This document shows positions 1 through 32,480 of a DNA stretch of 32,480 nt, in pieces. The DNA lies in contig CANIXX010000006.1 of NCBI GenBank assembly GCA_947471115.1, positions 1-32,480 of the forward strand, in the 5' to 3' direction. The position numbers and the translations under genes were made by a program. Origin of the DNA: Opitutaceae bacterium. GTDB lineage: Bacteria; Verrucomicrobiota; Verrucomicrobiia; Opitutales; Opitutaceae. The notes beneath the pieces are model-generated. The model made no database searches and was not told the DNA's origin. It was given only the letters and a program-made list of their open reading frames with translations. Each line of letters opens with the position of its first letter. Position 1 is the first letter of the stretch.

Positions 1-66
1 CCAGTCAGTTGAAGCGCCAAGGGGGCTGGCAACGGGACGAGAGTATGTGAATCCGTAGCCATAGGG

Positions 67-1206
67 TTAGCTGCGGAAGACGATCGCCGGCTCCAGGCGG
101 GCGACCTTGATAATGCCGAGCACCGAGGCCAAGGCGCAGATAAACAGGACGGCGGCCAGCACGCCGACCGGTATGTGCCAGAGCATCAAAAACGGAACCC
201 GGCCGGTTTTAATGGCGGCTCGGCCGATCAGCGAAACCACGCCCAGTCCAAACCCGTAGCCGATCAAACCGACGGCGAAGGATTGCAGGATCAACATGCG
301 GCAGAGGGTGGCGGTGCTGGCGCCCATGGCTTTGAGCGCGCCCAGATTACGGAGGTTTTCCAACACAAAGGAATAAAAGGTCTGCCCCGAGATGACGGTG
401 CCAATGATAAAACCGATGGTCACGATCAGGCCGACGTTGATGGGAATACCAGTGTTTTTCACGTACCACCAGATGGTGGACCACATGAATTCGTCATTGG
501 TGTAGGCGGCCAGACCGGTGGCGGCGGCGATGCGGCGAGCCAGTTCGTGCGGCTCGATGCCGGCAGCCGGGGCGGCGAGCACGAAGGTGAGCAGTTTGCG
601 CTGGCTGGGCACATATTCGACCGCGCGGTCGTAGGTGGTGAACACAAAGGGCCCACCGGTGAAGGAGCGCGCGGCCTTGCAAACCCCGACGATGCGCGCC
701 TCGCGGTCGTTGATCTCAAACGTGTCGCCCACCCCGAGTCGGCGGCCGAGCCCATCGCTGAGCCGCTCCGCGCCGTATTCGTCGATGATCACCGCGTTGG
801 GCAAGCGCAGGCCATCGATATTACCGGCCAAAAACTCGGTGGGCGCACCGATCAGCGTGGTGGAGTCGAGACCGGTGAGCGTGATCAGTTTGGCGGAGCC
901 ATCGGCGAGTTTGGCCTGAGTGGTGCCCTGATAAAGCGGAACGGCCCAAGCCACGCCCTCGACCGAGCACACTCGGTTCACGTCGGTGTCGCGCAGGGGT
1001 TTGTTGTCGTTGACCTGCTCGACCTTGGGATCCGCCACCCACACGGGGACACGGATGTTACGCAACGGGGCGAAGGTCCACGACATGAGCCCGCAAAACA
1101 GCGAGGTGCCCTGCGCCATTAGGATCACCGCAAAGGTGATGCCGCTGATCAGCATCAAGTATTTGGCGTGGTCGCCAAACAGCATGCGCAGCGCTAGGCG
1201 GTTCAT
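67..1206 (-). CDS. ABC transporter permease, FtsX/MacB (DevC-like) type
   Basis: This 379-residue protein looks like an inner-membrane permease subunit of an FtsX/MacB-superfamily ABC exporter. A first membrane segment lies at about residues 17-38, followed by a large soluble periplasmic-type domain. Three more hydrophobic segments fill the last ~130 residues. The C-terminal block has the FtsX-family signatures NLGALKAMGAS and ARLEPAIVFR. The order of one helix, a soluble domain, then three helices matches DevC/MacB-like permeases. Such permeases need an ATPase and usually a membrane-fusion partner. Neither is visible here: the upstream gene is an oxidoreductase, and only 66 bases remain downstream, so a partner could lie beyond the window edge. 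The start is ATG at 1204-1206. The substrate cannot be told from sequence. Confidence 0.88.
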   Translation of the reverse strand: MNRLALRMLFGDHAKYLMLISGITFAVILMAQGTSLFCGLMSWTFAPLRNIRVPVWVADPKVEQVNDNKPLRDTDVNRVCSVEGVAWAVPLYQGTTQAKLADGSAKLITLTGLDSTTLIGAPTEFLAGNIDGLRLPNAVIIDEYGAERLSDGLGRRLGVGDTFEINDREARIVGVCKAARSFTGGPFVFTTYDRAVEYVPSQRKLLTFVLAAPAAGIEPHELARRIAAATGLAAYTNDEFMWSTIWWYVKNTGIPINVGLIVTIGFIIGTVISGQTFYSFVLENLRNLGALKAMGASTATLCRMLILQSFAVGLIGYGFGLGVVSLIGRAAIKTGRVPFLMLWHIPVGVLAAVLFICALASVLGIIKVARLEPAIVFRS

Positions 1207-1322
1207 GACCTAATGAGTTGAGTTAAAAGCAGCACCACTTCGTGGCACTCAATGCGGGCCCGCAACTGAGGCAACCCCCGAGAGCAACTCGGAGCTGTCA
1301 GATGCGGCAGGCTAAGTAGCGC

Positions 1323-2321
1323 CTACATAGTGACCACGATTTTGCCGAATTGGCCGCCGCTCTCCATCAGCGCAAACGCGTCGTCCACTCGCGCCAGCGG
1401 GAAAACCGAGCTGACCACCGGCACAATGCGGTGCCGCTCCACAAAACCCAGCATCTCCCTCCAATCCGCCGGACTGCCCATCGTTGTGCCGAGCAACGAA
1501 AGCTGCCGCCAAAACACCTTGCGCAGGGGCAAGTTCGGGGGATTGCCCTTGGTCGCGCCAAAAAACACCAACCGCCCGCCCGGGGCCGCCAGGTCGATCA
1601 GCGCCTCAAACCCATCGCCGCCGGCGCTATCCACAATCACATCGAAGAGCCGATCTGTGTGCGAGTGCAGCGCGGTTTTGGCCCAACCGGCATGGGTATA
1701 ATTAAACCCACCCGCCGCCCCGAGGCCGATCGCCCGCTCGATTTTTTCATCGTGGCCCGAGGTCACGTACACCTCCGCCCCGTGCGCGACGGCAAATTGC
1801 AGCGCCAACGAGGCCACCCCGCCCCCCACCCCGCTGATCAGCACCTTTTCCCTCGGTTGGAGGCGCGCCCGGCTGAACAACGCGCGGTAAGCCGTGAGTC
1901 CCGCCAGCGGCAGTGCCGCCGCCTCCGTCCACCTCAGGTGCTTGGGCTTGGGAGCCAATTGGCACACCGGTACCGTTATGACCTCGGCCAGCGTGCCCTC
2001 GCGCGGAAGACCCAAAATGGTAAAATCCGGCCCCTGCGCGGCGGCACGCGAGCCCCAATTAAAGGAGGGATTTATGATCACTTCGCCCCCAACCCAATCC
2101 GCACCCACGCCAGCGCCCACCTTTTCCACGACACCCGCACCGTCGGAGCCGGGCTGAGAGGGGAATTTCAAGCCGGCGTACTGCCCCTGTTTGATCCACA
2201 CATCACGGTGGTTGAGCGCCGCAGCCTTGAGCCGAACCCGCGCCTCGCCTGCCAAGGGTTCGGGAGTGGGTTGGTCAACAATCGAAAGTTCAAGAATGGC
2301 GGTCAGGTGTACGGCGTTCAT
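1323..2321 (-). CDS. Zinc-less MDR-family NADPH:quinone oxidoreductase-like protein
   Basis: This is a medium-chain dehydrogenase/reductase of the quinone oxidoreductase-like group, 332 residues from the chosen start. The N-terminal GroES-like domain carries ALNHRDVWIKQGQY (about 36-49) and GSDGAGVVEKVG (about 58-69). The second motif has Asp where zinc alcohol dehydrogenases have the His-Glu of GHE, so a catalytic zinc is unlikely. The Rossmann fold begins with the glycine-rich GVGGGVAS (164-171). Family members reduce quinones, enones or aldehydes with NADPH; the substrate here is unknown. The frame extends to 2351, but ATG at 2319-2321 places the first strand (AVHLTAI) where homologues begin, so I prefer it. 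The permease gene lies 116 bases downstream on the same strand, and a pseudouridine synthase gene diverges upstream. Confidence 0.87.
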   Translation of the reverse strand: MNAVHLTAILELSIVDQPTPEPLAGEARVRLKAAALNHRDVWIKQGQYAGLKFPSQPGSDGAGVVEKVGAGVGADWVGGEVIINPSFNWGSRAAAQGPDFTILGLPREGTLAEVITVPVCQLAPKPKHLRWTEAAALPLAGLTAYRALFSRARLQPREKVLISGVGGGVASLALQFAVAHGAEVYVTSGHDEKIERAIGLGAAGGFNYTHAGWAKTALHSHTDRLFDVIVDSAGGDGFEALIDLAAPGGRLVFFGATKGNPPNLPLRKVFWRQLSLLGTTMGSPADWREMLGFVERHRIVPVVSSVFPLARVDDAFALMESGGQFGKIVVTM

Positions 2322-2413
2322 GGTCGCGCAACGTAACACGCTTCGCCGCACATGCGAAAAATTTTCCCGTTTTCCGCCCTTTCTTGCGCTCCGGTTTCTG
2401 CTTCCCTGTCGAG

Positions 2414-2992
2414 GTGCTCCTCGCGCTTCACAAGCCCTACGGCGTCCTTTCGCAGTTCACCCCCGAACCCGGGTCGGCGTGGCGCACGCTGGCCGATTTC
2501 GGGCTGCCGCCCCGCGTTTATGCGCTCGGCCGCCTTGACGCCGACTCCGAGGGCCTGCTGCTGCTCAGCGACGAGGCCGGTCTCAACTCCCGCCTGCTCG
2601 ATCCCCAGCACGGCCACCGCCGCGAGTATTGGGTTCAGGTGGAACGTATTCCTTCGGCCGACGCCTTGGCGCAACTTTCGCGCGGGTTCAAAATCGGCGA
2701 TCACCTCACGTTGCCCTGCCGGTCTTGGACACTCGACCCCACTCCCGATCTGCCGCCGCGTAACCCGCCAGTGCGTTTCCGCAAAACCGTGCCCGACGGC
2801 TGGATCGCGATCGAGCTCACCGAGGGCAAAAACCGCCAGGTGCGCCGCATGACCGCCGCCGTGGGCCACCCGACCTTGCGCCTGGTTCGCGCGAAGATCG
2901 GCCAACTCGCGCTGGCCGACCTGCACCTCGCTCCCGGCAAGTGGCGCGTGCTCAGTGCCGCAGAGCGTGGGCTTGTTGCGCCGTCGCTTTGA
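2414..2992 (+). CDS. Pseudouridine synthase, RsuA/RluB/RluE family (RluE-like)
   Basis: This short (192 aa) RsuA-family pseudouridine synthase has no N-terminal S4 domain, as in RluE, which modifies a single uridine in 23S rRNA. The protein opens with the conserved LALHKPYGVLSQF strand. The catalytic motif GRLDADSEGLLLL contains the nucleophilic Asp, and the C-terminal motif EGKNRQVRRMTAAVGHPTLRLVR is typical of the family. The same frame opens upstream at TTG 2384, but GTG at 2414 puts the start right before the first conserved strand, as in RluE proteins, so I prefer it. No Shine-Dalgarno sequence helps the choice. The last 41 bases overlap the end of the convergent alcohol dehydrogenase gene. 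The modified rRNA position is inferred only from the S4-less architecture. Confidence 0.87.
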   Translation: MLLALHKPYGVLSQFTPEPGSAWRTLADFGLPPRVYALGRLDADSEGLLLLSDEAGLNSRLLDPQHGHRREYWVQVERIPSADALAQLSRGFKIGDHLTLPCRSWTLDPTPDLPPRNPPVRFRKTVPDGWIAIELTEGKNRQVRRMTAAVGHPTLRLVRAKIGQLALADLHLAPGKWRVLSAAERGLVAPSL

Positions 2993-4163
2993 AGATCGAA
3001 ACGATCTCGGCGGCAGGTAACGGTCCCAATGCATCGAGTTGGTGGCCGTCGCCGTACACTTTAACCGCGTAGGCGGCGATCGGGGCGTAGTCGCCCTCGT
3101 CGATGCCGAGGTTGCCCAGCGACTGGCGCAGGCCGTTGGCGTCGAGCCACTCCTCGAAGGTGGCGATGAAGCGCTCAGGCGCATCGGCCCCGGTGATGCC
3201 GAACAGGCGTTCGCCAAGTTGGGCGAAGCGTTCACGGCAGCGGTTGCGCGCCAACAGCCAACGGAAATACGCCGGATACAACGTGGCCAGCCCGCGCCCG
3301 TGGGCGAGGTCGGGATACCAGCCGCTCAACGCATGCTCCATCGAATGCAGCACAAACTGCGAGGGCTGCCGGCCCGCGTTCGGGTACTCATTGAGCGCGA
3401 GCGTGGAGGCCCACAACAACTGGCCGCGGTGGGCGAGATCATCGGGCTTGGCCAACACGTGAGGCAAACTGTGGATTACCGTGGCCATGACGCCCTCCGC
3501 GTGTCGATCGGCCAGCGGCGAATCGCCACCGCCAAGCAGGTAGTTTTCAAACACATGGCTGAGGATGTCCGACGCCCCATCGCGCGTGGCCGTCGGCGGC
3601 AACTGGGTGGTGTACGCCGGATTGAGCAGGGCAACGGCCGGCTTGAGGAACTCATGGGCGAGGACCGATTTGCCTTTCACGGTGCGGTTGGAAATCACCG
3701 CGTAGGGCGTGACCTCGGAGGCGGTGGCTGCGGTCGTCGGAATGGCCGCCAACGGGAGTGCGCTGGTGAGTTGGCCTTCGCGGGACTCACCGCGGACGAA
3801 GGGCCAAATATCACGTTCCATCAGGGACGGCGCGAGGGCGGCGATGGCCTTGGCCGCATCCATGGTCGAACCACCACCGAGCGGCACAACGATATCGGCA
3901 CCGAGCGTGCGCAGGGCGGCGGTTGCGCGGTTGATGGTCGCGGCCTCGGGATTGGGCTCGATCCCGCGAAAAACCGAGACGCGCAGGCCGGCGTGTTCAA
4001 AGGCGGACGTTACCTCGCCCAGATAACCGAGACGCTCGCAACTGCCCCCGCCGACAACGACAAAGGCGTGGCGGCCGAGTTTGGCGACGGCCTGGGAAAA
4101 CGACTCGAGTTGATCCGTGCCGAAGAAAATGCGCGTGGGGGTGTGGATGGAGAATGAGTGCAT
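2952..4163 (-). CDS. Iron-containing alcohol dehydrogenase
   Basis: This is a group III (iron-dependent) NAD(P)H alcohol dehydrogenase of 403 residues, a normal length for the BDH/YqhD-like branch. The nucleotide-binding motif GGGST is at 96-100, followed by MDAAKAIA. The metal ligands expected for the family are present: Asp199 and His203 in GASDILSH, His273 in VLHSMEH, and His288 in LAHGRG. The protein probably reduces aldehydes to alcohols or the reverse in the cytoplasm; the physiological substrate is unknown. The start is ATG at 4161-4163, preceded by AACCC rather than a Shine-Dalgarno sequence. Its 3' end overlaps the convergent pseudouridine synthase gene by 41 bases. The upstream region holds a hairpin and a dispersed repeat, and the nitroreductase gene lies beyond on the same strand. 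Confidence 0.93.
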   Translation of the reverse strand: MHSFSIHTPTRIFFGTDQLESFSQAVAKLGRHAFVVVGGGSCERLGYLGEVTSAFEHAGLRVSVFRGIEPNPEAATINRATAALRTLGADIVVPLGGGSTMDAAKAIAALAPSLMERDIWPFVRGESREGQLTSALPLAAIPTTAATASEVTPYAVISNRTVKGKSVLAHEFLKPAVALLNPAYTTQLPPTATRDGASDILSHVFENYLLGGGDSPLADRHAEGVMATVIHSLPHVLAKPDDLAHRGQLLWASTLALNEYPNAGRQPSQFVLHSMEHALSGWYPDLAHGRGLATLYPAYFRWLLARNRCRERFAQLGERLFGITGADAPERFIATFEEWLDANGLRQSLGNLGIDEGDYAPIAAYAVKVYGDGHQLDALGPLPAAEIVSIFKATAQQAHALRH

Positions 4164-4192
4164 GGGTTAAGAAAGGGCTGGCGGTTATAAGG

Positions 4193-4216
4193 TAGGCGCC
4201 CGCTTGCGGACGCCTA
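4193..4216. repeat. Short near-perfect hairpin upstream of the alcohol dehydrogenase gene
   Basis: TAGGCG and CGCCTA (4193-4198 and 4211-4216) flank CCGC-TT-GCGG, giving a stem of about 10 pairs with one internal mismatch and a two-base loop. It lies between the end of the nitroreductase gene and the start of the alcohol dehydrogenase gene, both on the minus strand. No T tract follows on the minus strand, so it is a weak terminator candidate. It could be a leader hairpin or part of the adjacent repeat region. Confidence 0.5.
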
Positions 4217-4244
4217 TTGAGTAGTCAGTGACGGTTAAAGAGTA

Positions 4245-4331
4245 GGATCGAAAGTAGTGCGGTGCTTCAGCCCGCATCGGCGCTGGAGAGAAAAATGCGA
4301 TGCAAAGCTGCGGGCTAGAGCACCGCATTAC
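4245..4331 (+). repeat. Dispersed REP-like inverted repeat, copy 1
   Basis: Arms at 4254-4276 and 4309-4331 pair at 20 of 23 positions (arm core GCTTCAGCCCGCA) around a 32-base loop. Bases 4245-4280 are identical, base for base, to the reverse complement of 25324-25359 in copy 2. The loop also resembles copy 2: it starts TCGG, has GAAAAAT in the middle and ends near TGCAAA. It sits downstream of the nitroreductase gene. The layout resembles REP/BIME palindromes, non-autonomous elements that in other bacteria are moved by RAYT transposases. No RAYT gene is in the window. Confidence 0.85.
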
Positions 4332-4433
4332 CCCAGGCTAAAAGGATCGAAGTATTTCGCTGATTTTTAAAAGCCGGCGGATGCGACAACTCTAATGACC
4401 TTTCCTGCTTTGATTCACCCAAGCAGGCCGCGC

Positions 4434-5084
4434 TTACAGGTGAGTGATCACCTCGGAGAGCGGGAAGCGCACCTTAGGGGTGGTTGCGTATTTATCGTCG
4501 GCGGCACGGTAGCCGATCGGGCAGGCGCACAGCGTGGTGTAGCCACTGCCGACCAGACCGAGGATTTCATCGTATTTGGCCGGCTCGAGCCCTTCCATTG
4601 GGCAGGTATCGAGCCCGAGCAGGGCGGCGGCCGCCATAAACTGACCGAGGGCGATGTAAATCTGCCGTGACTGCCAAGTGTCCAAATAGCCCTTGGCGCG
4701 TGCGCTGTCCAAGCTGCCCATGATGATCTTTTTAAAGGGCTCCATCGACTCGACCGTGGTGCCGCGAACCTCGGCAGTGCGGGCCATGTAGTGATTAATG
4801 TGAGCCTCATCGAGGTTCAGCTTGAAGGCAAAAACGACGAGGTGGGAGGCGTCGACGACCTGCGTCTGGCCCCAGGAAGCGGGCACGAGTTTCGCGCGTA
4901 ATTCAGGAGTGTTAACCACGAGAAATTTCCACGGCTGGGCGCCGAAGGACGACGGCGTGAGCACGAGGGATTCCTCGAGCGCCGACCAGGTGGCGGCGGG
5001 GATTTTCTGCGACGGATCGAACTTCTTGGTGGCGTAACGCCAGTGGAGGGCTTCAAGCAGCTGAGTGGTGGTGATCGTGTTCAT
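4434..5084 (-). CDS. Nitroreductase-family NAD(P)H-dependent flavin oxidoreductase
   Basis: This 216-residue protein is a typical-length nitroreductase (FMN-dependent, usually dimeric, cytosolic). Recognisable blocks are ALHWRYATKKFDPSQKI near the N-terminus (FMN phosphate contacts), LTPSSFGAQPWKFLVV at about residues 40-55, and LGLDTCPMEGLEP with the GSGYTTLCACPIGYR region towards the C-terminus. These match the NfsB/YfkO-like branch, which reduces nitroaromatics, quinones or flavins. The true substrate cannot be inferred. The start is ATG at 5082-5084. A consensus TATAAT box lies only four bases upstream, so the transcript may have almost no leader. The gene appears monocistronic: murJ ends about 190 bases upstream on the same strand, and a dispersed repeat follows downstream. 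Confidence 0.93.
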   Translation of the reverse strand: MNTITTTQLLEALHWRYATKKFDPSQKIPAATWSALEESLVLTPSSFGAQPWKFLVVNTPELRAKLVPASWGQTQVVDASHLVVFAFKLNLDEAHINHYMARTAEVRGTTVESMEPFKKIIMGSLDSARAKGYLDTWQSRQIYIALGQFMAAAALLGLDTCPMEGLEPAKYDEILGLVGSGYTTLCACPIGYRAADDKYATTPKVRFPLSEVITHL

Positions 5085-5087
5085 GGT

Positions 5088-5093
5088 ATTATA
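5088..5093 (-). promoter_or_regulatory. Perfect -10 hexamer immediately upstream of the nitroreductase start
   Basis: On the minus strand the sequence reads TATAAT at 5093-5088, then four bases, then the ATG. A transcript starting about seven bases after the hexamer would begin at or just inside the start codon, which predicts leaderless translation. No good -35 hexamer sits 16-18 bases further upstream, so the promoter call rests on the -10 box alone. Confidence 0.4.
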
Positions 5094-5273
5094 GGGAAAT
5101 TTGAGATGAAAAAGCGTGCGCTAACGTGGTTAAGCATCCGAAAAAAGCGAACCGTGCCAGTAGACCGCCCCCCCTTTTTTTGCAAGTAGTCGGGTGATTT
5201 TCGTGGGGCTAAGCGCTGAAACACCAAATTCGGGCGTGAACCAAGGGCGGAAAAGTGGCTCGCAAGAGCAGAC

Positions 5274-6860
5274 TCAAGCTCGGCCAAAGCGACGGCGGAG
5301 CATCGCCGCCAAGTCCTCGCGACCCTCGATACGGAACCCCCAAACCAGTGCAGCGTACACCGCCAAGCCCATGCCAATGAGCAGTGCCAAACCGGCCGCA
5401 TCCGCCCAGCGCCCCGCCGCGACCCAACGCTGCCAGCCCCACCAGCCGCCCGCCACCACCGCGCCCATGAGCAAGCTGGCCACAAGCACTTTGGCGGCAT
5501 CACCTGCGAGGTGGCTGAAGGCCAAGCCTGGGAGCTTACGCGCCAGTTTGACCTGCAGAAACCACGCCTGCACCAGCACCGCGACGTTACTGGCGATCGC
5601 CAAACCCATGGTGGAAAACGGCCCCATGAGCAAAAAGCTCAGAGCCAAGTTAACCACAAAGCTCAGGGCAGCGGCACGCACCGGGGTGGCCGTATCCTTT
5701 TGCGCGTAAAACGCCCGCAGCACTAAATTCACGAAAGAAAAAACCGGTAACCCTAGGGCGAAAACCACCAGCACCGGCACCATCAATGCGGTGGCATTGG
5801 CATCGAACGCCCCGTGCTGAAACAGTAGCCGAATGATTGGCTCAGCCAGCACCACCATACCAACGGCCGCCGGCATATTGATCACCAAAATCAGCCGCAT
5901 TCCCTTGCGGTAGGCGGTGGCCAAATTGGCGTGGTCGCCCTGCGCCGCGTATTTCGCGATCAACGGGAAAACCACCGTGGACACCGCCACGGCAAATACC
6001 CCGATGGGCAACTCCATCAGGCGAGTGGCCAGGTTCAAAACCGAGGCCGCCGCATCGTTGAGCGACAGACCGACCAGGCGTGATACAGCCATGTTTACCA
6101 GGTAAATCGCCGAGCCGAACAGCGTCGGTACCATCAACCGCACGATACTTTTAAACGGATCGCTCGCGCCGAGGTCGAACCGCGGACGCCAGCCCTCGCG
6201 CATCAGCGCGATGGCCGGCACCGCCATTTGAAGAAAGCCGCCGAGCAAGACACCGGCGCACAACCAGTGCATCGCACCCGATTTGTCCTGCGCCCAGCCC
6301 AAATAGGCAGCCCCGCCGAGCAGTACGATCATCGACAAGTTCAGCCAAATCGATGACAGCGCCGGCTCCAGAAACCGGTTCAAGGTCTGCAACGTTGCGC
6401 TGAACGCCGCCGCCAAACACACAAAAATCAGGTAGGGAAACAGCACGACGGCCAAGTCCGCCCCTTGCATCCAGCGGTGCGTGGTCTCCGCCGACACCCC
6501 CCACCCGACCGCACACTCGGCCAAGCGGTCGGCCTGACTCAGTCCCAACATCGCCAAAACGACCACACTCGTGGTGACCACCAGCAGCCAGCTTGTTACC
6601 TGACTGACCAAAACAAACGCCCCCTCGCGCTGTTTTTTCTCCATTTCCTCATGCAGGGTGGGGACCAAGGCGGCAGTCAACGCGCCCTCGCCAAGCAGCC
6701 GGCGAAACAAATTGGGCAAAGTAAAAGCGGACACGAAAGCGGAGTTGAGTGCGCCGACGCCAAACACGGTGGTCGTGAGCATATCGCGTCCTAACCCCAG
6801 AAAGCGCGAAACGAGGGTTGCCGCTGCAACGATACTGATGTGTTTAAGGTTTTTGGACAC
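5274..6860 (-). CDS. murJ: Lipid II flippase MurJ (MviN family)
   Basis: This 528-residue polytopic membrane protein belongs to the MOP-superfamily flippases. It moves lipid II across the inner membrane for peptidoglycan synthesis. The N-terminus is diagnostic: SRFLGLGRDMLTTTVFG, then AFVSAFTLPNLFRRLLGEGAL, which contains the family's conserved arginine region. About 14 hydrophobic segments run along the protein, and AFYAQKDTATPVRAA near residue 390 is another MurJ-conserved block. The length is usual for the family. The start is GTG at 6858-6860, giving MSKNLKHISIV. The gene diverges from pta across about 100 bases, so the two probably have back-to-back promoters. The 3' intergenic region contains a run of seven C then seven T. 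Confidence 0.95.
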   Translation of the reverse strand: MSKNLKHISIVAAATLVSRFLGLGRDMLTTTVFGVGALNSAFVSAFTLPNLFRRLLGEGALTAALVPTLHEEMEKKQREGAFVLVSQVTSWLLVVTTSVVVLAMLGLSQADRLAECAVGWGVSAETTHRWMQGADLAVVLFPYLIFVCLAAAFSATLQTLNRFLEPALSSIWLNLSMIVLLGGAAYLGWAQDKSGAMHWLCAGVLLGGFLQMAVPAIALMREGWRPRFDLGASDPFKSIVRLMVPTLFGSAIYLVNMAVSRLVGLSLNDAAASVLNLATRLMELPIGVFAVAVSTVVFPLIAKYAAQGDHANLATAYRKGMRLILVINMPAAVGMVVLAEPIIRLLFQHGAFDANATALMVPVLVVFALGLPVFSFVNLVLRAFYAQKDTATPVRAAALSFVVNLALSFLLMGPFSTMGLAIASNVAVLVQAWFLQVKLARKLPGLAFSHLAGDAAKVLVASLLMGAVVAGGWWGWQRWVAAGRWADAAGLALLIGMGLAVYAALVWGFRIEGREDLAAMLRRRFGRA

Positions 6861-6959
6861 GCGGGCCGTTTTTCGGAGCGGCCATGCAGGTTAGCAAGTT
6901 CTTTACCCTGAACTGGCATTGACGCTGCTAAAAGTGCCGAGCAATTTCGCCCATCCCCT

Positions 6960-7991
6960 ATGCCCATCATCCCCAAGTTAATTGAACGTCTGCAGCGCCA
7001 CCCGAAGCGTATCGTGTTCCCAGAAGGCAACGATCCGCGCATCCTGCAGGCAGCCCGCCAGTGGGTCACCCGGCGCATGGGCGCGCCGATTCTGCTCGGC
7101 GACCGCGCGGCGATTAAAGCCACCGCAGCCAAGCTCGATATTAACCTGCAGGGCATGCGCCTGATTGAGCCCGAGCGCAGTGAGGAATTTGAGGGGCTCG
7201 CCAGCCACTTGGAACAAATCCGCCGCTTGAAAGGCGTGCGCAGCACCGAGGCACGCGAGGCGTTAAAAAACACCAGTTACTACGCCACCATGATGCTGGT
7301 CACCGGCCAGGCCGATGCGCTCATTTCCGGAGCCACCATGTCAGCTGCCAGCGGACTGCGCCCGATTTTCCAGATCGTCCCACGCTTTGAACACGTGCAA
7401 ACCGCCTCCTCGCTCATCGTGCTCGATTTCGACGAGAAAAAGGTCGGCAGCGACGGTTCGCTCTTCCTGGCCGACTGCGGCGTCATCCCTGATCCTACCG
7501 CCGAGCAGCTCTGCGACATTGCCATCTCCACGGCGATGATTGCCCGCCACCTGACCGGCGAAGTTCCGCGAGTTGCCATGCTCAGTTACGCCTCCAAGAG
7601 CGCGTCCAACCACCCCTCGCTCATCAAGGTCCGCCAAGCCACCGAACTGGCCCGCGCCAAGGCCCGCGCCGCTTTCCTTGAAATGGAAATCGACGGTGAA
7701 CTTCAGGTCGACGCCGCTCTTGATGCCGCCGTGGCTGAAACCAAAGGCGTATCCAGCTCTGTGGCCGGTCATGCTAACGTGCTGGTGTTCCCCGACCTCA
7801 ACTCGGGCAACATCGCCTTCAAACTCATGCAGCACCTCGGTGGCGCCAACGCCTACGGCCAGATCCTCACCGGCCTCACCAAGCCCGCCGCCGAGATCAG
7901 CCGCGGTGCCAGCGCCCACGATGTCTTCGGTGCTGCGGCCATCGTAGGCTGTCAGGCTATCGACCGGCGCTTACTCTTCGGCGCGGCCTGA
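6960..7991 (+). CDS. pta: Phosphate acetyltransferase (short, catalytic-domain type)
   Basis: This enzyme interconverts acetyl-CoA plus phosphate with acetyl-phosphate plus CoA. The 343 residues correspond to the PTA/PTB catalytic domain alone, as in short Pta enzymes. Conserved blocks are RIVFPEGNDPRILQAA near residue 18, ADALISGATMSA near 118, and the C-terminal SRGASAHDVFGAAAIVGCQA. The domains that precede the catalytic part in the long E. coli-type Pta are absent here but are encoded by the next gene, 50 bases downstream. The start is ATG at 6960, with no Shine-Dalgarno sequence. A TTGACG at 6919-6924 could be a -35 element, which would leave a very short leader. No acetate kinase gene is in the window, so whether this enzyme drives acetate excretion or assimilation cannot be decided. 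Confidence 0.94.
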   Translation: MPIIPKLIERLQRHPKRIVFPEGNDPRILQAARQWVTRRMGAPILLGDRAAIKATAAKLDINLQGMRLIEPERSEEFEGLASHLEQIRRLKGVRSTEAREALKNTSYYATMMLVTGQADALISGATMSAASGLRPIFQIVPRFEHVQTASSLIVLDFDEKKVGSDGSLFLADCGVIPDPTAEQLCDIAISTAMIARHLTGEVPRVAMLSYASKSASNHPSLIKVRQATELARAKARAAFLEMEIDGELQVDAALDAAVAETKGVSSSVAGHANVLVFPDLNSGNIAFKLMQHLGGANAYGQILTGLTKPAAEISRGASAHDVFGAAAIVGCQAIDRRLLFGAA

Positions 7992-8041
7992 CGCTCGCCC
8001 TGCCGCAACTAGAGCTCAGCCCAACATAATCACCCGCAGCC

Positions 8042-9214
8042 ATGAATCCTCCTGCAACCGCCAGCAACAACCCGTTTCTTCAGCCCGCGCAGTCATTATT
8101 AACGGCGCCGACCAACAAGGAAATCAAACGGGTATTTGTGGCGGCGACGCGCATGAACGACGGCAAGACGACCACCTGCCTCGGTCTCTACGGCGCGCTG
8201 CAGACGATTTTTCCGCGCGTTGGCTTTATCAAACCCGTTGGCCAGCGCTTCGTCAGCGTGCAGGGTGCCCAGGTGGACGAGGACTCCTTTCTCTTCGACA
8301 CAGTCTACAACGTGCGCGTGCCCATCCAAAGCATGAGCCCGGTGACCATCGACGCCTCCTTCACGCGGCGTTACCTCAAAAACCCGAACGAGCTCCTGCC
8401 CGAGTTAAAGAACCAAATATGCCGCGCGTTTGACCGTGTTTCATGGGAAAAGGATTTCACCTTGATCGAGGGTACCGGCCATGCCGGCGTCGGCTCGGTC
8501 TTCGATCTGTCGAACGCCAGCGTCGCCAAGCTGCTCAAATCCCCCGTCATCCTAGTGTGCCCAGGTGGAATCGGTCGCCCGATCGACGAAATCGCGCTCA
8601 ACAAAGCTCTTTTCGACAAGGCTGGTGTCGAGGTGATCGGTGCGATTCTCAACAAGATCGAACCCGATAAAATCGACTTCGTACGGGAATACGCCGGCAT
8701 CGGGCTCAAGCGCCTCGGCGTGCCCCTGCTCGGTCTCCTGCCCGTCGAAAAAATACTCACCGCCCCCAACCTCACGCAGATCGCCGAGGACATTGACGGC
8801 CAGTGGATCAATGGTCGCAAAGGCTGCGCTAAACAACGCGTCCACCGCGTCATCATCGGTGCCATGACGGCTAAGGGCATCGTCGATTACCTCACTCCGG
8901 GCACGCTCATCATCACGCCCGGTGATCGAGACGACATCATCCTCGCCGCCATTTCCAGTGCCCGCCTCGCCGGTGGCACCACCATCGCGGGCCTCATTCT
9001 TACTAACAATATCCAGCCGCATCCCAAACTAGTCGAACTGCTGGCCCAAACCGACATCCCCGTCATCGCCGCCAAGGGCGAAAGCTATACCGTCACCTCG
9101 ACGATCAACCGGATGACGGTGAAAACCCAACCGCAGGACACCGATAAGATCCCGGTCATCAAACAACTAATCATGAACAATATCGATCTACCCAGCTTGA
9201 TCGCCAAACTTTAA
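8042..9214 (+). CDS. P-loop (BioD-like) + DRTGG domain protein, detached Pta N-terminal half
   Basis: This 390-residue protein has two domains. Residues ~29-240 form a dethiobiotin-synthetase-like P-loop NTPase with a Walker A-type loop AATRMNDGKTTT near 34-45, then GFIKPVGQ and TLIEGTGHAGVGSVFDLSNA. Residues ~265-375 form a DRTGG domain (RVIIGAMTAKGIVDYL, then ITPGDRDDIILAA). In long Pta enzymes such as that of E. coli, these two domains sit in the same order ahead of the catalytic domain and affect allostery and oligomerisation. Here they are a separate polypeptide encoded just after the catalytic gene. I infer that it partners Pta or senses a nucleotide or metabolite. No independent catalytic role can be assigned. 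The start is ATG at 8042, preceded by GCAGCC. Confidence 0.88.
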   Translation: MNPPATASNNPFLQPAQSLLTAPTNKEIKRVFVAATRMNDGKTTTCLGLYGALQTIFPRVGFIKPVGQRFVSVQGAQVDEDSFLFDTVYNVRVPIQSMSPVTIDASFTRRYLKNPNELLPELKNQICRAFDRVSWEKDFTLIEGTGHAGVGSVFDLSNASVAKLLKSPVILVCPGGIGRPIDEIALNKALFDKAGVEVIGAILNKIEPDKIDFVREYAGIGLKRLGVPLLGLLPVEKILTAPNLTQIAEDIDGQWINGRKGCAKQRVHRVIIGAMTAKGIVDYLTPGTLIITPGDRDDIILAAISSARLAGGTTIAGLILTNNIQPHPKLVELLAQTDIPVIAAKGESYTVTSTINRMTVKTQPQDTDKIPVIKQLIMNNIDLPSLIAKL

Positions 9215-9321
9215 ATACACGCCGAGGGCGAAGCCTTAACTAACCTGATCTTAACTTTGCTAGCGGCTGGCGATTCAGTGCCACCAACGGCCTAAAACAG
9301 ATTCCATCCCGTTACCCGCGA

Positions 9322-9348
9322 AACGGGGCGTGCAATCAGCGCCCCGTT
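9322..9348. terminator. Perfect 9-bp hairpin between the DRTGG gene and the sensor kinase gene
   Basis: AACGGGGCG (9322-9330) and CGCCCCGTT (9340-9348) pair perfectly around a nine-base loop. It lies in the 156-base gap after the pta/DRTGG pair and 22 bases before the kinase start. No T run follows, so it may be a factor-dependent terminator, an RNA-stabilising hairpin or a leader structure. Confidence 0.45.
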
Positions 9349-9370
9349 AGCCACGGTAGCCATCAGTATT

Positions 9371-12097
9371 GTGATTACCCCTGATCCATCCCTTCAATCG
9401 ACTGAACTCGCGCTACTGGTACTCGACGCCAGCGGCACAGTTCGCGCGGCCAATGATTTTGCGGGAAAACTTTGGCAAACTCAGGCCGCCGACCTCGCCG
9501 GCCAACCCCTGGTCAGCCTGTTCGCCTTCGACGTGTCGGCCTACTCGCCAGGCTGGAGGACAGCGCAGTGGGAGATGCTCATCGCCACCGCTCTAGCCCG
9601 CCCCCTGCGACTTCTCGCTCAGCCCTTCGAGCCGGTCTCCGCAGTGCCCGTGACCATCGAGCTGCAATCCGCCCACGGTCCCGACACGGTTTATTTTGCC
9701 CGCATTGAGGCCCTGTTGCCCTCCACCGCTGACGCTCGTACACCTGCAATCGCGCTGGCACCGGTGTTGCCCGCCGCGCAGCCTGCCGCGCAACCTTTCT
9801 CAAGCCTACCCCAGCCGCTGGTTGGCGGCGCGCCAGCAGTTGAGGGCGCGGGGCTTCTGGCCAACCTAGGCCCACTGGGCTACTTCGACCTCGACCTACA
9901 ATCCGGCCGGCTCGTCAGCTCGCCTGCATGGAAGCGAATGCTCGGCTATGAAACCGAGGCGGCACCGGAAACACACCAAGCTTGGCGTGCGTTGATCCAC
10001 CCCGACGACACCTCGGCACTGCCCGACCAAGTCGCCAAACCCCCGCTCACCGACCACCGCGAATTCAGCTTTGAATGTCGGCTGCGCCATCGCCTCGGTC
10101 ACTACATCTGGGTGCACTCGTCAGGCATCCAGCTCTTCGGTCCCGACCGCAGCCTGATCCGCATACTCGGACTGAATACCGACATCCATGAACGCAAAGA
10201 AGTCGAGGAGATCGGCCTGACTAGCGAAAACCGCATCGCACGACTGACCGATACCGCAGGGCTGGCGGTGTTCGACCTCGATTTCACCAGCAACCAGCAC
10301 TGGTTTTCCCCCGCTTGCACCGCACTTATCGGCGAAGGCCGCGCAACCGCCCCAACACTCGAAAGCCTTCTGCAGGCATTGCCCGTACAAGCGGCAGAAT
10401 CGGGCATTGAAAGATTTCTCTCCAGTTTCTCAGCCGACGAGTCCTACGCCTCCCTCGCGTTCAAGCTGCGCAAGGCCAACGGACGCGAAATCCCCGCAGT
10501 GCTCGGCGTGCACCGCCAATGGTCTCGCAAACGCAAACTCAACCAGGTGATTGGATTCATCCACCCTACCTCGGCTGATACAAATCCGCTACCGAATGGG
10601 TTGCTTAACGGTGTGCTCGATACGCTCAACGAGGCGGTAATCGTCGCCGATCCACAAGGGCAGGTCATCTACCTTAACTCTAACGCCAGCCAGTTAACCG
10701 GTTGGTCGTCGAGCGATGCGCGTTCGGTTAAACTCAACGACGTGTTTAAACTGGTACGCGCCGACAACGGTCGCCCTGACAATACCGCAATCGATCTGGT
10801 GATAGCCGCGGGAGCTTCGCCTCGGCTCCACGCCGAACACGCACTGGTCGCTGCCACAGGAGGGCCTGCGCGCAACATCACCTGGAGCCCACGCCTAGTT
10901 ACCTCACCAACAGGAGTCATCGAGGGTGTAGTCGTCGTGTTCCGTGACCCCGAGGCGATGACGCTCAGCCCCGAGGAGCGCATCCGCGCCAACCGGTTCG
11001 AATCCCTCGGCCAACTAGCCAGCGGCATCTCACACGATTTCAACAACCTGCTCACGACTATCCTCGGCGGTATTTCCACGGCTAAAGATAACCGCGACTA
11101 CACGAAACTGGAGGATGCCGAGAGCGCTTGCATGGCCGCCAAGGCGCTCACCCGCCAGCTGCTCACCGTAGCCAAGGGCGGCGCCTCGAACGATCAGCAG
11201 ATCGTCACCCCCGCCGAGATTTTGGCCGACGCGGTGCGCATTTCCACCCCCGGTAGCACGGCCCTCGTTTCGGTCAATGTGTCCGAGGATGCGGCCCCGA
11301 TCCAAGTGGACCGAGGCCAAATCATCCAAGTTTTCCAAAACCTGATCATAAACGCACTACAGGCCATGCCCGATTTGGCCAAAGGTCGGGTGCAACTGCT
11401 AGCCTTCGACGTGAAACTCGAGGCCAACGCAGTGCCGCCGTTGCCTGCCGGCCATTACGTGCAATTCGAGGTTCAGGACAACGGCACAGGCATTCCCGCC
11501 GAGCACCTCGAAAAAATCTTCGATTCGTATTACACCACCAAGAAACACGGCACCGGGCTGGGTTTGTCTACGGTGCGCTCCATCGTGCACCAACACGGGG
11601 GCCAGATCACGGTCACATCGACCATGGGGTCTGGCACGAGCTTTAGTCTCTACTTACCCTGCGCCGAGCGCCCAGTTGTTGCGATCGCCCGTACGCCCCC
11701 TTCTCTGAGGTTTGGCACCGGGCGCATCCTCTTCCTTGATGACGACCCCAAGATTGGCGAACTCACGGGGTCCATGCTAGCCAGCCTCGACTACACCTAC
11801 GACGTGGTGCGCACCGGCGAAGACGCCCTCACCTATTACCGCCGCTATCTCAATATCGGCCGTCCCTACGACGCCGTCATTTTGGATCTAAACGTAATCG
11901 GCGGCATGGGTGGCGAAGAGTGTTTCAAACAAATCCTCGCACTGCACCCTGAGGTGCGGGCCATCGCCAACAGCGGGTACGACAGCGACGAAATGGTCCG
12001 TCGCTTCCACGCGATGGGCTTTGCAGCTTACCTGACAAAGCCCTACCGCGTAGGCGACCTGGCCCGCATCCTCAAAGTCGCTCTGGGAAAGGCCTGA
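9371..12097 (+). CDS. PAS-domain hybrid sensor histidine kinase with C-terminal receiver
   Basis: This 908-residue protein is probably soluble, since no membrane helix is visible. PAS-like regions lie near 10-115, 165-275 (with PAC motif FECRLRHRLGHYIWVHSSG then LGLNTDIHERKE), 285-400 and 410-525 (LNEAVIVADPQGQVIYLNSNA). The HisKA domain has the NtrB/PleC-like H box ESLGQLASGISHDFNNLL with phosphorylatable His555. The ATPase domain has the N box at NALQAM (661), the G1 box DNGTGIP (703) and the G2 box GTGLGLST (727). A receiver domain follows, with acidic residues 790-792, phospho-acceptor Asp839 in LDLNVIGGMGG and Lys890. All catalytic residues are present. The start is GTG at 9371. No cognate regulator or DNA-binding partner is adjacent, so it is an orphan hybrid kinase. 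Its signal is unknown; a cytosolic redox or small-molecule cue is plausible. Confidence 0.93.
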   Translation: MITPDPSLQSTELALLVLDASGTVRAANDFAGKLWQTQAADLAGQPLVSLFAFDVSAYSPGWRTAQWEMLIATALARPLRLLAQPFEPVSAVPVTIELQSAHGPDTVYFARIEALLPSTADARTPAIALAPVLPAAQPAAQPFSSLPQPLVGGAPAVEGAGLLANLGPLGYFDLDLQSGRLVSSPAWKRMLGYETEAAPETHQAWRALIHPDDTSALPDQVAKPPLTDHREFSFECRLRHRLGHYIWVHSSGIQLFGPDRSLIRILGLNTDIHERKEVEEIGLTSENRIARLTDTAGLAVFDLDFTSNQHWFSPACTALIGEGRATAPTLESLLQALPVQAAESGIERFLSSFSADESYASLAFKLRKANGREIPAVLGVHRQWSRKRKLNQVIGFIHPTSADTNPLPNGLLNGVLDTLNEAVIVADPQGQVIYLNSNASQLTGWSSSDARSVKLNDVFKLVRADNGRPDNTAIDLVIAAGASPRLHAEHALVAATGGPARNITWSPRLVTSPTGVIEGVVVVFRDPEAMTLSPEERIRANRFESLGQLASGISHDFNNLLTTILGGISTAKDNRDYTKLEDAESACMAAKALTRQLLTVAKGGASNDQQIVTPAEILADAVRISTPGSTALVSVNVSEDAAPIQVDRGQIIQVFQNLIINALQAMPDLAKGRVQLLAFDVKLEANAVPPLPAGHYVQFEVQDNGTGIPAEHLEKIFDSYYTTKKHGTGLGLSTVRSIVHQHGGQITVTSTMGSGTSFSLYLPCAERPVVAIARTPPSLRFGTGRILFLDDDPKIGELTGSMLASLDYTYDVVRTGEDALTYYRRYLNIGRPYDAVILDLNVIGGMGGEECFKQILALHPEVRAIANSGYDSDEMVRRFHAMGFAAYLTKPYRVGDLARILKVALGKA

Positions 12098-12144
12098 GTT
12101 TCTAAACGACAAACCGGACCGGAGCGCTAAAAACGGAAAACAAG

Positions 12145-12176
12145 AATGGGGGCCGCAAGCGACTGCGGCCCCCATT
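12145..12176. terminator. Bidirectional terminator between the sensor kinase and xylA
   Basis: A perfect 13-bp stem (AATGGGGGCCGCA paired with its complement) closes on a six-base loop AGCGAC, midway between two convergent genes. On the minus strand it is followed by CTTGTTTTCCGTTTTT, making it a better terminator for xylA than for the kinase gene, though it can fold on both transcripts. Confidence 0.8.
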
Positions 12177-12203
12177 AAAGCCATTATTTCAAAGCGCGTC
12201 CGC

Positions 12204-13547
12204 TTAGATGTAGCGGAGCAAGATGCTCTCGTAGAGCTCCTGTTTGCCGCTCTTCGGGGTAACCTCGCCCTGCTCGTGGGCGATCTTGTGCAGGTCGGCG
12301 AGCGAGAGTTTACCCTGCTCGTAAGCTTGGCCTTGGCCGACGTCGAAGCTGGCGTAACGGTCTTTCACCAGGCTGGGGATTTCCGACTTGTTGAGCACCT
12401 TCTCAGCGGCGATCGCGGCGCGGGCGAAGGCGTCCATGCCAGAAACGTGGGCGATGAATAGGTCGTCGAGGTCGGTCGAGTTGCGACGGATCTTGGCGTC
12501 AAAGTTAACGCCACCGTGGGTGAAGCCGCCGGCCTTGATAATAACCATCATGGCTTCGGTGAGCTCGAGCGGGTCGATCGGGAACTGGTCGGTGTCCCAG
12601 CCGTTTTGCACGTCGCCACGGTTGGCATCGACGCTGCCGAGCAGGCCGGCGTCGGCGGAAACCTGAAGCTCGTGAGGGAAGGTGTGTCCGGCAAGGGTTG
12701 CGTGGTTGACCTCGATGTTGAGGGCGAAGTCGTTGAGCAGGTTAAACTCGCGTAGGAAACCGATCACGGTGGCGGCGTCGAAGTCGTACTGGTGCTTGGT
12801 CGGCTCGCAGGGTTTGGGCTCGATGAAGAACTTACCCTTAAAGCCCTGGCTGCGGGCGTAATCGCGGCCAATTGTGAGGAAGCGGCCGAGGTGCTCGCGC
12901 TCACGCTTCATGTCGGTGTTGAGCAACGACAGGTAACCCTCGCGGCCGCCCCAGAACACGTAGCCTTCGCCGCCGAGGGCGATGGTTGAATCGATCGCGG
13001 TCTTCAACTGGCCGCCGGCGCGGGCCAAGATGGAGAACTCGGGGTTGGTGCCGGCGCCGTTCATGTAGCGCGGGTTGCTAAAAAGATTGGCGGTGCCCCA
13101 GAGCAGTTTCACACCGGAAGCGGCCTGCTTTTCCTTAAGGTATGCGGTGATGGTGGCGAGGCGCTTTTCGGACTCAGCCAAGGTGCCGGCTTCGTCAACG
13201 ATGTCGGTATCGTGGAAGCAGTAGTAGGGAACGCCGAGCTTGGTGATAAACTCGAAGGCTGCATCAGCCTTGTCCTTGGCGCGTTGCACCGGGTCGGCGG
13301 CGGTCAGCCAAGGCATCGGGCGGGTGGGCGAACCGAACGGATCAGCACCGTTACCACAGAAGCTATGCCAGTAGGAGACTGCGTAGCGCATCCAGTCCTG
13401 CAGCGGGCGGCCGGCGACGATGCGGCTGGCATCGTAATAGCGGAAAGCGAGCGGGTTGGTGCTCTCGGGGCCTTCGTAAGCGATGCGGCCTATGTTGGGG
13501 AAATAGGCTTTGGAGCCTAGGGTGAGTTTTGTGGTGGCGATGGACAT
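12204..13547 (-). CDS. xylA: Xylose isomerase (class II)
   Basis: This enzyme isomerises D-xylose to D-xylulose in the cytoplasm. The 447-residue length and N-terminal extension are those of class II enzymes. Catalytic His112 and Asp115 lie in YYCFHDTD. Metal and substrate motifs include FWGGREGY (198-205) and FFIEPKPCEPTKHQYDFD (from 240; Glu243 and Lys245), followed by LNIEVNHATLAGHTF. The start is ATG at 13545-13547, preceded by CCCACC rather than a ribosome-binding purine tract. It is the last of three minus-strand genes, after the AraC-type regulator and xylB. A 153-base spacer containing an inverted repeat separates it from xylB. It probably belongs to the xyl operon or to a regulon of the same regulator, and a strong terminator hairpin follows it. 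Confidence 0.97.
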   Translation of the reverse strand: MSIATTKLTLGSKAYFPNIGRIAYEGPESTNPLAFRYYDASRIVAGRPLQDWMRYAVSYWHSFCGNGADPFGSPTRPMPWLTAADPVQRAKDKADAAFEFITKLGVPYYCFHDTDIVDEAGTLAESEKRLATITAYLKEKQAASGVKLLWGTANLFSNPRYMNGAGTNPEFSILARAGGQLKTAIDSTIALGGEGYVFWGGREGYLSLLNTDMKREREHLGRFLTIGRDYARSQGFKGKFFIEPKPCEPTKHQYDFDAATVIGFLREFNLLNDFALNIEVNHATLAGHTFPHELQVSADAGLLGSVDANRGDVQNGWDTDQFPIDPLELTEAMMVIIKAGGFTHGGVNFDAKIRRNSTDLDDLFIAHVSGMDAFARAAIAAEKVLNKSEIPSLVKDRYASFDVGQGQAYEQGKLSLADLHKIAHEQGEVTPKSGKQELYESILLRYI

Positions 13548-13610
13548 GGTGGGTTTGAGGGAAAGTGGGTTGAGCGCTGCGGTATATTAATTCGTTTTAA
13601 AGGTGAGCTG

Positions 13611-13675
13611 AATTGGCCGGAACGGCCAACGCTACACGGGATCCGCAGATGTAGAGTGGCCGTCCCGGTCAATTT
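13611..13675. repeat. Inverted repeat in the xylB-xylA spacer
   Basis: Arms at 13611-13636 and 13650-13675 pair at about 22 positions with two or three mismatches and one bulge (shared core AATTG-CCGG-ACGGCCA ... CTACA), leaving a 13-base loop. The sequence is unrelated to the other repeat family in this window. As RNA it would form a large hairpin between the two cistrons, so it could stabilise, attenuate or separate xylB and xylA mRNA. It also resembles a mobile REP-like palindrome. Confidence 0.75.
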
Positions 13676-13699
13676 TCCTGATCGTGATTGCGAATGAAA

Positions 13700-15178
13700 T
13701 TATGCGAGAGCCTTGGCCAAGCCGGCTTCCCAGCGGGCGGCAGCTTCTTGACAAGGACCGACCAACTCGGGGTTGGGTTCGATCGTGGTGATAACTTCGA
13801 GGCCGGCGAAGGCCGCTGCCGGGCTGGCGTAGATGCCCGCGCCCAACCCCGCTCCGCGAGCGGCACCGGCGGCGCCGTCGGTGCTGATCAGCTCGATGCT
13901 CACGCCAAGGGTCGCCGCGAGGGTGTCGCGAAACACGGCGCTCTTAAACAGATTGGCGTCACCAGCACGGAGGCGCTTCGGGGTCAGGCCGGTGGCTTTC
14001 ATGCCGGCGATGCCGTGGCTAAACGAGAACGCGATGCCCTCTTGGGCGGCGCGCGCCAGATGGCCGGGCGTGTGGCGAAGGAAGTCGAGACCGAGCCACT
14101 GCGCACCGATGCGGCGATTGCCCAACATGCGCTCGGCGCCGTTGCCGAAGGGCAACACGCTCAACCCCTCGCTGCCGGCGGGAACGGCGGCGGCCAGGGA
14201 GTTGAGTTCTGGATACGAGAGATTGGATCCGAGCGTACGGCGCAACCAAGCGTAGAGGATGCCAGTTCCGTTGATGCAGAGCAGCACACCAACGCGCGGG
14301 TCGGTCGCCGTGTGGTTAACGTGGGCAAAACCGTTAACGCGGCTCTGTGGATCGTAGGCCAAGCGGTCTGTGACGCCGTAGACCACGCCCGAAGTGCCAC
14401 CGGTGGCGGCGATTTCGCCGGGGTTGAGCACGTTGAGCGAGAAGGCGTTGTTGGGCTGGTCGCCGGCGCGGTAGGCCACCGGAATTCCGGTGGGCAGGCC
14501 GAGTTCGGCGGCAACGGAGGCGAGCACACCGGCTTGTTTGCCAAAGGTGGGCGTGAGCGCGGGCAGCAGCGAGGAGTCGAGCCCCCAGTGTTTAAGGAGG
14601 AATTCGGCCGGGGCGTTTTTGGAAAAGTCCCAAAGCGTGCCTTCGGAGAGACCGGAGGCGGTGGTCTGAATTTCGCCGGTCAGGCGCAGCGCGAGGTAAT
14701 CACCCGGCAGCATGATCTTGCGGATGCGACGGAAGTTCTCCGGCTCATTCTGCTGGACCCAGCGCAGCTTCGAGGCGGTGAAATTTCCAGGGGAATTGAG
14801 CAAGCGGCCGAGGCAGGCGTCGGTGCCGAGTTCGGCGAATGCCTGGGCGCCGATTTCCACTGCGCGGCTGTCGCACCAAATGATGGCGGGGCGCACTGGT
14901 TGGTTACGCTCATCGAGGGTGACCAGACCGTGCATCTGGTAAGAGATGCCGATGGCGGCGATCTGGGAAACGTCTTGGCCGGCGCAGGCGGCGCGGATGG
15001 CGAGGGCGGTGTGTTGCCACCACTGGGCCGGATCCTGCTCGGCCCAACCCGGGCGCGGCGCGGAGATCGACATCTCCTGCTGCGGCGACTGGGCGGCGGC
15101 TATCACGCGACCGGTGGCGGCATCAAGAAGGGAGGCTTTAACTGCTGAACTACCGAGATCAAGTCCGAGGAGAAACAT
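13700..15178 (-). CDS. xylB: Xylulokinase
   Basis: This is a FGGY-family carbohydrate kinase of 492 residues that phosphorylates D-xylulose to xylulose-5-phosphate. The N-terminal ATPase motif FLLGLDLGSSAVKASLLD is present. QMHG at 81-84 is a xylulokinase-typical sugar-binding motif, and WCDSRA is at 101-106. The catalytic base is expected to be Asp240 in AGDQPNNAF. The phosphate-binding part includes GEIAATGGTSGVVYGVTD, and a C-terminal ATPase block includes the glycine-rich TDGAAGAARGAGLGAG. Its placement just upstream of xylA on the same strand supports xylulose over other FGGY substrates. The start is ATG at 15176-15178, preceded by CCCACC. The 98-base upstream spacer to the regulator gene contains repeats that may be operators. 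Confidence 0.95.
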   Translation of the reverse strand: MFLLGLDLGSSAVKASLLDAATGRVIAAAQSPQQEMSISAPRPGWAEQDPAQWWQHTALAIRAACAGQDVSQIAAIGISYQMHGLVTLDERNQPVRPAIIWCDSRAVEIGAQAFAELGTDACLGRLLNSPGNFTASKLRWVQQNEPENFRRIRKIMLPGDYLALRLTGEIQTTASGLSEGTLWDFSKNAPAEFLLKHWGLDSSLLPALTPTFGKQAGVLASVAAELGLPTGIPVAYRAGDQPNNAFSLNVLNPGEIAATGGTSGVVYGVTDRLAYDPQSRVNGFAHVNHTATDPRVGVLLCINGTGILYAWLRRTLGSNLSYPELNSLAAAVPAGSEGLSVLPFGNGAERMLGNRRIGAQWLGLDFLRHTPGHLARAAQEGIAFSFSHGIAGMKATGLTPKRLRAGDANLFKSAVFRDTLAATLGVSIELISTDGAAGAARGAGLGAGIYASPAAAFAGLEVITTIEPNPELVGPCQEAAARWEAGLAKALA

Positions 15179-15210
15179 GGTGGGGGTTGGAGTGTGACTA
15201 CCCTATCACG

Positions 15211-15271
15211 GCACAAAGGACGTTTACCTTAACAAAAAGACCATATTTATGCGCTATTAGCACAAAAGGAC
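15211..15271 (-). promoter_or_regulatory. Candidate AraC-type operator repeats upstream of xylB
   Basis: Three related direct repeats occur on the minus strand between the regulator gene and xylB: GTCCTTTTGTGC (15271-15260), GGTCTTTTTGTTA (15242-15230) and GTCCTTTGTGC (15221-15211). AraC-family activators commonly bind direct repeats upstream of their targets. The spacing of roughly 20 and 30 bases puts the last two sites about two helical turns apart. This is a pattern match without binding data. Confidence 0.4.
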
Positions 15272-15276
15272 TGAAG

Positions 15277-16173
15277 TTAAACCAGCTCGCTGCGGCGGAA
15301 GTCCGTCGGGGTGCGCCCAACGACCAGACGGAACTGGCGGGCGAAATAGTTGCTATCGCCAAAGCCGACTTCGAGGGCGATGTCGGTCATGCCCAGCTCG
15401 CTTTGACGCAAGAGGCGTTTGGCGGCTTCGATGCGCAAACCGATGAGGTAATCAATGGGCGATTTACCCGTGGCTTGGCGAAACACACGAAGCAGGCTGG
15501 TGCGGGAGTGCCCGGCAAAACGGGCCAGTTGCTCCAGCGTCCACGGCTCGTGATAACGTTGCTCCAAGGCGCTGATTAACTTGCCCATTTGTAACAGGGC
15601 GCGGCTTTCGCGCACTTCACTTTCACCGTAGCGGCGAGACAGAAAAACCATCAGCTCGACCAGCAACCCGAGCAGCACTGCCTCATGGCCGGGCCGGGCG
15701 TAGGCCGACTCTTTTTCCATGCGCTCAGCCAGCACTTCGGCCATCCCCAGTTCATCACGGCCAAGGTCAAGGCGACTGGAAAACTGGTGCGCGCTGCGGA
15801 AGCTCGGCTCCAGCATAAACAGCGCACTATAACCGGGGAGTCGCCGCAGCAGTCCGGCCGGCAGCGGCAGACGCGCGGGGTCATACATGACGTTCATCAA
15901 CACCAGATCGGCCCGGTCACGGAAGCAGTGCACTTGCTGTCCCTGAACCACAAATACGTTTCCTGCAGACACCGGAAACGACTCGCCCTCCAGCACGTGC
16001 AACCCGCGTCCGCTCAACACCAGGACCAGCTCACAGAAATCGTGATAATGGTCGATTTCCGTGACGTCGTGGGCATGCGAGGGTCGTCCGCCTGGCTCGG
16101 TTTTCACCCGACGCACCGTTAAAGGAAACCCGTCAGCACCAAAATAATCGAGACCTTGGGCGAGAAGAGCCAT
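15277..16173 (-). CDS. AraC-family transcriptional regulator of the xylose cluster
   Basis: This 298-residue protein has an N-terminal cupin sugar-sensing domain and a C-terminal double helix-turn-helix. The cupin part contains YHDFCELVLVLSGRGLHVL (about 43-61), as in RhaS/RhaR/AraC proteins. The DNA-binding part starts near residue 195: LEQLARFAGHSRTSLLRVFRQATG covers the first helix-turn-helix. DIALEVGFGDSNYFARQFRLVVGRTPTDFRR is the canonical AraC signature. It is encoded just upstream of xylB on the same strand, so it is most likely the D-xylose-responsive activator of xylBA. It does not resemble the LacI-like N-terminal domain of E. coli XylR, so I leave the symbol blank. The start is ATG at 16171-16173. 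Confidence 0.93.
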   Translation of the reverse strand: MALLAQGLDYFGADGFPLTVRRVKTEPGGRPSHAHDVTEIDHYHDFCELVLVLSGRGLHVLEGESFPVSAGNVFVVQGQQVHCFRDRADLVLMNVMYDPARLPLPAGLLRRLPGYSALFMLEPSFRSAHQFSSRLDLGRDELGMAEVLAERMEKESAYARPGHEAVLLGLLVELMVFLSRRYGESEVRESRALLQMGKLISALEQRYHEPWTLEQLARFAGHSRTSLLRVFRQATGKSPIDYLIGLRIEAAKRLLRQSELGMTDIALEVGFGDSNYFARQFRLVVGRTPTDFRRSELV

Positions 16174-16234
16174 GTTGGTTTAGCACTAAGGGATTTATTA
16201 CCAAAGGGGGCAAGCGCGACGGAACCCCTTCGGG

Positions 16235-16579
16235 TCACAACACCTTCGCCGCCCATGCCGGTAGGGCCCAACGCCTCCCGCAGGCGTGATCCGCCAGTAA
16301 ATTATGCAGCCAGGGCCGCGAACACGAGCAGTTCAAAACCTCAACAAAATGCTGCCCGTTCTCGCTAGCGAGCCGGTAGCTGTCGACGCGCACATTGACC
16401 GGCTCGCTCTCGCCGATCAGCTCACAGACAACCGTCACGGTTTTAGCGCGCGAATCGATTTTGAGCTCCCGCACCTGGCCGTAGCGCGCGATGCGATCGT
16501 TGACAAACGTGCGGGCGGCCTGGCTGGCGACGGCGTCCTTGGCGGCGGTGAACATGCGCTTATCGCGAGCCCGCCGCAT
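16235..16579 (-). CDS. Small conserved-looking protein of unknown function
   Basis: This is a 114-residue protein, or 106 if ATG at 16553-16555 is used, with no family I can name. It is probably cytosolic: no signal peptide or membrane helix is visible. The N-terminal third (FTAAKDAVASQAARTFVNDRI) looks like an amphipathic helix. The middle (VRELKIDSRAKTVTVVCELIGESEPVNVRVDSYRL) has the alternating pattern of a three-strand sheet. The C-terminus is rich in Trp, Leu and Ala (SRPWLHNLLADH). I judge it real because it has protein-like composition and because it fills the space between the AraC-type gene and cysE, diverging from cysE. It has the look of a lineage-restricted family with an alpha-beta fold. 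Three cysteines (two in CSC) could bind metal, but they lack a recognised spacing. Confidence 0.6.
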   Translation of the reverse strand: MRRARDKRMFTAAKDAVASQAARTFVNDRIARYGQVRELKIDSRAKTVTVVCELIGESEPVNVRVDSYRLASENGQHFVEVLNCSCSRPWLHNLLADHACGRRWALPAWAAKVL

Positions 16580-16608
16580 GGACTTGGCAACATCTTCCTG
16601 CTGTCGTT

Positions 16609-16622
16609 AATGCATCTGCATT
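16609..16622. promoter_or_regulatory. Interrupted palindrome in the divergent promoter region upstream of cysE
   Basis: AATGCA-TC-TGCATT is a perfect 6-base inverted repeat with a two-base centre. It lies in the 80-base gap between the divergent small unknown gene and the serine acetyltransferase gene. The loop is too tight for an RNA hairpin, so a dimeric repressor or activator site is the more natural reading. No regulator is identified. Confidence 0.3.
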
Positions 16623-16659
16623 TGACCCGGTGAAGCCACCCGTGGAGTGTGCGCCAACC

Positions 16660-17598
16660 ATGACGTTGGCCGACATCACCCACGCGCTACTCGCCTCTTA
16701 CGAAACCGAAGGCGGCATCAACCACCTCGACGGTATCAACCTGCCGTCCCAGGACTCGGTCGACCGGCTCGCCACCGACTTCATGCACCTGCTATTCCCT
16801 GGCTTCTTCGAGCAGCAACCGGTGAGTAAAAAGGATGTTCCCTCCATCACTTCCGCGCGGCTCGTATCGATCCAAACCCGACTGGCCGACAACATCGAAA
16901 AGGCGCTGCGTCACTCCCGCGACCCCGCACCCGCCGACCGTGCCGCCACGATGTCCATGCAGCTGCTCAGCCGCCTGCCCTATGTTCGCGGGATCGTGCA
17001 AACCGACGTCCAGGCCGCCTACGCCGGCGACCCCGCCGCCCGCAGCCTAGAGGAAATCATCCTAGCTTACCCCTGCGTGTTGGTCATTTCGCTCCAGCGC
17101 ATCGCCCATGTTCTCTATCAACTCGGCGTGCCCATTTTACCGCGTATGCTCACCGAATATGCCCACGAACGCACCGGCACCGACATCCATCCTGGAGCCC
17201 AGATCGGCACCCACTTTTTCATCGACCACTGCACCGGCGTGGTCATCGGCGAGACGGCCACCATCGGTAATCACGTTAAAATTTACCAAGGCGTGACCCT
17301 CGGAGCGAAGTCCTTCGAGGTCGACAACGACGGTAACCCCATCAAGGGCGTGAAACGTCACCCCGACATCGAGGACCACGTGACCATCTACGCGCATGCC
17401 ACCATTTTGGGCGGTAACACCCGCATCGGTGCCAACTCGATTGTTGGTGCCAACGTCTGGATCATGGAACCCGTCCCCGCCAGCAGCATCGCCTACTTTA
17501 AAAATGAGAGCTTGGTGATCCGCTCCCGACGCAAAACTGAAAAGGCCTTCGAATCAGCAGATTCGGCCGAGATGCAGGCGTGGGACTGCTCGATCTGA
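16660..17598 (+). CDS. cysE: Serine O-acetyltransferase
   Basis: This enzyme acetylates L-serine with acetyl-CoA to O-acetylserine, the committed step towards cysteine. The chosen ATG gives 312 residues: a helical N-terminal SATase domain of about 170 residues, then a left-handed beta-helix of hexapeptide repeats. The active-site block includes DIHPGAQIGTHFFIDHCTG, in which the conserved His-Asp/His residues lie. It continues VVIGETATIGNHVKIYQGVTLGA, then HPDIEDHVTIYAHATILGG and IGANSIVGANVWI. GTG at 16630 is also in frame, but ATG at 16660 (preceded by CCAACC) begins at the first conserved helix. O-acetylserine sulfhydrylase is not in the window. The gene converges with glgC across a terminator. 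Confidence 0.93.
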   Translation: MTLADITHALLASYETEGGINHLDGINLPSQDSVDRLATDFMHLLFPGFFEQQPVSKKDVPSITSARLVSIQTRLADNIEKALRHSRDPAPADRAATMSMQLLSRLPYVRGIVQTDVQAAYAGDPAARSLEEIILAYPCVLVISLQRIAHVLYQLGVPILPRMLTEYAHERTGTDIHPGAQIGTHFFIDHCTGVVIGETATIGNHVKIYQGVTLGAKSFEVDNDGNPIKGVKRHPDIEDHVTIYAHATILGGNTRIGANSIVGANVWIMEPVPASSIAYFKNESLVIRSRRKTEKAFESADSAEMQAWDCSI

Positions 17599-17666
17599 TA
17601 CTGGCCGCTATCGGCTCATAAGCGCTGGGCCCAAATGAACTGCGCGGCTTGCCGAGAAGCAGGCGC

Positions 17667-17719
17667 AAAAAAGGCTGGAGCAGGAAACTGGGCTTGCGCC
17701 CAAGTCCCCGCTCCAGCCT
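17667..17719 (-). terminator. Rho-independent terminator of glgC
   Basis: On the minus strand a 10-bp GC-rich arm pair (AGGCTGGAGC at 17719-17710 with its complement at 17681-17672) encloses an inner GGGC-GCAA-GCCC stem and is followed directly by TTTTTT. It is the best-formed intrinsic terminator in the window, placed 17 bases after the glgC stop codon. The same stem could also stop transcription from cysE, but without a T tract on that side. Confidence 0.88.
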
Positions 17720-17735
17720 CACCGCGTAATCCCGA

Positions 17736-19022
17736 TTAGACCACTGCGCCGCTGGGGATAATCGATCCCTTGGGCACGACGAGCACGCCATCGCGCACGA
17801 TAATGCCGTGAGCGTATTCACCGTCGGCCTTACCCGCCGCGGAGAGCTTCACGTTGTCGCCAATACGGGCGTTTTTATCGATGATCGTGTGCTCGATCTC
17901 GCAGTTACGACCGACACCGATGTTGAAAATTCCGCGGGAGGCATTGGCTGCCTGCTGCTCAGGGGTTTCGTAGTAGTCGGCCCCCATCATCACGACTTCG
18001 GAAAGCTTGCTGCCCTCGCCGACATACGAGCGGATACCCAGCACGCAGCGCTTGATCGAACAATCGGTGATGATCGAACCGTCACCGATGACCGCGTGGT
18101 CAATAGCGCATTTGTTGAGCTTCGAGGCCGGCAGGTAACGATCTTGGGTGTAGATCGGCGCAGTCGGATCAAAGAAGTTAAAGGGCGGCAGCGGATCGGA
18201 TAGGGCGAGATTGGTGTCGAAGAAGGCCTTCACGGTGCCGATATCCTCCCAGTAACCTTCGAAAATATGGGCGAAGAGGCGCTTCTTGCCCAGTAGCGAC
18301 GGGATAACTTCTTTGCCGAAGTCAGTCATGTTATTGTCGAGCGCGTCGGCCAACACCTGACGATTGAAAACGTAGATACCCATAGAGGCCAAGCAGTGCT
18401 TCTCGCCTGAAGTGGACTGCAAGGTCGACTCCAGTTTTGGACTGAGCGTGAGCCCCTGAATAACAGCAGGATCCTTGGGCTTCTCGACAAAGCGTTTAAT
18501 GGATAAGTCATCGTTAACCTCCATCAAGCCCAACCCTTCGACTTTCGAAACTGGGAACGGGATCGCCGCGATGCTCACGTCCGCCTTGCTGGCGATGTGG
18601 TCGGCGATGATTTTGCGGAAATCCATCCGGTACAGTTGATCGCCTGAAAGGATCAGCACCAAGTCATGGGGGAAGCTACGAAAATGCTGAAGATTACGAC
18701 GGACGGCGTCGGCCGTGCCTTGATACCAATTGGTGTTCTTCTCGGTCTGCTCAGCCGAGAGGATATCAACAAAGCCGCCACCGAACGGATCGAAATTATA
18801 GGTGCTCTGGGTGTGGCGATGGAGCGAGGCAGTGTGGAACTGCGTGAGCAGGAAAATCCGATTGATATCGGAGTTGATGCAGTTGCTGATCGGAATATCG
18901 ACGAGGCGATATTTGCCCGCGAGAGGGACAGCCGGTTTGCACCGCTCCATGGTCAACGGATAGAGGCGCGAACCGCGTCCGCCGCCCATCACTACCGCCA
19001 AGACTTTTTTCTGCATGCTCAT
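17736..19022 (-). CDS. glgC: Glucose-1-phosphate adenylyltransferase (ADP-glucose pyrophosphorylase)
   Basis: This enzyme makes ADP-glucose from glucose-1-phosphate and ATP, the regulated step of glycogen synthesis. The 428-residue protein has an N-terminal nucleotidyltransferase domain with VMGGGRGSRLYPLT (11-24), followed by KPAVPLAGKYRLVDIPISNC. A left-handed beta-helix domain fills the last ~110 residues. The reading ISNCINSDINRIFLLTQFHTASLHRH is close to plant and cyanobacterial enzymes, which are typically activated by 3-phosphoglycerate, rather than to the E. coli enzyme. The allosteric behaviour here is an inference from that resemblance. No other glg gene is adjacent. The start is ATG at 19020-19022, and a second ATG follows two codons later. 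The gene diverges from glmS and ends in an intrinsic terminator. Confidence 0.96.
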   Translation of the reverse strand: MSMQKKVLAVVMGGGRGSRLYPLTMERCKPAVPLAGKYRLVDIPISNCINSDINRIFLLTQFHTASLHRHTQSTYNFDPFGGGFVDILSAEQTEKNTNWYQGTADAVRRNLQHFRSFPHDLVLILSGDQLYRMDFRKIIADHIASKADVSIAAIPFPVSKVEGLGLMEVNDDLSIKRFVEKPKDPAVIQGLTLSPKLESTLQSTSGEKHCLASMGIYVFNRQVLADALDNNMTDFGKEVIPSLLGKKRLFAHIFEGYWEDIGTVKAFFDTNLALSDPLPPFNFFDPTAPIYTQDRYLPASKLNKCAIDHAVIGDGSIITDCSIKRCVLGIRSYVGEGSKLSEVVMMGADYYETPEQQAANASRGIFNIGVGRNCEIEHTIIDKNARIGDNVKLSAAGKADGEYAHGIIVRDGVLVVPKGSIIPSGAVV

Positions 19023-19041
19023 AAGAGTAGGAATCGAGAAC

Positions 19042-19081
19042 TAGGGTTACAGAGAACTATAGGGTTAAAGGTTTAGGGTAT
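19042..19081. promoter_or_regulatory. Three TAGGGT-type direct repeats in the glgC/glmS promoter region
   Basis: TAGGGTTA occurs at 19042-19049 and 19060-19067, and TAGGGTAT at 19074-19081, spaced 18 and 14 bases apart. They lie 20-60 bases upstream of glgC and 60-100 bases upstream of glmS. They could be operator sites for a shared regulator or a short expanded tandem. I know of no regulator with this site. Confidence 0.4.
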
Positions 19082-19140
19082 AACCTTGCTCCACGCTTGA
19101 ACGACCGCGTAAATTCGCGAGCTTAAACCTGTAAATATTT

Positions 19141-20994
19141 ATGTGTGGAATCGTAGGCTACGTTGGCCGTCAAAAGGCATCCCCCATTCTCCTCGAAGGC
19201 CTAAAACGCCTAGAGTACCGCGGCTATGATTCCGCCGGCCTGGCGGTGCAGCAGGACGGGCGGCTCTTCATCGCCCGCAAAGTCGGGCGGGTAGACAACC
19301 TCGTGAAAGAGTCGGCCAAGCACCGCTTCTCGGGCACCACCGGCATAGCCCATACCCGCTGGGCCACCCACGGCGGGGTCACCGAGGCCAACGCCCATCC
19401 TCATCTGAGTAGCGACGGCATGATCGCCCTCGTCCACAACGGCGTGATCGAAAACTACTCCGCGATCAAAAAATTCCTCCTCACCAAAGGCTTCACCTTT
19501 TCCTCCGAAACCGACACCGAGGTGTTGTCCAACTTGGTCGCCTACCACTACGCCAAGGAGCCAGTCGCACCCGCCGGAGAGAGCCGTTTTTTGCACGCCG
19601 TGCGCAAAACCCTCCGCCATGTCGAGGGCACCTACGGCATCTCCGTCCTCTGTAACGACTACGTCGGCGAGCTGGTCGCCGCCCGCAAGGGCTCGCCCCT
19701 CATTCTTGGCGTAGGTGATAACGAATACATTCTCGCCTCCGACGTCTCCGCCTTGGTCAGCCGCACCCAGAACGTCGTTTACCTCAAGGACGGCGAGGTC
19801 GTGCACGTCACCGCCAAGCAGTTCTCCATCTCCAACCTAGACATGGAGGATGTCTCGCCGGTGGTCGACAAGGTCACCTGGTCGATCGATGCCGCCGATA
19901 TCAACGGCTACGCCCACTTCATGGAGAAGGAGATTTTCGAACAACCCGCCGCCCTGGAAAACTCGATGCGCGGGCGCTTCTCCGAAGACGGCTCCACCGC
20001 CAAGTTCGGCGGCCTCAATCTAGGTCCGGTCGACTTCCGCCAAATCGACCGCTTTGCTTTCCTCGGCTGCGGCACGGCGTGGCATTCCTGCTTGGTTGCC
20101 GAGCACTTGATCGAGCGTTTCGCGCGCGTCCCCGTCGAGGTGGATTACGCGTCTGAATTCCGCTATCGCAACGCGCCCCTTTCCGGCAACCCGCTCTTCT
20201 TTGTGATGAGCCAATCGGGCGAGACCATCGACACGCTCGGCGCGCTGCGTGAAGCACAACGCAAGGGCTACAAAGTTTTGGCGATTAACAACACGGTTGG
20301 CTCGACCATCGCCCGAGAGGCCGATGGCGGCATCTACCAGCACGTCGGCCCCGAGATCGGCGTCGCCTCCACCAAGGCGTTCACCTCGCAGTTGCTCATC
20401 GGCGCGATGCTCGCCCTGCACGTGGCCCGCATGCGCGACATGAGTTTCGCCGACGGCGTGGAATACGTCGCCGCCCTCAAAAAAGCCCCCGACCTAGTGC
20501 GCAAAGCGCTCGAACAAGCCGGCCACATCAAGGCCATCGCCAAGCGTCTAGCGAAGTACAACGACATGCTCTTCCTCGGCCGCCTGTCGCTGTTCCCCAT
20601 CGCGCTCGAAGGTGCGCTCAAATTAAAGGAAATCTCCTACATTCACGCCGAGGGGTACCCTGCGGCCGAGATGAAACACGGCCCTATTGCGCTCATCAAC
20701 GAGCAGTGCCCAAGCGTGTTCTTCGCCCCCAAGGGCGAGATCTTCAACAAAGTTGTCTCCTCCATGCAGGAGGTAAAGGCACGCAAAGGACCGGTTATCG
20801 CGATCGTTACCGAGGGCTGTGAGCTTCCCGAAGGCCTCGCCGACGAGATCATCACCATCCCCGAGTGTCACGAGGCCGTTCTGCCGATCGTCGCCACGAT
20901 TCCAGTACAACTCCTGAGCTACTACATCGCCTGCGAGCGCGGCTGTGACGTGGACAAACCCCGCAACCTCGCCAAATCCGTCACCGTGGAGTGA
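19141..20994 (+). CDS. glmS: Glutamine-fructose-6-phosphate aminotransferase (isomerising)
   Basis: This enzyme makes glucosamine-6-phosphate from fructose-6-phosphate and glutamine, the first step of UDP-GlcNAc and hence peptidoglycan and lipopolysaccharide synthesis. The 617-residue protein has the expected order. An Ntn glutaminase domain starts with Cys2 after Met (MCGIVGYVG), with RLEYRGYDSAG, HTRWATHG and HNGVIENY. Two SIS isomerase domains follow (FLGCGTAWHSCLVAEHLIE, MSQSGETIDT, AEGYPAAEMKHGPIALI). It ends in the canonical DKPRNLAKSVTVE. No glmS ribozyme is recognisable in the 118-base upstream region. The ATG is preceded by GTAAATATTT without a Shine-Dalgarno sequence. trpE follows after 13 bases, so the two are probably co-transcribed. 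Confidence 0.98.
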   Translation: MCGIVGYVGRQKASPILLEGLKRLEYRGYDSAGLAVQQDGRLFIARKVGRVDNLVKESAKHRFSGTTGIAHTRWATHGGVTEANAHPHLSSDGMIALVHNGVIENYSAIKKFLLTKGFTFSSETDTEVLSNLVAYHYAKEPVAPAGESRFLHAVRKTLRHVEGTYGISVLCNDYVGELVAARKGSPLILGVGDNEYILASDVSALVSRTQNVVYLKDGEVVHVTAKQFSISNLDMEDVSPVVDKVTWSIDAADINGYAHFMEKEIFEQPAALENSMRGRFSEDGSTAKFGGLNLGPVDFRQIDRFAFLGCGTAWHSCLVAEHLIERFARVPVEVDYASEFRYRNAPLSGNPLFFVMSQSGETIDTLGALREAQRKGYKVLAINNTVGSTIAREADGGIYQHVGPEIGVASTKAFTSQLLIGAMLALHVARMRDMSFADGVEYVAALKKAPDLVRKALEQAGHIKAIAKRLAKYNDMLFLGRLSLFPIALEGALKLKEISYIHAEGYPAAEMKHGPIALINEQCPSVFFAPKGEIFNKVVSSMQEVKARKGPVIAIVTEGCELPEGLADEIITIPECHEAVLPIVATIPVQLLSYYIACERGCDVDKPRNLAKSVTVE

Positions 20995-21007
20995 CCCAGC
21001 CACCGCC

Positions 21008-22510
21008 ATGAACATCTTCCCTCGCCGCGAGGATTTCCTCCGCCTCGCCACCCAAGGTAACGTTATCCCGGTTTACGCCGACCTCATGGCGGACTTTGAG
21101 ACGCCAGTCTCGGCCTACGCCAAGCTCAAGGCGTCCGGTCCGTCCTACCTGCTGGAATCGGTCGAGGGCGGCGAACAACTCTCGCGTTACAGCTTCATCG
21201 GCTGCCGCCCGCGCAAGATCTTCGCCTGCGGGCCGCAAACCACGGAGATCCGCACCCCCGCGCAATCAGGCCAACCTGCGCGCACCGAGACCGTTCCCAC
21301 CCCGCCCGATCCACTGACGTTAATCGAGGCCGAGATGGCCGGCCACCACCCCGTGAGCCTGCCCGGCCTGCCCCGCTTCACCGGCGGTGCCGTGGGTTTT
21401 ATCGGCTACGAGTACGTCACCCGCATCGAGCCCACCGTGCCGGCCGCCGCAAAGGACGAACTCGGCATGCCCCTGATCTATTTCATGCTGTCGGACTCAC
21501 TGCTGATTTTCGACCGCGCCAAACAAACCCTGCGCCTGTGCGTCAACGCCCGCCTGCGCACCGCGGCCGATCCCGCTGCCGCTTACGACGCCGCAGTGAT
21601 GGAGCTGGAATCTCTCTATGCCCTGCTGCGCGAACCGCGCTCACTCTCCCCTGCCCCGCTCGTGGAAACCGGTCCGGTCGCCGTGCCTCCGGGGAATTTC
21701 ACCCAAGCCGCTTTTGAGGCTGTCGTGGAAGGCACAAAGGAGTTCATCCGCTCAGGCGACATCATCCAGATCGTCCCATCACAACGCTTCACCCAGCCGT
21801 TTAAGAAAACCCCGCTCGACCTTTACCGCGCCCTTCGCACGGTGAATCCATCGCCGTACATGTTTATCCTCGAGACCGAGGATTTTGCCATCGTCGGGGC
21901 CTCACCTGAAGTGCACGTGCGACTGACCGACGGCCTGGTTGAAATACGCCCGATCGCCGGCACGCGTAAACGCGGCGTGACCCACGCCGACGATCTTGCT
22001 CTGGAGAAAGACCTGCTGGCCGACGAAAAGGAGCGCGCCGAGCACCTCATGTTGGTTGACCTCGCCCGCAACGACATCGGCCGGGTATGCGAATTTGGCA
22101 GCGTAACCGTGCCCGAGATGATGGTCATCGAGCGCTATTCGCACGTCATGCACATCGTCTCCCAAGTTGAAGGCAAAATCTCCAAGGATAAGACCGCCTA
22201 CGACCTGCTGCGTGCCACGTTCCCCGCCGGCACCGTGAGCGGCGCGCCCAAGATCCGCGCCATGCAGCTGATTGCCCAAAACGAACCCTCCCAGCGCGGA
22301 TTTTATGCCGGTGCTCTCGGCTATTTCGGCTACGACGGCAACAGCGATACCTGCATCATGCTGCGCACCTCGCTGATCAAGGATGGCTTCATTCACATCC
22401 AAGCCGGTGCCGGCGTAGTGGCCGACTCCGTACCGACTTCTGAATACCAGGAAACCGTTAACAAGGCGTCTGCCTTGTTCAAAGCGGTGGCGATGGCCGA
22501 GCAGTTCTGA
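21008..22510 (+). CDS. trpE: Anthranilate synthase component I
   Basis: This is the chorismate-binding subunit of anthranilate synthase, the first enzyme of tryptophan synthesis, working with a TrpG glutaminase that is not in this window. From ATG 21008 it is 500 residues, with no fused TrpG. The N-terminal region holds SYLLESVEGGEQLSRYSFIG; the LLES element (48-51) is the tryptophan feedback-binding site. The C-terminal catalytic domain holds DIIQIVPSQRF, PSPYMFILE, IRPIAGTRKRG, EKERAEHLMLVDLARNDIGR, FPAGTVSGAPKIRAM and GAGVVADSVPTSEYQET. The frame extends upstream into the glmS end, but ATG 21008, preceded by CACCGCC, is the only start that gives a normal N-terminus. It lies 13 bases after glmS, and a leader peptide or attenuator cannot fit in that gap. 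Confidence 0.97.
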   Translation: MNIFPRREDFLRLATQGNVIPVYADLMADFETPVSAYAKLKASGPSYLLESVEGGEQLSRYSFIGCRPRKIFACGPQTTEIRTPAQSGQPARTETVPTPPDPLTLIEAEMAGHHPVSLPGLPRFTGGAVGFIGYEYVTRIEPTVPAAAKDELGMPLIYFMLSDSLLIFDRAKQTLRLCVNARLRTAADPAAAYDAAVMELESLYALLREPRSLSPAPLVETGPVAVPPGNFTQAAFEAVVEGTKEFIRSGDIIQIVPSQRFTQPFKKTPLDLYRALRTVNPSPYMFILETEDFAIVGASPEVHVRLTDGLVEIRPIAGTRKRGVTHADDLALEKDLLADEKERAEHLMLVDLARNDIGRVCEFGSVTVPEMMVIERYSHVMHIVSQVEGKISKDKTAYDLLRATFPAGTVSGAPKIRAMQLIAQNEPSQRGFYAGALGYFGYDGNSDTCIMLRTSLIKDGFIHIQAGAGVVADSVPTSEYQETVNKASALFKAVAMAEQF

Positions 22511-22959
22511 AGCGAATACTCATTCGCCGCTCCAGTCTGATAAGTATTAGCGTCCAAGTTGGCGTTTACCCAATCCTTGAGCTCACGCTCAAGGCCACAC
22601 CCTTCGTCGGCACACTCCGAGATGCCTTGAGCCACTCGGCTCTGTGAGACCATTCTGGCAGTCACTTTCCGTGGGTCGCCCCCAATCCATTGGCCACCCC
22701 GAAAACCGAAATACCCCAAAAAGAGGGCGACGATCCGATTCACCGCGAAAGCACTAAAAGTTGCGCAAATAAAAACGTAAATACTTATTAATCAGATAAA
22801 TTAATCCGCTTCACGTGGCCCTCGTTCGTCTTCGCGGTTTAAAAATCCGGCTCCTAAATTTCGCGTTAAAATGTGCCGATCTGGGCGTTTGCCTAAAACC
22901 GGGATGCTCCGAGTGCAGGATTGCGGTGGAGTCCGCACTAGGCTCATTTTTCGAACACG
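22511..22959. other. Intergenic region between trpE and the M48 protease gene
   Basis: About 450 bases hold no gene I can support. A small hairpin, GCGAAT-ACTC-ATTCGC (22512-22527), directly follows trpE. An AT-rich stretch at about 22750-22805 is a plausible promoter or curved-DNA region. A short stem TGCGG...CCGCA (22922-22937) precedes the protease start. A minus-strand open frame at 22393-22743 overlaps the trpE end and is not convincing. Confidence 0.5.
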
Positions 22960-23811
22960 ATGAAAACAGCTCGGTTAATTTTGAGTGCAGTGGCGGTATT
23001 GGGGCTTTTGACGGGTTGCACCACGGTTAAGGAAACCGGGCGCTCCCAACTCATGCTGGTTTCGCCCAGCGAAGAGGCGAAGATGGGGCTCTCCGCTTTC
23101 GCCCAGATTAAGAAGGAGGAGAAAATCTCCACCGACCCAGCCCTCAACGCCCGAATTCAAACCATCGGCAAACGAATCGCCGTTTCCGTGGGACGTGAAA
23201 TCCCCAATGCACAGTGGGAGTTTGTCGTGTTTGATTCACCCGCAGTGAACGCCTTCGCGTTACCCGGGGGCAAGGTGGGCGTTTACACCGGACTGATCAA
23301 GTTGTCCGCCAGCGATGACGAAATCGCCATCGTCATGGGCCACGAAATCGCCCACGTGACCTCGCGCCACGGCGCTGAACGCACCTCGCAAAACTATGCC
23401 TTTATCGGGGTGGGCCTAGCTGCCGCCGTCGCCATGGAAACTCAACACGTTGACCCGGCAAAACGTAACCTGGCACTTGCCGCCTACGGCTTGGGCGCAA
23501 CCGTCGGGTATATGCTGCCCTACTCGCGACTCCATGAGAGCGAGGCCGATAGCGTCGGCCTGCGCTTCGCGGCAGGTGCAGGCTACGATCCGCGCGCGGC
23601 AGTGACCTTCTGGCGCAAGATGGCCGCGCAGGGCGGTGCCAAGCCGCCAGAGTTCCTGTCGACGCACCCGTCGGACTCGACCCGCATCGCCAATCTCCAA
23701 GCGCTCGCTCCGCAATACGTGCCGCTGTACCAGCAGAGCAAAGCACGGTTTCAGTCGGCGAATCAGGCCGCCGAGCAGGCGGAAATGAATTCGTTCATGA
23801 AGGCGAAGTAG
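22960..23811 (+). CDS. M48-family metalloprotease lipoprotein (LoiP/YggG-like)
   Basis: This is a zinc metalloprotease of the M48 family that is exported and lipid-anchored. The first 20 residues form a lipoprotein signal peptide ending in the lipobox LTGC (Cys20). The catalytic HEIAH is at 128-132, and the second zinc region ESEAD is at 193-197. The substrate groove motif NAFALPGGKVGVYTGLI (97-113) is typical of the YggG/LoiP branch. The length of 283 residues is usual. Family members degrade misfolded outer-membrane or periplasmic proteins; no specific target is known here. Gly and Ala clusters between the two zinc motifs (VGLAAAVAM, GLGATVGYM) are normal for the branch. The start is ATG at 22960, with no Shine-Dalgarno sequence. 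The M20 peptidase gene follows 70 bases later on the same strand. Confidence 0.93.
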   Translation: MKTARLILSAVAVLGLLTGCTTVKETGRSQLMLVSPSEEAKMGLSAFAQIKKEEKISTDPALNARIQTIGKRIAVSVGREIPNAQWEFVVFDSPAVNAFALPGGKVGVYTGLIKLSASDDEIAIVMGHEIAHVTSRHGAERTSQNYAFIGVGLAAAVAMETQHVDPAKRNLALAAYGLGATVGYMLPYSRLHESEADSVGLRFAAGAGYDPRAAVTFWRKMAAQGGAKPPEFLSTHPSDSTRIANLQALAPQYVPLYQQSKARFQSANQAAEQAEMNSFMKAK

Positions 23812-23881
23812 CCCCGCCAGCAGGCGTTTTTTGGTGAAAACAAGTCTGGCCCACGTTCAGGCCAGCGTTCACGTTCGCGGC

Positions 23882-25255
23882 ATGTTTGACCCTGTTGAAA
23901 AGCTGAAGGAATTCATCCGCCATCCCAGTGTTTCCGCCGATCCGGCGTTTAAGGCCGGCATGAAGGGCGCACTCGATTTCGCCACCGGCCTGCTCGCCTC
24001 CATCGGCTTCGAAGTCGAAGTGGTAAAAACCGATCTGCATCCGATCATCCTAGCCACCCGAGGCACAAATCCGGACTGGCCCCACGTCATCATCTATGGC
24101 CATTACGACGTACAGCCGGCCGATCCGCTACACCTTTGGCAATCGGCCGCCTTTGAGCCGGAAATCCGCGGGAACCGCCTCTACGGCCGTGGTGCAGCCG
24201 ACAACAAGGGTCCGCTGATGGTTCACATCGCCGCAGTGGGGCGTTTGCTGGAGCGCCGCCCCGACTTGCCGTTGCGCATCACCTTTATGATCGAGGGCGA
24301 GGAGGAGATGGGCAGCCCAAGTTTCCCCAAGTTTCTCGAAGTCTACGGCGAACGTCTCAAGCAGGCGGACCTAGTTTACCTTTCTGATACGCTGCTGCCG
24401 AGCGAGGACCAGGTGGTCATCACCTGCGGACTGCGCGGGCTCGTGTTGTGCGATGTGGTCGTGACTGGGCCGAAAAGCGATTTGCACTCGGGGCTGCACG
24501 GCGGGGTGTTGCGCAACCCGATCCAGGCGGTCGCCGAACTGTGCGCCTCACTGCACAACCCGGACGGCAGCGTGAACATCGAGGGGTTTTACGACGATGT
24601 CATGCCCGTCGAGCCGTGGGAAAAGGAGCAGATTAAAAAGCTCGGTGGGGATGCCGAGGCGTACCGGAATTTTTTGGGAATTCCGGCGTTTTACACGGCC
24701 AAGGGCGCAACGCCCTTCGAGGCCACGCGGGTGCTGCCCACGTTGGAATTTAACGGGATCGGCGGCGGCTATCAGGGCGAGGGCACAAAAACGGTTATCC
24801 CGAGCAAAGCCTTCGTGAAGATCAGCTGCCGGTTGGTGGCCAACCAGAATCCGGCGGTGATCCGCGACCTGCTGTATAAAACCATTCGCGAGCGCATGCC
24901 CAGCGACGTGACCTTTGAGATCGTCGACCAACACCAGGGCATGCCCTACGTCGTCGTTCCTCCGGATCGCTCCAACACCCCGGCCGGCCAATCGCCCGTG
25001 CTGGCCGACGCCTTCCGCGCCGCCGACCGGGCCATCGCCGACGTTTTTGGTAAACCGCCGCTGTACCTGCGCGAGGGCGGCAGCGTGCCGATCATAGCCG
25101 ACATCAAACGTATGACCGGACTGGACTCAGTGATGATCGGGTTGTTCCTGCCGGAGGATAACCTGCACGCGCCCAACGAGAGCTTTAATCTCGATGTCAT
25201 GGCCAAGGGCATGCGCACCTCGGAGCGCATTCTTGAGGCGATCGCCGACCGTTGA
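23882..25255 (+). CDS. M20-family dipeptidase/metallopeptidase
   Basis: This is a di-zinc peptidase of the M20 family (carnosinase/CNDP-like dipeptidases), 457 residues from the chosen start. Metal and catalytic motifs are in order: GHYDVQP (73-79, His74), GRGAADNKGP (Asp107 bridging ligand), EGEEEMGS (Glu141 as base, Glu142 as ligand), and a C-terminal His in LFLPEDNLHAPNES. The dimerisation lid domain lies near residues 190-350. It has no signal peptide, so it probably hydrolyses dipeptides in the cytoplasm. The frame is open upstream to TTG 23831 and GTG 23834. ATG at 23882 starts right at the conserved first helix (FDPVEKLKEFIRHPSVSADP), so I chose it. It lies downstream of the M48 gene and is followed by a dispersed repeat. 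Confidence 0.92.
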   Translation: MFDPVEKLKEFIRHPSVSADPAFKAGMKGALDFATGLLASIGFEVEVVKTDLHPIILATRGTNPDWPHVIIYGHYDVQPADPLHLWQSAAFEPEIRGNRLYGRGAADNKGPLMVHIAAVGRLLERRPDLPLRITFMIEGEEEMGSPSFPKFLEVYGERLKQADLVYLSDTLLPSEDQVVITCGLRGLVLCDVVVTGPKSDLHSGLHGGVLRNPIQAVAELCASLHNPDGSVNIEGFYDDVMPVEPWEKEQIKKLGGDAEAYRNFLGIPAFYTAKGATPFEATRVLPTLEFNGIGGGYQGEGTKTVIPSKAFVKISCRLVANQNPAVIRDLLYKTIRERMPSDVTFEIVDQHQGMPYVVVPPDRSNTPAGQSPVLADAFRAADRAIADVFGKPPLYLREGGSVPIIADIKRMTGLDSVMIGLFLPEDNLHAPNESFNLDVMAKGMRTSERILEAIADR

Positions 25256-25271
25256 GGCCGAGACGGAAAAA

Positions 25272-25359
25272 GTAGCGCGCTGCTTTAGCCCGCAGGTTTG
25301 CAACGGATTTTCCCCTGAAATTACCGATGCGGGCTGAAGCACCGCACTACTTTCGATCC
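25272..25359 (-). repeat. Dispersed REP-like inverted repeat, copy 2
   Basis: Arms at 25272-25294 and 25328-25350 pair at 20 of 23 positions around a 33-base loop. Bases 25324-25359 match the reverse complement of 4245-4280 at all 36 positions. The loop is partly conserved with copy 1. It lies between the convergent ends of the M20 peptidase and DacF-like genes, where its hairpin could also stop transcription or protect mRNA 3' ends from exonucleases. Confidence 0.85.
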
Positions 25360-25406
25360 GGCACTTTGAATGTTACTGCCTGCTGAGACGACCGCTCTAA
25401 ACGGAC

Positions 25407-26426
25407 CTACTTTTTCTTCGGGCCGAAGTTGAATTTCACCATCGGCTCATCAGAGGAGGCCGGCGCACCCGGGGTTCCCTCGGTGGGGCTCGCGCTGACC
25501 GGAGAGACAGGCGCCGCCCAAGGCGTACCCACAAACGCGGGAGATCCGGCGGGCAATGCGGCAAAACTGCTGGTAATTAGTTCAATGGTTTTGCGGTCGC
25601 GGCTGGCACCGAGATCGATTTTTCCCTGTGGACCGAAAGCACCCATGATGACCACGATCACCCGGCGATTATTGCGCAGCGCGGTGGCACTCAGGCAATA
25701 ACCCGCGCTTTTGGTGTAGCCGGTCTTAAGCCCGTCCACGCCGTCTACTTTCCCCATGAGCTTGTTGTGATTGATCATGTGCTGAGGACCTTTGGCACGC
25801 AGGGGGCCGAAATCACGCTCCTTGGCCGAGGTGTATTTGAGGACGTCGGTCTTAAGAACGAGATGGCGGCAGAGGAGCGCGAAGTCACGCGGGGTAGTCA
25901 GGTCGCCTTCCGCAATATTGCGGCTGGAGGGCGGCAGGCCGTGGGGCGAGCGGAAGGTGGTCCGAGTCATGCCGAGCTCCTTCGCCTTGGCATTCATGAG
26001 CCCCACAAAAGCTTCGACTGACCCGGCCGAGGCGCGGGCGAGGGCATAGGAGCAGTCGTTGGCCGACTGGATCATCATCGCATAAATCATTTCTTCGGCC
26101 GTGAACGACTCAGACGGGTCTAGGTAAACCTGGGTGCCGCCTATTTTGGAATCCGCAGCCGTCACCTGAATCTGGGTACCGAGGGTAAGGGCGCCGCTCT
26201 GGAGCTTATCGTAGAGCACGGCGTAGGTCATGAGCTTGGTCATGCTGGCAGGCGGGGTAACGACATCGGCGTTCTCCTGCACCAAGGTTTGGCCGGTCAT
26301 CGCGTCGATGCCGATGTAGCCTTTCCACTGGCCGGTTTTGGAGGTCGATGCAGAAGCAAACGGCGCGAAGGCGAAACTAAGGGTGGCGAGGACGGCCGCA
26401 AGGCGGCGGAAATACGCAGGTGACAT
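25407..26426 (-). CDS. D-alanyl-D-alanine carboxypeptidase, S11 family (PBP5/DacF type)
   Basis: This is a periplasmic penicillin-binding protein that trims the terminal D-Ala from peptidoglycan stem peptides. From ATG 26424-26426 it is 339 residues and begins with a clear signal peptide (RRLAAVLATLSFAFAPFASA). The active-site triad of motifs is intact: SMTK (61-64), SAN (121-123) and KTG (234-236). The usual C-terminal membrane-anchoring amphipathic helix is not obvious. Instead the last ~50 residues are Pro-, Ala- and Ser-rich and end in a Lys-rich tail, so the protein may be soluble or weakly attached. The frame continues upstream to 26480, but that start would bury the signal peptide. It diverges from the YaaH-type transporter gene. 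Confidence 0.93.
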   Translation of the reverse strand: MSPAYFRRLAAVLATLSFAFAPFASASTSKTGQWKGYIGIDAMTGQTLVQENADVVTPPASMTKLMTYAVLYDKLQSGALTLGTQIQVTAADSKIGGTQVYLDPSESFTAEEMIYAMMIQSANDCSYALARASAGSVEAFVGLMNAKAKELGMTRTTFRSPHGLPPSSRNIAEGDLTTPRDFALLCRHLVLKTDVLKYTSAKERDFGPLRAKGPQHMINHNKLMGKVDGVDGLKTGYTKSAGYCLSATALRNNRRVIVVIMGAFGPQGKIDLGASRDRKTIELITSSFAALPAGSPAFVGTPWAAPVSPVSASPTEGTPGAPASSDEPMVKFNFGPKKK

Positions 26427-26613
26427 GAAGCAAAAAGGAGGGAGATTTTCCATCTCGCGGCGAGCTTGAACAGCAGGCAAAGCGTGAATGGGGCGGTTTT
26501 TTAGGAGATGGCCGAATAAGGATGGGTTCTTATCGGGCGAATAAGCGCTCGATCATTGCGCGCTGGTTGGGTGCCGCGAGCTGGACAGTCCTTGGCCCCG
26601 CCCGTTGAGGTCA

Positions 26614-27285
26614 ATGTCCCTTCATTTCACCATGTCTTCCTCACATTCGTCCGCACCCAAGTTATGCAATCCCGCCGTTGTCGGCCTGGCTGGCTTTGGC
26701 CTGACCACGTTGATCCTTCAGCTCCACAATCTGGAGTTGGTCGGCCTCGGGCCGGTGATCTGGCTCGGCCTGTTTTTCGGCGGTTTGGCACAGCTCATCG
26801 CCGGCCTGCAGGAAATGAAGACGGGCAACAATTTCGGCTACTGCGCTTTTACCAGTTACGGCGCGTTCTGGATTTCGCTCTGCGCGATGCTCATCGCCGG
26901 CCAGTTCGGCTTCCTCAAAGCCTCGACCACCGACGTGGGCTGGTTCCTGGTGGCGTGGACCCTGTTCACCGCGATCTTGTGGGTGGGCGCGCTGCGTATC
27001 CACGGCGCTATGGCGACCACCTTCACATTGCTCTTGGCCGGGTTTGTCCTGCTAGCCGCGGGCCATTTCGGTTTCCCAATTTTGAATAAGGTAGCGGCCT
27101 ACGTGCTCATCGCCTGCGCGCTGGGCGCCTGGTACATGATGGCGAGGATTATCCTCAACGAGCTCTACGGCCGCGAACTGCTGCCGGCGGGTAAAGCCTG
27201 GATCGGCGCACGTGTGGCGTTGGTACGTACGGAGTCCCGGGTGCTCGACGTTAAAGTGAAAACCTCCGCCGAGTTGGCGGTTTAA
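26614..27285 (+). CDS. Acetate/succinate transporter, GPR1/FUN34/YaaH family
   Basis: This six-helix inner-membrane protein of 223 residues belongs to the AceTr family, whose members include E. coli SatP and move acetate or succinate with protons. The family signature near the N-terminus reads NPAVVGLAGFGLTT (usually NPAPLGL). Other conserved parts are FFGGLAQLIAGLQEMKTGNNFGYCAFTSYGAFW and a short cytoplasmic tail. Three starts are possible: TTG 26605, ATG 26614 and ATG 26632. I chose 26614 because a GAGG purine tract lies at 26606-26609, one of very few Shine-Dalgarno-like sites in this window. Acetate as substrate is supported by family knowledge and fits the pta gene elsewhere in the window. 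It is not visible in the sequence itself. Confidence 0.92.
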   Translation: MSLHFTMSSSHSSAPKLCNPAVVGLAGFGLTTLILQLHNLELVGLGPVIWLGLFFGGLAQLIAGLQEMKTGNNFGYCAFTSYGAFWISLCAMLIAGQFGFLKASTTDVGWFLVAWTLFTAILWVGALRIHGAMATTFTLLLAGFVLLAAGHFGFPILNKVAAYVLIACALGAWYMMARIILNELYGRELLPAGKAWIGARVALVRTESRVLDVKVKTSAELAV

Positions 27286-27324
27286 ACCAAAGTCCCCCAG
27301 CCCCTCGTGGGGCGCTTTGGGTTT
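27284..27324. terminator. Bidirectional terminator between the transporter and transglutaminase genes
   Basis: An outer arm AAACCAAAG (27284-27292) pairs with CTTTGGGTTT (27315-27324) with one bulge, and an inner GCCCC-TCGT-GGGGC stem closes the loop. T-rich ends on both strands and the position between convergent stop codons (the first bases overlap the transporter stop codon) support two-way termination. Confidence 0.78.
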
Positions 27325-27334
27325 CAACCGAGGC

Positions 27335-29590
27335 TCAGATTGAACGTGAATGAGGATAACGGCACGCGTGCCTTGCCCGACGAAAGACCTCGCGTGCATC
27401 GGGCCAACCGATCTTGGGACCATAACGCAGGCGCTCCAGCTCGGCCTGTAATGTTAAACACTCGAAGACACCGGCCTCCGGCGGTTGCAGCGACTTAAGC
27501 CGGCGCAACCAATGCCCCGCCTCCCGCCGAACCGGATCGAGCCCCGCGTGCGTCAGGCTGCTGCGCCAACGCCGCAACCCGTCACGCAGCCAATAGCGCC
27601 ACCCCAGCACGGCCCCGGCACCACCAGCCACCACGGCCGCGATGGCCAGCAATCGCCGCAGATCCCAGGGCTGCTGCATCCATTCGCCGACCTCTTTGAG
27701 CAGCCGATGGATCGACTGCTTGATCTGCTGGGCACGGTTTTCGATCGCCACTTTAGCACTACGCGCCAACTCGGCTTGGGCCTTCTGGTCGAAGTCCACG
27801 ATGCGCCGGTACCAGAACACCCGAAGGCCATCGAATTTGGCCGACCAACTCCGGTCACTAATTCGTGCCAAGAGCACAGCAGGGTTTTCCTGCTTGGCGT
27901 CGGGCACCGCTTCAGGTGCACCCGGTGTGGGGTCGACGCGCAGCCAGGTTTGTTTTTTGGCGTCGAAGAGCTCGCACCACGCATGCGCGTCAGAATTACG
28001 AATGGTGAGATTGCGGCTGGTGGTATTCCAGCTACCGCCACGGAAGCCGGTGACCATCCGCGCTGGGTAACCCGCCGAGCGCGCCAACAACGTAAACGCT
28101 CCGGCAAACAGCTCGCAGTGACCGGGTGAATCCGAATTCATCCAGCGCACCAAGGGATCTTCTTTTCCCCCAGGCAGCGTCATTCGCATCGAGTACTTGT
28201 GCCCCTTCGCCAGCCACTGTGTGGCGAGCCGGGCAAAAGCCCCCGCGTCATCACTCGGCGCGTTGAGCGCAGTCACCCAGGCGTCGAGCCGCGCCCGTTC
28301 AGCCGAATCCAATTTAATTTCCAGAAACGAGGGACCAGTTAAAGCATCCCGTTCGACGCCTGTCGCCTCGCTGCCGCCTTTATTGGACTTACCCGCCCCA
28401 TCGCGCGGCGGCGAAATCTCGGGCGCACCCAAGGCCGACGCCGTGCGCATTCCCTCGACGCGGTAGGCGAACATCTTGGCGGGCGTTTTGCCTAAGCGCA
28501 GCAGCCTCAGCGTGTCATGAATCGCGTACTCCTGCGGGCCGTCATTGAACTTCAGCTGGCTGAAATCCCCAAGCAGGGGCAGGTAACGCGACGTGCCTCC
28601 CTCCAAATAAAAGATCCACACGGAGTCGCCGCCGCTCGGTCGCGCTCCGCCGGTGATAAGCTGCGCGGGTTGGCGTTGGTCGCGGAGCTGCCGCTTGAGC
28701 TGATCTGAGGTGCTAAAAGTACCCTTGGCGTACTCATCCAACACCAGCATGCGCCAGTAAAGTTGGGCAGGAATTTGGCTGGGGTCGGACACGTCCACGC
28801 TCAAAGCCACGCTGGTGTCCTGCTGAATGTCGGTCACGTCACCAAAGCTGACGTTTTCGCTGAACCCGGTTTTCGATTTTTGAGTGATGAGGTTATCGAG
28901 GAACAGGTTGTTGGTGAATTCGAAGCGCGGCAGGGCAAAAAACAGCAGCGCCGAAAGCCCGACGACCCCGCCAAACAATCCCACACCGAGCGTCGCGACC
29001 CGCCAGTCGGCGACCTCGCGCAGGCGCCGCCCCAACCGCAGCCACTCCAGCTGCATCCAGACCGGTGGCGTTTGCAGCGAATCCATCACGACGGGATGGC
29101 CGGATTCGGCAGCTTCGATCAGGTTCATCACCAGCAGCAGCACCAACGTGCAGCCTGTGAAAGCAACGATTTGAAACGCAAAGGCGAGCGATACCGAGAG
29201 CACGCCCGAGACCACTACTAGGAACAAACCAAGCACGATCAGCTGCAAATCGTCGCGGCGGAGGCGGGGCGTCACGGCGCGGTAAAACAGCAGCATCAGT
29301 GAAAGCCGTACCAGTGCTGGCATCACCTCTTTTCCAAAATAATAGTCGCCAGCAAACAGCGCCGCAAACAGTGGGAATGCCAGTCGGTGAACCCAGCGCG
29401 GGATGCGCAGGGTGAGCGTCGGCCAGCGTATCACCAACGGCACGCCGACGGTGATTAACCCCAGCCACAGCCAGGATTCGACCTCAACGTAGAGCACGCT
29501 CCACGCGGAGAGCATAGCCAGGGCTCCGCCCAGCAGCCATTTAAGCTGGTGGAGTTCGCTAAGGTTAAGCTGTGGCCGCTTTTGTCCCAT
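27335..29590 (-). CDS. Transglutaminase-like membrane protein (TgpA family)
   Basis: This 751-residue membrane protein has the TgpA architecture. Several hydrophobic helices lie in residues ~15-220. A large exported-side region follows, containing a transglutaminase-like cysteine protease fold. Another helix lies at about 648-666, then a soluble tail resembling DUF4129. The predicted catalytic triad is intact: Cys492 in SPGHCELFAG, His536 in SDAHAWCELF and Asp553 in RVDPTP. TgpA of Pseudomonas aeruginosa has transglutaminase activity in the periplasm; the substrate here is unknown. The start is ATG at 29588-29590, 26 bases inside the end of the DUF58 gene, so translation is probably coupled. 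The moxR-DUF58-tgpA order is widespread and implies a shared function. Confidence 0.93.
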   Translation of the reverse strand: MGQKRPQLNLSELHQLKWLLGGALAMLSAWSVLYVEVESWLWLGLITVGVPLVIRWPTLTLRIPRWVHRLAFPLFAALFAGDYYFGKEVMPALVRLSLMLLFYRAVTPRLRRDDLQLIVLGLFLVVVSGVLSVSLAFAFQIVAFTGCTLVLLLVMNLIEAAESGHPVVMDSLQTPPVWMQLEWLRLGRRLREVADWRVATLGVGLFGGVVGLSALLFFALPRFEFTNNLFLDNLITQKSKTGFSENVSFGDVTDIQQDTSVALSVDVSDPSQIPAQLYWRMLVLDEYAKGTFSTSDQLKRQLRDQRQPAQLITGGARPSGGDSVWIFYLEGGTSRYLPLLGDFSQLKFNDGPQEYAIHDTLRLLRLGKTPAKMFAYRVEGMRTASALGAPEISPPRDGAGKSNKGGSEATGVERDALTGPSFLEIKLDSAERARLDAWVTALNAPSDDAGAFARLATQWLAKGHKYSMRMTLPGGKEDPLVRWMNSDSPGHCELFAGAFTLLARSAGYPARMVTGFRGGSWNTTSRNLTIRNSDAHAWCELFDAKKQTWLRVDPTPGAPEAVPDAKQENPAVLLARISDRSWSAKFDGLRVFWYRRIVDFDQKAQAELARSAKVAIENRAQQIKQSIHRLLKEVGEWMQQPWDLRRLLAIAAVVAGGAGAVLGWRYWLRDGLRRWRSSLTHAGLDPVRREAGHWLRRLKSLQPPEAGVFECLTLQAELERLRYGPKIGWPDAREVFRRARHACRYPHSRSI

Positions 29591-30767
29591 CGAGGTAAGC
29601 CGCTACGCCCCGTGAACCATCGGGGGTAAACGTCAATAGATTGGCACGCCGCGACGAAGTCGAAGCCGCGTGGTGGATCACCGGGGCGGCGCAGGGTTCA
29701 ACCAATGCGAGGCGGTCGAGAAAGAGGTCGAGATCGTGTCGACGTCGAACAGACATTGGCGGTTCGCCATCAATGACGACGGCGACCAGGCGCCCGGCGC
29801 GAAAAAAATCCTCAGCTAGCGTGGCGGCGAGACTGCACATGAGTTCAAACTGATCGGGCCGGGGCCAATCCTCGGCAGCCGTGCGAACCCACAGGACGTA
29901 GCCGGTCTGGGTTTCCGCAGAGTACTGGCGCACCATAAGGCGGCCCAGCCGAGCACTCGCCTTCCAGTGAATTTGGCGTTGCGAATCGCCACGCACGTAA
30001 CCGCGTAGTGCGAGCAAATCGCCCCCCATGCCCGCCCGTAACGACCGCTCGACCTGCCCCGGCTGGGTCCACGCCGTCGCCGGAAACCGTTGGTAGGCCA
30101 CCGGGGCCGGCCACACCAACACGTCACGCTTGAGTTGGCTGCTGAGGATTTTTTTGAGAAAACCGAAGGGGAACAACGAAACCGCGCGATTAACCTCCAC
30201 GCGAAGACGCCCGCGGGTTTCCGGACGCAGTGTCCACTCCAAGGCGGTCGTGGCCTGCGGATCCAGCCGCTCGCGCAAGGCAAGCCGGAGGTGTTTTTTT
30301 TCACCCTGCGTAGCGACATCGAACCACACGCCGTAGCAGGGCAACAGGCGCTTGCCGTTGTGCAACTCGATGGCGGCGGGGTGGTCTTTGCCCGCACGCA
30401 GCGGTGCCTGAACGGATAAGCGCCAGGTCAGGCTACGCAGGTTTAACCAAGACAGCATTCCGCTGAAAACCAAGCAGGCCAGCAGCAGCGAAAGCGCGAT
30501 AAACAGGATGTTGTTGGACGTGTTGTAAGCCGCTACGCCGATACTCAAAGCGACTGCGACCACCACAGCCCCAGAGACAGTCAGCATGAGCCTGTCACCA
30601 CGATATGGGTACACCAATGACCACAAGATCGCCCGCCAACGTCTGCGCTTAATCCCGCGGAATTTCCGTCCCGTCGTTTGCCAATCGGTGTAGCCGCCCA
30701 TCGCGGGTCCATGTTCAGCCGAGGAAGGCGAAAGCACGGAGTCGAAGTTACCTGCGGACAACGGCAT
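29565..30767 (-). CDS. DUF58 domain-containing membrane protein
   Basis: This 400-residue protein has two adjacent membrane helices (about 60-80 and 84-104) and a DUF58 domain. The family hallmark spans 249-272: GDLLALRGYVRGDSQRQIHW then KAS. DUF58 has a von Willebrand factor A-like fold and accompanies MoxR ATPases, which are thought to act as chaperones on vWA-type partners. The frame is open upstream to 31100, inside moxR, but that stretch is low-complexity Arg/Ser/Leu antisense-like sequence. ATG at 30765-30767, preceded by CAAACC, gives a normal N-terminus. A 76-base gap separates it from moxR, and its end overlaps the transglutaminase gene. Function in the cell is not established. Confidence 0.92.
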   Translation of the reverse strand: MPLSAGNFDSVLSPSSAEHGPAMGGYTDWQTTGRKFRGIKRRRWRAILWSLVYPYRGDRLMLTVSGAVVVAVALSIGVAAYNTSNNILFIALSLLLACLVFSGMLSWLNLRSLTWRLSVQAPLRAGKDHPAAIELHNGKRLLPCYGVWFDVATQGEKKHLRLALRERLDPQATTALEWTLRPETRGRLRVEVNRAVSLFPFGFLKKILSSQLKRDVLVWPAPVAYQRFPATAWTQPGQVERSLRAGMGGDLLALRGYVRGDSQRQIHWKASARLGRLMVRQYSAETQTGYVLWVRTAAEDWPRPDQFELMCSLAATLAEDFFRAGRLVAVVIDGEPPMSVRRRHDLDLFLDRLALVEPCAAPVIHHAASTSSRRANLLTFTPDGSRGVAAYLDGTKAATA

Positions 30768-30843
30768 GGTTTGGATTTGGCGCGGGGTGTGGCGAAAGGC
30801 GGAGCGAGGTAAAAGGCGCGGACGGCGAAGACGACGAGATGCG

Positions 30844-31815
30844 TTAGACCGGAGCGGTGATATTACCCACGATCCGGCGAAGGGCAGCCGTGATGGCTCG
30901 CCGTTCTTCCATGGAGTCGGAGCTTTGGCGCAGTAGAGAAAGCCGGTGCGCCAAAACAGGAACGACCAACGACTCGACGTCCTCAGGCACAACGAAATCG
31001 CGGCCGCGCAACAGCGCCCGTCCCTGAGCGGCGTGTTTAAGCGCCAAGCTGCCACGCACCGAAATGCCAGCTTTAAACTCAGACTCGGTGCGCGTAGCAC
31101 CGATGATCTGCAGGATATAACTGAGCACCGAATCCTCGATAAACACCTGCTGGCAGATAGCCTGCAGTTGCAAAACTTGTGCCGCGCTTACGACCGCGTT
31201 GTGAGCTATCGAATCGTAGGCGTTACAAGCCGAGCGAAGGATATCGAGTTCGTCGGCAACCTTCGGATAGCCCATGTGAAGTCGCATCAGAAAACGGTCC
31301 ATCTGGCTCTCGGGCAAAGGAAACGTGCCCTCGTAATCAACCGGATTTTGGGTGGCGAAAACCATAAACGGCGCCCCCACGTCGTGCGGTTCGCCGTCGA
31401 CCGTAACCTTGGAGCGGTCCATGACCTCGAGCAGGGCAGACTGAGTTTTAGGTGTGGCGCGATTGATCTCATCAGCGAGAACGACGTTGGCAAAAACCGG
31501 TCCTTTTTTGAAAACAAAGCAACGCTCCAATTCTTCGTAAATTGACACGCCTGTCACATCAGAAGGCAGGAGGTCGCTGGTGAATTGAATGCGTGAAAAC
31601 GCGCAATCCATCGAGCGGGCGAGAGAATAGGCCAAAGTGGTTTTACCCACCCCAGGTAGATCCTCAATCAGGGGGTGGCCGGCGGCTGCTAGACAGATCA
31701 AAACTTGGTCAATCACCTCGTCTTTACCCTTAATTGTGATGCGCATTGAGGTGCGCAGTCGATCAAGCGTTTGTTGGGCATCATTGACCGGCTGGCCAGA
31801 AAAGAAGTCGTTCAT
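30844..31815 (-). CDS. MoxR-family AAA+ ATPase
   Basis: This is a 323-residue AAA+ ATPase of the MoxR family. It has Walker A GVGKTT (55-60), Walker B VVLADE (111-116) followed by INRATPKTQSALLEVMDR, sensor 1 near ATQNP, and the winged-helix-like lid with VRGSLALKHAAQGRALLRGRDFV. MoxR proteins work as chaperone-like remodelling enzymes for vWA-domain proteins, here probably the adjacent DUF58 protein. It is the first gene of the moxR-DUF58-transglutaminase cluster. The start is ATG at 31813-31815. Its promoter must lie in the less GC-rich region upstream, where I found no strong -35/-10 pair. The role in the cell envelope is inferred from gene order in other bacteria. Confidence 0.94.
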   Translation of the reverse strand: MNDFFSGQPVNDAQQTLDRLRTSMRITIKGKDEVIDQVLICLAAAGHPLIEDLPGVGKTTLAYSLARSMDCAFSRIQFTSDLLPSDVTGVSIYEELERCFVFKKGPVFANVVLADEINRATPKTQSALLEVMDRSKVTVDGEPHDVGAPFMVFATQNPVDYEGTFPLPESQMDRFLMRLHMGYPKVADELDILRSACNAYDSIAHNAVVSAAQVLQLQAICQQVFIEDSVLSYILQIIGATRTESEFKAGISVRGSLALKHAAQGRALLRGRDFVVPEDVESLVVPVLAHRLSLLRQSSDSMEERRAITAALRRIVGNITAPV

Positions 31816-32480
31816 GTGGCCACGTTGACTAAAACAAAACCGCCGTCAACGGACCCGCTGGCTGGGGCTCGATTAGAGACTGGATTACACATTGGCGTTA
31901 TCCGTCATCATGAGCGAAAAAACGTGGTACAGGTTCTATCGAAACCAATCATACAACCGGAATTAAACCTTTATGGTTATTAGTTTCATGTTCGCACGTC
32001 TGAATTCCAGCGTGGCACCGATAATTAGGCGAAAGATGCTGGAGCAGATAATCGTGGCTGAATCCCTTAGCTGCACTATGCACTAACTAGCGCTTCGATC
32101 GGGTGAGCTGAAAAATTAGAAGCCGAATAGGTCGAGGCATATCGCGATGAGCGGCTCCGGAGTTCATGGTTAAAAGCCCCTCACCGGAAACGCGGTACAG
32201 CACAACATAACAGCAAGTACCGAATTGTACTTGGGGTCGCAGCCGCCTGAAGTGAATGCGGTTCGAGCAAGGCCAATCAGGAATTTTCCACATCACTAGG
32301 TAGCGCAAAAAGAGTACCTCGGTGAGTTATTGCCATCCATGGAGTGTTGCACGGTCACCGAAGGATCACGAATAAACCTCCCCGCGTTTTACCCTGAATA
32401 ATCTGGGGGCCAGCGTGTCGTTAATGGACGCGGTATCACCGAAACCGACGAGAACGGAAAAAGAAACTAGGGAACAAACC
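31816..32480. other. Non-coding or unassigned region upstream of moxR to the window edge
   Basis: No gene is supported in these 665 bases. Base composition is visibly less GC-rich than the rest of the window, and stop codons are frequent in all frames. Short open frames at 31771-31983 (plus) and 32087-32308 (minus) lack family features. The region must hold the moxR promoter. The remainder could be decayed DNA or the flank of a feature beyond the window edge. Confidence 0.45.

Follow-up and report, generated by a model that had tools for sequence, protein, structure and literature searches.

The class names I and IIa that are used here for phosphotransacetylases (Pta) are those of PMC12724200, the excerpted text of which also describes the N-terminal part of E. 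coli Pta as needed for maximal activity and as involved in oligomerisation. A protein with an AAA and a DRTGG domain can also be encoded by a gene of its own: in Desulfovibrio vulgaris such a standalone gene, DVU3031, lies beside pta and ack (excerpts of PMC4481167 and PMC10102598), so that standalone AAA+DRTGG genes were known already. DVU3031 matters for growth on L-lactate according to the excerpt of PMC10102598, and is presented in that of PMC4481167 as not involved in lactate oxidation and as usually absent in Desulfovibrio. In CBS-pyrophosphatase, where AMP and ADP bind to CBS domains, the main contact between subunits is formed jointly by CBS1, CBS2 and DRTGG (excerpt of PMC10742508). 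The N-terminal half of the long Pta enzymes is hard to dissect, being fused and having lost the P-loop Lys in most of the rows examined. The locus described here provides a module of this kind as a separate protein beside a short Pta, with the residues of its NTPase site intact, and in about half of the genomes that carry the pair no acetate kinase could be found; both regulation of Pta and the role of Pta without acetate kinase are, therefore, directly testable in trans.

The window, i.e. the whole stretch of 32,480 nucleotides that was analysed, belongs to an Opitutaceae bacterium and contains the features collected in table 1. The earlier note on this DNA had placed the catalytic domain and the P-loop and DRTGG part of a Pta in separate, adjacent genes, and both the open reading frames (ORFs) and their Pfam domains bear this out. 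The two ORFs are in different frames, so that P-loop, DRTGG and catalytic domain are not found in one chain, and the window's genome has no PF01515 match other than this pta gene. Neither a terminator-like site in the gap between the two genes nor an Rfam match anywhere in the window was found.

Table 1. Features of the gene pair and its surroundings in the window.
Feature	Position	Strand	Basis and remarks
Short (class I type) phosphotransacetylase gene (pta), 343 aa	6960..7991	+	PF01515, 327 bits; ATG start
Intergenic gap, 50 bases	7992..8041	+	Between pta and partner ORFs
Standalone BioD-like NTPase + DRTGG protein gene ('partner'), 390 aa	8042..9214	+	PF13500 and PF07085 above cut-off; ATG start; 27-row orthologue alignment
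AAA_26 (BioD/CobB-like) domain of partner, residues 29-242	8126..8767	+	PF13500, 106 bits; profile matches to dethiobiotin synthetase structures
P-loop of partner, residues 36-44, including Lys42	8147..8173	+	Alignments of standalone rows
DRTGG domain of partner, residues 246-358	8777..9115	+	PF07085, 97 bits; profile matches 2ioj (AF_1212) and pyrophosphatase chains 3l2b/3l31
MurJ-like gene upstream of pta, in divergent orientation	5274..6860	-	PF03023; conserved context, outside the two-gene unit

The PF01515 (PTA_PTB) match spans residues 5-328 of the window Pta and nearly the whole profile (positions 4-317 of 319; cut-off 24 bits), and, this full-length domain being the only one, the protein is of the class I type. 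Its best matches among solved structures are phosphotransacetylases; in the alignment with 1qzt (218 bits), Ser314, Arg315 and Asp321 correspond to Ser309, Arg310 and Asp316 of that structure, positions that we take to be those of catalytic or active-site residues. Because the protein scores below the curated NCBIfam equivalog cut-offs for Pta (TIGR00651, 284.6 vs 311.2 bits; NF007233, 303 vs 310), we can only infer its acetyl specificity; the butyryl models reach 97 bits or less.

The partner consists of PF13500 followed by PF07085, without PTA_PTB, and is, thus, a member of the standalone AAA_26-DRTGG family, which presumably is COG0857-like. With 28.5 bits against the 83.3 required for bioD (TIGR00347), and 29.6 against 261.4 for cobB, it stays below the cut-offs of both models. 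Lys42, Lys64, Asp79 and Glu143, which align with residues of the dethiobiotin synthetase chains 3mle and 2qmo and presumably stand for the BioD-site residues (the Lys of the P-loop, a second Lys, an Asp and a Glu), are invariant across the 27 partner orthologues. In a wider set of 58 standalone rows, Lys42, Lys64, Asp81, Glu143 and Gly151 are the same throughout and Asp79 in 57, the P-loop Lys being present in 39/39 rows from pairs, 14/14 other standalone rows and 5/5 ligase-associated rows. The fused rows (i.e. those from long Pta) have Leu at the P-loop position in 13 of 16 cases and Lys in three, and Asp81 is conserved in two of the 16, vs all 58 standalone rows; other residues of the site are often kept in them (Lys64 in 13/16, Asp79 in 11/16 and Glu143 in 15/16). 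A Gly/His stretch that follows Glu143 is kept in the paired genes and, with few exceptions, in the other standalone rows; the ligase-associated rows show it in weaker form, and it is absent from all 16 fused rows. The separate partner gene, thus, looks like one for a working NTPase, and most of the fused domains examined do not look like one.

Within the window's order, the two genes are strictly associated. A partner orthologue (51% identity or more) was found in 41 of 87 sampled genomes of the order, and in 40 of these the short pta immediately precedes it on the same strand, G012 being the sole exception; when nine further order genomes from the phylum sample are added (seven of the window's family and two of family f11, the genes being adjacent in all nine), pta lies directly upstream of the partner in 49 of 50 hand-checked genomes. 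The same arrangement is seen in 76 of the best 80 named loci, which by title are from the Opitutia group or unclassified Verrucomicrobia, plus two from Akkermansia muciniphila and one named only 'bacterium'; as to the other four loci, a strong PF01515 match lies elsewhere in three of the genomes, and only a weak match was found for L140, where the partner is at a contig edge. Since pta and partner are neighbours in 76/80 of these best named loci and in 49/50 hand-checked genomes, their pairing is not due to chance and they form a real two-gene unit in this order. Start and stop of the two genes overlap by four bases, with ATG as the candidate start, at L011, L018, L021, L023, L024 and L025, and the pair is non-adjacent in G012, G440 (where the genes are on different contigs), L135 and L137.

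Co-presence was followed in a sample of 273 genomes of the order, where PF01515 is matched in all 130 genomes carrying the partner, in a few cases by a fragment (e.g. in G456 and G409); six weak partner matches (G085, G379, G391, G407, G448 and G478) are left out of the 130. A PF01515 match without a partner orthologue is found in 20 of the 150 genomes of the order with PF01515, of which 16 belong to family f16, and neither gene in 123 of the 273. In the window's own family, 15 genomes have both genes, and the 20 listed without PF01515 are the same 20 as those without the partner. As to the surroundings, a MurJ-like match, divergent and upstream of pta, is found near the pair in 55 of the best 80 named loci, a neighbourhood that is, thus, conserved in many relatives. 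No downstream gene family is common to most of these 80 loci (largest groups 16, 16 and 14) in a survey based on a longest-ORF heuristic, which itself picked up the partner at 69 loci and pta at 59. At one locus (G065:C5:76872-77859), the pta match beside the partner comes in two pieces, in different frames and with a stop, as a result of either a frameshift or a sequence error.

Outside the order, a standalone AAA_26(-DRTGG) homologue was found in 18 genomes. In eight of them it has the two domains or matches over its full length at 29-45% identity, in ten it is more distant, and in none of the 18 is it beside a PF01515 match. Four of these genomes (G133, G207, G267 and G283), with homologues that are 33-41% identical, have no PF01515 match, and a fifth (G306) has a weak match only; in the light of the former four, the partner family is not solely a Pta subunit. 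The co-occurrence in Verrucomicrobiota that the earlier note had proposed to survey is, thus, strict inside the order and does not extend, as adjacency, to the 18 genomes outside it; likewise, the P-loop/DRTGG gene without pta, which the note had named as a case that would speak against its prediction, is not seen among the 130 partner genomes of the order and does occur outside it, in the four genomes just named.

The neighbours of these homologues are varied. In G133 and G207 (L217 and L218) the homologue adjoins a biotin/lipoate-ligase-like gene, which deserves mention given the dethiobiotin-synthetase-like NTPase part, and in G267 and G306 the scanned neighbour is a phosphodiesterase. In other Verrucomicrobiota (L212-L216 and L221), AAA_26 proteins align with most of the partner profile, and Pfam DRTGG is absent in the five of these six that were scanned. 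On three haloarchaeal plasmids, i.e. in the three neighbourhoods inspected out of 10 haloarchaeal matches, the homologue directly follows a gene annotated as acetate-CoA ligase and overlaps it by 4 bases. In the window's order itself, G024 and G085 have a second, diverged standalone gene, which is preceded by an ADP-forming-type ligase (PF13607, PF13549); in G085 (L222; C223, 1901-6221) the ligase, spread over two ORFs and maybe broken or misread, the NTPase/DRTGG gene and a gene of the histone-deacetylase family stand in a row, which suggests a link to protein acetylation.

The metabolic setting was considered through acetate kinase (PF00871). In the 41 paired genomes of the 87-genome sample, a full match is found in 24 and none in 16, 15 of which are 90% complete or more; the match in the window's genome is partial. 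There, a 168-aa ORF on contig 12 (L224:2722-3228; 48.9 bits) corresponds to roughly the initial third of acetate kinase and lies between a DnaJ-like and a P-type ATPase gene; no match was found in G050, of the same genus. Of the 130 paired genomes in the 273-genome sample, 68, the window's being counted among them, show no acetate kinase, a number that includes incomplete genomes and clusters by family (29/30 in f19, 0/10 in f20). Absence of acetate kinase (AckA) in 6/18 genomes with Pta and no partner, a count that leaves out G448 (pta at a contig end) and G478 (best match to a long Pta), vs 68/130 paired genomes (Fisher p 0.21) does not favour a replacement of AckA by the partner. Two other candidates were set aside: phosphoketolase as the source of acetyl-phosphate has matches in 6/87 genomes, and acetate-CoA ligase in place of AckA has strong PF13607 matches in long frames in 7/87 (weaker PF13607 matches, to frames some 300 aa long, being taken as putative succinyl-CoA ligase); neither was found in any of the 16 paired genomes that show no acetate kinase.

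How the pair relates to long Pta was addressed by its gene order and by phylogeny. The earlier note had the two genes in the opposite order to the fusion, which is correct: the NTPase/DRTGG part comes first in 20/20 fused ORF rows (17 different genes, three of them in two loci each), and no fusion with the catalytic domain first was found among them. That the pair results from a long Pta split into two genes is not supported. In the Pta tree (66 rows), one clade (100/98) is made of 31 Ptas from pairs, three without a partner (two of f16 and that of G085) and three that are not adjacent to it, and the 16 long Ptas lie away from this clade, among short Ptas of other Verrucomicrobiota. Forcing the 37 clade Ptas and the 16 long Ptas together costs 53 log units and is rejected (p-AU 0.00019, in a test run after the tree had been inspected); thus, no common ancestry of window-type and long Pta catalytic domains to the exclusion of the sampled short Ptas was found. 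The partner tree (74 rows) has one clade (96/83) with the 16 fused domains and another (100/99) with 39 paired genes, the nearest rows to the latter being standalone genes that do not adjoin pta; here, forcing paired and fused domains together costs 14 log units and survives (p-AU 0.135). Long branches occur, and the sampling is thin outside Verrucomicrobiota, where it comprises E. coli, three haloarchaea and four long Ptas from plasmids. The fission of a long Pta gene, followed by rearrangement, would account for the presence of the same three domain types, and the partner tree can be reconciled with it; it is, however, rejected for the catalytic gene and disfavoured for the partner. Overall it is hardly credible, considering also that the P-loop Lys is kept in 58/58 standalone vs 3/16 fused rows and that a long Pta occurs alongside the pair in G003, G022, G062 and G071. 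The pair was probably never one gene, and 'split' is a misleading name.

The conserved unit and the co-presence of its genes within the order fit a heteromer or a trans-acting regulator, both putative. Tentatively, and with slightly less than even confidence, we regard the partner as a nucleotide-dependent protein that most likely acts in trans on Pta. It would bind, and perhaps hydrolyse, ATP, would dimerise through its DRTGG domain and would set in trans the activity or the direction of Pta according to nucleotide state; elsewhere a related protein seems to serve an acetate-CoA ligase, and in long Pta the module is fused in cis, with its P-loop Lys lost in most rows examined. This reading draws on the co-presence in 130/130 genomes, the adjacency in 49/50 genomes and 76/80 best named loci, the four-base overlaps, the occurrence of the same modules in one natural chain in long Pta, the related genes that follow or overlap those of acetate-CoA ligases (haloarchaeal plasmids, G024, G085) and the conservation of the P-loop Lys (58/58 vs 3/16) and Asp81 (58/58 vs 2/16), as well as, from the excerpted sources, on the role of the N-terminal part in E. 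coli (PMC12724200) and of DVU3031 in growth on lactate (PMC10102598). Against it count the absence of adjacency outside the order (0/18) and the four genomes there without PF01515, the 20/150 genomes with Pta and no partner, the non-adjacent pairs (G012, G440, L135 and L137) and the description of DVU3031 as not involved in lactate oxidation (excerpt of PMC4481167). The co-variation of rates, a weak sign of interaction, is counted on the same side: a distance correlation over 50 taxa gave 0.56 for pta with the partner when MurJ is controlled for, 0.47 for pta with MurJ given the partner and 0.36 for the partner with MurJ given pta, with overlapping subsample ranges.

The partner might instead be an enzyme in its own right, namely a kinase or ligase of the BioD/CobB type, dependent on ATP and with a substrate or product tied to acetyl-phosphate or CoA, in which case the operon would be metabolic and not regulatory. 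We consider this possible, if rather unlikely. The identity of Lys42, Lys64, Asp81, Glu143 and Gly151 in all standalone rows (Asp79 in 57/58), the profile match to dethiobiotin synthetase structures, the homologues kept in genomes without PF01515, two of them beside a biotin/lipoate-ligase-like gene, and the 68/130 paired genomes without an acetate kinase match argue in favour of such an enzyme, whereas the scores below the bioD and cobB cut-offs, the DRTGG half, which is not known to have a catalytic role, and the maintenance of a fused homologue even though its P-loop Lys is mostly lost argue against it. In a more specific form, with the partner as an active, ATP-dependent enzyme of the BioD/CobB type for which an acyl phosphate would be the product or the substrate, e.g. 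a non-homologous acetate kinase that works with Pta where AckA is missing (68/130 paired genomes), the idea is highly improbable. It is also unlikely, to a lesser degree, that the two proteins are merely co-expressed from an operon and do not interact directly: Pta and homologues of the partner are each found alone or non-adjacent, and the rates of pta and partner do not co-vary clearly more than either does with the neighbouring MurJ gene, but the strict co-presence within the order, the start/stop overlaps and the natural fusion of the same modules are at odds with mere co-expression.

As far as the open-licence PMC literature goes, which was surveyed largely by title, no paper on such a pta/partner pair in Verrucomicrobiota was found, nor any earlier account of how strictly the partner goes with a short Pta in this order, of an ancestry other than fission or of the frequent absence of acetate kinase.

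With respect to known systems, the window Pta resembles the class I short phosphotransacetylases (1qzt; 6iow) in its single catalytic domain and conserved Ser, Arg and Asp, and differs from them in being followed by an NTPase/DRTGG gene and in scoring below the TIGR00651 cut-off. The class IIa long Pta, e.g. that of E. coli, has the same three domain types as the window pair, but in one chain, with the NTPase part first and in a different Pta clade; its P-loop Lys is replaced by Leu in 13/16 fused rows, whereas the window partner keeps it. The regulatory region of CBS-pyrophosphatase (CBS-DRTGG-CBS) shares the DRTGG domain with the partner and differs from it in that the nucleotides (AMP/ADP) are found on CBS domains (excerpt of PMC10742508). 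DVU3031 of D. vulgaris, likened to the partner by description only, is also a standalone AAA+DRTGG protein, with its gene beside pta and ack, but there Pta itself is of class II, with AAA and DRTGG domains of its own, and acetate kinase is present (excerpts of PMC4481167 and PMC10102598). Finally, the haloarchaeal 'phosphotransacetylase family protein' is, like the partner, standalone and encoded directly after the gene of an acetate/CoA enzyme, which, unlike in the window, is an acetate-CoA ligase, and the protein is about 23-27% identical to the window partner.
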